A DNA stretch of 64,000 nt, from NCBI RefSeq assembly GCF_900100765.1, contig NZ_FNFO01000008.1, forward strand, positions 248,001 through 312,000, given 5' to 3'. This DNA is from Catalinimonas alkaloidigena. GTDB taxonomy: Bacteria > Bacteroidota > Bacteroidia > Cytophagales > Flexibacteraceae. Positions 1 to 64,000 of this stretch are shown in pieces. A model generated the notes under the pieces. The model saw only the letters and a program-made list of their open reading frames with translations, was not told where the DNA came from and did no database searches. Within the stretch, counting starts at the first letter, position 1; each line of letters opens with the position of its first letter. Both the position numbers and the translations under genes were made by a program.

Positions 1-387
1 CAGGGTAAACCCGGCTTCCAGCGTTTGCTTGGCGTGTACAGTGGCGCGGGCGACGCGCAACGCCTCCGGCTCGTACAGCACCTGCGTGTCCCAGGGCGTT
101 TGGTTGTACGGATAGAGGAACAGATGCGAGTGGCCTTCGATCAGCCCGGGCAACAGCGTCATGCCCGGCAGTTCCAAAATTGTCGCGCCGGCGGGAGCTT
201 TGACCCGGGAAGCGGGTCCCGCGGCCGTGATGCGCTCGCCTTCGACCAGCACCACCCAGCCTGCATGCGGCTCCGTGCCATCGAACACCCGGTCGGGTCG
301 TAAGAGGAATACCGTAGGCTGGTCGGCCTGAGCGCGCAGCGAAATCAGTAGGAAAATGCAAAGTAGGAGGCGAGGCAACGATGTCAT
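1..387 (-). CDS. Amidohydrolase family protein, N-terminal part (cut by window edge)
   Basis: The minus-strand frame opens with ATG at 387 and stays open to base 1, giving 129 residues. It begins with a hydrophobic signal peptide ending around LRAQA, so export to the periplasm is likely. A beta-sandwich segment typical of the composite domain of imidazolonepropionase-like amidohydrolases follows, then LPGLIEGHSHLF, where the HxH pair at about residues 86-88 is the first metal-ligand motif of the amidohydrolase superfamily. The rest of the barrel lies outside the window, so the substrate cannot be told. The start faces the membrane protein at 665, with a 277-bp divergent spacer between them. 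Confidence 0.85.
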   Translation of the reverse strand, partial: MTSLPRLLLCIFLLISLRAQADQPTVFLLRPDRVFDGTEPHAGWVVLVEGERITAAGPASRVKAPAGATILELPGMTLLPGLIEGHSHLFLYPYNQTPWDTQVLYEPEALRVARATVHAKQTLEAGFTL

Positions 388-664
388 GCCCCGAAGATAA
401 ATCTGCCCGCGGCCATGCAACGCCTTTTCGAACGAAATTCGACGAATCGTGGCAATAGGCGGATTGCTCACCGAACAGGTAGCTGATTATGAGTCGATTA
501 GCTGGCCAGTGCTCGTAACAAAGGCCATCTGGCGGATCAAGCACATCAGGCTTGCCTCGGGCCGCGAGCGGAGATTTCGCTTTTTCCCGCTTTTCGCTCA
601 TTTATTTTGATAATTTCGCTTGTGCGTGCCCTTGTGTCCCGGCACGTTTCCTTACCGTCGACCT

Positions 665-1426
665 ATGCAAGAGGGCATCCATCCGGCCTGGTTTTTTCTG
701 ATTTGCCTGTTAGTCTGCAACGCCGTTACGCTCTCGCTGGTCATTGTGCTGTTTGTGCGGCAGCAACGCCACCAGGAACTCCTGCTCGGTCAGCATCAGA
801 CCGCCCAGACGCTGCTGACGCAACTGCCCCGCAAGCTGTCGCGCCGCCTCCTGCGGCGTCTGCTCCAGGAACTGCCGGCCGCCCTGCAACACCAACTGGT
901 TCGCACCCAGGAGGTACGCCAGGCCGCACACCTGTTTCATCAACATTACCAGCAGTACCACGCGCAACTGGAAGAGGTGCTGTTCCTGTCGAAATACGCC
1001 GATGCGGCCCCGTACCAACAGGCGCTAAACGCCCTGGCCGAGAAAAAACGAACGCTGCGCGAGAGTTACCGGAAGTTGCAGGGCGTGGCGCACGACCCGG
1101 TGTTGCAGGACCAGAGCGAAACCCTGCACGAACGCTGCAATGTGCTGTTCGATGACGTTATGCTCTACGCGCACGGGTACCTGGGGCTGCTGCGAAACGT
1201 TGCCCACCGGAATTTTGCGATCGACCACCACACCCAATGGAGCGAGGCGCAGAAGGAACAGCAGCGGACCGTGGTGGCGCACGAGCGGCTCGCTCAGACG
1301 CAGGAGTACCTGCAACACCCGACCCAGCGGCTGCTGCGCGATGAAATTACCGGCCACCTGGCGCAGATCAGGGCAGACCGCCAGCGCTTTGCGGAACGCA
1401 TGGGCCTGGAGCAATCACCTGCATGA
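665..1426 (+). CDS. Membrane-anchored coiled-coil protein of unknown function
   Basis: This 253-residue protein has one strongly hydrophobic segment (about residues 8-31) followed by a long polar, Gln/Arg/Leu-rich region that reads as helical coiled coil. It is therefore probably an N-terminally anchored protein with its body in the cytoplasm. I chose the ATG at 665 because the membrane segment follows directly; an in-frame ATG at 620 would only add a basic, low-quality extension. No enzyme motif is visible and I do not recognise the family. It ends 36 bases before the polyphosphate kinase gene and may be co-transcribed with it. Confidence 0.7.
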   Translation: MQEGIHPAWFFLICLLVCNAVTLSLVIVLFVRQQRHQELLLGQHQTAQTLLTQLPRKLSRRLLRRLLQELPAALQHQLVRTQEVRQAAHLFHQHYQQYHAQLEEVLFLSKYADAAPYQQALNALAEKKRTLRESYRKLQGVAHDPVLQDQSETLHERCNVLFDDVMLYAHGYLGLLRNVAHRNFAIDHHTQWSEAQKEQQRTVVAHERLAQTQEYLQHPTQRLLRDEITGHLAQIRADRQRFAERMGLEQSPA

Positions 1427-1462
1427 CCCCAACGAAAGTTGCGGGCGTTCGTACGATTTGCT

Positions 1463-2197
1463 ATGAAGCTAGCCGACTACTCGCCCGCGCCTCCCGACGA
1501 GGCCGACAAAAGCAAGATCAAAGAAGAAACCGAGCATCTGTTGCAAACCATTCAAGAGCGGCAGAAAATGCTCTACGCGCAGGGAAAATACAGCCTGTTG
1601 GTGATTTTGCAAGGCCTGGACGCTGCGGGAAAAGACGGTGCCATCAACGATGTGTTCAGTGGGTTGAACCTGCTGGGCATAGGCGTGACGGCCTTCAAGG
1701 CGCCTTCGGAGTTAGAGAAGTCGTACGATTTTCTGTGGCGGGTGCATCGGGAAGTGCCCGCGCGCGGCATGATCCGGGTCTTCAACCGCTCGCATTACGA
1801 AGACGTGTTGGTGCCGAAAGTGGAACAGTGGGTCGACGAAGAAACCGTCACGCGGCGCTACGCGCACATCAACCACTTCGAACAGCTGCTGGCCGACCAC
1901 GGCACCGTTCTGCTGAAATTTTACCTGCACAAGTCGCAGGAAGAACAGCTGAAAGACCTGACCGAGCGCGTTACCAATCCGCAGAAGTACTGGAAACATA
2001 ACGACGGCGACTGGCAGATCATCCCGAAACGGGACCTATACCTGGACGCTTACGAGCAGATTTTTGCGCACTGTTCTGAGGTAGCGCCGTGGCACATTGT
2101 CCCGGCGAACAAAAACTGGTACAAGTCCTATTGCATTGCCAAACAGGTGGCCGCCACGCTGGAAGCCCTGCCACTGGCCTGGCCTTCCCTGGGGTAA
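1463..2197 (+). CDS. ppk2: Polyphosphate kinase 2 family protein (class III-like)
   Basis: This 244-residue protein has the PPK2 P-loop kinase fold. The Walker A motif is GLDAAGKDG, followed by the FKAPS segment, and the second motif is FNRSHYEDVLV. The RSHYEDVLV form matches class III PPK2 enzymes, such as the Cytophaga type that phosphorylates AMP and ADP with polyphosphate, rather than class I with RSWYNR. The conserved lid-type residues and TNPQKYWKHNDGDW stretch are present and the length is normal. The ATG at 1463 gives the usual short N-terminus; an ATG at 1439 in the same frame adds eight residues. The likely role is nucleotide regeneration from polyphosphate in the cytoplasm. Confidence 0.9.
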   Translation: MKLADYSPAPPDEADKSKIKEETEHLLQTIQERQKMLYAQGKYSLLVILQGLDAAGKDGAINDVFSGLNLLGIGVTAFKAPSELEKSYDFLWRVHREVPARGMIRVFNRSHYEDVLVPKVEQWVDEETVTRRYAHINHFEQLLADHGTVLLKFYLHKSQEEQLKDLTERVTNPQKYWKHNDGDWQIIPKRDLYLDAYEQIFAHCSEVAPWHIVPANKNWYKSYCIAKQVAATLEALPLAWPSLG

Positions 2198-2530
2198 GCC
2201 CCACTCCGCCCCGGTGGCATTTGTGTCTCTTCCGCCCTACTTTTTGACTTGACTCGAGTCGCAATTACTCATAGAATTCAGGCTAATTTTTGTCCAACGA
2301 ATGCTCTATTTGGCAGAACCCCGCCGAAAGTTTCGACAAAAATTTTCGAAAAAAAGCTTGTAATTATCTAATCTCTTTCTCAACTTAAAGTCCTGGTTCC
2401 TAGAAGTTTTGTTCTAGAAAGCTGATTTTCTCTCCTGCCTGGAGACCTCTAGTGCCGTAATTGTTTATCTCCAATTACGGTCGCATTTCATTACCGCTCG
2501 TTTCCCTTTTCATTTCTCTCCTAAACGCTA
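2198..2530. promoter_or_regulatory. Intergenic region with inverted repeats upstream of the PAS-LuxR gene
   Basis: No gene is seen in these 333 bases, which are clearly AT-richer than the flanking genes. Two perfect inverted repeats are visible: arms ctagaa/ttctag at 2400-2405 and 2412-2417, and arms ccgtaattg/caattacgg at 2455-2463 and 2472-2480. A looser A/T-rich symmetry around tttcgacaaaaattttcgaaa lies near 2330-2352. They sit 50-130 bases before the regulator start and could be operator sites or leader hairpins. No run of T follows either hairpin, so simple termination is less likely. Confidence 0.5.
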
Positions 2531-3364
2531 ATGCGTATGCACTCGCCTATGTCCATGCCACAGGTACCTGTGTCGGCTTCCCCCAAGCCTGCTTCTGCCC
2601 AATTCGACCGCCTGGTTCGTCAATGGCAATCTCGGCCCTACGCCGCCGGTCCCGACGCCTTCGATTTTCACGAATGGCTTCACAACGATCCGGTGCTCCG
2701 GCTATTCCTCACCCAAAGCCCCTGCCTCACCTGGGTACTCGACATGCGTACGTTGCAGTACGACTTCATCAGCCAGAATGTGGAGGAAATGCTGGGGTAC
2801 GAAGCCGAGGCTTTTCAGAAGGGCGGCGTGGCGTTCACCATGTCGCTGCTGCATCCGGACGATTTTCCGAAACTCACCGCCCTGATGCAACGCCTCTGGG
2901 ACTACCTGCTGGCCCAACCGGCCTCAGCCCTGGCCACGTACCAGCTCAGCGGCGACTACCGCATCCGCAAGGCCGACGGCGGTTACATTCGTCTGCTCGA
3001 ACAAAACTCGATTTTGCAGGTAGACCGGAACGGGCAAATCACCCACCTGCTGGGCATGGGGTCCGACATCACCTCCTGGAAAAAAGACCATAACCTGTTT
3101 GCGTCGGTGCACTCGACGGAATTAAACAAGTGCCTGCAATGCACGTCGGAAGATCCGCAACTTAAGGAGTGTCAGCAGCTAAGCGTACGCGAACGCGAAA
3201 TCGTGGAGTTGATGTCGCATGGCCACAACAGCAAACAGATTGCCGACCGGCTTTCGATCAGCTTCCATACCGTGAATACGCACCGGCAAAAAATGTTGGA
3301 AAAGACCCACACGCGCAACTCCGGCGGGCTGATTCAGTTTGCCATTCGCCACGGCATCATCTAG
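2531..3364 (+). CDS. PAS-domain LuxR-family transcriptional regulator
   Basis: This 277-residue protein has a PAS/PAC-like sensor segment (about residues 62-182, with LTWVLD, the SQNVEEMLGY turn and GMGSDITSWKK at its end). A C-terminal LuxR/NarL helix-turn-helix follows (about 216-277: LSVREREIVELMSHGHNSKQIA, then the SFHTVNTHR recognition helix). There is no receiver domain, so it is not a classical response regulator. The linker carries Cys201, Cys204 and Cys214, which could bind metal or sense redox. Several in-frame ATGs near the start leave the exact N-terminus open. It is convergent with the histidine kinase at 3361-4185 and their stop codons overlap. Confidence 0.85.
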   Translation: MRMHSPMSMPQVPVSASPKPASAQFDRLVRQWQSRPYAAGPDAFDFHEWLHNDPVLRLFLTQSPCLTWVLDMRTLQYDFISQNVEEMLGYEAEAFQKGGVAFTMSLLHPDDFPKLTALMQRLWDYLLAQPASALATYQLSGDYRIRKADGGYIRLLEQNSILQVDRNGQITHLLGMGSDITSWKKDHNLFASVHSTELNKCLQCTSEDPQLKECQQLSVREREIVELMSHGHNSKQIADRLSISFHTVNTHRQKMLEKTHTRNSGGLIQFAIRHGII

Positions 3365-4185
3365 ACCATGGCTTCCTGCGGGGAGGCGGCCACGGCAGAC
3401 ACCAGCGGCATGGTCAGGTACGTAGTGGTGCCCTGCCCGGGCGAGCTTTCGATCCGGAACGTCGCATCGATCATCTTGGCACGGTAGTACATGTTGTTCA
3501 GCCCGGAGCCCTGGCCCGACTTTCGTAACGTATCCACCTCGAAGCCGCGGCCGTCGTCGGCGACGCGGATGGCTAGTTGCTCGTTGTGGTACTGCAAGGC
3601 GATGGAAACCGATTTTCCCTCGGCGTGTTTGAGCATGTTTTGCAGTGTTTCCTGCACGATGCGGAACGCCACCAGTTGTCGCGAGGGGTCGATCGGCTGC
3701 TCGTTGCCCTCCAGCTGAAAATGCGTTTCGAACAGGCCGCTTTTGCCGATCAATGCCAGCTCCCGTTGCAACGCCTGCGACAAAGACTGCTGCCGCAGGT
3801 GCTCGGTGTTGAGCGAATGCGACAGGTTTCTGACTTCTTTGATCACCTGGTTGACCAGCTCGCGCAAGGACGTCAGTTTTTGCGCTGCCGGGGCCTCCGG
3901 CTCGACCGGCACGGAAAACAGGTGGAGTTTGGTAAGTGCCAGAAGCTGGCCAATGTTGTCGTGCAGTTCCTGCGCGATGGTCCCCATGGTGCGTTCCTGC
4001 ACCTCTAGCTGCACTTTCAGCAGTTCGCGCTGGTATTCTTCCCGCAGTTGGGTCAGCTCTTTCTGGTGCTGCACGTAACGGCGCTGGTAGGCAAAGAAGA
4101 AAAACACAATGAACCCGCCCAGCAACAGCGAGAGAATGACACTCGTCAGGATGATGAATACTATTTCCGACTGATCGTATTGCAT
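3361..4185 (-). CDS. Sensor histidine kinase, NarL/DesK type (HisKA_3)
   Basis: This 274-residue protein has one membrane segment (about residues 8-33), a coiled-coil linker, and a HisKA_3 dimerisation domain with the phospho-accepting His75 in IAQELHDNIGQLL. A HATPase domain follows with DDGRGFEV and the G-box GSGLNNMYYRAKMI. With no periplasmic sensor domain it probably takes its signal from the membrane or from the seven-helix protein encoded just upstream (4911-4258, 72-base gap, same strand). The expected partner would be a LuxR-type response regulator, but none with a receiver is present here. Confidence 0.9.
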   Translation of the reverse strand: MQYDQSEIVFIILTSVILSLLLGGFIVFFFFAYQRRYVQHQKELTQLREEYQRELLKVQLEVQERTMGTIAQELHDNIGQLLALTKLHLFSVPVEPEAPAAQKLTSLRELVNQVIKEVRNLSHSLNTEHLRQQSLSQALQRELALIGKSGLFETHFQLEGNEQPIDPSRQLVAFRIVQETLQNMLKHAEGKSVSIALQYHNEQLAIRVADDGRGFEVDTLRKSGQGSGLNNMYYRAKMIDATFRIESSPGQGTTTYLTMPLVSAVAASPQEAMV

Positions 4186-4257
4186 AAGCGTCTCAGGAGG
4201 TACGGCGTAGAAGTAAGCAAACTAGACATGCGCACGCAATAAGTCTACGGGCGAGCC

Positions 4258-4911
4258 TCAAACCGAACTGCGTTTGAGTGGCCCATGTGCACGCGCTCCG
4301 CACAGAAACCCTGCGATGTAGAAAGTAAATTTGACGATGTTCAGCATCATACCGATGATGAAGAAATTTCGCGCAATCACCGGAAAGTTATGGATCAGGT
4401 AGTTGATCATACCATACATGGGGATGTTGCCGAGGCAGTAGAAGAGCAGCCCCGTACTGATCCAGAACATCGGCTGGCGTTTCAGGTCCGGAAACACCGG
4501 ATCGATCAGCAGCTCGACGAAGTACTTCACCACCATCAGGACGATCCCGATGCAGCCTACCACGTACGGATACGTATTGAACGTTTGCCAACCCTGCACA
4601 CCGATCAGGTTGATCAGAAAATAGACCGGATAAGCAAGGCTGTAGACACCCGCTACCATTTTCAATCGCCGGTTACGGATGGTCCGGTAGTAGATGTAAT
4701 TCAAGAAATTGAATTCGACGAAAATGAAGATGTTGTAGACCCAATGGTTGTTGATGCCCTGCCATGCCAAACTTGTTCCCCATCCTTCTAAAAACATTAT
4801 TGTAATCAGGTACCAAAGAAACCCTTTTAAGTAATAGGGCGAAAGGAAACGATACGTAAGCGCAGCTACTAAGGAAGAACTGATAAAAAAGAAAAAATAG
4901 ATAAAATCCAT
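4258..4911 (-). CDS. Seven-helix integral membrane protein, unknown function
   Basis: This protein of about 217 residues is almost entirely hydrophobic, with seven recognisable transmembrane stretches and short aromatic-rich loops. The start at 4911 (MDFIYFFFF) places the first helix at the N-terminus, as expected; an upstream GTG-type extension to 4956 is less likely. No catalytic or transport motif is seen. Because the histidine kinase follows 72 bases downstream on the same strand, it may serve as that kinase's membrane sensor. I do not recognise a named family. Confidence 0.75.
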   Translation of the reverse strand: MDFIYFFFFISSSLVAALTYRFLSPYYLKGFLWYLITIMFLEGWGTSLAWQGINNHWVYNIFIFVEFNFLNYIYYRTIRNRRLKMVAGVYSLAYPVYFLINLIGVQGWQTFNTYPYVVGCIGIVLMVVKYFVELLIDPVFPDLKRQPMFWISTGLLFYCLGNIPMYGMINYLIHNFPVIARNFFIIGMMLNIVKFTFYIAGFLCGARAHGPLKRSSV

Positions 4912-5037
4912 TCGATTCGTCCGCAGGTTAAGCTCTCTAAAATAAAGTAAAACCACAACAGCACGCTATATTTTCTATCAGGTACTGTTGTGGTTTGTGA
5001 GTCGACAGACTTAACCTCGAAGCAAGTACATCAATGT

Positions 5038-5418
5038 TTAGTGCATCGCGCCATTGCAGTTGGGTGGGCAAAGCTTGCCCCCATTTTCCAGGGTCTCGTC
5101 CTGGTCGTTGTCGGTGTCGCCCTCACCCGTAGATTCCGTGGAAACCATAACCAGGGTGTGCTTCAGGTCCTCTTCGGCGGCGTAATAGAACCGCACGCCG
5201 GACAGGTTTTGAGTCATGGTGCCTTCCTGTTTCAATTGGGCCGCCGTTTTGGCGATGCCGAGCATTTTCAAAAGTTGATCGGCACTGAACCAGCACGCGC
5301 GAGCGTCCTGGAACGTAGGGTTTACTGCCCTGATGGTGGTTTGGTACGGCTGAAGACGCGCTTCCTGGTAGCGCTCGATCATTGCGATCAGATCTTCTGC
5401 TGTGGGATTGTCAGCCAT
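5038..5418 (-). CDS. Hypothetical protein, 126 residues
   Basis: This small soluble protein starts MADNPTAEDLIAMIERYQEAR and has a compact alpha/beta-looking body. It ends in an acidic tail (TGEGDTDNDQDETLENGG) followed by a short cysteine motif, CPPNCNG, right before the stop. There is no signal peptide or membrane segment. Codon use matches its neighbours. I do not recognise the family. It is transcribed divergently from the metalloprotease gene at 5747, with a structured 328-base spacer between the two. Confidence 0.65.
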   Translation of the reverse strand: MADNPTAEDLIAMIERYQEARLQPYQTTIRAVNPTFQDARACWFSADQLLKMLGIAKTAAQLKQEGTMTQNLSGVRFYYAAEEDLKHTLVMVSTESTGEGDTDNDQDETLENGGKLCPPNCNGAMH

Positions 5419-5746
5419 GGTTAACGTTGAGAAGATGAATAATTGAACATAGAGTTATAAGAAACCTTGAAATTAAGCTTCTCTCTTTCCCATACAACCG
5501 CCAACCCGTACCGGTCGCCTATTCACCAAATGATATATCTTTGATAATCAGTGCATTATAAGATAGTAAGCTACACCCTGGCGTAGTTTCTCCCCCAAAG
5601 CGGCGTAGTATCCGACCCACGTGAGCGTAGAATTACGCCGCATTTTGCCGCTTTGGTGCGTTCCTCCAGTCGAGCTAGTAGGTTGACACTAAAGCGCTTA
5701 ACTTCACCACCACCCCTTGTGATCTCACGATTTTTCCCCACTTCTC
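5419..5746. promoter_or_regulatory. Divergent intergenic region with overlapping inverted repeats
   Basis: No gene is seen. A TATCTTTG element at 5536-5543 matches the Bacteroidota -7 consensus TAnnTTTG on the plus strand, but I see no good -33 element. Downstream, ccaaagcggc at 5595-5604 is the exact reverse complement of gccgctttgg at 5647-5656. The overlapping segment gcggcgta at 5600-5607 can instead pair with tacgccgc at 5634-5641. The two pairings exclude each other, so the leader RNA of the downstream protease gene could fold in two ways. Confidence 0.5.
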
Positions 5747-7543
5747 ATGACAACGCTCCAACGCATCCCCCCCTCTCCCAAGGTCATGAACGACCTTTAC
5801 CTCGAATATCTGCACGACAACCCGGGCATTCCGTTTGCCGAGTTTCTGGAACAGAAAGGCCTGGTGAACCATTCGCACGAGCACCCCGGCATGGACGACA
5901 GCCTGCGCTTGCCGCTGGGGTTGGCAACGGCCGCCCCACTGCCGCAGCTCATCGACATTCCCCGGTTGCCGGTCCGGGGCGCGGTGAAGGTCAAAGTGCT
6001 GCTGGTCGATTTTGCCGACCGGGCCGGAGCGCTTCCCGCGGCGCATTACGAAGAACTGCTGTTTTCGCAGGGCAGCCTGCCGACCGGCAGCATGCGCGAG
6101 TACTACTCGGAGGTGAGCCGCGGCGCCATCGACATCACCGGAAGTGTGCACGGCTGGCTGCGCCTGCCGCAGCCATACGCTTTTTACACCAACAACGCCT
6201 CGGGCACGGGCGGCTATCCGGGCAATGCGCAGAAAATGGCCGAAGATGCCGTCCAGACCGCGTTGGCCAGTGGCGTTACGTTCGAAGCATCGCTCGACGT
6301 GCTCCACGAAGGACAAGTCACGGCGCTGTTCATCATCCATGCGGGCGTGGGCGCGGAAACCATCGGTAACACGCCGGAAGGGCGGCGCGAAATCTGGTCA
6401 CACAAATGGGCCATGCAGCAGCCGGTCACCGTCGCGCCGGGTCTGGTCGCCAGTACGTACCTGACCGTTCCGCACGACTGCCGGATAGGCGTTTGCGCGC
6501 ACGAACTAGGCCATCTGGTGATGCAGTGGGAAGATTTTTACGACATCAACGGCCAGTGGTCGGGCACCGGTTTCTGGGACCTGATGGCGAGCGGCTCGTG
6601 GGGTGCGGGCGGCGTGCGACCCACGCATCCCATCGGTCTGCACAAACTGCAACACGGCTGGGTCGAAGCGCTGGACGTCACCACGACGGTACAGCAGCTG
6701 ACCCTCCCCCCGGTAGAAGCGAGTGGTCAGGTGGTTAAAGTAGTGAGCCCCGCCTACCGCGACGGTCAGTACCTGATTCTGGAAAATCGCGCCAACATCG
6801 GTTTCGATAAGGAATTGCCGGGCGAAGGGCTGCTGGTCTGGCGCATCGACGAGGCGGGAATCATGACCAACGTGGCAGCACCGGGTGCCTTGCTGATTCA
6901 GGCCGACGGGTTGCACCAGCTGGAAAACAGCAACCTGATCAACCAGGGCGACGACGGCGACCCGTTTCCCGGACTGGCCGATACCCGTCAACTGGACGAC
7001 GACGGCAACATCTCGACTTCCTTCCCCGCAGGACCTTCGGGCGTGACGCTGACCAACATTGCGTGGGACCTGACCAGCAAAACGGTGACGCTGGATATTC
7101 TGTTCGAGAACGCCCCGCCCCTTCCCGAACCCATGACGCCCGGCCTGATCGTCAAAGTCGACATCCGTGGGCGCGGCATCGAAAGCTATACGGAAAATCA
7201 GCTGGCAGGCTGCAAGTATCCGTTCTTGCAGGTCGAGCGGTTCTCGGTCCAGTTCAATCAAGCGATTTCCGACCTAGGGCTGGAGTACCACGCGGTGCTG
7301 GGCAACAATGCGGATACCGGTTTCGTGGCGGGTGGCGCGTTCTGCGGGCAGGAAGGCGAGCGCATCATCGGGTTTGCCGTCCGGCTGACCGGCGCGCAGG
7401 CCAACCGGTACACGGTAACGTATCGGGGGAAGTTCGGCATCCAGAAACCTACCGAATGGGTCAGCGACGGAACGCTGTGCGCCCCCCGGGGCGGGCGGCG
7501 CTACGGACTGAAGGGACTGTACGTGAAGATCGAAAAACGGTGA
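5747..7543 (+). CDS. M6-like zinc metalloprotease with extra C-terminal domain
   Basis: This 598-residue protein has an M6 (immune inhibitor A-like) peptidase domain: VLLVDFADR near residue 85, SMREYYSEVSRGAIDITG near 115-132, the zinc motif HELGH at 252-256, a nearby aspartate (about 263) that may be the third ligand, and the Met-turn DLMASGSW at about 278-285. After residue about 465 comes a 130-residue beta-rich domain with paired glycine/cysteine positions that I cannot assign. Unusually for this family there is no signal peptide, lipobox or T9SS tail, and neither ATG (5747 or 5786) would create one. It is a probable peptidase of unknown location. Confidence 0.82.
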   Translation: MTTLQRIPPSPKVMNDLYLEYLHDNPGIPFAEFLEQKGLVNHSHEHPGMDDSLRLPLGLATAAPLPQLIDIPRLPVRGAVKVKVLLVDFADRAGALPAAHYEELLFSQGSLPTGSMREYYSEVSRGAIDITGSVHGWLRLPQPYAFYTNNASGTGGYPGNAQKMAEDAVQTALASGVTFEASLDVLHEGQVTALFIIHAGVGAETIGNTPEGRREIWSHKWAMQQPVTVAPGLVASTYLTVPHDCRIGVCAHELGHLVMQWEDFYDINGQWSGTGFWDLMASGSWGAGGVRPTHPIGLHKLQHGWVEALDVTTTVQQLTLPPVEASGQVVKVVSPAYRDGQYLILENRANIGFDKELPGEGLLVWRIDEAGIMTNVAAPGALLIQADGLHQLENSNLINQGDDGDPFPGLADTRQLDDDGNISTSFPAGPSGVTLTNIAWDLTSKTVTLDILFENAPPLPEPMTPGLIVKVDIRGRGIESYTENQLAGCKYPFLQVERFSVQFNQAISDLGLEYHAVLGNNADTGFVAGGAFCGQEGERIIGFAVRLTGAQANRYTVTYRGKFGIQKPTEWVSDGTLCAPRGGRRYGLKGLYVKIEKR

Positions 7544-7546
7544 CGC

Positions 7547-8314
7547 TTAAGCGTAGCCGATCAGTTTATACACCACGTAGCCAACCATCTCGTGAATCAG
7601 CAACCCCCACTCGGCAAAGGCTTGTTCGGTGGGGGCAATCCACTTTTCGAACGAATAGGGAAGCGAGGAACTGTGGAAATCGGTCGCGAAAGGATCAGCC
7701 TGAATGCCCACCTTTCGGAAACAAGCTTCGGCCCGGCGCAGGTGAAAGGCCGACGACACCAGCAGGTAGCGCTGACCGGGAAACCGGCGTTGCAGGATGG
7801 CCGCTGAATAGAGCGCGTTTTCGCGGGTATTGACCGACTGCGTTTCTACGGTGATGACCGAATCGGGAACGCCACACAGCAGCATCACGTCCCGCATGTT
7901 TTCGCTTTCGCGCAGAAACTTGCCGTCGAGCGTGCGCCCTCCCCCGCTCAGCAGAATGTGCCGCACCTTGCCGAGTTTGTACAGTTGTACTGTGTGCATC
8001 ACCCGGTCGGCCCCACGCCCGAAGTGCACACGATCGTCCGGCCTCTGCTCTCCGTTGGTGACGCCCCCCAGCACAATTGCCACGTCGTAGGTGCTGTCCA
8101 GCGCGGCGTAGGGCGTGCCCGGCCGCTCCCACCATGCGTACAATTCGTTGATCGGAATGGTATGTCCCAGTATAAAAACCAGTGCCAGTGTCCCTATGAG
8201 TATACGTTTGCGTCGCCGCGGATGCCGGGTAAGCAGGGCCAGCCCCAGCAACAGCATTACCCACGTCAGGGGCATCACCAGGTAGTAAAGTGTTTTGGAG
8301 AGAATGTAAAACAC
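7547..8314 (-). CDS. YdcF/ElyC family protein (DUF218), membrane-anchored
   Basis: This protein of about 255 residues has two N-terminal hydrophobic helices (FYILSKTLYYLVMPLTW and the LIGTLALVFILGH stretch). The DUF218 domain follows, with AIVLGGV, ILLSGGGRT, SVNTRENALYS and LVSSAFHLRRAEACF. I start it at a GTG at 8314 because relatives open as MFxxLSKxLxxLLMPLTW; the first in-frame ATG (8275) would remove half of helix one. DUF218 proteins such as ElyC and SanA act in envelope or peptidoglycan homeostasis. It is convergent with the protease gene (3-base gap) and divergent from the MORN-repeat gene at 8336. Confidence 0.85.
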   Translation of the reverse strand: MFYILSKTLYYLVMPLTWVMLLLGLALLTRHPRRRKRILIGTLALVFILGHTIPINELYAWWERPGTPYAALDSTYDVAIVLGGVTNGEQRPDDRVHFGRGADRVMHTVQLYKLGKVRHILLSGGGRTLDGKFLRESENMRDVMLLCGVPDSVITVETQSVNTRENALYSAAILQRRFPGQRYLLVSSAFHLRRAEACFRKVGIQADPFATDFHSSSLPYSFEKWIAPTEQAFAEWGLLIHEMVGYVVYKLIGYA

Positions 8315-8335
8315 GAAGATTACGTTAGAGAAATC

Positions 8336-8977
8336 ATGCGGAGCAAAGGTAGGTATTTGAGCCTGGTGGCGGGCTGGTGGCTGGCGGGGTTGTGCTGGGC
8401 ACAAGCGCAGGACGTCACCCAAACGTACGACGACGGACGCCTGAAGGCGCAAGGCACACTACAGGAAGGGCACCGGCACGGACGCTGGACGTTCTACTAT
8501 CCCGACGGCACGGTCAGCGCTACCGAACAGTACCGACACGGGCAACTGGAAGGGCTCGTTCAGTATTACGACTTCGCGGGGCGGCTGATCGGCCGCGAGC
8601 AGTGGCACGAAGGCGCGCCCGAAGATTCGGCGGTGTACTACCATCCCAACGGGCAGGTCGAGAAAACGGGCGTGTACCGGGCCGGCCTCTACGAAGGCGA
8701 CTGGTTATTTTACAATCCCGACGGCAGTTTGCGGCAACGGGGGCAGTACCACCAGGGATTTCCGCACGGCGAGTGGTTTATCTACGACGAAACCGGCACC
8801 TTGCAGCAACATGGTTTTTACCGCCACGGTCAGGAAGACGGCCCGTGGGAATTTTACGACGCTAAAGGGCGGCTCCAGTACAAAGGAACGTTTGCAGCGG
8901 GCCACAAAGTAGGCGACTGGCAGGAGTACGACCGGCGCGGACGCGTTCGGGACACGCAACACCACCCTCTGCCATGA
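8336..8977 (+). CDS. Exported MORN/YwqK-type repeat protein
   Basis: This 213-residue protein has a signal peptide (about residues 1-25, ending CWAQAQ). Seven or eight tandem repeats of about 23 residues follow, with the pattern GxxxGxWxFYxxDGxLxxxxxYxxG, e.g. GRWTFYYPDGTVSATEQYRHG. This is the MORN_2/YwqK repeat found in the so-called YwqK antitoxin family and in many Bacteroidota exported proteins. The start at 8336 immediately precedes the signal peptide. No enzymatic residues are seen; a binding or scaffolding role is an inference. No toxin partner gene is next to it. Confidence 0.85.
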   Translation: MRSKGRYLSLVAGWWLAGLCWAQAQDVTQTYDDGRLKAQGTLQEGHRHGRWTFYYPDGTVSATEQYRHGQLEGLVQYYDFAGRLIGREQWHEGAPEDSAVYYHPNGQVEKTGVYRAGLYEGDWLFYNPDGSLRQRGQYHQGFPHGEWFIYDETGTLQQHGFYRHGQEDGPWEFYDAKGRLQYKGTFAAGHKVGDWQEYDRRGRVRDTQHHPLP

Positions 8978-9178
8978 GCACGGACGATACGCCCACCCAC
9001 CCTGTCGATTCGACCGTTCTTACCGAATCTGTTTGCAGGACCCGCTTTAGCGCCGGTAAATTAGTTTATTGCGTAGCCTTGTTCGACCATTGTGTTGAGA
9101 ACCGCTACTTTACCATGTTGAAAAGATCAGATGAAACAGGCTGTTTTGCCGTCAACGCGCCTCCCGTATTTTCCTAGT

Positions 9179-10234
9179 ATGAAAACGTTAGCCCGCGAAC
9201 AGGTATATTGGATTTGTCAGATTGTCGGCTGGAGTGCCTACGGCTTAATCTCCCTCTTTATCTCCTACTTTGCGGCGTCTGGCGAAGAAGCGCCCGCGCT
9301 CCAGATCCAGGAAATACTTTCGAGCCTGATGGTCGTGATCCTGGGCATCGGGCACACCCACTTTTTCCGGCATTTGTTGAAACGCTGGGGCTGGACGCAA
9401 CTTTCGCTCGACCAGTTGATTGTCCGGGTTCTGATTGCCGACGTAGTCATGGCCGTTTCGCTCGTGTTCATCATGTTCATGATCGACCTCATTCTGGGGC
9501 TGGTGCCGCTGCCGCTCCGCAACATCGATCTGGGCAGCCTCCTGCTGTCGCTGCCGGGGTTCAGCCTGACGTTTTTCATGTGGTCGCTCATGTATTTTGC
9601 CATCACGTCGTTCCGGAACTACAAGCGCGAAGAAATTGAGCGCCTCAAGTGGGAACGCTCCATCAAAGACTTCGAGCTGAACAAGCTGAAGTCGCAGATG
9701 AACCCCCATTTTGTGTTCAACGCCCTCAACAGCATCCGCGCCCTGGTGGAAGAAGATCCGGAGAAGGCCAAATCGTCGATCACCCAACTGTCGAATATCC
9801 TGCGAAATTCACTGATTGCCGGCCGCAGCAAAACCATTTCGCTCGAAGAAGAAATGCGTACGGTGAACGATTACCTGTTGCTGGAAAAGTTGCGTTTCGA
9901 AGAACGGCTGGACGTCAACATTCACCTGGCCCCCGAAGCGCTGCAAATCCGCGTCCCCCCCATGATTGTGCAGACCCTGGCCGAAAATGCCGTGAAACAC
10001 GGGATCTCCAAAAAAACCGAGGGGGGCTTTATCGAAATTGCGGGCCACATGGAAAACAATTGCCTGCAACTGTCCATCCGGAACACCGGGGTGTTGAAGT
10101 CGCTTAACAGCGGAGGATTTGGTATTTTGAATACCAAACAGCGTCTGGAGCTTCTGTACGGCTCCGAAGACTACTTCACCATCACCCAGGAAAGCCCTGA
10201 TGTTGTCCACGTAAACTTAAAAATACCTTGCTGA
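9179..10234 (+). CDS. LytS/YehU-type sensor histidine kinase
   Basis: This 351-residue protein has four predicted membrane helices in the first 145 residues, then a coiled-coil linker and the His_kinase (PF06580) motif LKSQMNPHFVFNALNSIRALV, with phospho-accepting His177. A HATPase domain follows, with the N-box QTLAENAVKHGI and the GFGILNTKQRLELLYG segment. The start at 9179 is preferred over 9131 because the upstream residues are not hydrophobic-anchor-like. The stop codon overlaps the start of the LytTR regulator by one base (TGATG), so the two are translationally coupled and form a two-component system. Confidence 0.93.
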   Translation: MKTLAREQVYWICQIVGWSAYGLISLFISYFAASGEEAPALQIQEILSSLMVVILGIGHTHFFRHLLKRWGWTQLSLDQLIVRVLIADVVMAVSLVFIMFMIDLILGLVPLPLRNIDLGSLLLSLPGFSLTFFMWSLMYFAITSFRNYKREEIERLKWERSIKDFELNKLKSQMNPHFVFNALNSIRALVEEDPEKAKSSITQLSNILRNSLIAGRSKTISLEEEMRTVNDYLLLEKLRFEERLDVNIHLAPEALQIRVPPMIVQTLAENAVKHGISKKTEGGFIEIAGHMENNCLQLSIRNTGVLKSLNSGGFGILNTKQRLELLYGSEDYFTITQESPDVVHVNLKIPC

Positions 10235-10974
10235 TGAGAACTTTAATCGTCGACGACGAACGATTAGCACGAAACGAATTGCGTCGCCTGTTGCAGGCTT
10301 ACGACCAGATCGAAATTGTGGGGGAGGCGGTCAACGGAGAAGACGCGCTGGAAAAGATCAAAGAATTACGCCCCGAACTCCTGTTTCTGGACATTCAAAT
10401 GCCCGGTAAGAATGGCTTCGAGGTGCTGATGGAATTGAAAGAGAATGTACCGGAAGTCATTTTTACGACGGCCTACGACGAATACGCACTAAAAGCGTTC
10501 GAGTTCAATGCGCTGGACTACTTGTTGAAACCTATCGAACCGCAACGTCTCGATGCGGCCATTCAACGCCTGGAAGCCAACGAGCCCAACGAACGTCCGC
10601 TTACGCAGGGCTCTTCGGCAGAACCCGAACAAAAGATTCTGGGCGAATTCGATCAGGTATTTGTGAAGGACGGGGACAAATGCTGGTTTGTTACCCTGGG
10701 CAAAGTGCGCTTGTTTGAATCGATCGGCAACTACGTACGGCTTCACTTCGATCACCACAAGCCTCTGATTTTGCGGTCGCTCAACGCCCTGGACGAGCGG
10801 CTGGACTCTAACGTATTTTTCCGGGCCAACCGCAAACACATCATCAACCTGCGGATGATTGAAACCATTGAGCCTTATTTCAGTGGAGGACTGGTGGTGC
10901 GTCTGAAGGGCGGGGATCGGATCGAGATTTCGCGGCGTCAGGCCATTCGGTTTAAGGAACTGCTCAGCCTCTAA
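10234..10974 (+). CDS. LytTR-family response regulator
   Basis: This 246-residue protein has a CheY-like receiver (residues 1-118) with acidic residues Asp7 and Asp8, phospho-acceptor Asp53 in LLFLDIQMPG, the conserved TTAYDEYAL and the switch lysine in YLLKPI. A LytTR DNA-binding domain follows (about 140-246, with SIGNYVRLH and the FFRANRKHIINLRMI segment). It is partner of the LytS-type kinase encoded immediately upstream. The ATG at 10234 overlaps the kinase stop; a TTG two codons earlier is possible but unnecessary. Downstream lies the small-RNA cluster on the opposite strand. Confidence 0.95.
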   Translation: MRTLIVDDERLARNELRRLLQAYDQIEIVGEAVNGEDALEKIKELRPELLFLDIQMPGKNGFEVLMELKENVPEVIFTTAYDEYALKAFEFNALDYLLKPIEPQRLDAAIQRLEANEPNERPLTQGSSAEPEQKILGEFDQVFVKDGDKCWFVTLGKVRLFESIGNYVRLHFDHHKPLILRSLNALDERLDSNVFFRANRKHIINLRMIETIEPYFSGGLVVRLKGGDRIEISRRQAIRFKELLSL

Positions 10975-10988
10975 TCACGTAAGGGCAT

Positions 10989-11049
10989 AAAAAAAGACAG
11001 TCAGACCCACCACAATCTGACTGTCCAAACAACCTACTTTATACACCAA
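10989..11049 (-). repeat. Shared 3' module of the small-RNA units, copy in R3
   Basis: Read on the minus strand this copy is TTTGGTGTATAAAGTAGG, TTGTTTG, then a 10-bp hairpin GACAGTCAGA/TCTGACTGTC (11025-10996) enclosing the loop TTGTGGTGGG, then seven T. The same order occurs at 11599-11661 and 12022-12085. The loop core TTGTGGTGG is unchanged in all three copies while the stem differs by paired changes, as expected for a conserved RNA hairpin that also serves as an intrinsic terminator. Confidence 0.85.
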
Positions 11050-11150
11050 ATTAACCAAAAGCGGTAAAGAAAGGACTTGAACCTTTGTTGGCTGCCGGTT
11101 TCAGCTCCTTACCCAACAACGTGTGATTTTGGTCGCCGCGTTGTTTTGAT
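10989..11150 (-). ncRNA. Small-RNA unit R3 with 52-nt mini tRNA-like body
   Basis: A minus-strand unit of about 160 nt is predicted from a TATCTTTG -7 element at 11164-11157 to a terminator at 11025-10989. Within it, bases 11113-11062 fold like a tRNA without an anticodon arm. The acceptor stem is GGTAAGG/CTTTACC (7 bp, one G-U). The D-arm CTG/CAG has loop AAACCGG, with the conserved A and GG. The T-arm is AAAGG/CCTTT with canonical loop TTCAAGT, followed by an unpaired G. No CCA is encoded. After it come CTTTTGG and the module shared with R1 and R2. It is not a standard tRNA; the boundaries are inferred from promoter and terminator only. Confidence 0.55.
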
Positions 11151-11156
11151 GTATTG

Positions 11157-11164
11157 CAAAGATA
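11157..11164 (-). promoter_or_regulatory. Bacteroidota -7 element TATCTTTG for unit R3
   Basis: The minus-strand octamer TATCTTTG is an exact match to TAnnTTTG. A TTTA/TTTT stretch at the right distance upstream (11184-11188) could serve as a weak -33 element. Transcription would start near 11150. Confidence 0.5.
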
Positions 11165-11598
11165 GATGCGTCAGGCCGATTTTTAAAATAATTGAAATCT
11201 ACCCCCTTAATTTTTCAATTATTTTTATAGCTGTCCTATGTAGATTTAATTTTTTCTAAAGACAGCGCAAAATTGATAAGTCGGATTACCAATCTGACAA
11301 CGATTTCAACCAACGCAACCGCCTACGCGAATCTCCCTGATAATCAAGCACATTTGCATGTAGAGTTATCCAAATCCCTATGCCTAAACGCGCGATTTTC
11401 AATCAAAAATTTTGTATATCTACGATAGCTAATTAATCCGGTTGCTTGCGAAGCACTCCTACCGACGATTCTTCGGTCAAAGCGGCATTCACTACTTGTT
11501 CGCTGATCTGAAAGAGAAGAAGAGGAATGAGAAAAGAAAAATCTTAGGAGAATATCCTCTGCGATTGAGGTCCCTACCGTGGCATGTATAGTGGGTAC
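11165..11598. other. AT-rich spacer between small-RNA units R3 and R2
   Basis: No convincing gene is present in these 434 bases. A 93-residue minus-strand open frame runs from the R2 terminator hairpin to 11344, but its residue composition looks random and its start lies inside the hairpin. The DNA is much more AT-rich than the flanking coding regions and has no further repeat that I can see. Confidence 0.5.
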
Positions 11599-11661
11599 AA
11601 AAAAAAGACAGCCAGACCCCACCACAAGTCTGGCTGCTCAAACAACCTACTTATACACCAA
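11599..11661 (-). repeat. Shared 3' module of the small-RNA units, copy in R2
   Basis: This copy reads TTGGTGTATAAGTAGG on the minus strand (one A fewer than the others), then TTGTTTG, a 9-bp hairpin (11636-11609) and eight T. In the stem a C-G pair replaces the U-A pair of R3 at the same position, a compensatory change. Confidence 0.85.
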
Positions 11662-11708
11662 TTTATTTTTTTAGCTGTTCATGCCGAGTAGCCATTTGAC
11701 TAACACCG
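11599..11708 (-). ncRNA. Small-RNA unit R2, shared 3' module without a recognisable tRNA body
   Basis: A predicted minus-strand transcript of about 110 nt runs from a TATATTTG -7 element (11722-11715) to a terminator (11636-11599). The 5' half contains GGCTACTCGGCATGAACAGCT, in which ACAGCT echoes the end of the R1 tRNA-like body, but no acceptor stem or T-arm can be drawn. The 3' half is the shared module with hairpin CAGCCAGAC/GTCTGGCTG and loop TTGTGGTGG. It may be a paralogue that lost the tRNA-like part. Ends are inferred, not measured. Confidence 0.45.
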
Positions 11709-11714
11709 ACAATG

Positions 11715-11722
11715 CAAATATA
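11715..11722 (-). promoter_or_regulatory. Bacteroidota -7 element TATATTTG for unit R2
   Basis: The minus-strand octamer is an exact TAnnTTTG match. I do not see a clear -33 TTTG at the expected distance, so promoter strength is uncertain. Confidence 0.45.
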
Positions 11723-11800
11723 CGACCTATCTCGACATTATTGACATTTCCGCATTTTAAGAAGGAAAATATTCATAAAATTTATTTTTAGATCTTATTA

Positions 11801-12049
11801 TTAAAAATATGATACCCAATCGCTTGGTTTCATAACAAATATTAATAGATCTTCAAGAACCCAGTTTTGCATATTCGCATACCAGAATACACACTTCAAT
11901 TCATAACCATCAGAGGAACATTCGACTTTAGCTACCCTGCGCCCACAGGGAGTTGCTAACTTCACACCCGGAAATATGATGAGATCTGCTGGGAAGGAAA
12001 GTGGGCTAGAGTAGGTATAAACAAAAAAAAACAGCCAGATCCACCACAA
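11801..12049 (-). pseudogene. Possible remnant of a small protein gene between R1 and R2
   Basis: The minus-strand frame encodes a protein-like stretch (FPGVKLATPCGRRVAKVE, then ELKCVFWYANMQNWVLEDLL) with the feel of a small SH3-like or DUF2158-type domain. Its only upstream start-like codons lie inside the R1 terminator hairpin and the first 25 codons are junk-like. I read it as a gene that has lost its N-terminus or as chance. Base composition is AT-rich like the rest of this interval and unlike the neighbouring genes. Confidence 0.25.
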
Positions 12050-12085
12050 TCTGACTGTTCAAACAACCTACTTTATACACCAAAA
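12022..12085 (-). repeat. Shared 3' module of the small-RNA units, copy in R1
   Basis: On the minus strand it reads TTTTGGTGTATAAAGTAGG, TTGTTTG, hairpin AACAGTCAGA/TCTGGCTGTT (12059-12030) around TTGTGGTGGA, then about eight T. One stem position is a U-G pair, intermediate between the U-A of R3 and C-G of R2. Confidence 0.85.
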
Positions 12086-12258
12086 GCTGTAAGGGAAGGA
12101 TTCGAACCTCCACGGAGCGGTTAGCGTTGGCATTTCAGAAAGGAAGGTTCCTTGCTGAACCGCCAAAGTTTATCCCGAACTCTCCACCCCCGAGACAGGA
12201 GGGCATGTCTGCCAATTTCATCACCTTACAGTGTGAGCCGGACTATTTCCGACTTGAT
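12023..12258 (-). ncRNA. Small-RNA unit R1 with enlarged (144-nt) tRNA-like body
   Basis: A predicted minus-strand transcript of about 236 nt begins after a TACCTTTG -7 element (12272-12265). Bases 12230-12087 have tRNA hallmarks: a perfect 7-bp acceptor stem TGTAAGG/CCTTACA, a Leu-like D-arm with loop AAATTGGCAGA, a possible anticodon-type stem CCCTC/GGGGG with a 7-nt loop CTGTCTC, and a T-arm GGAGG/CCTTC with loop TTCGAAT. Between the anticodon-type stem and the T-arm sit about 75 nt instead of the usual 4-20. They contain a long hairpin (TTGGC...TTCAG/CTGAA...GCCAA). It could be a tRNA with a giant variable arm, a tRNA with an insertion, or a tRNA-derived sRNA. Confidence 0.55.
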
Positions 12259-12264
12259 TTATGA

Positions 12265-12272
12265 CAAAGGTA
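12265..12272 (-). promoter_or_regulatory. Bacteroidota promoter for unit R1 (TACCTTTG)
   Basis: TACCTTTG matches TAnnTTTG exactly. TTTC lies 19 bases upstream (12295-12292), one base off the -33 TTTG consensus. Transcription would start near 12258, pointing away from the AsnC-type gene at 12382. Confidence 0.55.
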
Positions 12273-12381
12273 AATACACCAGATTTATTTTGAAAATATT
12301 CAACAAAATTTCCTTAATTTTTTTATTATTTTTAATTTTGGCGAGCATAATTTAACAATCAACAAAACAACCTCAGCGCAA

Positions 12382-12858
12382 ATGGCCGCAAATTCAGAAA
12401 TTGACAATGTTGACCTGAAAATCCTGAAATTACTGATGGACAACGCCAATATTCCTTATACCGAAGTGGCAAAACGGGTCTTTGTTTCCGGGGGTACCGT
12501 ACACGTGCGGATGCGCAAAATGCAGGAATTAGGGGTAGTAACGGGATCGCAACTTAAAATTGATTATACCAAGCTCGGGTACGACATCAGCGCCTTCCTC
12601 GGCATCTACCTGGAAAAGAGTTCGATGTACGCGGAAGTGGCCGAGAAGCTGCGCGAGATTCCTGAGATTGTCAGCATGCACTATACCACCGGACTATATT
12701 CTATCTTTGCACGAATCATTTGCCGGGATACCATTCATCTCCGCAGTGTGCTGCACGACAAAATTCAACGCGTGCCTGGTATACAACGTACCGAAACGTT
12801 TATCTCGCTGGAGGAAACCCTCGAACGATCGGTGCGGCTGGACCAGGACCTGAAATAG
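12382..12858 (+). CDS. Lrp/AsnC-family transcriptional regulator
   Basis: This 158-residue protein has an N-terminal winged helix-turn-helix (about residues 8-62, with DLKILKLLMDNANIPYTEVA and the GTVHVRMRKMQELGVV wing). A RAM/AsnC ligand-binding alpha/beta domain follows (about 70-150). The length is typical of the family, whose members form octamers and respond to amino acids or related small molecules. It lies 146 bases upstream of sufB, but that gap holds a separate promoter and operator, so it is probably its own transcription unit. The effector cannot be read from sequence. Confidence 0.92.
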   Translation: MAANSEIDNVDLKILKLLMDNANIPYTEVAKRVFVSGGTVHVRMRKMQELGVVTGSQLKIDYTKLGYDISAFLGIYLEKSSMYAEVAEKLREIPEIVSMHYTTGLYSIFARIICRDTIHLRSVLHDKIQRVPGIQRTETFISLEETLERSVRLDQDLK

Positions 12859-12966
12859 GCAACCTTCTTTGCACATAGGTTTACCTTATATTAGGATAGG
12901 AAATATCTATGGGCGACCCTCTGTAAAAAGTGGCGCAAAGGAAACCTTCAGACCGAATTTTTGTTA

Positions 12967-12994
12967 TATTTTTGTAAAACGTAGAATCATTCTA
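12967..12994 (+). promoter_or_regulatory. suf promoter with Fur/PerR-like palindrome
   Basis: TATTTTTG at 12967-12974 matches the -7 consensus. Centred eight bases further on is the perfect 13-base palindrome tagaatcattcta (12982-12994), which resembles the 7-1-7 core of Fur and PerR boxes. It covers the expected start site (about 12981), so a bound repressor would block the suf operon. Which regulator binds is an inference. Confidence 0.55.
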
Positions 12995-13004
12995 AATTAG
13001 ATTC

Positions 13005-14450
13005 ATGGCCAAGGAAACCGAATTATTAGAAAGCCTAACGCAGTCGGAATACAAGTACGGATTCGTCTCGAACATCGAGGCCGACGAAGCCCCGAAAGGG
13101 CTGAACGAAGATACCGTTCGCTTTATTTCGGCGAAGAAGGGCGAGCCGGTGTGGCTGCTGGAATGGCGTCTGAAGGCGTTCGCGCTGTGGAAGAAGATGA
13201 CAGAACCTCGGTGGCCTAACGTCAACTATCCGGCAATCGATTACCAGGACATTATATATTATTCTGCGCCCAAGCAGAAAACCAAGCCCAAAAGTCTGGA
13301 TGAGGTAGATCCCGAGTTGCGCGCTACGTTCGAAAAACTGGGCATTTCGCTCAACGAACAGAAGCGTCTGACCGGCGTAGCGGTCGATGCTGTTCTCGAC
13401 AGCGTCTCGGTCGCGACTACCTTTAAAGAGAAGCTCAGCGAAATGGGCATTATCTTCTGCTCAATGAGCGAAGCGGTAGAAAACCACCCAGAACTGGTCA
13501 AGAAGTATCTGGGATCGGTGGTACCGGCCAGCGATAACTATTTCGCAGCCCTGAACTCGGCGGTGTTTAGCGACGGTTCGTTCTGCTACATTCCGAAAGG
13601 TGTGCGGTGTCCGATGGAACTTTCGACCTATTTCCGCATCAATGCGGCCAACACCGGTCAGTTCGAACGGACCCTCATTGTGGCCGAAGACAGCAGCTAT
13701 GTCAGCTACCTGGAGGGCTGTACCGCCCCCATGCGCGACCAGAATCAGTTGCACGCGGCGGTGGTGGAAATCGTCGCCAAAGAAAATGCCGAAGTGAAGT
13801 ACTCGACAGTACAAAACTGGTATCCGGGCGACAAAGACGGCAAAGGTGGCATTTACAACTTTGTGACGAAGCGTGGCATCTGCCTTGGTAACAACTCCAA
13901 AATTTCGTGGACGCAGGTAGAAACGGGCTCTGCCATCACCTGGAAATATCCTTCCGTAATCCTGAAAGGCGACAACTCGGTCGGCGAGTTTTATTCTGTG
14001 GCGGTGACCAATAACATGCAACAGGCCGATACCGGCACGAAAATGATTCACCTGGGACGTAACACTAAAAGCCGCATCGTTTCGAAAGGCATTTCGGCAG
14101 GCCGCAGCCAGAACTCGTACCGGGGTCTGGTGCAGGTGCACAAACGTGCGGCCAATGCGCGGAACTTCTCCCAGTGCGACTCTCTGCTGATGGGCGACAA
14201 ATGCGGCGCCCATACGTTTCCTTATATAGAGGTAAAAAACTCATCGGCCATGGTGGAACACGAAGCCACTACGTCGAAAATCGGTGAAGATCAACTCTTC
14301 TATTGCAACCAGCGCGGTATTTCGACCGAAGACGCCGTAGCGCTGATCGTGAACGGATACGCGAAAGAAGTACTTAACCAACTTCCGATGGAATTCGCAG
14401 TAGAAGCGCAGAAGCTCCTCGCCATCTCGCTGGAAGGCAGCGTAGGGTAA
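13005..14450 (+). CDS. sufB: Fe-S cluster assembly protein SufB
   Basis: This 481-residue protein is the scaffold subunit of the SUF Fe-S assembly complex SufBC2D. Typical SufB features are the N-terminal [66 protein letters not shown], and the C-terminal beta-helix with [22 protein letters not shown], then the [20 protein letters not shown] segment holding conserved cysteines. Length and order are normal. It is the first gene of the operon, with an unusually long 104-base gap to sufC that holds a hairpin. Confidence 0.98.
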
Positions 14451-14478
14451 GCGACCGCGACGACATTAGGCATCAGTC

Positions 14479-14502
14479 AGGTAGCTTCCCCCGAGGCTAC
14501 CT
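14479..14502 (+). terminator. Hairpin between sufB and sufC
   Basis: The stem ggtagc/gctacc (extended by A-T) is followed by tttgtttt. The T-run is interrupted, so this is a weak terminator or an mRNA processing/stability element that could lower sufC-E expression relative to sufB. Confidence 0.45.
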
Positions 14503-14554
14503 TTGTTTTACACCCCACCCCCATTGAATTTTCTGTACCGATTTATCTGTCATT

Positions 14555-15313
14555 ATGCTTACTATAAAAAATCTGCACGCAAAAATTGAAGATAAGGCCA
14601 TTCTGAAGGGAATCGACCTGGAAGTGAAACCGGGCGAAGTGCACGCCATCATGGGGCCGAACGGTTCCGGCAAAAGCACCCTGGCTTCTGTACTGGCCGG
14701 CCGCGAAGAATACGAAGTGACCGAAGGCGAAGTAACCTTTCAGGGCATGGATCTGCTCGACATGGCTCCGGAAGACCGCGCGCGCGAAGGCATTTTCCTG
14801 GCCTTTCAGTATCCCGTCGAAATTCCGGGTGTCAGTACGACCAACTTTCTGAAAACCGCCGTCAACGAAGTGCGGAAACACCGTGGCCTGCCGCCGCTGG
14901 ACGCCGTCGCTTTCCTGAACAAGATGAAAGAAAAGATGGCGCTGGTCGAGATCGACAAGTCGCTGCTGAGCCGCTCGCTGAACGAAGGATTCTCGGGTGG
15001 AGAGAAAAAGCGTAACGAGATTTTCCAGATGGCGATGCTCGAGCCTACGCTCTCGCTGCTGGACGAAACCGATTCGGGCCTCGACATCGACGCGCTGCGG
15101 ATCGTCGCCAACGGGGTGAACAAGCTCCGTTCGGCCGACAAAGCCACCATCGTCGTGACCCACTACCAGCGCCTTCTCGACTACATCGTCCCCGACTTTG
15201 TACACGTACTTTACAACGGTCGTATCGTTAAGTCGGGCGGTAAAGAACTGGCCCTGGAACTGGAAGAAAAAGGGTACGACTGGATTAAAAACGAAGTAGA
15301 CGCGACTGCATAA
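14555..15313 (+). CDS. sufC: Fe-S cluster assembly ATPase SufC
   Basis: This 252-residue protein is an ABC-type ATPase: Walker A GPNGSGKST (about residues 34-42), Q-loop Gln85, signature SGGEKKR (147-153) and Walker B LSLLDETDSGLD (167-178). The signature and the ETDSGLD sequence are characteristic of SufC rather than of transporter ATPases. It binds SufB and SufD and powers cluster assembly in the cytoplasm. It lies ten bases before sufD on the same strand. Confidence 0.98.
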   Translation: MLTIKNLHAKIEDKAILKGIDLEVKPGEVHAIMGPNGSGKSTLASVLAGREEYEVTEGEVTFQGMDLLDMAPEDRAREGIFLAFQYPVEIPGVSTTNFLKTAVNEVRKHRGLPPLDAVAFLNKMKEKMALVEIDKSLLSRSLNEGFSGGEKKRNEIFQMAMLEPTLSLLDETDSGLDIDALRIVANGVNKLRSADKATIVVTHYQRLLDYIVPDFVHVLYNGRIVKSGGKELALELEEKGYDWIKNEVDATA

Positions 15314-15323
15314 GCATTTTCTG

Positions 15324-16667
15324 ATGGCAACTGTAACGGATCAACAAGATTTAAAAGCGCTCTGTCTGGAGCATTTTGCTCAGGTGGAGGAGAAAAATTC
15401 GCCCCAGAGCCAATCAGCCCTTCAGCAGCAACGGCGGGCCGCGATGGAGGCCTTCCAGGCGCTCGACTTTCCTACGACGAAACACGAAGAGTGGAAATAT
15501 ACCAACGTTGCGCCGCTGCTCAAGACACCCTACGACCTGAAACAGAACGAAGCGGTGTCGAGCATGCTTGGCGAAGAGCGTCAGCAGCTGTTCGACATTC
15601 CTGAAGCGAATGTCCTGGTGTTTGTCAACGGGAACTACGAGGCGCATCTTTCGCGCATCCTCTCCCCCGTTCATGAACTGACGCTGCTGAACCTGGCTTC
15701 GGCCGAAGAGAAAAACGAGCCGGCGCTGTACGAGCACTTTGGCAAGTTGGCGGACGCCGAACACAACGCCTTCACGGCCTTGAACACCGGCTTCTCTCAA
15801 CAGGGGGCTTATTTCTACGTGCCGAAAGGCCAGGAGGTGGAACGACCCATCATCATTCACTACGTTTCCGACGCCAAGCGTGGCCCGGTGCTGTCGAACC
15901 CGCGCAATTTGTTCGTGGTGGGGGCCAACAGTCGCGTGCAGGTCATCGAGAATTTCGTAACGCTCGGCGACCAGCCGGCCTTCGACAATGCCGTGACCGA
16001 GATTTACGTGAGTGAGGGCGCCTTTGTCGATTACTACAAGCTGCAGAATTGCGCCCCCGCGGCCAGCCACGTCGGCACCACGCAGGTGCATCAGGAACGG
16101 AACAGCCACTTCGACAGTTTTATGATTACGCTGCAAGGGCAACTGATCCGCAATGACCTGAACATTGTGCTGGACGGCGAAGGCTGCGAAGGCCACATGT
16201 ACGGGCTCTACCTGCAGAAGGGCAAAACGCACGTCGACAACCACACGCTGGTCGATCACCGCAAACCCAACTCGTTCAGCAACGAATTGTACAAGGGCAT
16301 TCTGGACGACCGTGCGACGGGAGTTTTCAACGGAAAGATTTACGTACGGCAGGACGCGCAGAAAACCAACGCGTTCCAGTCGAACCGCAACATTCTGCTT
16401 TCCGAAGAGGCGACCATCAACACCAAGCCGCAGCTGGAAATCTGGGCCGACGATGTGAAGTGCTCGCACGGCGCAACGACGGGTCAACTCGACGAAGAGG
16501 CGCTGTTTTACCTGCGCGCACGGGGGCTGGGCGAAGGCCAGGCCAAGGCGATGCTAATGCATGCGTTTGCCAGCGACGTGGTCGACAAAGTGCGAATCGA
16601 GCCGCTGCGCAACTATTTGGAACAATTGATCACCGAACGTCTGGAGGGCTCTGCTTCTCAGGACTAA
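15324..16667 (+). CDS. sufD: Fe-S cluster assembly protein SufD
   Basis: This 447-residue protein is the SufB paralogue of the SufBC2D complex. The SufBD core is visible: SAFVDYYK-like helix strands (GAFVDYYKLQN), LDGEGCEGHMYGLY, HVDNHTLVDHRKPNSFSNELYKGILDDRATGVFNGKIYV, and the C-terminal SHGATTGQLDEEALFYLRARG typical of SufD. The N-terminal helical domain includes FPTTKHEEWKYTNVAPLLK. It completes the scaffold together with the upstream genes and is 12 bases from sufS. Confidence 0.97.
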   Translation: MATVTDQQDLKALCLEHFAQVEEKNSPQSQSALQQQRRAAMEAFQALDFPTTKHEEWKYTNVAPLLKTPYDLKQNEAVSSMLGEERQQLFDIPEANVLVFVNGNYEAHLSRILSPVHELTLLNLASAEEKNEPALYEHFGKLADAEHNAFTALNTGFSQQGAYFYVPKGQEVERPIIIHYVSDAKRGPVLSNPRNLFVVGANSRVQVIENFVTLGDQPAFDNAVTEIYVSEGAFVDYYKLQNCAPAASHVGTTQVHQERNSHFDSFMITLQGQLIRNDLNIVLDGEGCEGHMYGLYLQKGKTHVDNHTLVDHRKPNSFSNELYKGILDDRATGVFNGKIYVRQDAQKTNAFQSNRNILLSEEATINTKPQLEIWADDVKCSHGATTGQLDEEALFYLRARGLGEGQAKAMLMHAFASDVVDKVRIEPLRNYLEQLITERLEGSASQD

Positions 16668-16679
16668 CCTTTTTACCGT

Positions 16680-17927
16680 ATGGCTACGCTAACTTCGTCG
16701 GTAGGCACCTCGTTTGATGTCGAAAAAATCCGGCAGGATTTCCCGGTATTGCACCAAGAGGTGAATGGTAAGCCGCTCGCTTATTTCGATAATGCGGCGA
16801 CGACCCAAAAGCCTCAGGCTGTGTTGGATGCGCTGACGCACTACTACACGCAGGACAACGCCAACATTCACCGGGGTATTCACACGCTGGCGGAGCGGGC
16901 AACGGCGGCTTTTGAACATACCCGCGAAACCGTACGCACTTTCTTAAACGCTCCCTCGGCCGAAGAGATCATTTTCACGCGCGGCACTACTGAAGGCATC
17001 AACCTGGTGGCTTCCTCGTGGGGACACACCCATCTGCAGGCGGGCGACGAGGTCATTATTTCCGGCATGGAGCACCACTCCAACATTGTGCCGTGGCAGA
17101 TGGTCTGCGAAGCACGCGGCGCGACCCTGAAGGTGATTCCCGTGCGGGCCGACGGTTCGCTCGACTTGGAAGCGTTCGAGGCACTGGTTTCGTCACGCAC
17201 CAAAATGGTCGCGGTGGTTTACGTATCCAATTCGTTGGGAACGATCAACCCCGTCAAAACCATCATCGACAAAGCCCACGCCGTCGGCGCGCGGGTGCTG
17301 ATCGATGGGGCACAGGCGTCGTCGCACTTGAACATTGATGTACAGGCGCTCGACTGTGACTTCTACGTCTTTTCAGGACATAAAATCTACGGACCGACTG
17401 GTGTGGGTGCCCTGTTCGGCAAGCGTGAAGTGCTCGAAGCCATGCCGCCCTACCAGGGTGGTGGGGAGATGATCAAAGAGGTGACGTTTGAAAAAACCAC
17501 CTACAACGACATTCCCTACAAATTTGAAGCGGGCACGCCCAACATCGCCGATGTGGTCGCCATGAAAGCCGCCATCGACTACCTCCAGGCCCTGGGGAAA
17601 GATAACCTGGCGGCTTACGAGCACGAATTGCTGACCTACGCAACCCAGGCGGTGCAAGACATTCCCGGTCTAAAGTTGGTGGGAACGGCTTCTGAAAAGA
17701 TCAGCATTCTGTCGTTTGTCCTGGAGGGCATTCACCATTTCGACATCGGGATGATGCTCGACGCCCGCGGCGTGGCGATCCGGACCGGACACCACTGTAC
17801 GCAACCGCTGATGCATCATTTTGGCCTTGAGGGAACGGCGCGCGCTTCTTTTGCCTTTTATAACACGACCGAAGAGGTCGACCGGATGGTGGAAGGCCTC
17901 CACCGGATCGCCAAACTAAAAGGATAA
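16680..17927 (+). CDS. sufS: Cysteine desulfurase SufS
   Basis: This 415-residue PLP enzyme of the type II cysteine desulfurase class supplies sulfur from cysteine. It has YFDNAATTQKP, the THGIHTLAER-like segment NIHRGIHTLAERAT, the PLP lysine in FSGHKIYGPTG (Lys235) and the catalytic cysteine in RTGHHCTQPLM (Cys373). The RxGHHCxxP loop distinguishes SufS from IscS. Sulfur is handed to SufE, whose gene begins three bases after this stop, consistent with translational coupling. Confidence 0.98.
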   Translation: MATLTSSVGTSFDVEKIRQDFPVLHQEVNGKPLAYFDNAATTQKPQAVLDALTHYYTQDNANIHRGIHTLAERATAAFEHTRETVRTFLNAPSAEEIIFTRGTTEGINLVASSWGHTHLQAGDEVIISGMEHHSNIVPWQMVCEARGATLKVIPVRADGSLDLEAFEALVSSRTKMVAVVYVSNSLGTINPVKTIIDKAHAVGARVLIDGAQASSHLNIDVQALDCDFYVFSGHKIYGPTGVGALFGKREVLEAMPPYQGGGEMIKEVTFEKTTYNDIPYKFEAGTPNIADVVAMKAAIDYLQALGKDNLAAYEHELLTYATQAVQDIPGLKLVGTASEKISILSFVLEGIHHFDIGMMLDARGVAIRTGHHCTQPLMHHFGLEGTARASFAFYNTTEEVDRMVEGLHRIAKLKG

Positions 17928-17929
17928 GC

Positions 17930-18361
17930 ATGGCTTCTATCGCAGAGATCCAAGACCAAATCGTTGACGAATTCGAGATTCTGGGTGACGACCGCGAAAG
18001 CACCGTTTTTTACATCATGGAGCTGGGGCAGAAGTTGCCACCGTTCGACGAGCAGCACAAAGTAGACGATAACCTCATCAAGGGATGTCAGTCGAAAGTG
18101 TGGCTCACTACTGATCTGGACGGTGATCGGGTTCGCTACCACGCCGATAGCAATACCGACGTGACCAAAGGGCTGATCAGCCTGTTGATCCGGGTGCTGT
18201 CCGGGCAACGCGCCGACGACATTGTGCAGGCCGATCTGAATTTTATTGACCGGATCGGCATGGGCAAAGTGATTGGCTCACAACGGTCGAATGGCCTGTC
18301 GGCCATGATCAAACAGATGAAGCTTTACGCCCTGGCTTACAAAGCCAAGCTGGAAGCCTAG
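17930..18361 (+). CDS. sufE: Sulfur acceptor SufE
   Basis: This 143-residue protein has the SufE fold. The persulfide-accepting cysteine lies in NLIKGCQSKVWL (Cys53), with the downstream ADSNTDVTKGLISLLIRVLSG and LSAMIKQMK segments normal for the family. It accepts sulfur from SufS and passes it to SufBC2D. It lies inside the suf operon between sufS and the DUF59 gene. Confidence 0.97.
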   Translation: MASIAEIQDQIVDEFEILGDDRESTVFYIMELGQKLPPFDEQHKVDDNLIKGCQSKVWLTTDLDGDRVRYHADSNTDVTKGLISLLIRVLSGQRADDIVQADLNFIDRIGMGKVIGSQRSNGLSAMIKQMKLYALAYKAKLEA

Positions 18362-18373
18362 ATTTTTAGAAAG

Positions 18374-18703
18374 ATGGAAGAACAAACACTCGATGCTAAA
18401 CAAGACCTTCGTTCTCAGGTAGTTGAGGCATTAAAGACGGTCTACGATCCGGAAATTCCGGTCGACGTATATGAGCTGGGCTTGATTTACGACATTAAAG
18501 TCTACCCGGTCAACAACGTCTACATTCTGATGACGCTCACCTCACCTGCCTGCCCATCGGCAGAAGAAATTCCCGGTGAAATCGAGCGGAAAGTGCGCGC
18601 ATTGGAAGACGTCAACGATGTCAACGTCGAACTCACGTTCGATCCTCCCTACTCGCAGGACATGATGTCCGATGCCGCCAAGCTGGAGTTAGGTTTTTTA
18701 TAA
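18374..18703 (+). CDS. sufT: DUF59/MIP18-type Fe-S assembly protein (SufT-like)
   Basis: This 109-residue protein has the DUF59 signature TVYDPEIPVDVYELGLIYDI, the conserved cysteine in SPACPSAEEIP (Cys60) and the C-terminal FDPPYSQDMMSDAAKLELGF. Family members help mature Fe-S proteins; a location at the end of a suf operon is typical for SufT-like members. The exact client proteins cannot be read from sequence. It lies 12 bases after sufE. Confidence 0.92.
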   Translation: MEEQTLDAKQDLRSQVVEALKTVYDPEIPVDVYELGLIYDIKVYPVNNVYILMTLTSPACPSAEEIPGEIERKVRALEDVNDVNVELTFDPPYSQDMMSDAAKLELGFL

Positions 18704-18742
18704 GCCCCATTAATTCAATAATAAACTCAGATTTTTATCCAT

Positions 18743-19162
18743 ATGTATCCCGAAGAATTGGTAGCGCCCATGCGGCACGATCTTACGGAAGTTGGTTTTC
18801 AGGAACTGAAAACCCCTGAACAGGTCGACGAAATCCTGGAAAACCAGGAAGGCACCACCTTGGTGGTCATCAACTCGGTGTGTGGTTGTGCCGCTGGTGC
18901 AGCCCGTCCCGGCGTGAAAATGGCGTTGCAAAACAGCAAAAGTAAGCCCGATCAGCTCGTGACCGTATTTGCCGGTGTAGACCGTGACGCAACGGCCCGG
19001 GCGCGTGAATATACGTTGCCTTATCCGCCGTCTTCGCCTTCGATTGCCCTGTTTAAAGACGGCGATCTGGTGCATTTTATCGAACGTCACCACATCGAAG
19101 GCCGCACCGCTCCGATGATTGCCAACCACCTTGAGTTGGTCTTCCAGGAGTTCTGCGACTAA
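18743..19162 (+). CDS. BrxA/BrxB-family bacilliredoxin
   Basis: This 139-residue protein of the YphP/YqiW (bacilliredoxin) family has the characteristic CGC active site in NSVCGCAAGAARPGV (Cys47-Gly-Cys49) and a thioredoxin-like fold. In Firmicutes these proteins remove bacillithiol from modified proteins. In Bacteroidota they commonly sit by suf genes, and a thiol-redox role during cluster assembly is an inference. It lies 39 bases after the DUF59 gene and is followed by a strong terminator, which closes the operon. Confidence 0.93.
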   Translation: MYPEELVAPMRHDLTEVGFQELKTPEQVDEILENQEGTTLVVINSVCGCAAGAARPGVKMALQNSKSKPDQLVTVFAGVDRDATARAREYTLPYPPSSPSIALFKDGDLVHFIERHHIEGRTAPMIANHLELVFQEFCD

Positions 19163-19183
19163 CCTTTACAACATGCTAGAGGA

Positions 19184-19211
19184 AAGGGGCCTTTTTTAGG
19201 CCCCTTTTTTG
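19184..19211 (+). terminator. Intrinsic terminator of the suf operon
   Basis: A stem aaggggcc/ggcccctt encloses a short loop and is followed by six T, 22 bases after the bacilliredoxin stop codon. Confidence 0.9.
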
Positions 19212-19256
19212 TTGCAGGTTCTTTATTTTTCGTAAGCCTACGTATAAGATCATCGC

Positions 19257-21224
19257 GTGCGTACCACCCGCTCCATACCGTACTTTTTTATCCTGCTGGG
19301 GGGCTTGCTGGCCGGCCTGAGCGCCGGGGTATGCCGGGCACAGTCGCCGGAGAGCCCGGCCGTTTGGGTATGGCCCTACCGCACCGATACCATCCTTTTT
19401 ATTCCCTTTCCGGATACGCTGTTGGCCGAGCAAGACAGTGTGCGCCTTTATGCCGAAAGCAAACAGTTGCAAGACGCCGCTGCCGATTCGCTGGCCTGGG
19501 AGCAGAATCGTGAGTTTTACGAGCATATGCAAGCGTGGTTCTATAAACGGAAAGTCACTCGCTGGATTTTCGATGCCTTGTTTCAAAACCCAGGGCCGGT
19601 GGTGGGCAGTCAGCCGGTGCAGCCTGATCCTACACCGGTCTCTACGTACGAGCAATACAACGGCATGATCATCCGGCGCATCGACGTGCAACGACTGGAC
19701 GTGTTCGGCCCATCGGTAAACGATACGGCACGTGTGGGCAAGGGTTTTATCGCCAAGCTCGGCAACCGACTGCACCTGGACACGCGCCGGCACGTGATCC
19801 GCGGCGACCTGCTGGTTTCCAGGGGTGAACCGTTCGATGCCATCAAAATTCGTGACAGCGAGCGTCTGTTACGCCAATCGAGTTATCTGCTCGATAGCCG
19901 GATCATCCCGATCACCACCGAATTTTCCGATAGCATCGATCTGCTGGTGGTAACGCAAGACGTGTGGACGATCAACGCCGAAGGTGCCCTCAACGGCAGC
20001 GGCGGCTCCCTCAAGCTCAGCGATAACAACATTCTGGGCTTTGCGCACCAACTCAGTCAGCAGGTGTCGTACAGTCGTGCGTACGGCTGGGGGTATGCGG
20101 GGCAGTACCGGGTCCCCTACGTAGGCCGCAGTTTGGTGACGATCCAGGCCGACTTTATTTCCCGCTGGGACCAGAAATACATGGGCATTCAGGCGGGGCG
20201 ACGCTTCCTGACCCCTTCCACACGCTACGCCGGCAACATTGAAGTCGGTCGCCAGCGCCTTCTGGCCCAACTGGCCGACGACACCACCGGCATCCGGATT
20301 CCCTATACCTACAACCTGGCGGACATGTGGCTGGGGCGTGCCTTCCGGTTTGGTTTCGGTAGCCACGCGTTTCGGGAGCGCGCGCGACTGGTAGTCGCCG
20401 GGCGCATCATCGGGCAGGATTTCACTGAGCGACCCATCGTGCGCGAAGACACCAATCTCTTTTTCCAGCACCGCCTGACCATGCTGGGCAGCATCGGCTA
20501 CTCGGACCGGAGCTATTACCGCGACGTGCTGATCTATGGCTTTGGCCGGACGGAAGATGTCCCCTACGGAACGGCCGCGACTTTTACGTTCGGGGCCGAA
20601 CAGACCGAATTCGGGTACCGTCCCTACGTGGGCGGGCGCTTTGCCAACGGCGAGTACCACGACTTCGGATACTTTTACTGGAACATCGGCGCGGGCAGCT
20701 TTTTCCGCCAGCAACGGGCCGAACAGGCCGCGCTGGACACAAAAGTTTTTTACTTCACGCCCCTCATGCACCTGAAGCGCTACCAGTTCCGACAGTTCGT
20801 CACCCTCCGCAGTCTGTGGGGATTCAATCGGTTCGAACAGGAATGGCTGGAGATGCGCGGCATTTCGGGCATCACGCGCGGCAACCTGCGCGGCAACAAA
20901 CGCGTCGTCGCCAACTTGGAGTCGGTGCTTTTTACGCCTTACAACCTGCTGGGCTTCCGCATCGCGCTGTTCGGTTTTGCCGATTTTGGTATGGTCGCGC
21001 TGGAGAAAACGTCGTTGTTTCAGACGCCGGTGTACCAGGGATATGGCCTCGGGGTGCGCATCCGAAACGAACATCTACAATTCAACACGTTTCAGTTCCG
21101 CCTGGCGTGGTACCCCAATTTCCCCAACAACAGCATTCCGCTACGCACTTCGTTCAGCGGCATTCCCACCCTGCGCCTGGAAGATTTCGACATCGGTGCC
21201 CCGCAGATCCTGACGTATTGGTAA
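19257..21224 (+). CDS. Outer-membrane beta-barrel protein with POTRA-like region
   Basis: This 655-residue protein starts at GTG and has a signal peptide (about residues 1-29, cut after CRAQS). A soluble region follows (about 115-240) whose beta-alpha-alpha-beta pattern, including GDLLVSRGEPFDAIKIRDSERLLR, resembles a POTRA repeat. The C-terminal 400 residues alternate aromatic and small residues as in a beta-barrel and end in a terminal aromatic (TYW). This layout suggests a BamA/TamA/FhaC-like family member. It is not BamA itself, having too few POTRA repeats. Its cargo is unknown. Confidence 0.7.
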   Translation: MRTTRSIPYFFILLGGLLAGLSAGVCRAQSPESPAVWVWPYRTDTILFIPFPDTLLAEQDSVRLYAESKQLQDAAADSLAWEQNREFYEHMQAWFYKRKVTRWIFDALFQNPGPVVGSQPVQPDPTPVSTYEQYNGMIIRRIDVQRLDVFGPSVNDTARVGKGFIAKLGNRLHLDTRRHVIRGDLLVSRGEPFDAIKIRDSERLLRQSSYLLDSRIIPITTEFSDSIDLLVVTQDVWTINAEGALNGSGGSLKLSDNNILGFAHQLSQQVSYSRAYGWGYAGQYRVPYVGRSLVTIQADFISRWDQKYMGIQAGRRFLTPSTRYAGNIEVGRQRLLAQLADDTTGIRIPYTYNLADMWLGRAFRFGFGSHAFRERARLVVAGRIIGQDFTERPIVREDTNLFFQHRLTMLGSIGYSDRSYYRDVLIYGFGRTEDVPYGTAATFTFGAEQTEFGYRPYVGGRFANGEYHDFGYFYWNIGAGSFFRQQRAEQAALDTKVFYFTPLMHLKRYQFRQFVTLRSLWGFNRFEQEWLEMRGISGITRGNLRGNKRVVANLESVLFTPYNLLGFRIALFGFADFGMVALEKTSLFQTPVYQGYGLGVRIRNEHLQFNTFQFRLAWYPNFPNNSIPLRTSFSGIPTLRLEDFDIGAPQILTYW

Positions 21225-21322
21225 TGCCTGTACTTTTTCCTGAACTTTGAGGCTACTTCCGGGTTGTTTCTCTGAACCATCGCCCCGTTGCCATCGTTAC
21301 CACTCGGGTTAGCCCACTGTCT

Positions 21323-21733
21323 ATGAAAGTAGCCGTTTATCGCAAAGAACATTTTAACGCCGCACACCGTCTGCACAACCCCGCATGGAGCGAAGAAGAG
21401 AACCAACGTACGTTTGGCAAGTGCAATCTGCCCAATTTCCACGGCCATAATTACGACCTTTACGTACGCGTTACGGGCGAGATCGATCCGGTGACCGGAT
21501 ACGTCATCGATCTGAAATACCTGAGTGACCTGATTCGCCAGCACGTCACCAGCCGGTTCGATCACCGCAACCTGAACCTGGACGTCCCGGAATTTCGGGA
21601 GCTGAACCCTACGGCCGAAAATATCGCCGTGGTGATTTACAACCTGCTTCGCCCCCACATTGACCCGAAACACGATCTTAACATTACCCTTTATGAAACC
21701 GAACGAAACTTCGTCGAGTACCCTGTCGACTGA
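21323..21733 (+). CDS. queD: 6-pyruvoyl-tetrahydropterin synthase / QueD family
   Basis: This 136-residue T-fold enzyme has the zinc ligands His15 (FNAAHRLH) and His40/His42 (NFHGHNYDL), the catalytic cysteine Cys34 in FGKCNLPNFHGH, the central RFDHRNLN with catalytic histidine and the C-terminal glutamate in ITLYETERN. It converts dihydroneopterin triphosphate to 6-pyruvoyl- or 6-carboxy-tetrahydropterin, depending on subtype. The folE gene, which supplies that substrate, begins inside the last 41 bases in another frame, so the two are coupled. Confidence 0.92.
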   Translation: MKVAVYRKEHFNAAHRLHNPAWSEEENQRTFGKCNLPNFHGHNYDLYVRVTGEIDPVTGYVIDLKYLSDLIRQHVTSRFDHRNLNLDVPEFRELNPTAENIAVVIYNLLRPHIDPKHDLNITLYETERNFVEYPVD

Positions 21734-22415
21734 ACGCAACGGCTACAGCCGCAACGGCCAGTCGCCGCAGGAGCTTGGCGATGACCATATCAGCACCGGC
21801 GACGAGACGCCCCTGCGCGAAGACGCGTTCGACATGGACGACGAAACCAAAATGGAACTGATCGAGAAGCACTTCGCGCAGATCATGCACATTCTGGGTC
21901 TGGATCTGGACGACGATAGCCTGCGCGGAACGCCCCGGCGGGTCGCGAAAATGTACGTGCAGGAGATTTTCAGCGGGCTGCACCCTGACAACAAGCCGCA
22001 TGCCACCCTGTTCGAAAACCAGTACCGCTACAACGAGATGCTGGTCGAGAAAGACATCACTTTCTACTCCAACTGCGAGCACCACTTCGTCCCGATTTTC
22101 GGTCGGGCGCACGTTGGCTACATTTCGAACGGCAAAGTGATCGGGCTTTCGAAGATCAACCGCATTGTGCAATACTTTGCGAAGCGACCGCAGGTGCAGG
22201 AACGCCTCACGGTGCAGATCATCAACGAACTGAAGCGCGTGCTCCAGACGGAAGACGTCGCCGTGGTAATCGACGCCAAGCACATGTGTGTGTCGTCGCG
22301 GGGCATTCAGGACGATACCAGCACAACGGTCACGGCCAAATACAGCGGTAAGTTCCAGGAAGAAGCGACCAAGAGCGAATTCCTCAGCCACATTTACAAT
22401 ACGCAGCCCAAGTAA
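21693..22415 (+). CDS. folE: GTP cyclohydrolase I
   Basis: This 240-residue protein has a variable hydrophilic N-terminus (1-50), then the GTP cyclohydrolase I core with DSLRGTPRRVAKM, the zinc site Cys128/His131 in YSNCEHHFVPI and Cys199 in KHMCVSSRG, and GKVIGLSKINRIV. It produces dihydroneopterin triphosphate, the substrate of the overlapping QueD. I chose ATG 21693 since it gives the shortest sensible start; an in-frame ATG at 21660 would lengthen the overlap. Confidence 0.95.
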   Translation: MKPNETSSSTLSTERNGYSRNGQSPQELGDDHISTGDETPLREDAFDMDDETKMELIEKHFAQIMHILGLDLDDDSLRGTPRRVAKMYVQEIFSGLHPDNKPHATLFENQYRYNEMLVEKDITFYSNCEHHFVPIFGRAHVGYISNGKVIGLSKINRIVQYFAKRPQVQERLTVQIINELKRVLQTEDVAVVIDAKHMCVSSRGIQDDTSTTVTAKYSGKFQEEATKSEFLSHIYNTQPK

Positions 22416-22445
22416 AACAATTTTACTGGTTTCGGCTTTTGTAAG

Positions 22446-22472
22446 GGTAGCCTCGTGCGGGCTACCTTTTTT
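22446..22472 (+). terminator. Intrinsic terminator after folE
   Basis: Stem ggtagcc/ggctacc with a 7-base loop is followed by six T, about 30 bases after the folE stop. Confidence 0.88.
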
Positions 22473-22486
22473 ATGGCTTCGTAGTT

Positions 22487-23200
22487 ATGGATTTTACAGA
22501 CAAGACGATCCTGATCATCGGCGGAAGTTCGGGCATCGGGCTGGCCCTCACGCGGCAACTCACTGCGGCGGGAGCTACCGTGATAGCGGCCTCGCGGCAT
22601 CAGTCGGACGAACTCCGCGAAACGGGCGCACGCTTCGTGGAACTGGACGTGACCCAGCCGGTTACCGACGCGCTGGCGGACCTGCCCGATGTGCTGCACG
22701 GCGTGGTGTACTGCCCGGGCTCCATTACCTTGAATTCGTTTCTGCGGCTGAAAGAGGCGGATTTCGAGCATGACTTTAACCTTAACGTACTGGGGGCCAT
22801 CCGAGTGTTGCATCAGGTAGCGAAACCCTTGAAGGAGGCAAAAGGGGCCAGCGTAGTATTGTTTACCACGGTCGCTGCGCGGGTCGGCATGGGCTTCCAT
22901 ACGTCCGTCGCCACGGCCAAAAGTGCGCTGATTGGCCTGGGGCAATCGCTGGCGGCCGAGTGGGCACCGATGCAGATCCGCGTTAATCTGGTGGCTCCTT
23001 CGCTGACCGACACGCCGCTGGCCGGACGCCTGCTGGCAAGCGACGACAAACGAGAAGCCGCCCGCAAGCGGCATCCGCTCGGGCGCTTCGGGCAACCCGA
23101 CGACATTGCGGCGTCCGCCCTGTTTCTGCTGTCGGACGAGTCCAGTTGGATGACCGGACAGGTGCTGGGGATCGATGGTGGTCTGTCGACGTTACGGTAG
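22487..23200 (+). CDS. SDR-family protein lacking the catalytic tyrosine
   Basis: This 237-residue Rossmann protein has the nucleotide motif IIGGSSGIGLA (about 10-20) and a C-terminal GQVLGIDGGLSTLR as in classical short-chain dehydrogenases. At the YxxxK site it reads SVATAKSAL: Lys145 is kept but Val141 replaces the tyrosine, and the upstream serine is replaced by threonine (TTVAA, about 127-131). It is probably a divergent SDR with altered or no redox activity, though some SDR subfamilies with this FHxxxAxAK pattern are common in Bacteroidota. No substrate can be assigned. Confidence 0.85.
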   Translation: MDFTDKTILIIGGSSGIGLALTRQLTAAGATVIAASRHQSDELRETGARFVELDVTQPVTDALADLPDVLHGVVYCPGSITLNSFLRLKEADFEHDFNLNVLGAIRVLHQVAKPLKEAKGASVVLFTTVAARVGMGFHTSVATAKSALIGLGQSLAAEWAPMQIRVNLVAPSLTDTPLAGRLLASDDKREAARKRHPLGRFGQPDDIAASALFLLSDESSWMTGQVLGIDGGLSTLR

Positions 23201-23335
23201 CTTGGTAGAGCGGTTAGGGCAACTCGGCGAGAGGATCGGTCGGTCAATCTTTTTCCGGCAAAAGCAGGCTGCGGAAACCCGGTTGGATGACGTCTATTAC
23301 TTTAGTAGCTTTAGATTCCTCCTCCCGGCCCTGCC

Positions 23336-25879
23336 ATGAAAAAACTTTTACTGCTGCTCTTTCTGTTAAGTCCGCTCCCGCTTTTTGCCACTCATATTGT
23401 GGGAGGAGAACTTACGCTATCGCACCTGAACGACGACCGCTACCGCCTGCAACTCAACCTGTATTTCGATGCGGTCAATGGAAATTCCGATGCGGTCGAT
23501 CCCAGCATCATTGTTGGGGTTTTCAACAAATCGAACGATCTGCTCGTTGGGCAGTTTGTGCTCCCGTACCGCAGTGTCAGCTATGTGCCTTATACTAAAG
23601 AAGAGTGTGCGGTGGGCGAACTCTCTACCCGCCTCTACGTCTTTTCGTCTATCGTCGAATTGCCCGAGGCGGTGTACGATGAACCACAGGGATATTACCT
23701 AATCTGGGAACGGTGCTGCCGCAACGATGATATTGTCAACATCATCGATCCGGGCGGATCGGGGCAAACGTTCTATCTGGAAATTCCGCCGGTGGTGAAA
23801 GATGGGCAACCGCTCATCAACTCTTCGCCTATTCTGTTTCCGCCGCTGAGCGATTATGCCTGCCTGGGCCACCCCTTTAACTTTGACTTTTCGGGTACCG
23901 ATCCCGATGGTGATTCGCTGGTCTATTCCATAACCCCTCCGCTGAAAGGCAACAGCTTGCCTGTCCCGAACAGCATGATCGTGCCTCCATCGCTGCCCGG
24001 CCCCTACGCCACGGTCAACTGGGGCGGGGGCTACTCGGATCAGGTACAAATTCAGGGCACGCCGCCACTGGCCATCGATTCGCTCACCGGCCTGTTGCAG
24101 TTTACGCCCACTACGCTCGGCCTGCATGTGTTCGCGGTCAAATGCGAAGAGTATCGCAATGGCGTCAAGCTTGGCGAAGTACACCGGGAGTTTCAGCTGT
24201 TGGTCCGCCAATGCTTTCCCAACGCCGCGCCGCAGTCGATGGTGCTGTTGCCCGGCACCCAGGAAATCTACCAGGAAGGTGAGGTGATTACGATCAACCC
24301 GGGCGACGACCGCTGCCTTACGCTGGTGGGGATTGACCTGGATACGACTCAAAACCTCTCGGCCTGGGCGCGTTCGGTTAACTTTAATAGCCCCGTTACC
24401 CTGACGGTGACCGGTGGCGGCCCGGTGAACTACCCCGGCCAACCCGGCGACTCGGTCTACATGGAGATCTGTTTCGACAGTTGCATCGCCAGCTCGGACG
24501 TGCCACTTCTGATCGATTTGATCGTGCAAGACGACGGCTGCGCCCGCCCGCTACTCGACACGACCCGCATTACACTCAACATTCCCCCCTTACCTAACGA
24601 ACCACCCGCCATACGCTCCGTGACGTGGGTACCGGGCGATACTGTTTCGATCGGCATCAGCGAACAAGTTCGCTATCAGGTCATCAGCGGCGATCCGGAA
24701 CGCAAAATGGCTATACTGCGAGCCTACGGAGAAGAATTCCGTCTGAACGACGTGGGCATGAACTTCCGCGTCACGGCTGTGGGCGATTCGTTGGAAGGTA
24801 CCTTGCAATGGCAACCGACCTGTTCGCCGGAGATTCTGGGTGTGCATCAGGTCAACTTCGTCTGTACCGATGGCGATTGCATCAATCCTAAATCGGATAC
24901 GACCACCGTCTGGATTGAAGTGCTGCCTGAAGACAACGAACCCCCGCTTGTCCGCAAACTGCTGGAAGGCGACAGCATTGTGATGGAGGTCGGCGAAACC
25001 CTTTCGTTCAACGTAGAAGGCCAGGACACCGAAGGGCGGCGGGTCGTGTTGAATGCCGACGGGCTGGGCTTTCAATTGCAAAACGCCGGCATGCAGTTCA
25101 GCAGCAATCCGGGTACCACCGAAGCGACGGGCACGTTCCGCTGGACCAGTACCTGCGAGGCGATCACGGCCGGATGGATGCAGGTGCAATTCATCGCGCG
25201 CGATGAGCATTGCCTTTACCCGGGTGCCGATACCACCTCGGCGTGGTTGAAGGTAGAAAACGACGACCCCATTGCCATTATTTACTCCGACCTGGACACC
25301 ACCGTTACGTCCATCCCCATGCTGGAAGTATTGGCCGGCAAAGACACTACTTTCAACCTTTTCTGCGAAGACATCGACACGTCGCTGATGGTGCTGGAGG
25401 CGCACGGCGTCGGGTTCGACCTCGCCGAGTTCGGCATGAGCTTTACCAGCCAACAGGGCACGCGCTTTCTGACATCGCCGTTCCAATGGAAAACCGATTG
25501 TAGTTACCTGCCGCAATCGCCCTTCCGGGTGGTCTTTACGCTCGGCGAACAGGGCTGCCCCGAGTACCGTCGCGATTCGGTCGTGGTCGATCTGGTCGTA
25601 ATCGACTCGGCCGACCGCGATCTGATCAATCCTCCGAACGTGTTTACGCCCAACGGCGATGACAAAAACGAGGTGTTTGTGCTTACGGACCTTCCTCCCG
25701 ACAATTGCAACGACCAGTTTTTAGCGGTGCGTATCTACAACCGCTGGGGCAAAGAAGTCTACCAGAACGATACCCGCGATTTCGCCTGGACCGGCGACGG
25801 CCTGCCCATCGGCATTTACTACTACGTTGTGGAGTACCGCCGCCGCAAAGTCAAGGGCTGGGTGCAAATCATGAGGTGA
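23336..25879 (+). CDS. Large T9SS type B surface protein
   Basis: This 847-residue protein has a signal peptide (1-18), then LFATHIVGGELTLSHL, which is typical of gliding-motility-associated surface proteins of Bacteroidota. Three or more similar beta domains of about 110 residues follow, with recurring openings PNEPPAIR and EDNEPPLVR and recurring CS/CE cysteines. The last 85 residues form the gliding-motility-associated C-terminal (CHU_C) domain: PNVFTPNGDDKNEVF and IYNRWGKEVYQ, ending YRRRKVKGWVQIMR. This tail directs export by the type IX system. It is probably displayed on or released from the cell surface. Confidence 0.9.
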   Translation: MKKLLLLLFLLSPLPLFATHIVGGELTLSHLNDDRYRLQLNLYFDAVNGNSDAVDPSIIVGVFNKSNDLLVGQFVLPYRSVSYVPYTKEECAVGELSTRLYVFSSIVELPEAVYDEPQGYYLIWERCCRNDDIVNIIDPGGSGQTFYLEIPPVVKDGQPLINSSPILFPPLSDYACLGHPFNFDFSGTDPDGDSLVYSITPPLKGNSLPVPNSMIVPPSLPGPYATVNWGGGYSDQVQIQGTPPLAIDSLTGLLQFTPTTLGLHVFAVKCEEYRNGVKLGEVHREFQLLVRQCFPNAAPQSMVLLPGTQEIYQEGEVITINPGDDRCLTLVGIDLDTTQNLSAWARSVNFNSPVTLTVTGGGPVNYPGQPGDSVYMEICFDSCIASSDVPLLIDLIVQDDGCARPLLDTTRITLNIPPLPNEPPAIRSVTWVPGDTVSIGISEQVRYQVISGDPERKMAILRAYGEEFRLNDVGMNFRVTAVGDSLEGTLQWQPTCSPEILGVHQVNFVCTDGDCINPKSDTTTVWIEVLPEDNEPPLVRKLLEGDSIVMEVGETLSFNVEGQDTEGRRVVLNADGLGFQLQNAGMQFSSNPGTTEATGTFRWTSTCEAITAGWMQVQFIARDEHCLYPGADTTSAWLKVENDDPIAIIYSDLDTTVTSIPMLEVLAGKDTTFNLFCEDIDTSLMVLEAHGVGFDLAEFGMSFTSQQGTRFLTSPFQWKTDCSYLPQSPFRVVFTLGEQGCPEYRRDSVVVDLVVIDSADRDLINPPNVFTPNGDDKNEVFVLTDLPPDNCNDQFLAVRIYNRWGKEVYQNDTRDFAWTGDGLPIGIYYYVVEYRRRKVKGWVQIMR

Positions 25880-26063
25880 TGTGAGGTATCGCTCCCAGTA
25901 AGGTTGTTTTCTACGTCAGTCGGAGGCGCTTTTGGTTTGCCCATAGCCCGCGGGCCATCGAACGGCAAACGAGGCTATTTCTATTTTATCTCAAACGTAA
26001 TTTCTAATCAACTCGTGGGCGATCACGTCTTGCTTCCGACGTGACCGCTCGCCCGTCCGACGC

Positions 26064-26291
26064 ATGCAAAAACACTTTTTAGTACTGGCTTGCACCGCTC
26101 TGTGTTGTGTTTCCTACAGTCAACAGCGCGTTGCCGAATACGATTGTGGGCCGATTGAAACGTTTATTCCGGTGGTCGACTCAGCACACTCGACTCTGGA
26201 AGGACAGGCCGAAGGGATTCTCCTCAAAAACCGTTATTACCAATGCCTGTACCACCCCGGCGAACAAGCGTTTCAGATCGTCGCCTTCTAA
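26064..26291 (+). CDS. Small exported protein, 75 residues
   Basis: A signal peptide (MQKHFLVLACTALCCVSYSQ) is followed by about 55 residues with one cysteine pair (YDCGP and QCLYHPG) that could form a disulfide. Codon use fits the neighbourhood and a strong terminator follows within ten bases, which supports a real gene. I do not recognise the family. Confidence 0.65.
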   Translation: MQKHFLVLACTALCCVSYSQQRVAEYDCGPIETFIPVVDSAHSTLEGQAEGILLKNRYYQCLYHPGEQAFQIVAF

Positions 26292-26296
26292 AAAGA

Positions 26297-26329
26297 AAAG
26301 GCCCCGCCAACATCCAGCGGGGCCTTTTT
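26297..26329. terminator. Bidirectional terminator between convergent genes
   Basis: Stem aaaggccccgc/gcggggccttt with A-run before and T-run after. It can end both the small exported-protein gene and the AarF-kinase gene coming from the right. Confidence 0.85.
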
Positions 26330-26352
26330 AATTTGGGCTACAACCGCTTCGG

Positions 26353-27669
26353 CTAGGCCGATTCTTTCATGGGGGTAGCTTCCGTATGCACCGTAGCACC
26401 CAGCAGGTTCAGAATTGAATAAAGGCCAAAATACGTACGGTTCACGTACAGCGTGTCCTTGACGCCCCGCGCCACCTTCGACTCCCGAATCTCGGGCATG
26501 GCCGAGAGCTTCTCGCTGAGGGCGTAGATCTCCTCGAAGTATGCGTCGTTGCTGAAGTCGAACGTAGGTTGGCTGAAAGGCCGGCCCAGCAATTCGATCA
26601 TCGTCAGGAAAATGTCCCGGAAAAAGTCCTTTTCCTTTTCGGTATCCTGCGGAGTGAAAAATTCCAGTTCGTACAGAATGCGGTCGAGGCGCTCCTGGTC
26701 GCCCAGCGTATTTTTATACAAAAGCGCGAAGTAGTTGCGGTAGAACTGCGGCGGCAACACCTTCACACACCCGAAGTCGATCACGCCTAACGTCCCGTTG
26801 GCGCGCATCAGGAAATTACCGGGATGCGGATCGGCGTGGACTTGCTGCAGCGTATGGATCTGATACTCGTAAAAGTCCCAGAGCGCCTGCCCCAACCGGT
26901 TGCGCGTTTCCTGCGAAGGGTGCGTTTTCAGGAAATCGTCCAGATGCAACCCCTCCATCCAGTCCATCGTCAGGATGCGACGCGACGAAAACTCCGGATA
27001 GTAAGTCGGGAAATCGAGGTCGTGCAGGTGGCCACACGCCTGGGCAATTTCCTGCCCGCGGCGCAGTTCAAGTTCGTAATCGGTCTCTTCAATCAGTTTT
27101 TCCTCCACTTCTGCCATGTACTTGTCGACCTCTTTCTCGTTCAGGTTCAGCAGACGAATGGCAAACGGGCGCACCATCTTCAAATCGGACGAGATGCTGT
27201 TGGCTACGCCGGGATACTGGATTTTAACGGCAAAGCGCGTCCCGTCTTTCCACGCTTCGTGTACCTGCCCGATCGACGCGGCGTTCATCGCCTCCATGTT
27301 GAAGCGATCGAACATGGCCTGCGGTGCTTTGCCAAACGCTTCGCGGAAGGTTTTGACGACCAGCGGCCCCGAAAGCGGCGGCGCACTGTATTGTGAAAGC
27401 TGAAATTTTTCGGCGTAGGCACGTGGCAGCATGTTTTTGTCCATGCTCATCATCTGCGCGACCTTCAACGCACTACCTTTCAGTTCGCTCAGCGAATTGT
27501 AAATGTCTTCGGCGTTGTCGTTGTGAAGTTCGTCGCGCGTTGTGGAAGGATCGACGAGGCGTTTGGCGTAATGCTTCACGTAGTTGCCGCCGACCTGGAT
27601 ACCCGTACGCACAAAGCGACTGGCCCGGTTCACTTTACCGACCGGAATACTATTTTGTGATTTCTTCAT
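26353..27669 (-). CDS. AarF/ABC1/UbiB-family atypical kinase
   Basis: This 438-residue protein has the ABC1 kinase core: a KGSALKVAQMMSMD-type KxGQ region (LKGSALKVAQM), AAASIGQVHEA-like AASIGQVHEAW, the ATP lysine in FAVKIQYPGV, the ExD segment and HADPHPGNF catalytic loop, with LGVIDFG as the metal-binding DFG. I chose the ATG at 27669; the frame continues upstream but overlaps the preceding TetR gene. Family members are linked to quinone biosynthesis and lipid handling. The TetR regulator starts the same transcription unit ten bases upstream. Confidence 0.92.
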   Translation of the reverse strand: MKKSQNSIPVGKVNRASRFVRTGIQVGGNYVKHYAKRLVDPSTTRDELHNDNAEDIYNSLSELKGSALKVAQMMSMDKNMLPRAYAEKFQLSQYSAPPLSGPLVVKTFREAFGKAPQAMFDRFNMEAMNAASIGQVHEAWKDGTRFAVKIQYPGVANSISSDLKMVRPFAIRLLNLNEKEVDKYMAEVEEKLIEETDYELELRRGQEIAQACGHLHDLDFPTYYPEFSSRRILTMDWMEGLHLDDFLKTHPSQETRNRLGQALWDFYEYQIHTLQQVHADPHPGNFLMRANGTLGVIDFGCVKVLPPQFYRNYFALLYKNTLGDQERLDRILYELEFFTPQDTEKEKDFFRDIFLTMIELLGRPFSQPTFDFSNDAYFEEIYALSEKLSAMPEIRESKVARGVKDTLYVNRTYFGLYSILNLLGATVHTEATPMKESA

Positions 27670-27679
27670 GAAAGCGGAA

Positions 27680-28327
27680 TTAAGGCTGGCTGACCGTCCG
27701 GCGATTCTGGAAAATAAAACGGGCAAAGTCGAACGCCGAGTCGATGGTGTTTCGTCCGATGAGATCGAACGACAGGTGCACGGCCTTTTCGATGGCGGCA
27801 TCGGTCTTCTCAAACCCGGCACTTTCGTCGTTCCGCCAGAAGCGCAGTACAAACAGCAACTGGTACCACAAGCCGTCGCCGTAGCGGTCGGTCAGGTAGG
27901 GTCGCTGTGCAACTTCGCCGGTTTCTTCGCCTTCCCGCACCAGTTCCTTCGCATACGTTCGGAAGTCGTCGTGCAGGTAGGCGAGTTCGGCATTTACCTC
28001 GGGCATGGAACGCGCGGGGGCCATCCGGTTCAGGATGTAGCTCCGGTTTTCCTTCAGCACTTCTACAAAGGTGTAGTAAAACGCCAGGAGTTTTTCGCGT
28101 ACTGTGTAGGTCTGATACACTTCGTCTTGTTGCAAACGGCCCAGCGTATCTTCCATAAAACCCCGCCAGATGTCTTTCTCCAGCGCAGCAAACGAATTGT
28201 ACGACTCGTAAAAATTCGCTTCGGTGATTTTCAGCTTTTTGGCGAATGCATACACCGAGGGCGGACGATGCCCGACGGTCAGTTGATAATCGATGTAAGC
28301 ACGGCGAATTTTATCGTTCTTTCCCAT
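27680..28327 (-). CDS. TetR-family transcriptional regulator
   Basis: This 215-residue protein has an N-terminal helix-turn-helix (about residues 5-55, SVYAFAKKLKITEANFYESYNSF). A long helical C-terminal domain follows, as in the TetR_C group fused to AarF operons. The DNA-binding helix is less basic than usual. It is encoded immediately upstream of the AarF-like kinase on the same strand with a 10-base gap, so it probably regulates this unit or senses a lipid or quinone-linked ligand; that is an inference. Confidence 0.82.
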   Translation of the reverse strand: MGKNDKIRRAYIDYQLTVGHRPPSVYAFAKKLKITEANFYESYNSFAALEKDIWRGFMEDTLGRLQQDEVYQTYTVREKLLAFYYTFVEVLKENRSYILNRMAPARSMPEVNAELAYLHDDFRTYAKELVREGEETGEVAQRPYLTDRYGDGLWYQLLFVLRFWRNDESAGFEKTDAAIEKAVHLSFDLIGRNTIDSAFDFARFIFQNRRTVSQP

Positions 28328-28399
28328 GTTTCTTCAACTTTCAGAAGGGGGAAATAGTTTGATCGGCAGCGGACTTCTCGCCCACAAAAGCGGTTCCGC

Positions 28400-28897
28400 T
28401 TAGCTTTTCATGTTCACGAACTGCAACGGCACCCCGATGTCGGTACCCTTGGCCTTCAGAAAGGCAATGACGCTTTGCAGATCGTCGATTTTTTTACCGC
28501 TCACGCGCACCTGATCGTCCTGAATACTGGGCTGCACCTTCAGGCCCTGGTCCTTGATCATCTTCGTAATTTTCTTGGCGGTTTCTTTGTCGAGGCCCTC
28601 TTTCACCGTGATGTCCTTCTTCAGCACCTTCCCCGACTGGTAAGATTCGGCGCTAAAGTCCAGGCATTTCGGATCAATATTTTGCTTCACCATCCGTTTG
28701 ATGAGTATATCTTCGATGGTCTCGACCCGCATTTCGTTGTCGGTCGTAATGTGCAGCACCAGGGCTTTTTTGTCCAACTCGAGCGAGGTATCGGTGCCGT
28801 TGAAGTCGTAGCGTGTCGAAATTTCTTTCTTGGCCGTGTTTACGGCGTTGTCCAGCGACTGGTGGTCAATTTTAGAAACAATGTCAAACGAAGCCAT
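28400..28897 (-). CDS. yajQ: YajQ-family nucleotide/c-di-GMP-binding protein
   Basis: This 165-residue protein has the YajQ duplicated ferredoxin-like fold, with MASFDIVSKIDHQSLDNAVNTAKKEISTRYDF at the start, KEGLDKETAKKITKMIKDQGLKVQPSIQDDQVRVSGKKIDDLQ in the middle and a standard C-terminus. The start at 28897 is the family start; upstream in-frame sequence is not conserved-looking. Members bind nucleotides including c-di-GMP in some species. A TATCTTTG element (28928-28935, minus strand) lies 30 bases upstream and is a likely promoter. Confidence 0.95.
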   Translation of the reverse strand: MASFDIVSKIDHQSLDNAVNTAKKEISTRYDFNGTDTSLELDKKALVLHITTDNEMRVETIEDILIKRMVKQNIDPKCLDFSAESYQSGKVLKKDITVKEGLDKETAKKITKMIKDQGLKVQPSIQDDQVRVSGKKIDDLQSVIAFLKAKGTDIGVPLQFVNMKS

Positions 28898-29033
28898 AGG
28901 AGTATCGTTAGTAAGGTCTGTGCAATGCAAAGATACAAGGCCCCTCACAAACGCCGGCAGATGCGCTGCGTAGCCTGTCGGGATTCGATTTACTTTTACA
29001 CGCATTTATAAAGATTCAGCTTCTATCGCCACC

Positions 29034-31058
29034 GTGACCACATGCACCCCGTTCCGCCTGACCGCACGTCTGTGCTGGCTGGGGCTGTTTTGGATCGGCA
29101 GCCTGCTTGCGGCACAGGCACAGGGCACGCCGGGCTTCGCTCTGGAGCCCGACTTCGGTTGCGTGCCGCTCTCCGTGCAGGTAACGGACGACGCCTCGAA
29201 AGCCCCGCCCGGTGGACGCACGCCGGCGTATGACAACGGCCAGGACACAGACACCAGCACCTTTTCGGCCGTCGACCCTGTTTTTTACTACGACGCACCG
29301 GGCGTGTACCTTGTCAAGCAACTGGTCGACGGCACGGCACCGCTGGCCGAGCGCATTGCCCGGCGGCGGCTGGTCGTGCTCGACACCGTTGTGCCCAACG
29401 CGCAGGTTGCGTTTTGCGAAGGCAACCGCGTACGCCTGACGGTCGACGACCGCGACGATGCGCGTTTCCTGCTTCCCGGGCGCGACTACGGAACGTACGC
29501 GGTCGGCGATACGACCCTTGTTTACGATCAGTACCGGATTCGGTGGGGCGATGGGCAGGAAGAAGTCGTACAGAAACGGCAGTTTGTACTTACCCACACC
29601 TACAACGACGGGAAATTCGACCACACCGTCCAGGTGCAGGGCCTGTACTCCGTTTCCGCGTGCGGTGGGACGGCCCGCCTGCCGGTGCGGTCGTTTCAGG
29701 CTCTGGCGTGGCCCGCGTTGAACCGCGCGGCGGTGCAAGCCGACGGCAGCGTCCTTTTGCAACTGCAAGTGGGCATTACGGGCCGGTACCGGCTGCTGCG
29801 CCAGACGGCGAATGGCCTCACTGCCCTCGATACGCTCGCCAACGAAGGTCCGCAGGACTATGCCTCTACCGCCATCGACGCCCGCAACCAGTCCGCCTGC
29901 TTCCGGTTCGAAGCCTTCGACGTATGTGGAAACACCCTTGCTTCCCCAAACCTTTGTACCACCCGCCTCACGGCCACGCCCAACGCGGCCCAGAACAGCA
30001 TTACGCTAAGCTGGCCACGCGACCAGAGTGGATTCGCGTTTCGTCACTACACGATTTACCGGGACAATCGGCCCTTTGCAACCCTTCCGGACCGTGACCA
30101 GACTTCGTTTGTCGATACGGGACCGTTGCAGTGCGGCCAGCGTTACCAGTACCACCTTGTGGTGACGATGACCTACCCGCGTCAAACTGCCGAGATCGAA
30201 TCGCATTCGCTACCGGTAGAGGTCACTGCCCAGTCGACCGTTCAGCCCGAGCCGGTGCAGCAGGTACAGGCCACCGTCAATCTGGAAAATCAGGTAGTGC
30301 TTTCGTGGCGCGCGCCGTCGCCAACGCCCAGCGCCTACCAGATCCGTCAGATGAACCCGGCGGGGAAACTACTCACCCTATTTACGGCGGGCGGCCCTGC
30401 TTTTACAGACCAACAGGCCGATCTTGCCAGCCAACCCTACTGCTACGAAGTGCTGTTCACCGATACCTGCGGCAATGTGTCGCGTACCAGTACCCGCGTG
30501 TGTCCGATCCGCCTGACGGGCGATCGCAACGAGACGAGCGTACGCCTGACCTGGACCGAGTACGAAGGGTGGCCCGGGGGCGCACAGCAATATTTTGTAG
30601 AGCGCATTGGTGCTGATGGCACCGTACTCGACTCGGCGCCGGCCAACGGGCGCAGTTTTCAGGAGTCACTCGACGACTTGCTCGACGCCGAGGAGCAGGT
30701 GCTGCGGTACCGCATCCGCGCCGCGCCCAACGACAACCGCTACACCGACTCGTACTCGAACCTCGTGACGTTTCGCCTCCCCTACCGCATCTACTTTCCT
30801 ACTGCTTTTACGCCCAACGGCGACGGCCTGAACGACACGTTCCATGGTTTCGGGCGATTTGTGGAGCAGTTTACCCTGCGCATCTTCGACCGCTGGGGCG
30901 AGGTGGTGTTTCAAACGAACGACTTTACCGACGCCGGCTGGGACGGTACGTTCCGCGGCATGCCCCTGCCCCCCGGCCTTTACCCTTACACGGTGAGCGG
31001 TACCGACGAAACGGGTCGTCCCCTGACCTTGTCGGGCAAAGTGCAACTGATTCGCTAA
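29034..31058 (+). CDS. T9SS type B protein with PKD-like and Fn3-like domains
   Basis: This 674-residue protein starts at GTG and has a signal peptide ending at about LLAAQAQG. An N-terminal PKD-like region (FGCVPLSVQVTDDA, then YYDAPGVYLVKQL) is followed by three fibronectin type III-like modules (e.g. NAAQNSITLSWPRDQSGFAF). It ends in the CHU_C/T9SS type B sorting domain: YFPTAFTPNGDGLNDTFHGF, RIFDRWGEVVFQT and a basic end SGKVQLIR. It is a likely cell-surface or secreted protein exported by T9SS, divergent from yajQ. Confidence 0.9.
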   Translation: MTTCTPFRLTARLCWLGLFWIGSLLAAQAQGTPGFALEPDFGCVPLSVQVTDDASKAPPGGRTPAYDNGQDTDTSTFSAVDPVFYYDAPGVYLVKQLVDGTAPLAERIARRRLVVLDTVVPNAQVAFCEGNRVRLTVDDRDDARFLLPGRDYGTYAVGDTTLVYDQYRIRWGDGQEEVVQKRQFVLTHTYNDGKFDHTVQVQGLYSVSACGGTARLPVRSFQALAWPALNRAAVQADGSVLLQLQVGITGRYRLLRQTANGLTALDTLANEGPQDYASTAIDARNQSACFRFEAFDVCGNTLASPNLCTTRLTATPNAAQNSITLSWPRDQSGFAFRHYTIYRDNRPFATLPDRDQTSFVDTGPLQCGQRYQYHLVVTMTYPRQTAEIESHSLPVEVTAQSTVQPEPVQQVQATVNLENQVVLSWRAPSPTPSAYQIRQMNPAGKLLTLFTAGGPAFTDQQADLASQPYCYEVLFTDTCGNVSRTSTRVCPIRLTGDRNETSVRLTWTEYEGWPGGAQQYFVERIGADGTVLDSAPANGRSFQESLDDLLDAEEQVLRYRIRAAPNDNRYTDSYSNLVTFRLPYRIYFPTAFTPNGDGLNDTFHGFGRFVEQFTLRIFDRWGEVVFQTNDFTDAGWDGTFRGMPLPPGLYPYTVSGTDETGRPLTLSGKVQLIR

Positions 31059-31103
31059 AGCCGCCGTGTGGCTTATTTTCCGTCCATCCGCCTGTTTTTT
31101 ACG

Positions 31104-31111
31104 TAGTTTTG
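31104..31111 (+). promoter_or_regulatory. -7 element TAGTTTTG upstream of ybaB
   Basis: An exact TAnnTTTG match lies 36 bases before the YbaB start codon. No clear -33 element is visible. Confidence 0.4.
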
Positions 31112-31147
31112 TGCGAACCACGTGGTGAAGATTTAGCGTTTTCAGAT

Positions 31148-31483
31148 ATGTTCGATTTAAATAAAATGATGGGGCAGTTCAAAGAGGCCCAGACGAAGAT
31201 GCAAGAGCTTCAGGAGGAAATCGCGGTCATGACGACCAGCGCCGAGGCCGGAGCAGGCATGGTAAAAGTGACGGTCAACGGGCGGCGGCAAATCGTCAGT
31301 CTGGAGATCGACCCGGATCTGGTCAAGCCCGACGACCGCGAAATGCTGCAAGACCTGGTGGTAGCGGCTGTCAACAAGGCTCTGGCCGACATGGAAACTA
31401 TTGCGAAAGATGAGATGCAGAAGCGCGCTTCCAGCATGTTCAACATTCCGGGACTCAACCTGGGCGGCGGTTTCCCTTTCTAA
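31148..31483 (+). CDS. ybaB: YbaB/EbfC-family nucleoid-associated protein
   Basis: This 111-residue protein has the family pattern: MFDLNKMMGQFKEAQTKMQELQ helix, GMVKVTVNGRRQIVSLEIDPDLV strand core, a DLVVAAVNKALADME helix and a C-terminal Gly/Pro-rich tail (GLNLGGGFPF). These dimers bind DNA and are often encoded near recR/dnaX; here the gene is alone before a glycosyltransferase gene, three bases apart. The start at 31148 gives the normal N-terminus. Confidence 0.95.
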   Translation: MFDLNKMMGQFKEAQTKMQELQEEIAVMTTSAEAGAGMVKVTVNGRRQIVSLEIDPDLVKPDDREMLQDLVVAAVNKALADMETIAKDEMQKRASSMFNIPGLNLGGGFPF

Positions 31484-31486
31484 TCA

Positions 31487-32494
31487 ATGCCGCAAACGGC
31501 CATCGTCATTCTGAACTGGAACGGACGCCACTATCTCCAACAGTTTCTGCCTTCTGTGGTGCGGCACCGGGGCGACAGCCGCGTCATTGTGGTCGACAAC
31601 GCCTCTACCGACGATTCGGTGGCGGTACTGACGCACACGTTCCCCGAAGTAGAAATCCTTCAGCTTCCGACCAACGCCGGCTTTGCGGGTGGCTACAATC
31701 AGGCGCTTCAGCAAATCGAGGCTGAGGTCTACGTTCTGTTGAACTCTGACGTGGAAGTGACAGAAGGATGGCTCGAATCGCCCCTGGCGTTGCTCCGACA
31801 GCACCCCCGGGCCGCCGCCTGCCAGCCCAAGATTCGCAGTTTCCACGCTCCCGACTATTTTGAGTACGCCGGGGCGGCGGGGGGCTACATCGACCGGCTG
31901 GGCTATCCGTTTTGCCGGGGGCGGCTGTTCAATACGCTTGAGCAGGATACGGGGCAGTACGACGACGACCGTGAGGTGTTCTGGGCCAGCGGGGCGTGTC
32001 TGTTCATCAAGGCTGATGCCTTTCACGCCGTGGGTGGTTTCGACGAGGACTTCTTCGCCCACATGGAGGAAATCGATCTCTGCTGGCGGCTGCGCAACCT
32101 GGGCTACCGCATTTATTACTGTGGTCGCAGCACCGTCTACCACGTGGGCGGCGGCACGCTCGAACGCTCCAATCCCCGGAAAACGTACCTCAATTTTCGG
32201 AATGGCCTGACGCTGTTACTCAAAAATGTACCTGCCTCACAACTACCCTTTATTCTCTTCACCCGCATGGTGTTGGATGGCATCGCGGGCATCAAATTTC
32301 TGCTGACCGATAGCCTCAAAGACACCCGCGCCATTCTGAAAGCCCACGCTAGTTTCTACCGAAATGTGGCCCGTCACTGGCGCAAACGGCAGCGTATCAA
32401 CACGCAACCGCTCGACGTAGGCGTCCTGCCGGGCAGCCTGGTCTGGAGTTATTTTATCAAAGGCAAACGGCGCTTTTCTCAACTACTTCCTTAA
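31487..32494 (+). CDS. Family 2 glycosyltransferase
   Basis: This 335-residue protein has a GT-A fold: IVILNWNG at the start, VVDNASTDDSV, the metal-binding LNSDVEV (DxD-like), and the catalytic-side ASGACLFIKADAFHAVGGFDEDFFAHMEEIDLCWRLR (ED motif) followed by a GxGT-type stretch. This is the rhamnosyltransferase-like GT2 subgroup, probably acting on cell-envelope polysaccharide. Residues 240-335 form an amphipathic tail that may contact membrane. It overlaps nothing but follows ybaB by three bases and may be read through from it. Confidence 0.92.
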   Translation: MPQTAIVILNWNGRHYLQQFLPSVVRHRGDSRVIVVDNASTDDSVAVLTHTFPEVEILQLPTNAGFAGGYNQALQQIEAEVYVLLNSDVEVTEGWLESPLALLRQHPRAAACQPKIRSFHAPDYFEYAGAAGGYIDRLGYPFCRGRLFNTLEQDTGQYDDDREVFWASGACLFIKADAFHAVGGFDEDFFAHMEEIDLCWRLRNLGYRIYYCGRSTVYHVGGGTLERSNPRKTYLNFRNGLTLLLKNVPASQLPFILFTRMVLDGIAGIKFLLTDSLKDTRAILKAHASFYRNVARHWRKRQRINTQPLDVGVLPGSLVWSYFIKGKRRFSQLLP

Positions 32495-32590
32495 AAAACA
32501 AAAAAACTGTTGTATCATTTCAGGAAGAAGCTGCGTAGAAAAGCGAATGAATAGCGCGCGGAAGCGGAACCTGAAGAAATTGTATCTTCT

Positions 32591-32809
32591 TTAGATTTCC
32601 CATACGGTTCGGTGACCGCGCCTCAAATTCTGCCGGATTTTTAGCACAAAGGCTAACACCAGGTACATAATAACGGGTGAACCCAATGTCAGAAAAGACG
32701 CGTAGATGAAAAATAAGCGGACGTTTGTGGTGGAAATCCCTACCTTATCGCTTAGTTGGGTGCAAACGCCAAACGCTTTATCCTCAAAAAATAAACGGAT
32801 TTTTTCCAT
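32591..32809 (-). CDS. PspC-domain small membrane protein
   Basis: This 72-residue protein has the PspC domain: EDKAFGVCTQLSDKVGISTTNVRLFFIYASFLTLGSPVIMYLVLAFVLKIR, giving one or two membrane segments and a basic tail. PspC relatives respond to envelope stress, but short single-domain versions are common in Bacteroidota and their role is unclear. It lies between the glycosyltransferase and the OmpA/TPR lipoprotein genes, on the opposite strand to both. Confidence 0.85.
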   Translation of the reverse strand: MEKIRLFFEDKAFGVCTQLSDKVGISTTNVRLFFIYASFLTLGSPVIMYLVLAFVLKIRQNLRRGHRTVWEI

Positions 32810-32945
32810 CGTCTCAAGAGGACATGAAGTTTATAATGTGGAATATAGCAAATGCCAGAGCACCGTCAAAAAAGTTCCCGGACTTTTGAAAACCCGGAAT
32901 ATAACGATATTTTCGCAGCATTAAAACAATCAATAATCCTCACCT

Positions 32946-34736
32946 ATGAATTATCTCAATAGACTAATTTCCAGTTTAACCCTTTTGGGAATGGTCAGCC
33001 TTTCGGGGTGTGCACTGAACAAAATGGTGAAGATGGCTCAGGATCAGGAACTAACCGTTACGCCGTCGCCGCTGGAAGTTCATGCGGATACGGTACGGTT
33101 TACGACCTCGGCCAAGCTTCCGCTCAAGATGTTAAAGAAGAACAAAACCTATACCGCCGACGTCAAATACAATTATGGTGGTGAGTCTGTAGATGCGGGG
33201 AACATTGTGTTTAACTGGGCTGATTACCCCAACGCGAAGACCGAGAACCCCTCGAAATCAGAGACTTTTTCTTTCCCCTACCAGGATGCGATGCGTCGCG
33301 GTGATCTGGTCGTGATTGGCACGGCCGCCAGCGCCAACGGTAAGTCGAAGTCGACGCCTGAATTCAAAATTGCTGACGGGGTCATTACGACTTCTAAGCT
33401 GGTTCAGCCTTATTACTTCTACGCATACGCCGACCACGAATACAACACGGGCGAAGAGCTTGAGCCTACGTACGTGCAGTTCTTCTTCCAGCAAGGTAGC
33501 TCTTACCTGCGTCCGACTGAGGTACGCAGCTCACGCGGACGTTTCCTGAACGCGTTCATCGCCGACAAAAACGTAACGCGCAGCGTAACCATCACGGGTA
33601 CTCACTCTCCGGAAGGTGCTGAGCGTATCAACGCACGTCTGGCCGACGACCGCGCCGAAGCTATTGAGAAATACTATCGCCGCCAGATGGGCCGCTACGA
33701 CTACCAGGGCATGGCCGACTCGATCGAGTTCCTGCCTAAAGCAGTAGTTGAAAACTGGGACTCGCTGAAAGCTGAACTGGGCCGCGACGAGCGTTTGACA
33801 CAAACCCAGAAAGATGAGATCCTGAGCATCATCAATGGTTCAGGCAGCTTCGAAGACAAAGAAGACGCGCTGCACAGACTGTCGTCTTACCGGTACTTGC
33901 TCAGCACGGTATACCCGAAAACGCGTACCGCTACCACAGAAATCCTGACGGTGAAAGAGAAGAAAAGCCTTCCTGAAATTTCGGCCCTGTCGAAAGGCAT
34001 TACACAAGGTTCGGTTAGCATGGACACGCTGTCTGACGCTGAACTGGCCTTCTCTGCGACCCTGACGCCGCTGCTGGAAGAAAAAGAAGCCATCTATCAG
34101 GCCGCTATCAAGAAGAACGATCGCTGGCAGGCACACAACGACCTGGCTACGGTTTACCTGCAAATGGCTGCCGAGCAGACCAGCGAGTCTTCGATGAGCA
34201 ACTACCTGGAGCAAGCCAACACGCAACTGGGCATCGCCAAGAATCGCCAGGAATCTCCTGAAGTATATGCCAACATGGCGACCCTCAACATGATGCAGGG
34301 CGACTACGACATGGGCATGCAGAACCTGCAAAAGGCGATGAATATGAACCCCGACGAAGAATTACGTCAAGGCCTGAACGGCATGATGGGCACGTTGCAA
34401 ATCATGCGTGGCATGTACAGTGAAGCGGCCCGCAGCCTGAGCAGCGCTCCTGACACTGCCATGGTGCTGTACAACCGCGGTCTGGCTCAGTTGTTGAGCG
34501 ACGACTTCAACAACGCACGTGCCAGCTTCGACGAAGCCATTCAGTCAGATTCTGAACTGGCGTTGGCTTACTACGGTAGCGCCATTGTAGCCGCCCAACA
34601 AGGCAACGAGCAGGCCATGGCCGATATGCTGCGCCAGGCGATTCAAAAAGACGCTTCGCTGCGCGCCTATGCCATCGACGACCTGGAATTCCAGAAATAC
34701 TTCGATTCGCAGACGTTCAAAGACGCCGTGCAGTAA
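32946..34736 (+). CDS. OmpA-like/TPR lipoprotein
   Basis: This 596-residue protein has a lipoprotein signal with lipobox LSGC (Cys22). An N-terminal beta domain follows (about 35-150). An OmpA-like peptidoglycan-association region comes next (about 150-310, VTITGTHSPEGAERINARLADDRAEAIEKYY), then a C-terminal series of about five TPR-like repeats (e.g. EVYANMATLNMMQGDYDMGMQNLQKAMNM). This is the layout of Bacteroidota envelope assembly factors anchored at the outer membrane. Coding GC is slightly lower than neighbouring genes. A strong terminator follows. Confidence 0.85.
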   Translation: MNYLNRLISSLTLLGMVSLSGCALNKMVKMAQDQELTVTPSPLEVHADTVRFTTSAKLPLKMLKKNKTYTADVKYNYGGESVDAGNIVFNWADYPNAKTENPSKSETFSFPYQDAMRRGDLVVIGTAASANGKSKSTPEFKIADGVITTSKLVQPYYFYAYADHEYNTGEELEPTYVQFFFQQGSSYLRPTEVRSSRGRFLNAFIADKNVTRSVTITGTHSPEGAERINARLADDRAEAIEKYYRRQMGRYDYQGMADSIEFLPKAVVENWDSLKAELGRDERLTQTQKDEILSIINGSGSFEDKEDALHRLSSYRYLLSTVYPKTRTATTEILTVKEKKSLPEISALSKGITQGSVSMDTLSDAELAFSATLTPLLEEKEAIYQAAIKKNDRWQAHNDLATVYLQMAAEQTSESSMSNYLEQANTQLGIAKNRQESPEVYANMATLNMMQGDYDMGMQNLQKAMNMNPDEELRQGLNGMMGTLQIMRGMYSEAARSLSSAPDTAMVLYNRGLAQLLSDDFNNARASFDEAIQSDSELALAYYGSAIVAAQQGNEQAMADMLRQAIQKDASLRAYAIDDLEFQKYFDSQTFKDAVQ

Positions 34737-34753
34737 TCAAACTTGATCTTTCT

Positions 34754-34789
34754 AAAAAAGGCCCATTCGAAACCGGATGGGCCTTTTTT
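34754..34789 (+). terminator. Intrinsic terminator of the OmpA/TPR lipoprotein gene
   Basis: Stem aaaaaaggcccat/atgggcctttttt with a ten-base loop, 20 bases past the stop codon, ending in six T. Confidence 0.9.
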
Positions 34790-34896
34790 AATGCAAAAAA
34801 TCCGCGGCCCCTTTTGAAATTAATCCATAATTTTACCGACCCTTATGGGACGCGCATGCGTTTCCTCGGGATCAACCGCCTAAATTACGTTCATTC

Positions 34897-35877
34897 ATGA
34901 GAGAAATACAGTTTCGCGAAGCGTTGCGCGAGGCCATGTCGGAAGAGATGCGCAGAGACGAGAGTATCTTCCTGATGGGAGAAGAAGTCGCTGAGTATAA
35001 CGGAGCCTATAAAGTAAGCCAGGGAATGCTCGACGAGTTCGGGGCGGCCCGGGTGATCGACACGCCCATTTCGGAGCTGGGCTTTGCCGGCATCGGCATC
35101 GGTGCAGCCATGAATGGCCTGCGTCCCATCATCGAGTTCATGACGTTCAACTTCTCGCTCGTGGCCATCGATCAGGTGATAAACGGCGCCGCCAAAATGA
35201 TGTCGATGTCGGGTGGTCAGTACTCGGTGCCGATCGTTTTCCGCGGCCCTACCGGGAACGCCGGGATGCTGTCGTCGCAACACTCACAGAACTTCGAAAA
35301 CTGGTACGCCAATACGCCCGGCCTCAAAGTCGTGGTGCCTTCAAACCCTTACGACGCCAAAGGGCTTTTGAAAACCGCCATTCGCGACCCCGATCCGGTG
35401 ATTTTCATGGAGTCGGAATTGATGTACGGCGACAAAGGCGAAGTGCCGGAAGAAGAATACCTGATTCCGATCGGCAAGGCTGATGTGAAGCGGGAAGGCT
35501 CGGACGTAACGGTTGTTTCGTTTGGCAAGGTGATGAAGATCGCACTGGAAGTCGCAGAAGAAATGGCGAAAGACAACGTTTCGGTCGAGGTGATCGACCT
35601 GCGCTCGGTTCGCCCGATCGATTACGCGACCATCATCGAGTCGATCAAAAAGACCAATCGCCTCGTCATCGTGGAAGAAGCCTGGCCGCTAGCCTCAATC
35701 TCGGCCGAGTTGGCGTACCACATCCAGCGCTACGCGTTCGACTACCTCGATGCCCCCGTGTATCGCATCACCAGCCGCGACGTACCGCTGCCGTATGCAC
35801 CCACGCTCATCGACGCCATTCTGCCCAGCACAAAGCGCACCATCGAGGCCATCAACGCGAGCCTCTACCGTAGCTAG
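34897..35877 (+). CDS. pdhB: Pyruvate dehydrogenase E1 component, beta subunit
   Basis: This 326-residue transketolase-like protein has MREIQFREALREAMSEEMRRDESIFLMGEEVAEYNGAYKVSQGML, DTPISELGFAGIGIGAAMNGLRPIIEFMTFNF, RGPTGNAGMLSSQHSQNFENWY and the C-terminal VDLRSVRPID-like segment, all standard for the E1 beta subunit that binds TPP with E1 alpha. The alpha, E2 and E3 genes are not in the window, so the complex is split over the chromosome. Terminators flank both sides, so it is monocistronic. Confidence 0.95.
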   Translation: MREIQFREALREAMSEEMRRDESIFLMGEEVAEYNGAYKVSQGMLDEFGAARVIDTPISELGFAGIGIGAAMNGLRPIIEFMTFNFSLVAIDQVINGAAKMMSMSGGQYSVPIVFRGPTGNAGMLSSQHSQNFENWYANTPGLKVVVPSNPYDAKGLLKTAIRDPDPVIFMESELMYGDKGEVPEEEYLIPIGKADVKREGSDVTVVSFGKVMKIALEVAEEMAKDNVSVEVIDLRSVRPIDYATIIESIKKTNRLVIVEEAWPLASISAELAYHIQRYAFDYLDAPVYRITSRDVPLPYAPTLIDAILPSTKRTIEAINASLYRS

Positions 35878-35896
35878 GAATTTTCAAGATGCTGAT

Positions 35897-35925
35897 AAAA
35901 AATCCCCTCTTCCGAGGGGATTTTT
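35897..35925. terminator. Bidirectional terminator between pdhB and the HEEFH protein gene
   Basis: Stem aaaaatcccctc/gaggggattttt with a four-base loop, A-run and T-run on the two sides, placed between convergent genes. Confidence 0.9.
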
Positions 35926-35942
35926 GTTTTTCGCCTGCCTGA

Positions 35943-37307
35943 TCAGTGCTGGCGCGCCAACTGATACCGTACTTCCAGACGAGCACTGGTGTTGGCCGTC
36001 AGAAACGGGTTGGCCATCTGCCAGCCGGCGGTTTTGCTGGTTAGTGTCGCCGCCAAGGCCCAATGCGAACCCACCTGGTAGCCCGCCGTCAACGCCAGCG
36101 CCCCACCCCATTTTCCCTCCGTATCGAAGAAGCCCTGCCGACCGGGTTGTTGCCAGCCCTGCGCACTTCCGGAAAGGAGCCAGCGTGAGTCGGCCGGAAC
36201 GTAATCGAAGAGGTCGACCTCCACGCCAGGATACGTATGGTGCTGATTTCGAAACGTATGGACCGCCGCCAGGAGTTTGTAACGCACCGTGCGCAGCGGT
36301 ACAAACAGCGAGATGGCGTGCCCGAAGTGGGTCGGGACGTATTGCGGAAACACCAGAAACGAGAACCGCTCTCCGAATCGAATGCGATTCACTCCAAAAA
36401 TGGCTGGGTTCAAAAAATTAATCAGCGACAGCTTTTTCTGCGCTTCCAGGTAATGTTGTGCTTCTGGCGAAAGATCCTGGAAGCCTACCCGTCGGTTTAC
36501 GCCCTCGCCATTTGGAAACGGATCACGCTCGGTATACGGGCGATCGGGCCCAAACAAGTCGTAAGCCCAGGCGGTCAGGTCGGCACCGGCAAAGTCGCGG
36601 TTCACGTCCTGCGCTGCTTCGTGCGGTGGCGCAAGCACTTTGACCGAATCGCTGGCAGCCGAGGTAGAAAAGCGAAAGTAATTCCAACCATAGTAAGCAT
36701 TGTAGAGGTAAAGCGCGTTCTTGTAGATCGTTCTGGGTTCGTGTACATCGCGCACCAGATTGTACTGGGTCAGGTAACTTTCCGCCTGCAAACCCGCTAC
36801 GTAGGCATACAGCAAGTCGGGCAGGTGATCCCGCTTGAGCACCGTCAATTGCGCATCGCTTACGCCGAATACTGTTCCGTCCCACCGCGTAAACAGCCAG
36901 TTCCCATTTTTGGGAGAAGCGCCGTTCATGCCCAACACCGCGCGGTGAAACTCTTCGTGTGCCCAAACGCCCAACGGCAGGGGGAGTTCGCTTCCGTAAC
37001 GCACCAACCCCAGGCTCATCAGGTACTTTAGCGAGCCGTTCAGCAGCTTTCGGCCGCCGGTGGTGTGATCAGAAACCGGCAGAACCAGATTGCTCAGGCC
37101 ATCAATCCCCCAGTAACTGAGGTCATAGACATCGCTACTAAGTTGCGCGGCCTGTTGCATGGAAGGCATCCGGTACGGCAGGTCGCGGTTTTGCGGAAAG
37201 TCATAAAGTGGTAAGGCAAGGCGTAACCGATACACTTCGGTCGATTGCCCCCACGAAAGGCCGCTTCCTACGAACAGGAAGAAGACCCAAAAACGAAACA
37301 ATTTCAT
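35943..37307 (-). CDS. Exported protein with HEEFH motif, family not recognised
   Basis: This 454-residue protein has a signal peptide (1-20, LSWGQS). A helical domain with LPLGVWAHEEFHRAVLGMNG follows; the HEEFH at 117-121 matches the HExxH zinc-peptidase signature. A second half rich in alternating aromatic and charged residues may be a beta-barrel or beta-sandwich and ends in an aromatic/basic tail. No known peptidase family fits the rest that I can see. The zinc role is an inference. It is alone on the minus strand between terminator and S41 peptidase. Confidence 0.7.
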   Translation of the reverse strand: MKLFRFWVFFLFVGSGLSWGQSTEVYRLRLALPLYDFPQNRDLPYRMPSMQQAAQLSSDVYDLSYWGIDGLSNLVLPVSDHTTGGRKLLNGSLKYLMSLGLVRYGSELPLPLGVWAHEEFHRAVLGMNGASPKNGNWLFTRWDGTVFGVSDAQLTVLKRDHLPDLLYAYVAGLQAESYLTQYNLVRDVHEPRTIYKNALYLYNAYYGWNYFRFSTSAASDSVKVLAPPHEAAQDVNRDFAGADLTAWAYDLFGPDRPYTERDPFPNGEGVNRRVGFQDLSPEAQHYLEAQKKLSLINFLNPAIFGVNRIRFGERFSFLVFPQYVPTHFGHAISLFVPLRTVRYKLLAAVHTFRNQHHTYPGVEVDLFDYVPADSRWLLSGSAQGWQQPGRQGFFDTEGKWGGALALTAGYQVGSHWALAATLTSKTAGWQMANPFLTANTSARLEVRYQLARQH

Positions 37308-37393
37308 CGGATTTTGCTTGAAGAAAGGAGAAATAAATGGCCGACAAGTCTGAGCGCAGGCGTGTGGAGTAAGGGAGAAGAAGAGAGGACTAC

Positions 37394-38830
37394 TTAAGGC
37401 TGAGCGGCGCGGGTGCCAGCGGCGATCAACTCCAGGGTGTGTGCTAGAGCGGGGTCCTGCCCGGCCAGCACGTCCTGAATCGTCGGGACAATTTCGTAGT
37501 CGGGTTGGATGCCCCCTGCCTGGTGAGGGGTCGCTTCAACGCCTGCCATGTAGTAGGCCACCAGCGGAATGCCCAGCTCCAGGTTGGCATGCGGGAGCTT
37601 CGCGATGGTGAAAACGCCACTGTTGTCCCCTTGCAGCGCACCACTGGTCTCCTGTCCTACAAACACAGCGCGTTGGTTTACCTGAGCACAAGCCGCAAAC
37701 TCGGTCGTGACCGAAAAGCTGCGCCCGTTGATCAACACGTACACATCGCCCAGAAAAGCCTCGTTCTTGGGTTTGCCGGGTTTCAGGCGCGCCCGATTAC
37801 GCCACTCGGCACCCGTGGGTGTTTTGTGCAAAAACGGCCGTACCATTTTGTAGATGGAAGGATGGTAGCCCGGAAAGGTCAGCTTCTGCCCCGTGGCTAC
37901 CAGGCGATCGTAGTATGCAAAGGGTTGATCGGTCATATAGCTGTACAGCAATTTTCCCCACAGATCCCGGCCGCCTTCGTTGTCGCGCAGATCCAGAATC
38001 AGGTGTTGTGCTCCCTTCTCTTTGATCTCCCGAAACGAAGCTTCCAGGAACTGCTCAAAGTCTTGTTCTTTTTTATCGACCCAGAAGCTGGAAATTCGCA
38101 ACAGGGCGGTCTGGTCGTCCACCCAGTTCAACCGTAACGGCAGTTGGGCAGGAGTGGCGTGTGCCTTTTCGTAGTGATGAATCGCCTCTAGTGTCACGGC
38201 CGGGAGGGTAGTCGTTTGCGTTTCGCCTCCGGCCCGGTACGTCACCTCATACTGCGGGCCCGTTCCGATGTATGTAGCATAAATGCCTGAAAAGTAGTGG
38301 TTCAGATCGGCGTACTTTCCGTTGCGGGTGTCCCCGTCGGCGAAAGTGAGCACCGGCAACAGTTGGCCGATCAGGCTCTGCATCGGTTGCCCGTCGATTG
38401 CCACAATTTCCGCTCCGGCCGGTAGCGAGTCTGCACCGTAGTGTCCAAGGACCCACGCCTGTTCGCCGACAATGTAGAGCGGCAAGGGGAACAGGTCTTC
38501 CGTATGAAACGGGTATTTTTCTTCGCGGCCCGATGCCATCCATTTGGTGTGGCCACAGCGCAGCGCAGCGATCAGCGGCGTGAGCGTGACGTAGAACTCC
38601 TGCCGCGATAAAGGCCGCTGGAGCGCCGCGGACGTGGCGTCGAAGAGGGAGTCGAAGGTGGCTTTTGACGTGTACCGGTACAGACCCGGGTGAGCTTCTT
38701 CCAGCGCTTGGCGGAAAATGCTGAAATCTTCCTGCAGTTGGGTGGACGACAGGCGGGTATCCTGCGCATAAAGTCGGGGGGCGGCCGCCAGCCACAAGAC
38801 AGCACAGGCGAGCCAAAGGAGACGTATCAT
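37394..38830 (-). CDS. S41-family peptidase (C-terminal processing protease type)
   Basis: This 478-residue exported protein has a signal peptide (MIRLLWLACAVLWLAAAPRLYAQ). An N-terminal cap includes FSIFRQALEEAHPGLYRY, a PDZ-like part is near IVAIDGQPMQSLIGQLL, and the S41 core has LILDLRDNEGGRD, YVLINGRSFSVTTEFAA (nucleophile serine in GRSFS) and QETSGALQGDNSG. I chose the ATG at 38830 for the signal peptide. The substrate is unknown; related proteins are common in Bacteroidota periplasm. The next gene upstream is a membrane AraC-type regulator on the same strand. Confidence 0.9.
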   Translation of the reverse strand: MIRLLWLACAVLWLAAAPRLYAQDTRLSSTQLQEDFSIFRQALEEAHPGLYRYTSKATFDSLFDATSAALQRPLSRQEFYVTLTPLIAALRCGHTKWMASGREEKYPFHTEDLFPLPLYIVGEQAWVLGHYGADSLPAGAEIVAIDGQPMQSLIGQLLPVLTFADGDTRNGKYADLNHYFSGIYATYIGTGPQYEVTYRAGGETQTTTLPAVTLEAIHHYEKAHATPAQLPLRLNWVDDQTALLRISSFWVDKKEQDFEQFLEASFREIKEKGAQHLILDLRDNEGGRDLWGKLLYSYMTDQPFAYYDRLVATGQKLTFPGYHPSIYKMVRPFLHKTPTGAEWRNRARLKPGKPKNEAFLGDVYVLINGRSFSVTTEFAACAQVNQRAVFVGQETSGALQGDNSGVFTIAKLPHANLELGIPLVAYYMAGVEATPHQAGGIQPDYEIVPTIQDVLAGQDPALAHTLELIAAGTRAAQP

Positions 38831-38903
38831 GGTACTTGGAGTTGGTTGAAATACGTCACAAAAGTAGAATGAGAAAGATGGCGTGTCGTCCGATCCGCGA
38901 AGT

Positions 38904-40091
38904 TCAGACCAATTCCCGGGCATTTTTGCGCATAAATTCCGAGGGGGTCTGGCCGGTCTGTTTCTTAAACACAGCGTTGAACGTAGCTTTAGAATTGAAG
39001 CCCGCTTCTTCGGCAATGCCCAGGATGGTCAGGTGGCGGTATTCTTCATCCCACAGAAGTTGCTTCGCTTCTTCCACACGATAGCCGTTCACGAAATCAT
39101 AAAAATTCTTGCCCAGTTGCTCGTTGATGAGCTGCGACAAATGGTGGCGCGGCAGTTCTAATTGATCGGCCAGTTCCTGAATCGTCAGCGTTGATTGTCG
39201 GTAGGGTCGGGCGTGTTGCATGTGCCGCAGCAGACGTTCGTGGTAAACTGCCGTCTCTTCTTCTTTCAAAGCCGATCGCTGATACTTAGCCGGTGGCTCC
39301 GGTACGGCGGTGGGCGGATCGGCCACGGCGGGCAGCGATGCGGCCTCACGTGCGCCGCGTACGTTCAGGGCAGGATTGAACAACTGCGGTTGGGTCAGGG
39401 CCCGGTAGCCCATCCAGTAGATGCAGCCGATCACCCCGAGGTAGTGATAATGATAAAACGCGGCCAGCCCCCACCAGCCCCATTTGCGCGCATAAAACGT
39501 CGGAATGGAAATCACCAGGATGCCCAGCATAAAGCCCAACAGTTGCCAGAGCCAGCGTAACCGCAGGGCTTGTGCATCGGAATACATCTCTTGCAACTGA
39601 CGTTGATAACGTTGCAAGGTGTAGAGCGCTATCCCCAGATACACCACGTGCAGACCGTTCAGCGCTTGGTTCAGCCAACCAAAATCGTCTTGCGAAGCGC
39701 GCTCAAAATCGTCGAGGTAGGCGATTTTTTCAGCGGCGGGTTGTACGTAATAGGGCAACAGAACGCAGAGGCAAGCGAAGAAGGGCACCAGATGCACGGC
39801 ATCTCGCCAGGACCCGCGGGGCGGCTCCGTAAGCTGACGCACGTACAGGTAGAGTAACGGCCCAAACAGCGAAGGCAGCAGCCAGCCTACTTTGCTCAGG
39901 TGCGGAAATTGGAGAAAAAAAGCGCGGTTGTCGAAAGCCACCAGCACGGACTGAACCGACAGCAGCACGAGGAGCAGTGCCAGAAGACCGTTGGCACGGC
40001 GGTTGGCATGGCGGGTCAGGAGCAGGCAGGCCAGCAACAGGCCTTGCAAGGCTCCAGCAACCAGAATCAGTGGCAGAAATCCGATGCCCAT
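38904..40091 (-). CDS. Membrane-bound AraC-family transcriptional regulator
   Basis: This 395-residue protein has about seven membrane helices in its first 230 residues. A cytosolic AraC-type double helix-turn-helix follows at the C-terminus (about 300-393), with LTIQELADQLELPRHHLSQLINEQLGKNFYDFVNGYRVEEAKQLL and FNSKATFNAVFKKQTGQTPSEF. The start at 40091 (MGIGFLPLIL) puts the first helix at the N-terminus. It is probably a one-component membrane sensor that controls nearby or distant genes. It is divergent from the DinB-like gene (157-base gap). Confidence 0.9.
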   Translation of the reverse strand: MGIGFLPLILVAGALQGLLLACLLLTRHANRRANGLLALLLVLLSVQSVLVAFDNRAFFLQFPHLSKVGWLLPSLFGPLLYLYVRQLTEPPRGSWRDAVHLVPFFACLCVLLPYYVQPAAEKIAYLDDFERASQDDFGWLNQALNGLHVVYLGIALYTLQRYQRQLQEMYSDAQALRLRWLWQLLGFMLGILVISIPTFYARKWGWWGLAAFYHYHYLGVIGCIYWMGYRALTQPQLFNPALNVRGAREAASLPAVADPPTAVPEPPAKYQRSALKEEETAVYHERLLRHMQHARPYRQSTLTIQELADQLELPRHHLSQLINEQLGKNFYDFVNGYRVEEAKQLLWDEEYRHLTILGIAEEAGFNSKATFNAVFKKQTGQTPSEFMRKNARELV

Positions 40092-40248
40092 AGCTTCGTT
40101 TTTACTAAAAATACGCGGTTCGTTGCAGAAGCAAAATACCGACGCGCTGGTACAGGTCACAAGTAAAAAGCCGACATCGCCCGGCAGCGCGGGGCCCGAA
40201 GCATCAGGATGAAATACCGTACTTTTCCCCTTCCATCAATCCCTCGTC

Positions 40249-40764
40249 ATGCAACCTTTTCTATTCCTCTGCCTTGTTGTTCCGCTGTGGGGAGCTACGC
40301 CGCCGGAACCCGACTTCAAAAGCAATTTTCTGGACCTGTGGGCGCGGGCCGGCGCGTACACCCTGGAAGTAGCCGACGCGATGCCAGAAAGCGCATACGA
40401 TTACCGGCCTACGCCAGACGTGATGACCTTCCGGGAGCAGTTGACGCATCTGGTGCAAAACCTCAACTGGATTACGTCTACATTTCTGAAAGACGAAACG
40501 TCACCACTCGAAGGGAGGTCTTTAGAGCATCTTTCCAAAAAAGAATTAATTACTGCACTAACTGCCGCGTTTTCGTACGTGGAGGCCACAGCGCAACATT
40601 TTCCGCCCGAGGCCCTGGCCGATCCGGTCACCTTTGGCAATGCGCCTGTTAACAAAGAACGTCTTTTTTACGTGATGCGCGATCATATGACCCATCATCG
40701 TGCACAGTGCATCCTTTATCTGCGCATGAACGGCATCGAACCGCCATCGTACCGCGGGTGGTAA
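40249..40764 (+). CDS. DinB-like four-helix protein, possibly exported
   Basis: This 171-residue protein has the DinB/YfiT helical-bundle pattern: FLDLWARAGAYTLEVADAMPESAYDYRPTPDVMTFREQLTHLVQN, then the C-terminal RDHMTHHRAQCILYLRMNGIEPPSYRGW with histidines in the metal-binding positions. The first 16 residues are hydrophobic (MQPFLFLCLVVPLWGA), which would export it, unusual for cytosolic DinB relatives. Enzyme activity (thiol transferase or none) cannot be read. It has no operon partner. Confidence 0.8.
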   Translation: MQPFLFLCLVVPLWGATPPEPDFKSNFLDLWARAGAYTLEVADAMPESAYDYRPTPDVMTFREQLTHLVQNLNWITSTFLKDETSPLEGRSLEHLSKKELITALTAAFSYVEATAQHFPPEALADPVTFGNAPVNKERLFYVMRDHMTHHRAQCILYLRMNGIEPPSYRGW

Positions 40765-40926
40765 GCGCTTAACAAAAGCATAACACCGCCACAAATTCAA
40801 CGCGGAGAATTATCATTTCCATAACATTGAACGCAAAAACTTACACGCACCATATTTTTTATGGCATTTTGCGGCAAAAACCGTATTCCGTTCTTAATTT
40901 GGAGTTAAACTGTTATCGGTTATTAT

Positions 40927-41163
40927 ATGAAACTCCCCAACGACTCACAAAGACAAATGATTGTAGCTTCGCTGATGCCTTCGCGGGTACAGCAGCAGGT
41001 AATTTCGATGTTGTACCAGGAAGAGAGCTGGCGCATGATGACCCTTTGGGCCTTCCGCGCGAAAAATACTCCCGAGGGACCACGCGAAGAGCTAATCCTG
41101 CGCGATCGCTACACGTTTGGGATGAGTCCTACGCTTTATAACTTCCCGCTGGTATTGAATTAA
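40927..41163 (+). CDS. Hypothetical protein, 78 residues
   Basis: This small basic soluble protein reads MKLPNDSQRQMIVASLMPSRVQQQVISMLYQEESWRMMTLWAFRAKNTPEGPREELILRDRYTF and so on, helical in the middle. It is immediately followed by a bidirectional terminator that also serves the opposite gene, which supports its reality. I do not recognise the family. Confidence 0.6.
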   Translation: MKLPNDSQRQMIVASLMPSRVQQQVISMLYQEESWRMMTLWAFRAKNTPEGPREELILRDRYTFGMSPTLYNFPLVLN

Positions 41164-41164
41164 T

Positions 41165-41192
41165 AAAAAAGGCGAGTCGACACTCGCCTTTT
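41165..41192. terminator. Bidirectional terminator
   Basis: Stem aaggcgagt/actcgcctt, loop cgac, with A-run and T-run on opposite sides, between convergent genes at 40927 and 41717. Confidence 0.88.
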
Positions 41193-41207
41193 CTTTTTTA
41201 TGTGAAT

Positions 41208-41717
41208 TTACGATCGGACGTCGAGCTTTTCGTGCTCTGAATCGCCTCGTGCATCTTTTCCCGTCACGGTCGACTTGACCATTCCGTACAGCGTCAACAA
41301 AGTCCCTGAAGCCGAATCCCAATACTCCGCCTTCTCGACGGTGATCTTCAGCAAGGCAATATCGGGGGTATCCAGCCCATCGGCGAACCAGGCCTTTAAG
41401 GTCGGATTCCACAGATCGTGCATCTTGGCTTTGTCTTTTACCAGTTGCGCTTCGCCCGAAACCGACACGTAGGTGTCTTTGCCAGGCCCCGAATAGCCTA
41501 ACCCAACTTTCGGATTGCGCTCGATTTCCCGGACCTTATCCGACTGGTCGCTGGTAAAAAACCATAAGATCCCGTCGGCATCCACGCGCGTGGTGTGCAT
41601 GGGGCGTGCCCGAAATCGCCCGTCGTCCCCTTGGGTGGTGAGCATGGCGATCTCTACCTTTTCAATTTCTTCTTTGAGTTTGATGGCCGCATCGGTGTGT
41701 GTGATTTGCCCTTCCAT
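41208..41717 (-). CDS. Pyridoxamine 5'-phosphate oxidase-like (general stress 26 type) protein
   Basis: This 169-residue protein of the FMN-binding split-barrel family has AMLTTQGDDGRFRARPMHTTRVDADGILWFFTSDQSDKVREIERNPKVGLGYSG near the start, then strand-rich middle. Members (e.g. general stress protein 26) bind flavin or pyridoxal phosphate; true PNPOx residues are incomplete, so a general flavin-binding role is likelier. It is separated from murA by a 138-base gap. Confidence 0.85.
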   Translation of the reverse strand: MEGQITHTDAAIKLKEEIEKVEIAMLTTQGDDGRFRARPMHTTRVDADGILWFFTSDQSDKVREIERNPKVGLGYSGPGKDTYVSVSGEAQLVKDKAKMHDLWNPTLKAWFADGLDTPDIALLKITVEKAEYWDSASGTLLTLYGMVKSTVTGKDARGDSEHEKLDVRS

Positions 41718-41798
41718 GTGTGTTGTCAGTAAGGTGAAAAAATGGGGTATATGTTTGATTACTACTGCATTAGAAAAAGGTTTGAGTCAGAGCAAAAT

Positions 41799-41822
41799 AA
41801 AAAAGCAGCTCGGGTGAGCTGC
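41799..41822 (-). terminator. Intrinsic terminator downstream of murA
   Basis: On the minus strand the stem gcagctc/gagctgc is followed by six T, 34 bases past the MurA stop at 41856. Confidence 0.85.
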
Positions 41823-41855
41823 CTTCGTACAATCCAATCGTATAGCAAATTAATG

Positions 41856-43160
<1,305 letters not shown>

Positions 43161-43321
43161 GAAGTTGTGTAAGGGTTGTGTAGATCAAAAGTTTGTTGAT
43201 AGTCCGCAGCTCAAAAAGCTAACTCGCTCATTTACTGAGGAGTACCAAAGTTAAAGCACTCCTCCGGGACGCGTGCCTGGCGAAGTGCTTAAAATTCGTG
43301 GTGTGTAAGAAATTTATGGAA

Positions 43322-44005
43322 TTACCGACGTCTCCCACCCTGGCGACGGTTGCTGCGGTAGTTGCGACTTCCTCGGTTGCTGCTGTTGCTCGTGTTGTTG
43401 TTGCTACTGCTGCCGGGATAATCGCGCACGGGCTGCGAATCGAAGAGGTTCTGCGCCTTTACGCGCTCGATCGGGATTGTAAGTTTTCCGCGGGAAACGT
43501 CACGCAACTGTTGGATAATGACCTCATCCTCAATGTTTTCTTTGTTCCAGGTGCTGTAAAAACTCTTCATCAGCTTGCCCAGGTAGATGATGGCCGCCTC
43601 GCGCTCCTCCGGATCTTCCAGATCGACGGCCCGCTGCACCAGCAGTTCTAAGTTGCGGCCGTAGTGTTTGTAACGCACTTCGCCTTCGCGGTAGCGCATG
43701 CGTTGTGGTTTTTTATGGATGATGGCCGGCTCGGGTTTGGGATAGGGTCCGTCTACGTCCAGTTCGAAATTCGACATGATGTAGAGGTCGTCCCAGAGTT
43801 TCTGGTGGTAATCCTGCGTATTCTGGAAGTTCGGATTGAGCTGCCGCATCAGGTCCACCAGGACGATGGCCGATTGCGTGCGCTCTTCACGGTCCGGAAT
43901 GCTCATGACGTGCTGCACCAGACGTTGCACATTCCGGCCGTATTCTTTCAGGATGATGTCCTCATCTTCCGTATAATAATAAAATAGATTTTCTCTCTCT
44001 GGCAT
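43322..44005 (-). CDS. DUF4290-domain protein
   Basis: This protein of about 227 residues has the Bacteroidota DUF4290 pattern: FYYYTEDEDIILKEYGRNVQRLVQHVMSIPDREERTQSAIVLVDLMRQLNPNF and the later MRYREGEVRYKHYGRNLELLVQRAVDLEDPEEREAAIIYLGKLMKSFY, i.e. an internal duplication. The C-terminus is an Arg/Ser/Asn-rich tail. No function is known for the family. The gene lies between murA and the helicase gene in the same orientation. Confidence 0.88.
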   Translation of the reverse strand: MPERENLFYYYTEDEDIILKEYGRNVQRLVQHVMSIPDREERTQSAIVLVDLMRQLNPNFQNTQDYHQKLWDDLYIMSNFELDVDGPYPKPEPAIIHKKPQRMRYREGEVRYKHYGRNLELLVQRAVDLEDPEEREAAIIYLGKLMKSFYSTWNKENIEDEVIIQQLRDVSRGKLTIPIERVKAQNLFDSQPVRDYPGSSSNNNTSNSSNRGSRNYRSNRRQGGRRR

Positions 44006-44209
44006 GGAATTAAAAATTACAAAAGGCAAATGACTGATTACAGATGGGTAGAGACCTCAGGTCTCAGGGTATAGCTATGCAGGTAGTGGGTTTGGTTCAA
44101 TAGGCACCAACGCCTCAACGTGTAGCGCGGGCCCTTCCTTCTCTGCCGAAGCACCGTTTCGTCTGCTCAAAAGAGGGCGCGTTATCACGCCATCGCCCCC
44201 TCACACCGG

Positions 44210-46459
44210 TTACTCGTGGATCATCAGCTTGGCGAAGCTCAAAAGTAACGTCTTTTCGCCATGTTGCTGAAAATTAATACGGGCCTTGCGGTCGTTGCCC
44301 TGCACTTCGACAGCGCTGACGGTACCGAACCCAAATTTGGGGTGCTCTACCGTCATGCCTGCCTTCAGGCGCATCGGGTCGCTGGGCCGGAAATTGGCCG
44401 AGGGCTGATGGGCGCTCTTTCCATTCACAGGAATGCGTTTCACCGGCGCACCGGCCCGCTTGAACTGCGCCGCAAAACGCGTGGGGCGCGGCGCGGCCTC
44501 TTCGGTCCGGAAACGGCGCGTCACTTTCAGGTATTGGCCGTCCAGCTCCTGCAGAAACCGGCTGGGCTCGCAACTGCGAATGTTCCCGAAACGGTAGCGG
44601 CTCAGCGCGTACGAGAGGGTGAGCTTTTTCTCCGCACGGGTGATGGCGACGTAAAACAGGCGGCGCTCTTCTTCCAGATCTTCGCGGCTGTTGAGCATCA
44701 TCTGCGAGGGAAACAGGTCCTCTTCCATACCCACCACATACACATTCCGGAACTCCAGTCCCTTGGCCGAGTGGATGGTCATCAGGGTTACCCGGTCAGG
44801 ATCTTTGTTCTGATCGTCTTCCCAACTCGTTAATAACGAGACGGTTTGCAAAAACGTGCCCAGGGTTTTGTCTTCGTTTTCCGGGTTGTCGACAAACTCT
44901 TTGATGGCGTTCAGCAATTCCTGTACGTTCTCGTAACGTGAGATGCCTTCCGGAGTTTTGTCTTCGTAGAGTTCCTTCAGCAAGCCCGACTCGCGTGCCA
45001 CCTGCGACGCCACTTCGAAGGCATTCTTGGTCTGCATAGCGAGGTCGAAACTCTTGATCAGGTTGGCGAACGCATCGATCGAGTTCGCCGTCCGCCCCGA
45101 CATGGCCGTGTAGATGTTGCCGATGATGTCCCACAACGAAACGTCGTTTTCGTTGGCCATCACGATCAGCTTCGCGATGGTCGTATCGCCGATGCCGCGC
45201 TTGGGCAGGTTGATGATGCGCTTCAGCGCCTCCTCGTCGTTGTGATTGACCACAAACCGCAGGTACGCCAGCAGATCCTTGATTTCTTTGCGCTGGTAGA
45301 ACGACAGCCCCCCGACGATGCGGTACTTGATGTTCATCTTCCGCAGGGCCTCTTCCACGTTCCGCGACTGGGCATTGGTGCGGTACAAGATGGCGAAATC
45401 CTGGTTGCGCAGCGCGCCGTTCATTTTGTCTTCGAAAATGGAGGTCGCCACCAGCCGGGCCTCTTCCGCATCGCTCGAAGCTTTGATCAGCTCGATCTGG
45501 TCGCCCTGTTCGTTGTCGGTCCAGACTTCTTTCCGCAGCTGGCGGTCGTTGTGCTTGATGAGCGAATTGGCTACTTCGACAATGTTGCGGGTCGAACGGT
45601 AGTTCTGCTCCAAACGCACGGTTTTCAGCTCGGGGTAATCCTTCTCGAAGTTGAGGATGTTCTGAATATCCGCCCCCCGGAAGGCGTAAATGCTCTGCGC
45701 GTCATCGCCCACCACACAGAGGTTGCGGTGCACGGCAGCCAGCTTTTTGGTAATCAGGTATTGCGAGACGTTCGTGTCCTGAAACTCATCGACCAGCAGG
45801 TACCGGAAGCGATGCTGGTACTTGTGCAGCACGTCAGGGTGGTCGCGGAACAGCACATTCGTGTTGAACAGCAGGTCGTCGAAATCCATCGCCCCCGATT
45901 TAAAACACCGCTGCTGGTACAGTTTGTAGAGGCGTCCCATTTCCGGGCGGCCGGCCACCTCGTCGTCGGCGCGGTAAAACGGATCGTTGATGTACGTCTG
46001 CCAGGAAATCAAGCGGTTTTTCGCCATCGAGATCCGCCCCAGTACCACGTTCGGTTTGTAGACTTTGTCATCCAGCGCCGCCTCCCGGATGATGGACCGC
46101 AGCAGCGATTTAGAATCGTCGGTGTCGTAGATGGTGAAGTTGCTCGGATAATTGAGTCGCTCGGCTTCGAACCGCAGAATGCGGGAAAAAATGGAGTGGA
46201 AGGTACCCATCCAGATGTTCCGCGCCTCGTTGCCGATCATCTTCTCGATCCGCTGGCGCATTTCGTTGGCCGCTTTGTTGGTAAAGGTCAGGGCCATGAT
46301 GCGGAACGGGTCCGTGCTCTGTTCGATCAGGTGCGCAATGCGGTAAATCAGTACGCGGGTTTTGCCCGAGCCGGCTCCGGCAATGACCATCAGCGGTCCT
46401 TCGGTATGGAGGACCGCCTCACGTTGCGGCTCGTTGAGCGAATCCAGCTTCAGTCGCAT
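44210..46459 (-). CDS. pcrA: UvrD/PcrA-family ATP-dependent DNA helicase
   Basis: This 749-residue superfamily 1 helicase has Walker A VIAGAGSGKTRVL (about 25-37), VDEFQDTNVSQY (Walker B), RLEQNYRSTRNIV, VTLMTIHSAKGLEFRNVYVVGMEEDLFPS and VAITRAEKKLTLSYALSRYRFG. It unwinds DNA 3'-5' in repair and replication restart. PcrA and UvrD cannot be separated by sequence alone; the length matches PcrA-type proteins. The C-terminal 100 residues are basic and end in a Tudor-like region (MTVEHPKFGFGTVSAVE). Confidence 0.95.
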   Translation of the reverse strand: MRLKLDSLNEPQREAVLHTEGPLMVIAGAGSGKTRVLIYRIAHLIEQSTDPFRIMALTFTNKAANEMRQRIEKMIGNEARNIWMGTFHSIFSRILRFEAERLNYPSNFTIYDTDDSKSLLRSIIREAALDDKVYKPNVVLGRISMAKNRLISWQTYINDPFYRADDEVAGRPEMGRLYKLYQQRCFKSGAMDFDDLLFNTNVLFRDHPDVLHKYQHRFRYLLVDEFQDTNVSQYLITKKLAAVHRNLCVVGDDAQSIYAFRGADIQNILNFEKDYPELKTVRLEQNYRSTRNIVEVANSLIKHNDRQLRKEVWTDNEQGDQIELIKASSDAEEARLVATSIFEDKMNGALRNQDFAILYRTNAQSRNVEEALRKMNIKYRIVGGLSFYQRKEIKDLLAYLRFVVNHNDEEALKRIINLPKRGIGDTTIAKLIVMANENDVSLWDIIGNIYTAMSGRTANSIDAFANLIKSFDLAMQTKNAFEVASQVARESGLLKELYEDKTPEGISRYENVQELLNAIKEFVDNPENEDKTLGTFLQTVSLLTSWEDDQNKDPDRVTLMTIHSAKGLEFRNVYVVGMEEDLFPSQMMLNSREDLEEERRLFYVAITRAEKKLTLSYALSRYRFGNIRSCEPSRFLQELDGQYLKVTRRFRTEEAAPRPTRFAAQFKRAGAPVKRIPVNGKSAHQPSANFRPSDPMRLKAGMTVEHPKFGFGTVSAVEVQGNDRKARINFQQHGEKTLLLSFAKLMIHE

Positions 46460-46564
46460 GAATCGTCGCTAAAGTTAAGTTAGGGGTGATTTCTTGATGC
46501 TCTGCGTTGCAGGATATGCAAGTTACGAGATTTCGGGCATCTGCGGGGGCAGTCCCCTGATTTG

Positions 46565-46789
46565 ATGCGAATTGCGCAGGTGGAGGCTGGTCTCAAGAAA
46601 CACTACACGGCATGGAAGCGTGTCCAAAGGCTACACCCCGTAAAGTACGGTCAGATCATAGCTGGAAATGTGGACACACCGGTGGAACTGACAAGAAATC
46701 TTTTTGAAGCACTCCTGGATTACAGACGGTTACCCAAACCTCTCCTCTCTCGGACCACAAAGAGCATTTCCAAATTTCTCCGTCATTAG
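46565..46789 (+). CDS. Doubtful small open frame, 74 residues
   Basis: It starts ATG at 46565 and encodes a basic peptide (LKKHYTAWKRVQRLHPVKYGQII and LTRNLFEALLDYRR). It has no known motif, and composition alone neither supports nor excludes it. Its position before a promoter and its AT-rich DNA argue against a real gene. Confidence 0.25.
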   Translation: MRIAQVEAGLKKHYTAWKRVQRLHPVKYGQIIAGNVDTPVELTRNLFEALLDYRRLPKPLLSRTTKSISKFLRH

Positions 46790-46791
46790 TA

Positions 46792-46822
46792 TTTGGATTA
46801 AGTCTAAATAAGGTTACTTTTG
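46792..46822 (+). promoter_or_regulatory. Consensus Bacteroidota promoter, possibly leaderless
   Basis: TTTG at 46792-46795 and TACTTTTG at 46815-46822 are separated by exactly 19 bases, matching the -33/-7 consensus. Transcription should start near 46829, only about two bases before the ATG at 46831, which would give an almost leaderless mRNA. Confidence 0.65.
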
Positions 46823-46830
46823 TTACTGAT

Positions 46831-47163
46831 ATGGTCGAAATCTTCGGAACGTCGTCGGGTGCTCTTTACCAATGTGACCGAGACAATTGCTTTTATCTCC
46901 AGTTTCAGGACAAGCAAACCTCTTTTCGTGTATGCAGTCTCCTCGCGTTTAAAAGGAAAATCGATAACATTGACCTCGTAAGCCTGCTAACGGACGAAGA
47001 CGACCGGTCGGGTATGACCATCGTCAGAACCTGTCAGCACCGCGAGCTCTTCGTACTGACCATCCGGGAAGTGCTGGAGCTCAAAGAGATCTTATCCGGA
47101 GCATTGGTGATGCTGGAGTTGAACAGCATATTGCACCAGAAGTTGCAGTATAGTTTCTCCTGA
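46831..47163 (+). CDS. Hypothetical protein, 110 residues
   Basis: This soluble alpha/beta protein has four cysteines (YQCDRDNCFYLQF, RVCSLL, RTCQHRELF). A strong promoter lies immediately upstream and the ferritin gene follows 45 bases after its stop. Codon use is normal. I do not recognise the family, and the cysteine spacing does not match a known metal site. Confidence 0.75.
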   Translation: MVEIFGTSSGALYQCDRDNCFYLQFQDKQTSFRVCSLLAFKRKIDNIDLVSLLTDEDDRSGMTIVRTCQHRELFVLTIREVLELKEILSGALVMLELNSILHQKLQYSFS

Positions 47164-47207
47164 ATCCCGCTTCATTTCCTTTTACACCCTTAAATCGTAA
47201 TTTCTCT

Positions 47208-47741
47208 ATGAAAGATCTACTCAGACAAAGAGTTTTTATTCCTGAGGCCTCGGCCGCCTTGCTGAACCAACAAATTGCGTTGGAAGCTGCGTCTTCGTCC
47301 GCTTACCTGGCGATGGCCGCCTGGTGCGATCAGCACGGCTTCGACCATACGGCGGGACACTTCTACAAGCAGTCGGAAGAGGAGCGCAAGCACATGCTGA
47401 AGTTGTTTCACTACCTGAGCGACATGGGTGGACTGGCCGTTTCGCCGCCGCTGTCGGAAGTACAACATGAGTTCGCTTCGCTGCGCGACGTGTTCGAAAG
47501 TGCGCTGGACCATGAGGTGCAGGTTACGGAATCAATCAACAAGATTGTGGCCGCCTGCCGCAAAAGCAACGATTTCGCAACGGAGAATTTCATGCAGTGG
47601 TACGTGAAGGAACAGGTGGAAGAGGAGTACATCGTGCGCCGCGCGTTGGAGTTGATCGACCTAGCCGAAGCAGGCAGCCTCGACCTGATTGAGCTGGACG
47701 AACGCCTGGCACAAATCTCGTACCCCGCTACCGAAGAATAA
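47208..47741 (+). CDS. ftnA: Ferritin (non-haem)
   Basis: This 177-residue four-helix-bundle protein has the ferroxidase residues in AALLNQQIALEAASSSAYLAMAAW and FYKQSEEERKHMLKLFHYLSDMGG, with YVKEQVEEEYIVRRALELIDLAEAG providing later ligands. Bacterial ferritin length is normal. It stores iron in the cytoplasm as 24-mers. It is followed 44 bases later by a tiny cysteine-rich gene. Confidence 0.96.
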   Translation: MKDLLRQRVFIPEASAALLNQQIALEAASSSAYLAMAAWCDQHGFDHTAGHFYKQSEEERKHMLKLFHYLSDMGGLAVSPPLSEVQHEFASLRDVFESALDHEVQVTESINKIVAACRKSNDFATENFMQWYVKEQVEEEYIVRRALELIDLAEAGSLDLIELDERLAQISYPATEE

Positions 47742-47785
47742 GTTTTTTCCCTTAACGCTCTTTACCAACCGAACGCTTTTGCCCC

Positions 47786-47944
47786 ATGACGCTGAACAAC
47801 GAATTGTTTGACTTCGGTTTCTACGACGAAAATCCGCTGATTACCAAATCGCTGCAAGACGCGCCCGGGTGCGTCTTTAAGAAGTGCTGTAAGAAGTACA
47901 AAAAGTCGGAGAAGAAGCGGTGCAGAAGCTGCCCTAAACGTTAG
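47786..47944 (+). CDS. Small Cys/Lys-rich peptide, 52 residues
   Basis: The ATG at 47786 begins MTLNNELFDFGFYDENPLIT, and the C-terminal half has CVFKKCCKKYKKSEKKRCRSCPKR. The spacing C-x4-CC and later C-x2-C suggests metal (Zn or Fe) or nucleic-acid binding. It sits right behind ferritin and in front of a terminator, so it is part of the iron-storage transcription unit. I know it as a conserved-looking type from this order but cannot name it. Confidence 0.7.
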   Translation: MTLNNELFDFGFYDENPLITKSLQDAPGCVFKKCCKKYKKSEKKRCRSCPKR

Positions 47945-47975
47945 TTTACTATGTGTTGGTACCCATAGATGATAT

Positions 47976-48003
47976 AGAAGGCCATCCGCTCGGATGGCCT
48001 TCT
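47976..48003. terminator. Hairpin terminator after the ferritin unit
   Basis: Stem agaaggccatcc/ggatggccttct, four-base loop, followed by a short T-rich stretch; it separates convergent transcription units. Confidence 0.75.
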
Positions 48004-48067
48004 GTTGTTATAGCATCAGCGATCGCCCGAAGGCTCGCTTCACAGGGGTTGTCAGGACAGTCGGCGT

Positions 48068-49186
48068 TTAGCGCTGGGTGGTGGATTGGGTCGAAAGGAA
48101 TTCGGCCGGCACCTGAATAATCGACATGGTATGCACTCCATCGGCCTGTTTGTTGACGAACGAAGGACTGTTGGGCTGGTCGTAGTTGGCCACAAATAAC
48201 TTGTCGCCTACCAGCAACGGCTCGCACGGCTGGTCCAGCCCGCCGTCGGCTCCGTCGGTGTCGCCGTTTTTCGCTAAGGTGCGGACCTCTCCTTTTTTGG
48301 TGACCACATGGATCGCGTTCAGTTCCGAATCGGCGATGTAAAGATGGTCGGTCGTCTTGTCGATAAAGATCCCGTCGCAACAGGGAATTGTCCCCAGCTT
48401 CAGAAATTCCTCTTTCGAGTTGACCGCTCCGCTCTGGTCAAAAGTCAGCTTGAACACCCGGCCGTCGGTAAACATCCCCACGAACAGATTGCCCTGGCTG
48501 TCGAAATCCATTCCGTCAGTACCCAGGTCGTTGCCGTCCTGCGGAATGGCCTCGAACGTGGCGATCAGGTGGCGTTCTTCCATCGAAGGCTGAATCTGCA
48601 CCGAATCATTTTCCATTTCATGGCTCGCAATGCGGAAAATCCCGCTGGTGTGCATGTCGTCACTAGTGCGCCATTTGGTATCGGTAATGTAGAGGTCGTT
48701 CTTGTGCCAGCGCAGGGCATTCGGATGTTTCAGGCCTTTGGCCACCACGTCGACGCCTACCGGCTTCCCGTTCTCCATGTTCAATCGCAAGATGCGCGAC
48801 TGAAAGTTACTGTCCAGATTGTACTGGTTGTCGGCAATGTAAAGGTTACCGTCCGGCCCGAACGAAATACCCATCGGAACCGCCTTGTGGGTGGTAGGAT
48901 GCGCCGGCAGGTTGTAGGCCACTTCCCATTGGTAATCGGGCGTGATTTTCACCAGAAGCCCCGGGTAGGCGGGGGCGCTGGAATTGGGACACGAAAAGAA
49001 GACGTTCCCTTCCGGGTCGACCGCCATGCCATCGGGCTGCGCAATGTAGTCGGGAAACGAAAACAACAGCTGCGGTTCGCCGGGTTTGAGGGAAGCACCG
49101 GGTTTATACGGCTGAGAGGCTGCGGATTGCGCGTGCACCTGCACGCTAAAAAAGACACCTAGTATCGAGAAAAATAGAGGCTTCAT
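48068..49186 (-). CDS. SMP-30/gluconolactonase-like exported beta-propeller protein
   Basis: This 372-residue protein has a signal peptide (MKPLFFSILGVFFSVQVHAQ) and six-bladed propeller repeats of the NHL/SMP-30 type (DGNLYIADNQYNLDSNFQSRILRL, DLYITDTKWRTSDDMHTSG, SQGNLFVGMFTDGRV, DHLYIADSELNAIHVV). Relatives hydrolyse lactones or esters, or serve as binding platforms. The N-terminal acidic residue patterns of the SMP-30 metal site are only partly visible. The start at 49186 gives the signal peptide. Confidence 0.85.
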   Translation of the reverse strand: MKPLFFSILGVFFSVQVHAQSAASQPYKPGASLKPGEPQLLFSFPDYIAQPDGMAVDPEGNVFFSCPNSSAPAYPGLLVKITPDYQWEVAYNLPAHPTTHKAVPMGISFGPDGNLYIADNQYNLDSNFQSRILRLNMENGKPVGVDVVAKGLKHPNALRWHKNDLYITDTKWRTSDDMHTSGIFRIASHEMENDSVQIQPSMEERHLIATFEAIPQDGNDLGTDGMDFDSQGNLFVGMFTDGRVFKLTFDQSGAVNSKEEFLKLGTIPCCDGIFIDKTTDHLYIADSELNAIHVVTKKGEVRTLAKNGDTDGADGGLDQPCEPLLVGDKLFVANYDQPNSPSFVNKQADGVHTMSIIQVPAEFLSTQSTTQR

Positions 49187-49297
49187 GTTGAAAAAAGTTA
49201 AATCAAACATGCCTATATAAACTACAGGCGCCCCGATATGTTCTCTTTTTTTAGAAAGTAACCTACCGGGGCGCTTGCCATGCACAGGAAGCTCGGC

Positions 49298-52200
49298 TCA
49301 GACCAGCGCCTCCCAGAGGATTTCGGCGGGGTGTTTGGCGCGGCGGCCGGTCCCGTCTTTGATCTGGTGGCGGCAGCTGGTGCCCGGCGCAGCGATGATG
49401 ACGTCGGCAGGCTGCTGACGCACCGTCGGGAACAGCACCAGTTCGCCGACTTGCATGGAGACGTCGTAATGTTCTTTCTCGTAGCCGAACGATCCGGCCA
49501 TGCCACAACAGCCGGAACGAATCAGATGCACCTCATAATTTTTGGGCAGCGACAGAATTTTTTTCGTCGGGACCAGGGAGGCGAGTGCTTTCTGGTGGCA
49601 GTGTCCGTGGAGTTTGATCACCCGCTTTTCGGTCGTAAACTGATCGGCAGTCAGGCGTCCGCGGTCGATCTCACCCGCCAGAAATTCATCCAGCAGAAAC
49701 GCATGCTCGGCAATGTGGCGGGCGGCTTCGCGTTCTTCGTCCCGCAACAGATCGAGGTATTCGTCGCGGAACGACAGAATCGCCGACGGCTCCAGTCCAA
49801 TCAACGGGGTTTCTTCGGAGACCAGGTCTTTCAACAACGCCACGTTGCGGCGGGCCACGTCGCGCGCGTCGCGCAGCAAGCCCTTCGACAGGTAGGTCCG
49901 GCCACTTTCGGTATGGTCGGGAATGACGACATCGTACCCCAGCTTGGTCAGCAGCTGAATCGCCTGCATGCCCATTGGCACGTCATTATAATTGGTAAAC
50001 TCGTCGCAGAACAGGTAGACGCGGCGGGAGGTACGTCCCGTGTTGGGCTGTTCGCCCGGCCGCCCCAGTTCCGACTCCGGTGGGTACTCGGCACGCTGCG
50101 GAATGTCGGCGTCCAGCGTCTGACCACTCTGCCGACTCCGTTCCGTACCGACCACTTCGGCCGTTTCTTCCGGCGATCCGATGCCGTTTGTGCTCAACCC
50201 TGCGCTTCGCGGATTTTCCTGCACAATGCCAAACCGATGGGCTTTGCTTTTCTGATACCACGCGCGGAGTGTGGTCGGATACAGAGGGGGCATGGACCGC
50301 TCCGGGGCAAATCCTACCATGCGCTTGGCGAGTTCGCCCACTACCGGCGCTTTGAACGCCGCATTGTAGAGCCCCGACATGGACGACGCCAACACGTTCA
50401 GTTTGTTGAAGTTGGCAACGAGGCGTGTCCGCAGCGAAACGCCGTTGGCATCCTGGTACTGTTGCAGAAACTCCGCTTTCAACTTGCCGACATCCACGTT
50501 CGAAGGGCATTCGTTTTTACAGCCTTTGCAGGAGAGGCACAAATCCATCACGTCTTTTACCGCTTCGCTGTCGAACCGGTTCGGTTGGCTGGAATTGGTC
50601 AGCACTTCGCGCAGAATGTTGGCCCGGGCGCGGGTCGTATGCTTTTCGTTGCGCGTCGCCATGTAGCTGGGGCACATGGTTCCGCCGCTTAGTTCGGTCT
50701 TGCGGCAGTCGGCCGAGCCATTGCACTGCTCAGCCGCCCGCAACACACCGTCGGTCTCGCTCCAGTCGAACACGGTGTCGAACTCCGGTGTGGTCTGCCC
50801 CGGACGGAACCGCAACGAGCTGTTCATCGGGGGTGTATCGACAATTTTATTGGGGTTGAAGACCCCTTGCGGGTCCCAGGTGTACTTCACCCGTTTCAAC
50901 AGGCCGTAGTTGTGTTCGCCCACCATGAACCGGATGAATTCTCCGCGCAATCGCCCGTCGCCGTGCTCACCGCTGAGCGATCCGCGGTATTTCTTGACCA
51001 GCGCCGCAATTTCCTGCAGAATGGTGCGGAACATCTGGTTTCCTTCTTCGGTCTTCAGGTCCAGGATGGGCCGCAGGTGCAGCTCGCCCGAACCGGCGTG
51101 GGCGTAATGCACACAAAAGAGTCCGTAACGTTTCAGCACTTCGTTAAATTCCTGGATGTAGGCAGGCAGGTCCTCTACCGCCACGGCCGTATCTTCAATC
51201 ACCGGTACGGGTTTGGGGTCGCCCTTCATGTTGGACAACAGACCCAGTCCGGCTTTCCGCAGCGTCCAGATCTTGCCCATGTCTTCGCCTTTTACGATGG
51301 GATAATGGTAGCCCAACCCTTCGGCTTTCAGTTCGTCGATCAGCGCCTGGACCCGGGTATCAACCTCGGCTTCGCTTTCGCCCCACAGTTCGATGACCAG
51401 AATGGCCCCCGGATCGCCCTGCACAAAGAAACGATTCTTGCGCTGTTCCAGGTTGTTTTTGGTGCACTCCAGAATGAAGTGATCCATCAATTCACTGGCA
51501 CCAGGGTTGTGTTTCACCGCCACCAGGTTGGCCCGCAGCGACTCGTCGACCGTATGGCAATGGACAGGCACCAGCGCCTTGTGGGCAGGGGACAGCGGAA
51601 TGACGTTCAGCTTCAGTTCGTACAGAAACAGCAGCGTCCCTTCCGAGCCGGCAATCAGTTTACAGAAATTGAAGGGCTCCCCTCCTGCCGTAAACGGTTC
51701 GCACCGCAGCAGCATGTCGAGCGCGTAGCCGGTGTTGCGCCGCGGGATGCTCGGTTTGGGAAATTCTTCTTCGATGGCGGTCCGGTTCTCGGCGTCGGAA
51801 AGCAGTTCGTAGATCGACTGGTAGAGTTGTGCTTCCAGCCCGGTTCCCTGGCGTTTCTGTTCAAACGCTTCGTTTGTCAGCGGTCCGAATTCTACTTCAG
51901 AGCCGTCGCTCAGCAAGGCTTTGCAGGAAATCAGGTGCTCGCGGGTGCTGCCGTAGACGATGGAGTTGGAGCCGCAGGAGTTGTTGCCGACCATCCCCCC
52001 GACCATCGCCCGGTTGGCCGTCGACGTTTCCGGCCCAAACTGCAACCCGTACGGTTTCAGGTGCATGTTCAGCTCGTCGCGTACCACGCCCGGCTGAACC
52101 CGTACCCAGTTTTCGGCCTTGTTTACCTCCAGAATGCGGGTAAACGTGCGCGAGACATCCACCACAATGCCCGACCCGACGACCTGCCCGGCCAGCGACG

Positions 52201-52408
52201 TACCCGCCGTGCGCGGAATCAGCGACGTGTTGTGGGTAGAGGCAAAACGAATCAGTTTTTTCAGGTCTTCGACCGAATGCGGAATGGCTACGGCCAGAGG
52301 CAGTTCGCGGTACGCCGAGGCATCGGTAGCATACAACGTCCGTAGGGTGGTGTCGGTGTGGAGTTCACCTTCGAGCTGACCGGCGAGTTCGTGCAGGGCT
52401 GCAAGCAT
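49298..52408 (-). CDS. Fused FAD-linked oxidase and [4Fe-4S] ferredoxin oxidoreductase
   Basis: This 1036-residue protein has an FAD-binding PCMH domain (residues about 40-230, with IRFASTHNTSLIPRTAGTSLAGQVVGSGIVVDVSR), a C-terminal FAD-linked oxidase cap with HAGSGELHLRP, and iron-sulfur ligands in CRKTELSGGTMCPSY and CLSCKGCKNECPSNVDVGKL. It ends in the cysteine-rich CCG domain GHCHQKALA with RSGCCGMAGSFG. This is the D-lactate/glycolate-type quinone-linked dehydrogenase architecture in one chain. A low-complexity stretch around residues 750-830 separates the Fe-S and CCG parts. Confidence 0.92.
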   Translation of the reverse strand: MLAALHELAGQLEGELHTDTTLRTLYATDASAYRELPLAVAIPHSVEDLKKLIRFASTHNTSLIPRTAGTSLAGQVVGSGIVVDVSRTFTRILEVNKAENWVRVQPGVVRDELNMHLKPYGLQFGPETSTANRAMVGGMVGNNSCGSNSIVYGSTREHLISCKALLSDGSEVEFGPLTNEAFEQKRQGTGLEAQLYQSIYELLSDAENRTAIEEEFPKPSIPRRNTGYALDMLLRCEPFTAGGEPFNFCKLIAGSEGTLLFLYELKLNVIPLSPAHKALVPVHCHTVDESLRANLVAVKHNPGASELMDHFILECTKNNLEQRKNRFFVQGDPGAILVIELWGESEAEVDTRVQALIDELKAEGLGYHYPIVKGEDMGKIWTLRKAGLGLLSNMKGDPKPVPVIEDTAVAVEDLPAYIQEFNEVLKRYGLFCVHYAHAGSGELHLRPILDLKTEEGNQMFRTILQEIAALVKKYRGSLSGEHGDGRLRGEFIRFMVGEHNYGLLKRVKYTWDPQGVFNPNKIVDTPPMNSSLRFRPGQTTPEFDTVFDWSETDGVLRAAEQCNGSADCRKTELSGGTMCPSYMATRNEKHTTRARANILREVLTNSSQPNRFDSEAVKDVMDLCLSCKGCKNECPSNVDVGKLKAEFLQQYQDANGVSLRTRLVANFNKLNVLASSMSGLYNAAFKAPVVGELAKRMVGFAPERSMPPLYPTTLRAWYQKSKAHRFGIVQENPRSAGLSTNGIGSPEETAEVVGTERSRQSGQTLDADIPQRAEYPPESELGRPGEQPNTGRTSRRVYLFCDEFTNYNDVPMGMQAIQLLTKLGYDVVIPDHTESGRTYLSKGLLRDARDVARRNVALLKDLVSEETPLIGLEPSAILSFRDEYLDLLRDEEREAARHIAEHAFLLDEFLAGEIDRGRLTADQFTTEKRVIKLHGHCHQKALASLVPTKKILSLPKNYEVHLIRSGCCGMAGSFGYEKEHYDVSMQVGELVLFPTVRQQPADVIIAAPGTSCRHQIKDGTGRRAKHPAEILWEALV

Positions 52409-52490
52409 AATAACAGAGGTTTCGAAATCAGGGAGGTAAAGCTACAAGGCCCTGGCGAGATGTGAGAGGCTTCCTTTCTCTAAAAATGAA

Positions 52491-52522
52491 AGAAGGCATC
52501 CCGATGCGCCGGAATGCCTTCT
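52491..52522 (-). terminator. Hairpin terminator after the T9SS repeat protein gene
   Basis: On the minus strand agaaggcat/atgccttct pairs with a loop, followed by an interrupted T-run (ttcattttta), about 25 bases past the stop. Confidence 0.7.
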
Positions 52523-52546
52523 CTGCCGAGGTCTGGTTCAGGCAAT

Positions 52547-54019
52547 TTACTCTACCACCAACCGTTTGTGGAAACGTCCTTCCGGCAAGGTTACCTCCAG
52601 CAGGTACACACCACGCGACAGGCCAGCCACCGAGAGCTGCGCCAGCGGTCCGCGCTGGGTCCATTGCCGGAGGGCCTGGCCGGTGATGGTCCGAAGGGCC
52701 AAGGTATACGCCCGCCCGTTTAGCTCGGCTTGCGAAAGGTCGAGCTGCACCTGCCCGGCGGCCGGATTCGGGTAGAGACGGAAGCGACCGGCGTCGACCG
52801 TAGGACTGCTGCTGACCGTTGGCGACGAATAGTAAAAATCGACACGGCTGGCTTTTGCCCAGTCCGGGATGTCGGCATCCCAAATGTAGTCGAGGCTCGA
52901 CGCAAGCCAGGCTGTGTTGCCTCCGGTCGTCGAGGCGGTTTCGCGCCACAGAGGCGCCAGCCAGAAGGGATACTGCGGGACGAGCTCGCTGGCCGCCGGT
53001 TGGTACTGAAACGTTTCCTGTTCGGCTTCTGTCCACGCTTCGCCGTCCCATGTGTAGTAGGTAGAGGACGTACGCGTTCCGTTGGCAGCAAATTGCGATA
53101 CCATCCGGTAGTTCTCCAGCCAGGCGTCAGTCTCCGAATCAGTGGTGTAATTGATCTGCTCTACCGCGCGTCCCTGCGCATCGTAGCTAGACACAATGCG
53201 CGCGAATGGACTCCAGGCGCCCTCTTCCCAATCGTATTCTGCGTATTCTTCCAGTTGGCCAGCTGCGGTATAAGTGTAGATATATCGACTCGACAGTTCC
53301 CACGTGGTGCCATCAGCTGAGTAGTAGGTGGTGGCTTCCTGCAGGTGGCCCTGCGCATCGTACTGGTGAGAAAGGCTATCGCTTTTCATCCAGCTTTCTT
53401 CGTTCCACTGATAGCGGGTCGAGTAAGTGGCTTTGCCGTTGGCATCGTATGCGTACGCATAGCGATACACATCGAGCCAATAGGTTTCAAACCATCCTTT
53501 TGTATTGATCTGCGTGGTATCACCGGCCGCATTGTACGTGTAGATGTATTGATCGGAACCGATCCAGTCCAGCTGTTCAACGTCGAAATAATACACGGTC
53601 TTCTGCGAAAGCTGCCCACCGGCATTGTACAGGTAATCGACCCGCTGCTGGGGCGTCCAACTTACGTCTTCCCACAGGTAATCCAACGCTTTGACCACAC
53701 GGCCCTGGTCGTCGTACTGGTAAGTGTATTTGAACTGCGCCATGGAGTCGACAGGTTCGTCGAACGTGTATTCCGAGTAAATCATGCTGTCCAGTTGATA
53801 CTGGTCGCCCGCCAACGGGCGGAGTGCCAGCCGGCTCTGGTCTGGAGCTGACGTGCGCACAGCAACCGACGGCGCAAGCGGGGCAGGTTGGTGTACGCTC
53901 GGGCGCAAATGTGCGTTGAGCGTGTGCTGAGGCCGGGGCGTGCCCGACGAAGGCGTGACCTGAGCGTAACCCATTCCGGCCCACATCCAGATACTGCACA
54001 GGAGTAGAATTTTCTTCAT
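52547..54019 (-). CDS. T9SS type A repeat protein with YD-like repeats
   Basis: This 490-residue protein has a signal peptide (MKKILLLCSIWMWAGMGYAQ). About nine imperfect repeats of 37-45 residues follow with the core YxYDAxGxxxxxxxYxWxxxxW (e.g. YAYDANGKATYSTRYQWNEESW). They resemble RHS/YD repeats. The C-terminal 70 residues form a type A sorting domain with RLYPNPAAGQVQLDL and the final GVYLLEVTLPEGRFHKRLVVE. It is likely secreted by T9SS to the surface. The role of the repeats is unknown. Confidence 0.88.
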   Translation of the reverse strand: MKKILLLCSIWMWAGMGYAQVTPSSGTPRPQHTLNAHLRPSVHQPAPLAPSVAVRTSAPDQSRLALRPLAGDQYQLDSMIYSEYTFDEPVDSMAQFKYTYQYDDQGRVVKALDYLWEDVSWTPQQRVDYLYNAGGQLSQKTVYYFDVEQLDWIGSDQYIYTYNAAGDTTQINTKGWFETYWLDVYRYAYAYDANGKATYSTRYQWNEESWMKSDSLSHQYDAQGHLQEATTYYSADGTTWELSSRYIYTYTAAGQLEEYAEYDWEEGAWSPFARIVSSYDAQGRAVEQINYTTDSETDAWLENYRMVSQFAANGTRTSSTYYTWDGEAWTEAEQETFQYQPAASELVPQYPFWLAPLWRETASTTGGNTAWLASSLDYIWDADIPDWAKASRVDFYYSSPTVSSSPTVDAGRFRLYPNPAAGQVQLDLSQAELNGRAYTLALRTITGQALRQWTQRGPLAQLSVAGLSRGVYLLEVTLPEGRFHKRLVVE

Positions 54020-54203
54020 AAAACTAGGGAGTAGAGGATACTTACGTGAGATGCAAAAGTGTAAAAAAGCAACCTCATACAACACCGTTTACTCGAATAT
54101 TCGCCACCCAATCGACTAAAATAACGCTGTAAAGCGCTTAGTTACGCTTGAACGGCACAAATTCTCTCCTGAAGATTTCATCCACATAGAACTCTAAAAA
54201 AAT

Positions 54204-54230
54204 GGCCTTGTCTTTTTTCAAGACAAGGCC
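54204..54230 (-). terminator. Intrinsic terminator of proS
   Basis: A perfect ggccttgtctt/aagacaaggcc stem; on the minus strand it is followed by a run of seven T. It lies 44 bases after the ProS stop. Confidence 0.9.
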
Positions 54231-54273
54231 GTTGGCACTAAGCGCGAGCCGCGCTGTGATCGTTCTGCAATTG

Positions 54274-55749
54274 CTAATACGCTCTGGCAAAAAGGACCTG
54301 CCGCTGCGACGGCTTGCCCGAATAGATGCAGGTACCGGGAGTTTCGTCGCCTTCCAGCGGAATGCACCGGATGGTGGCTTTGGTCTCGTCTTTGATTTTC
54401 TCTTCTGTTTCTGAAGTTCCGTCCCAGTGCGCCAGCACAAAACCGCCTTTGGAGTCGAGCACCTCTTTGAACTCTTCGTACGAACTCACCGGGGTGGTGT
54501 GTTCCTGCCGGTAGCGCAACGCGCGGTCGTAAATGCTCTGCTGAATTTCGTCCAGCAACCGGGGCACCAACTCGGCGATGCCGTCGGCCGACACGGTTTC
54601 TTTCGTGCCTGTATCGCGCCGGGCCAGTTCGACCGTCCCGTTTTCCAGATCGCGCGGTCCCATCGCAATGCGCAGCGGCACACCCTTCAGTTCCCAGTCG
54701 GCAAATTTCCAGCCGGGTGTCTGGGTATCGCGGTCATCGAACCGCACCGAAACGCCCTGGGCTTTCAGCGCCTTCTGAATCTGTTCTGCCCGTTCGCGCA
54801 ATTGATCGAGTTGCTCGGGTTTCTTGAAAATCGGCACGATTACCACCTGGATCGGGGCCAGCTTGGGAGGCAACACCAGGCCGTTGTCATCGGAGTGTGC
54901 CATGATGAGCGCGCCCATCAGGCGTGTGCTTACGCCCCACGACGTGCCCCACACGTAATCGAGGCCGCCTTCTTTCGACGCAAACTTTACGTCGAACGCC
55001 TTGGCAAAATTCTGCCCCAGGAAGTGTGACGTGCCACTTTGCAGGGCCTTGCCGTCCTGCATCAGTGCTTCGATGCAATAGGTATCGACCGCGCCGGCGA
55101 AGCGTTCGTTCTCCGTCTTTACGCCCTTCACGACCGGCAGTGCCATGTATTCTTCGGCGAACGTGGCGTACACGTCTAGCATCTGCATGGTTTCGGCGAC
55201 TGCCTCGGCACGGGTGGCGTGCGCCGTGTGTCCTTCCTGCCACAGGAATTCAGCCGTACGCAGGAACAAGCGCGTGCGCATCTCCCACCGCACGACGTTG
55301 GCCCACTGGTTGAGGAGAATCGGCAGGTCGCGGTACGATTGAATCCAGTTGCGGTAGGTGCTCCAAATGACGGTTTCGGACGTCGGGCGAACGATCAACT
55401 CTTCTTCCAGTTTGGCGTCGGGGTCTACAACCACACCCGAGCCATCGTCCGCGTTTTTCAGGCGGTAGTGCGTCACAACGGCACATTCTTTCGCAAACCC
55501 CTCTACGTGGTCGGCCTCGCGGCTGAGGTAAGATTTTGGAATAAACAGCGGGAAATATGCGTTGGTATGGCCCGTCTCTTTGAACATGCCGTCAAGCCCG
55601 GCCTGCATTTTTTCCCAGATCGAATAACCGTATGGCTTGATGACCATGCACCCCCGCACCGGCGAGTTTTCAGCAAGGTCTGCACGTTTCACCAACTCGT
55701 TGTACCAGAGCGAATAATCTTCGTCTCTTTTGGGTAACCCTTTGCCCAT
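54274..55749 (-). CDS. proS: Prolyl-tRNA synthetase (eukaryote/archaea-like short type)
   Basis: This 491-residue class II synthetase has motif 1 near [27 protein letters not shown], motif 2 [35 protein letters not shown] and motif 3 [29 protein letters not shown] (GxxR-like region), plus an anticodon-binding domain and a short C-terminal domain ending [20 protein letters not shown]. The absence of the bacterial-type insertion domain, and this C-terminus, mark the ProS variant shared with archaea and eukaryotes, which is common in Bacteroidota. Confidence 0.96.
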
Positions 55750-55927
55750 AATCTAAGTTTAACAATATATAAATTCAGGAATGTTTGAATACTTCTGGTA
55801 TAAAATTTGTTCTATTTATACAGAAGCAGAAAAGGTGCCGGCAAAGATACCGTGAATTCAAAATAATGTTGCCGAGACCTTCGTAATATTGTAAATTGTG
55901 ACGCTTACCGATAAAAACCGTACCACT

Positions 55928-57328
55928 ATGAAACTTTTCAACCTGCGGGGACTGGCCGTGCTGATGATTCCGCTCCTGGCCGCCTGTACCGCTCAACGTA
56001 CAGCCTCTACGGGCAGCGAATCTGATGCCCTTTACTTTACCTCTGCCGATCGCCTGTCGGTGCAGCAGAAGGCCACGCCACGCCGGAGCGAAGCGACCAA
56101 CGAAGTCGCGCCAAGCACTGGCGATGGTTATTACGATTCTGAATACAGTCAAAACTATACGCCGAGCGAAACGGCACCTGCCCAAGTGGCCGATGCGGAG
56201 GCGCCGGTAGATTATTATGACGAAAATTACCGTTCGTCTACCACAAGCGGTGGGTATGCCTCCCCTTCGTGGCAAACCTACACCTCGCCCACGTGGGTGA
56301 ACAACGGCTGGAACTTCTACAACGGGTATTACGATCCGTTCTTCTACAGCCCTTATGTGATGCGCAACAGCTTCAGCCCCTGGATGCGCCCTGGCCTGAC
56401 GGTAAGCTTCGGGTATGGCGTAGGATGGGGTTCGTCGATGTGGGCTAATCCTTATTACGCTTACGGGTACGATCCATTCTGGGGTCCTGGGTACGGATAT
56501 GGGGCCGGTTATTATTCACCGTTCGCCTACGGCTACAGCAGCTTCTACAACCCCTGGGGCTATGGGTATTACAACCCTTGGTACGGTAACGCTTATGCCT
56601 ACGGAGGCGGTTATTACGGTGGCTCGCTCATCGACAACGTGCGTGAAAAGAACAACGTCGTATACGGTGCCCGTGCCAGCCGTGGCAACGCTGTGGCCGT
56701 GAGCAGTGTTGGTGGTCGTTCTACCCGCAGCATCACGCGGGGTAGCAGCACCGGCGGAGAGCGCACCGTCGCTACCCCAAGCAATGGCCGTGGTACCGCT
56801 CAACCCGCTACCGTTCGTACAGTTGGACGTGATGTCATCGAGCGGGCCGATGTGCGCCCGGCACGTGGCGAACGCATTACGCGTTCCAGTACCAGTGCCC
56901 CGCTTCAGGTCGGCGACCGCGTGACGCGTAGCAGCAGCAATGCTTCGTATAACCGCAGCGCCGCACCAGTCAACATGCAGCGCGACGCTGCTCAGCGGAG
57001 TGCTACCCAACAGCGTTATTATTCGACGCCTAACTACAGCACGCCAAGCCGCAGCGCCAGCCCGTCACGTAGCATCCAAAGCACCCGCCCGACGCGAAGC
57101 AATTCGTACGCACAACCCAATTCGGTCCAGCGCAGCACGTATTCGGCACCAAGCCGGAGCTACTCCACTCCGAGCCGGAGCTACGATAGCTATTCGAGCC
57201 CGAGCCGCAGCAGCGACAGCTACTCACGTCCCAGCTACTCGGCACCGAGTCGCAGCAGTAGCCCATCGTTCTCGGCACCGAGCCGAAGCGTCTCGCCAGC
57301 GCCTTCGCGCGGCAGCCGTGGGAACTAG
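55928..57328 (+). CDS. Tyr/Gly- and Ser/Arg-rich lipoprotein
   Basis: This 466-residue protein has a lipoprotein signal with lipobox LLAAC (Cys20). After an acidic stretch comes a Tyr/Gly/Trp-rich middle (about 130-245, YYDPFFYSPYV and many YGY/YNP turns). A long tail of Ser/Arg/Thr repeats follows (about 250-466, repeated SAPSRSYSTPSRSYDSYSSPSRS) with no hydrophobic segments. The composition suggests a disordered surface or matrix lipoprotein. A start at 55928 gives the lipobox at the proper place. No known family is recognised. Confidence 0.75.
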   Translation: MKLFNLRGLAVLMIPLLAACTAQRTASTGSESDALYFTSADRLSVQQKATPRRSEATNEVAPSTGDGYYDSEYSQNYTPSETAPAQVADAEAPVDYYDENYRSSTTSGGYASPSWQTYTSPTWVNNGWNFYNGYYDPFFYSPYVMRNSFSPWMRPGLTVSFGYGVGWGSSMWANPYYAYGYDPFWGPGYGYGAGYYSPFAYGYSSFYNPWGYGYYNPWYGNAYAYGGGYYGGSLIDNVREKNNVVYGARASRGNAVAVSSVGGRSTRSITRGSSTGGERTVATPSNGRGTAQPATVRTVGRDVIERADVRPARGERITRSSTSAPLQVGDRVTRSSSNASYNRSAAPVNMQRDAAQRSATQQRYYSTPNYSTPSRSASPSRSIQSTRPTRSNSYAQPNSVQRSTYSAPSRSYSTPSRSYDSYSSPSRSSDSYSRPSYSAPSRSSSPSFSAPSRSVSPAPSRGSRGN

Positions 57329-57361
57329 CAAAAAGCGGTAAGATCCTCCTACTTTTTTCAG

Positions 57362-57391
57362 ATGCCATCGTACTAAACAGTACGATGGCAT
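57362..57391 (+). terminator. Intrinsic terminator of the Tyr/Ser-rich lipoprotein gene
   Basis: Stem atgccatcgtac/gtacgatggcat with a six-base loop is followed by tattttttc, 33 bases after the stop. Confidence 0.88.
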
Positions 57392-57430
57392 TATTTTTTC
57401 TTGTCAACTAGCAAGCAACTTTGTCAGATT

Positions 57431-59119
57431 ATGAATTTACGTCGTTCCATATTCGTACTGGGCTTGTCAGGACTCTCAACCCTGGCCTTTGCCCAGACCG
57501 GTCCGGAAGGGGCCATTTCCATCTACCATACCGATGCCTTACGCTACTCGTATACCGGCCCTGGCGGTACCTCTCGTACCCTGGGCATGGGCGGTGCTCA
57601 GACCGCACTTGGGGCCGACATCAGCAGCCTTTCCATCAACCCGGCCGGACTCGGTGTGTTCCGCCAGTCGGAGTTCAGCATCACGCCGGCCTTTTCGCTC
57701 ACCAACATCAATTCCCGCTACGCCGCTGGCGAGAACAGGCAATTGTTCGACGCTAACGTGACGGACGATAACTTCAGCAACCTGAACTTTCCCAGCATGG
57801 GCGTGGTGTTTACCAACATCAAAGACGACATCGTCCCCGGCGCCTGGCGGGGTGGTTCGTGGGGAATGAGCCTGACGCGCCTCAACAGCTTCAACCAGAA
57901 CTTCAGCTTTAGCGGCGTTAACCGAAATAGTGCTCCTGGTCAAGCCAACTCCCTGGTAGATTACTATCTGCAGGTTGCTCAAGGGCAACCCGCTGGGCAA
58001 CTAGAAGGCCTTGGTCCGGATGTTACCTTGCCTTTCAACGTCTTCTTGATTGATACATTAGGAGGTGAGGGCTCTTTTGTTCCTACGGAATACATCGCTG
58101 ACGCTTCTACGAATCCTTATACACTAGCCGATCTGGTTCCGATTTCTGATATGGACCAGCGGGGTACCATTGAACGGAACGGCGCCCAATACCAATTCGA
58201 CATCGGATACGGAGGCAATTTTGAAGACAAATTGTACTTTGGATTTGGGGCAGGCATCGGTACCGTTCGTTTCCGGGAGGTTCTGAACTACTCAGAAACG
58301 CCTGTGAATGTTTCTTCCGACTTCTCCTTCCAAGGGGTGCAACTCATGCGCGATCTGCAAACCAATGGCACCGGTATCAACTTCAAAGCTGGTCTGATTT
58401 ATCGACTGACCGATTGGGTACGCCTGGGTGGTTCTGTGCAAAGCCCTACTTTTTTCGCCATGCGCGAACAATCGAATTATACCTTGAGCGCGCAATATGC
58501 AGATGTCCTTTACAATTTCGATGCGAATGGACAGGAAGTGTATCTAAGTGATTTTGGCAATGGCGCAGCTAGCTTTCAAGGGAGCGCTCCTACTACCAAT
58601 TACAATTATAGCATGACCACGCCCTTTCGGGCTACAGGTGGCATTTCGATCTTTGCTGGCAAGAATGGATTTGTTGCCGCTGATGTAGAGTATGTCAATT
58701 ACACTTCGGCACGGGTGCGGGATAGCAACGGCTCGATGGACATCGATAATATCAAAATCGGTAATATCGCCCAGTCCGCGCTCAATTTTCGGATCGGGGG
58801 CGAGTACCGGTATGATATGTTCCGTGTGCGTGCCGGTTATAGCCTTTACGGATCTCCATACAGAGAGAACACGGTGTCAATTAACCAAAGTTCGGTTGGA
58901 AAAAGTCCGCTTTCTAATCTCGATGTGCAAGGAAGCACACAGAGCTTTTCAGGGGGATTGGGGCTGCGGCTGGAAGACTTTTACGTCGACCTGGCGGCAA
59001 TCTACAGCTTGCGCGACAGCCATTACTTCCCCTATCAGGTACGGCAGGGCACTGGCGCTTCCGCAATGAATGATTTGAGCAGTACGACCGTTTCCGTGTC
59101 GATCGGCTCATTCTTTTAA
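57431..59119 (+). CDS. FadL/OMPP1-family outer-membrane porin
   Basis: This 562-residue protein has a signal peptide (about 1-22, STLAFAQ) followed by [51 protein letters not shown], the N-terminal plug signature of FadL-like barrels (GGAQ...NPAGL). The rest alternates polar and aromatic residues as in a barrel and ends in SFF. It imports hydrophobic substrates across the outer membrane; which ones is unknown. The start at 57431 is chosen over 57401 because the signal peptide is then intact. Confidence 0.9.
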
Positions 59120-59142
59120 GGAGCGTACTTCATGAATTTATA

Positions 59143-59176
59143 AAAGGCCTTCTCCCTAAGGGAGAGGGCCTTTTTT
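59143..59176 (+). terminator. Intrinsic terminator after the FadL-like gene
   Basis: Stem aaaggccttctccct/agggagagggccttt with six T at the end, 24 bases past the stop codon. Confidence 0.88.
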
Positions 59177-59217
59177 GTGGAACCGACCCGGAGAACCAGA
59201 TTATTTCTCGGGAAGGT

Positions 59218-59248
59218 TTTTTTCCTGAGGTCGTTCACCCTATTTTTG
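59218..59248 (+). promoter_or_regulatory. Promoter of guaB
   Basis: TTTT at 59218-59221 (one mismatch to TTTG) and an exact TATTTTTG at 59241-59248 are separated by 19 bases. The start would fall near 59255, giving a 26-base leader before the ATG at 59281. Confidence 0.6.
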
Positions 59249-59280
59249 TGCGGCAAATAAAGACACGTAACTTATTTGCC

Positions 59281-60750
59281 ATGAGCGCTAGCGCTGCTAA
59301 GATCACGGACTCGCTTACGTACGACGACGTCCTCCTCATCCCTGCTTACTCAGAGATACTTCCCCGCGACGCGGACACCTCTACCCTCCTCACCCGTGCG
59401 ATCAAACTCAACATCCCGCTGGTTTCGGCCGCGATGGATACCGTCACGGAGTACGAACTCGCCATTGCCATTGCCCAGGAAGGGGGGATTGGGTTCATCC
59501 ACAAGAACATGACCGCCGCGCGCCAGGCCGAGCAGGTGCGGAAGGTGAAACGTTCGGAAAGCGGCATGATCCTCGATCCGATTACCCTCTCGGAGCATGC
59601 CACCCTGGCCGAAGCCGAACGCATCATGCGCGAATTTGGCATCGGCGGCATCCCGATCGTGAACGGCGAAAATAAATTGCGGGGCATCCTGACCAACCGG
59701 GATCTGCGTTTTCAGAAAGATCTTTCCATTGCGGTGGAAGAGATCATGACCAAAGAAAACCTCATCACCGCCCCCGAAGGGGTCGACCTCTCCAAAGCCG
59801 AAGAAATTCTCCAGGAATTTAAAATCGAGAAGCTGCCGATCGTCGACAAGAATTACAAGCTGATCGGTCTGATCACCTACAAGGACATCCTGAAGAAGAA
59901 GTTCCGTCCCAATGCCTGCAAAGACGAGTTTGGTCGGCTGCGGGTAGGAGCCGCGGTGGGCGTCACACCCGACCTATTGGACCGCATCAAGACGCTGAAA
60001 ACGGCCGGAGTGGACGTTATTACCATCGATACGGCACACGGGCATTCGCGCGGGGTGATTCAGGCGCTCAAAGAGGCCAAAGCTCACTTCTCCGATCTAC
60101 AGGTGATTGTCGGCAATGTCGCCACCGCCGAGGGTGCGAAAGCGCTGGCCGATGCCGGTGCCGATGCGGTGAAGGTGGGCGTGGGCCCGGGTAGCATTTG
60201 CACCACCCGGATCATTGCCGGGGTAGGCATGCCGCAACTGTCGGCCGTGATGGAAGCGGCTGCGGCCTTGCAGGGCAGCGGTATTCCGATCATCGCCGAT
60301 GGCGGGATTCGGTTCTCGGGCGATCTGGTCAAAGCCATTGCCGGGGGGGCGAGCAGCGTGATGATCGGTTCGTTACTAGCCGGTACCGAGGAAGCGCCCG
60401 GCGAAGTGATCATCTACGAAGGTCGTCGCTTTAAAACCTACCGGGGCATGGGCTCGCTGGAAGCCATGGAAGATGGCTCGAAAGACCGCTACTTCCAGGA
60501 TGCAGAAGACGACATCAAGAAACTGGTTCCCGAAGGCATTGTGGGACGCGTACCCTACAAAGGTCGTGTGGCCGAGGTGCTCTACCAACTGGTGGGTGGG
60601 TTACGCGCCGGCATGGGCTATTGCGGTGCTCCTGACATCAAAGCCATGCAACAGGCACGGTTCACCAAAATTACCGCCGCCGGGGTACGCGAAAGCCACC
60701 CGCACGATGTTACGATTACACGCGAAGCACCTAACTACAGCCCCCGCTGA
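59281..60750 (+). CDS. guaB: IMP dehydrogenase
   Basis: This 489-residue TIM-barrel enzyme has catalytic Cys307 in [17 protein letters not shown], the flap [10 protein letters not shown] and two CBS domains inserted at about 95-205 ([17 protein letters not shown] and [16 protein letters not shown]). It oxidises IMP to XMP with NAD in guanine nucleotide synthesis, cytosolic. I start it at ATG 59281 ([19 protein letters not shown]), since the GTG at 59248 lies inside the promoter. Confidence 0.97.
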
Positions 60751-60766
60751 TCATAGGGCTAGCTAG

Positions 60767-60811
60767 AAAAGAAAAAGCCGATCTACTGCGAGTAGATCGG
60801 CTTTTTCTTTT
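60767..60811. terminator. Bidirectional terminator between guaB and the MoxR-like gene
   Basis: A long stem aagccgatctact/agtagatcggctt with A-run before and T-run after lies between convergent genes. Confidence 0.9.
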
Positions 60812-60825
60812 GATTAGAGGTCCGG

Positions 60826-61791
60826 TTACAACAAACGTCGGATGATATCGTCGACGGAAATATCTTCGGCTTCGGCTTTGAAGTTCCGCACGATGCGGTG
60901 ACGCAACACGGGCACAGCCACGGCCTTCACATCTTCGATATCGGGCGAATACTTTCCGTTCAACAGGGCGTTGCATTTGGCCCCCAGCACGAGGTACTGC
61001 GAAGCCCGCGGGCCCGCTCCCCATTCCAGGTACTGTCCCGCTTCGCTGGAAGCCAGTTCGGTACCCGGCCGCGTTTTGTGTACCAACCGCACGGCGTATT
61101 CCACTACGTTGTCGGCGATGGGCACCCGCCGTATCAGCTCCTGAAACTGCCGAATGTCCGCTCCGGAAAGGACGTGTTTCAGATCTTGTTTTTTGACCGT
61201 AGTGGTGTTCTTGACCACGGCCACTTCCGATTGAAACGAAGGGTAATCCAACAAAATGTTGAACATAAAACGGTCCAGCTGCGCCTCGGGCAAAGGATAC
61301 GTTCCTTCTTGTTCGATGGGGTTCTGCGTCGCCAGCACAAAGAACGGACGCTCCAAGGCGTGTCGCTCGCCGGCCACCGTCACGGCATATTCCTGCATCG
61401 ATTCCAACAGGGCAGCCTGCGTTTTAGGCGGAGTACGGTTGATCTCGTCCGCCAGCACAATGTTGGAAAACACCGGTCCCGGAATGAAGCGCAGGTTGCG
61501 GTTATTGTCCAGTGTTTCCGACCCGATGATGTCGGAAGGCATCAGGTCCGGCGTAAACTGGATGCGGTTGAACTTCAGTTCCAGCACCGACGAAATGGTC
61601 TGGATCAGCAGCGTTTTGGCCAACCCGGGTACCCCGACCAGCAGGCAATGCCCCTGGCAAAAAATGGCGGTAAGTACTAACCTGACGACTTCGTCTTGTC
61701 CGATGATGACGCGGCCGATTTCCTGTTTCAGTTGATCATACGACGCTTTAAAGGCATCTGCTGCCTCGACGTCGCTCTGGAATGTCTGCAT
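60826..61791 (-). CDS. MoxR-family AAA ATPase
   Basis: This 321-residue AAA+ ATPase has Walker A LVGVPGLAKTLL (about 52-63), Walker B IVLADEINRTPPKTQAALLESMQEYAVTVAG and a sensor-1 ATQNPIEQEGTYPLPEAQLDRF. MoxR proteins mature metallo- or envelope proteins, usually with VWA-domain partners. None of these partners is in the window, but a location next to periplasmic isomerase genes is consistent with an envelope role. Its start overlaps the isomerase stop by one base (TAATG). Confidence 0.93.
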   Translation of the reverse strand: MQTFQSDVEAADAFKASYDQLKQEIGRVIIGQDEVVRLVLTAIFCQGHCLLVGVPGLAKTLLIQTISSVLELKFNRIQFTPDLMPSDIIGSETLDNNRNLRFIPGPVFSNIVLADEINRTPPKTQAALLESMQEYAVTVAGERHALERPFFVLATQNPIEQEGTYPLPEAQLDRFMFNILLDYPSFQSEVAVVKNTTTVKKQDLKHVLSGADIRQFQELIRRVPIADNVVEYAVRLVHKTRPGTELASSEAGQYLEWGAGPRASQYLVLGAKCNALLNGKYSPDIEDVKAVAVPVLRHRIVRNFKAEAEDISVDDIIRRLL

Positions 61792-63164
61792 TAAAATGTC
61801 TCTTTGTTAAGAAGGTCGCACGAATCGTACATGGGATCGATGCTAATGTACACCTCAGACCGAGTCGACTCAAACCAGTCGCTCAAAAGTCGCTGTTTCT
61901 TTTCGGCCAGCGCCGCATTGTAGATCTTCTGGTAGTCTTCCTTCAGATTGGCCTGGTGCGGAGCGGTTCGTGCCTTGTAGTACAAAATGCGCAGGGCATC
62001 TTTTCCGTCTTCGGTACGGAATTTCAGGGGCGGAGAGATGTTGCCCACTTTCATGGTATCGATCACAAAAAATACGACAGGATCGATGCTTTCGACGGGC
62101 ATGCGCGAAATGTTGGTAGAAGGATCAACAAAAAAACCGCCGCTCGTCTTGGTCATTTCGTCGTCCGAATACTCTTTTGCGGCCTTCTCGAACGAAATGC
62201 TATCGGCCAGAATCACCGAACGCAGGCTATCGAGGTAGTCTTTGGCGTCGTTGAGGTCCAACGTCGACGATTCCGGTTTGATCAGGATGTGCCGCGCGCG
62301 GTACTGCGTACCTTTGCGTTCTTCCAGCCGAATGAGGTGAAAACCAAAGGGAGATTCGATTACCGGCGACATCTCACCGGGTTTCAGTTGCAGCGCAGCG
62401 CCTTCGAACTCAGGCACCATGGCCCCGCGTCCCCACCAACCCAGATCGCCCCCTTTTTTGGCCGACCCCGGATCTTCAGAATACGTTTTAGACAGCTCGG
62501 CGAAATCCTCACCATTGACGATGCGCTTCCGCAGGTCCTGCAGTTTCTCTTTGGCCTTCTGCTTCTGTTCTTTGCTTACCTCCGGATATTTTACGATCTG
62601 CCCGACTTCTACTTCGGTCGAAAAGTAAGGCAGGCTATCGCGGGGAATCGAATTGAAAAATTTACGCACTTCGGCAGGCGTCACCTTGACATCGGCCGTG
62701 ATGGTCTCCTGCATCTTTTGTACGATCATCTGTTCGCGCACCTGTTTGCGCAGTTCGCCTTTCAGTTGGTCGATCGTCTTGCCGTACAGTTCTTCGAGCT
62801 TTTCCTGCGAACCGATCTGGTTGATGAAGTACTGCATGCGGCGGGTCATCTGGTCTTCCACCATCGCATCTTCGACCATCACCGAGTCGATCTCTGCCTT
62901 TGCCAGCATCATCTTGCTCACCAGCAGGTTTTCCAGCACCTCGCACTTCAGGTTACCGTTGTCTTTTTCGCCGTTCGAGAGCATTTGCACGTAGGTCATT
63001 TCCACATCGGAGCGCAGCACAATGTAGTTATCGACCTTCGCGACGATCTTGTCTACGTTCGTTTTCTGCTGTGCCCGCGCCGGACTGACCAGCCCGATCG
63101 CCACCGCAAAGGCCAGCAGAAGCATACCCCACGCACGATGCACAGGAAAAGAGATTTTTTTCAT
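61791..63164 (-). CDS. SurA-like periplasmic peptidyl-prolyl isomerase
   Basis: This 457-residue protein has a signal peptide (MKKISFPVHRAWGMLLLAFAVAIGLVSPARAQ), an N-terminal SurA chaperone segment (VDKIVAKVDNYIVLRSDVE, MQYFINQIGSQEKLEELYGKTIDQLKGELRKQVREQMI) and a parvulin domain (LGWWGRGAMVPEFEGAALQLKPGEMSPVIESPFGFHLIRLEERKG), with a second, weaker parvulin-like repeat after it. It probably assists folding of outer-membrane proteins. It overlaps the MoxR start and follows the larger isomerase gene on the same strand. Confidence 0.9.
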   Translation of the reverse strand: MKKISFPVHRAWGMLLLAFAVAIGLVSPARAQQKTNVDKIVAKVDNYIVLRSDVEMTYVQMLSNGEKDNGNLKCEVLENLLVSKMMLAKAEIDSVMVEDAMVEDQMTRRMQYFINQIGSQEKLEELYGKTIDQLKGELRKQVREQMIVQKMQETITADVKVTPAEVRKFFNSIPRDSLPYFSTEVEVGQIVKYPEVSKEQKQKAKEKLQDLRKRIVNGEDFAELSKTYSEDPGSAKKGGDLGWWGRGAMVPEFEGAALQLKPGEMSPVIESPFGFHLIRLEERKGTQYRARHILIKPESSTLDLNDAKDYLDSLRSVILADSISFEKAAKEYSDDEMTKTSGGFFVDPSTNISRMPVESIDPVVFFVIDTMKVGNISPPLKFRTEDGKDALRILYYKARTAPHQANLKEDYQKIYNAALAEKKQRLLSDWFESTRSEVYISIDPMYDSCDLLNKETF

Positions 63165-63288
63165 AGAAGTACGATTGAACTTTATCATGACGCCCGCTGG
63201 CCTGCAATAGTTCATCAAGCAGCTGTTTTACGTAGGAGTAACGGCGCAGCGGAAGGGGTATTTTACCCGCGCTGCCCTCGCCACCGAT

Positions 63289-64000
63289 TTATTCTCCCTG
63301 AGAAGTCGATTTGGGGCGAATGAGCTTCTGCACCTCCTCTTCATTCACCGTCACTGGGTAAGTGGCGCGCAGTTGTTCCACCCATTGCTGTTCCAGGTAA
63401 TTCTGGTAATCGGAGATGGCCTGTCCCCGGGCTTCGCTCAGGGTTTTGCCGCGCGGCGCTTCGATTGTCTTGATTTTCACCAGGTAAATGCGTCCGTCGC
63501 GTGCCACTTCGTAAGTGCCGGGTTTCCACTCGATCTGGTCGAGCACCGGCTGATCACCTTTCTGGAACTTGCCTTCAATCACGTCCAGGTTCAGCGACTG
63601 TTCCACGTTCAACAGGCGTTCCAGCTCCTCGTTCGAAGAGCTGTAGGCCAGAAACGACACCCGACGGTTGTGCGGCAGTTTAGCAGCCCCTACCGGCGGG
63701 CGGCGACCAAAGTCTTTGGCAATCAGTCGTTTTTCCTCAATGCCCTGTTCGGCGAAATAGTTGCGTACGGCCAGTGCTCGTGCTTTAGACACGCTACTTT
63801 TTTCACTAGCGTCTACGTGCCCGATTACGTCGATATACAGGGTAGAGTCGCGTTGCGCCCGGCCCAGAAGTTCTGCCAACTGATCTTTCTGCGGTTCTGT
63901 GAGTTCACTCTGGCCCGCCTCGAACGTAATGTCCGAAAATTTCTCCTGAATCGGGAAGATTTTGCCGTCCAGCTTCTGCTTCACCTCGCGTAATACGTCC
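63289..64000 (-). CDS. Peptidyl-prolyl isomerase-like protein with OmpA-like domain, C-terminal part
   Basis: The frame is open to the right window edge and its true start lies outside; about 237 residues are visible. The first part is an OmpA-like peptidoglycan-binding domain (DITFEAGQSELTEPQKDQLAELL, VIGHVDASEKSSVSKARALAVRNYFAEQGI and the NRRVSF end). The rest (about 130-237) has the SurA/parvulin C-terminal pattern seen in Bacteroidota (GTYEVARDGRIYLVKIKTIEAPRGKTLSEARGQAISDYQNYLEQQWVEQLR). An isomerase fused to OmpA is unusual. It precedes the SurA-like gene on the same strand. Confidence 0.75.
   Translation of the reverse strand, partial: DVLREVKQKLDGKIFPIQEKFSDITFEAGQSELTEPQKDQLAELLGRAQRDSTLYIDVIGHVDASEKSSVSKARALAVRNYFAEQGIEEKRLIAKDFGRRPPVGAAKLPHNRRVSFLAYSSSNEELERLLNVEQSLNLDVIEGKFQKGDQPVLDQIEWKPGTYEVARDGRIYLVKIKTIEAPRGKTLSEARGQAISDYQNYLEQQWVEQLRATYPVTVNEEEVQKLIRPKSTSQGE

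Follow-up and report, generated by a model that had tools for sequence, protein, structure and literature searches.

The window, a 64,000-nt stretch of the Catalinimonas alkaloidigena genome, carries three minus-strand units between positions 12272 and 10989 that look like real small-RNA genes, each running from a TAnnTTTG element through a variable 5′ part into the same 3′ module: the core GTAGGTTGTTTG, a hairpin and a T-run. On balance we favor the reading that the three are paralogous small-RNA genes derived from a tRNA-like ancestor, and that their tail is a base-pairing repressor of susC-type transporters, resembling the FopS sRNAs in action but not itself a FopS. What comparison between genomes shows is an old tRNA-like gene that gained tails at its 3′ end, the bodies then being lost while the tail was kept and multiplied.

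An earlier note on this DNA had placed a perfect TAnnTTTG element ahead of each unit, and all three are present, at 12265–12272, 11715–11722 and 11157–11164 for units 1, 2 and 3. Such a promoter-like element lies within 330 nt upstream of the linker in 12 of 13 units scanned (three from the window and ten from loci of relatives), the thirteenth, at L081, being cut by its contig end. TAnnTTTG shows no enrichment across the window (30 occurrences vs 24.2 expected; 10 of 100 shuffles reach 30), so the element alone proves little. The same note's shared 3′ module is real: three copies of GTAGGTTGTTTGNNCAG lie in the window, where 0.00 are expected, and each comes with a terminator-like hairpin. 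From genome copies of the pattern, the core maps to 12060–12071, 11639–11650 and 11026–11037 (minus strand), complementarity to susC marking it as a predicted seed in units 1 and 3. The hairpins, at 12029–12060, 11608–11637 and 10995–11026, account for three of the four terminator-like sites in 10900–12400.

Units 1 and 3 had both been credited with a tRNA-like body, and both carry one, complete in unit 1 and a remnant in unit 3. The unit 1 body (12086–12231, minus strand) is type II, scoring 147.5 bits with R2, our covariance model of the tRNA-like body, and is supported by covariation; it has acceptor, D, anticodon-position, variable and T arms. Alignment of bodies places the loop CTGTCTC at the anticodon position (12192–12198) and, together with covariation, an enlarged variable region with a structured insert at 12112–12186. 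The unit 3 remnant (11061–11114, minus strand) retains acceptor, D-arm-like and T-arm sequence and lacks the anticodon arm; it scores 21.5 bits with R2 and 21.8 bits with the Rfam tRNA model, below the latter's gathering score of 29 bits. The CTTTTGG flank said to be common to units 1 and 3 is indeed present in both, but the linker behind it differs: in unit 1 the flank joins TTGGTGTAT directly, while unit 3 keeps the longer TTTTGGTTAATTTGGTGTAT, as relatives do. Unit 2, described as lacking a body, contains no tRNA-like sequence upstream of its core. A histidine kinase (PF06580) and LytTR response regulator gene pair at 9131–10974 (plus strand) is convergent with unit 3.

On comparative grounds the unit 1 body is intact, not decayed, and belongs to a tRNA-Leu-related, type II tRNA-like RNA family. 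In an alignment of eight bodies made without a model, the fold is that of a type II tRNA, with 99.1% of cells paired and five pairs changed on both sides, a number reached by one of 500 shuffles. Over 59 R2 matches (57 distinct), 98.7% of cells are paired and 15 of 27 pairs are changed on both sides; shuffling gives 8.3 on average and in 500 trials never as many as 15, and slid versions give two to five. This larger alignment was fitted to R2 and leans towards structure, whereas the eight-body alignment was not fitted. At E up to 1e-5, R2 finds a match in 172 of the 194 genomes sampled from the order. Among ordinary tRNAs in six own loci the highest score is 57.9 bits (E 7e-16), so the weaker of these matches are probably tRNA-Leu; family members score 88–160 bits, and by hand count the best match has an E below 1e-20, well above ordinary tRNAs, in 138 of the 194. 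A sample of the whole phylum yields matches at E up to 1e-16 in 22 of 198 genomes, all of the same class (families of the window's own order, f23, f24 and f27), and the other 176 give no match at that threshold. Tandem copies of the body are common (L232, L236, L237 and L238; genomes G042, G094, G131 and G171), with up to eight matches per genome.

The closest to the body of nine tRNAs compared, a subset of the 40 tRNA matches in the window's genome, is Leu(gag), which shares 53 of 81 core positions with it. The body departs from tRNA-Leu in its loop (CTGTCTC and variants), in a discriminator G instead of A after the acceptor stem, and in the structured variable-arm insert, which in many members holds motifs such as GGGATAAAC, GGGTTGACCAC and GCTAAC; CCA is not encoded. 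Across the family the loop is mostly CTRTCYC (CURUCYC in RNA), with a pyrimidine usual at position 37; exceptions are a G at that position in L079 and L081 and the loop CTTTTCA in L083, and position 33 is not always U. Judged by the position-37 rule of decoding anticodon loops, it does not look like a decoding loop, and the body is apparently not for decoding. Roles considered for it are charging by LeuRS or SerRS, an idea that draws on the identity rules of these enzymes for the discriminator G73, an anticodon-nuclease decoy in phages, and a non-ribosomal aminoacyl donor.

We compared the body with known classes of RNA. A decoding tRNA with an ordinary anticodon loop was rejected: the type II fold is present, but ARAGORN makes no tRNA call in the window or the scanned family loci and the loop is unusual at positions 37 and 33 and in L083. 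tmRNA and the bacterial Y RNAs are stable mimics of tRNA that do not decode. The tmRNA search of ARAGORN finds none in the window or the family loci, and a Y RNA (YrlA), whose ends pair into a Ro-binding stem, does not fit a body whose ends form the ordinary acceptor stem of a cloverleaf. Rfam gives no match at gathering score in the window, and in eight family loci nothing at E 0.01 or below; a permissive search of 10950–12400 gives only the sub-threshold tRNA match at unit 3 and four chance-like matches. The statement in the earlier note that no described family has this layout stands in these searches, and an abstract-level look at the largely open-access literature found no RNA of such kind (tRNA-like, of Bacteroidota or Cytophagales, Lrp-linked, SusC-linked). 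The results point to an RNA family unreported by Rfam 15 and ARAGORN in the tested loci, although in 138 of the 194 genomes sampled from a single order its model scores above ordinary tRNAs.

A divergent gene for an Lrp/AsnC-family regulator (12382–12858, plus strand; PF01037, PF13412, PF13404) adjoins unit 1 and is a conserved neighbor: one lies within 1 kb upstream of the tRNA-like RNA in 22 of 39 loci and is absent in 17, in L081 because the contig ends. The same arrangement holds in every one of the 29 loci that carry the f10 tail described below, which are closely related to one another. From synteny, this neighbor hints at amino-acid control.

The body also occurs in phages. The 636-kb phage record LR756504.1 has a complete copy within a tRNA gene cluster (L259:1500–1644, R2 109 bits), with stems changed, the loop identical and insert motifs similar. 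A D-arm/anticodon-arm pattern found 20 IMG/VR contigs (L260–L279), all matching R2 at 96–129 bits; some copies lie close to a contig end, and in the two viral contigs with neighboring reading frames listed the RNA sits, by eye, among phage-type genes. A blastn search with the whole region returned one phage record and no plasmid, and a typed family-like sequence found nothing in phages and plasmids. The purpose of a conserved tRNA-like RNA that is apparently non-decoding and also phage-borne is a question these copies raise.

The tail has its own history. In the 7.1-Mb genome of the window GTAGGTTGTTTGNNCAG has six mismatch-free copies, three in the window and three on another contig (C5), with the core identical in all six. 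The C5 copies are short units in which TAnnTTTG is followed by a small hairpin replacing the body, the core and the terminator, and in five of the six copies the body is shrunken, missing or swapped for a plain hairpin. A covariance model built from the six (R1) recovers them and adds a single match in each of eight further genomes of f1, the family of the window's genome, and in an f19 genome, so that 10 of the order's 291 genomes are hit. R3, which models the linker and the terminator, matches at E up to 0.05 in 11 of 11 f1 genomes and leaves the f19 genome (G243) unmatched; the 27-bit match in G008 looks like a chance terminator, and the module was therefore counted in 10 of the 11. Weak second R3 matches in G003 and G006 also look like chance terminators and were not counted. 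In most of the f1 relatives found, the module is preceded by a tRNA-like body plainly homologous to that of unit 1. Their linker, TTTTTGGTTAATTTGGTGTATTAATAGGTAGTTT, is nearly invariant over more than 30 nt, with one base changed in one of eight aligned copies, and the module is kept in L085, L087, L096 and L318 despite degenerate bodies there.

Outside f1 this module is scarce. R1 at E up to 1 found none in tRNA-like loci of other families, apart from 20-bit matches in three viral contigs, and R3 gave weak matches only (L232, 28.9 bits; L257, 24.1; L244, 20.8; L234, 13.6). A core pattern with one mismatch, run over 58 other genomes, gave matches about as often, by eye, as its reversed control, and we therefore used the covariance model instead. 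The linker pattern found 27 stretches in genome contigs, nine of them f1 loci and the other 18 judged by eye to be chance, and two in viral contigs, of which L099 is not convincing and L098 is: there (5225–5300, minus strand, of a 93.7-kb viral contig; R3 43.5 bits) the f1 linker and terminator follow a reading frame immediately, and no tRNA-like body is present. A unit of the f19 genome (L058:1470–1545; R1 41 bits) is RNA-like and has the layout of the C5 copies, with a hairpin, GGTTGGTTGTTTT and a terminator.

A second family, f10, carries a different tail behind the tRNA-like body, the nearly invariant 31-nt TTTGGTTTTTAGTTTGTTGATGAAGTGTAAT. It occurs in 39 of 291 genomes (31 without mismatch), the reversed pattern in none; by hand count these are 37 of 45 f10 genomes plus G014 and G026, and the eight misses all belong to one genus. 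Examples from the pattern search are L230:1460–1490 (minus strand), L257:1799–1829 (plus strand) and L358–L387, and a tRNA-like body lies just upstream in 29 of the 30 loci fetched. Since f1 and f10 carry different, nearly invariant tails, we infer that tails are recurrent, family-specific additions under strong selection. The central proposal of the earlier note, tRNA-derived paralogous small-RNA units with a common 3′ module, holds as far as tested, and the recurrence of the layout in relatives, named there beforehand as support, is found across Cytophagales genomes with covariance models. As far as homology and complementarity tell, there is more than that note described: the body recurs order-wide, in part of the class as well as in phages, and the core is complementary to susC start regions.

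We tested those start regions because susC-type genes are targets of the Bacteroides FopS sRNAs, which repress them by base-pairing close to the start codon (PMC11697453). For each gene the target score was the best duplex energy over candidate starts from −45 to +15, with start codons picked by rule and energies that reflect duplex complementarity alone. Scored in this way, the core separates the 56 susC genes of the window's genome from 479 control ORFs (still including a few susC) with an AUC of 0.742 (p=1.5e-9); the reversed core gives 0.487, and none of 400 shuffled cores reaches 0.742 (maximum 0.685). When 12-nt windows are slid over unit 3 and one C5 RNA, susC complementarity peaks at the core. 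With one start per gene and susC taken out of the controls, 27 of 56 susC genes reach −10 kcal/mol or lower vs 21 of 232 secreted or membrane ORFs (odds ratio 9.4), and in five other windows of the same susC genes 6–13 of the 56 do; 29 susC genes miss this level and some unrelated control genes attain it. Of 41 sites at −9 or better, 27 are centered between −20 and 0 of the start codon. The core is predicted to be open in the three C5 RNAs (mean unpaired 0.67–0.80) and partly paired in units 1, 2 and 3 (0.51, 0.21 and 0.32).

A mechanism consistent with these matches would begin with transcription near TAnnTTTG; the tail would then either be cut from the body by tRNA-processing enzymes or stay joined to it, the body serving as a 5′ cap. 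The core GUAGGUUGUUUG would pair from about 20 nt before the start codon and over it on the mRNAs of many susC (TonB-dependent transporter) genes, and this pairing would keep them from being translated, in the manner of the Bacteroides FopS sRNAs.

The most serious alternative, which we nevertheless regard as unlikely, gives the working role to the tRNA-like body: the tail would help in making it, keeping it stable or binding it to proteins, and complementarity to susC would be chance or would mirror a motif shared by start regions in this genome. In keeping with this, the body by far exceeds the f1 tail in age and distribution, and the f1 linker is nearly invariant over a longer stretch than a seed requires. 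The susC results from other genomes, weak or negative, also lean this way: in f1 relatives, whose tail differs from that of the window, the AUC is at most 0.69 in a small sample (18 susC, 55 controls); the G243 sRNA resembling the C5 units has no match to the susC starts of that genome; and in one f10 genome (G277, 11 susC) the f10 tail gives no clear susC signal, the best windows (AUC up to 0.731) falling in the acceptor stem and terminator, outside the tail. Against it, the module persists and has multiplied without the body, and the susC signal is strongest at the invariant core, where it exceeds both the 400 shuffles and the other susC windows. The window's core applied to the 11 susC-like starts of an f10 genome gives an AUC of 0.54, so its complement is not a general susC start motif.

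It is improbable, in our judgment, that the tail instead acts by binding a protein, such as one of the RRM type, or by sponging sRNAs. Nearly invariant, G/U-rich linkers would suit such a role, and FopS sRNAs bind the RRM protein RbpB (PMC11697453); yet complementarity to susC at the start codon is not something this reading predicts. The two roles are compatible, and protein binding would not exclude repression by pairing. That the units are left over from att sites of integrated elements, or are tRNA genes in decay, an alternative the earlier note had raised, we consider very improbable: degenerate bodies in unit 3 and several relatives and the 20 IMG/VR contigs, some with the RNA close to a contig end, speak for it, but it is at odds with order-wide covariation over families, the invariant tails, the body-less copies, the place of the RNA among phage-type genes in the two viral contigs whose neighbors were read, and the conserved position beside the Lrp gene.

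Repression by pairing, the reading we favor, joins two known kinds of RNA, multicopy base-pairing sRNAs and regulatory tRNA trailers; their combination with a widespread, apparently non-decoding tRNA-like RNA did not turn up in the Rfam and literature searches above. Among trailers, 3′ETS-leuZ of E. coli is a regulatory tRNA 3′ external transcribed spacer that acts as a sponge of other sRNAs. The units are like it in placing a putative regulatory RNA just 3′ of a tRNA-like sequence, with the tail directly behind the body in unit 1, in f1 relatives and in 29 of the 30 f10 tail loci; they differ in that pairing to mRNA is predicted and in having free-standing copies without a tRNA-like part. With the FopS/GibS sRNAs they share multicopy paralogy, an exposed seed and a terminator, and phage or viral copies, a phage copy of FopS sequence being reported in the portions of PMC11697453 used here; targets in susC-type mRNAs near the start codon, predicted here from sequence complementarity, would be a further likeness. 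The FopS-type order of an exposed seed and then a terminator hairpin is found in the three C5 copies (hairpin, open core, terminator), while the core of units 2 and 3 is predicted to be largely paired. By eye, the 35-nt R1′ seed consensus of FopS does not contain the window's core, and no tRNA-like body is described for FopS in those portions (PMC11697453).

More tentatively, and with rather less confidence than we place in the repressor itself, we suggest that a class of tRNA-Leu-derived non-decoding RNAs, widespread in Bacteroidota, Lrp/AsnC-linked and phage-borne, may have been a launch platform for sRNAs. Distinct, nearly invariant tails would have grown on it in different families (TTTTTGGTTAATTTGGTGTATTAATAGGTAGTTT in f1, TTTGGTTTTTAGTTTGTTGATGAAGTGTAAT in f10), and in the window's genome the tail would have become independent, a multicopy silencer of sugar-uptake transporters, a birth of an sRNA that could be followed stepwise. 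The units offer a case in which the descent of a trans-acting sRNA from a tRNA-like gene can be traced, and they suggest that carbohydrate transporters are under a layer of RNA control outside Bacteroides. Both susC genes (56) and tails (six) are far more numerous in the window's genome than in its f1 relatives; expansion of target and regulator may go together.
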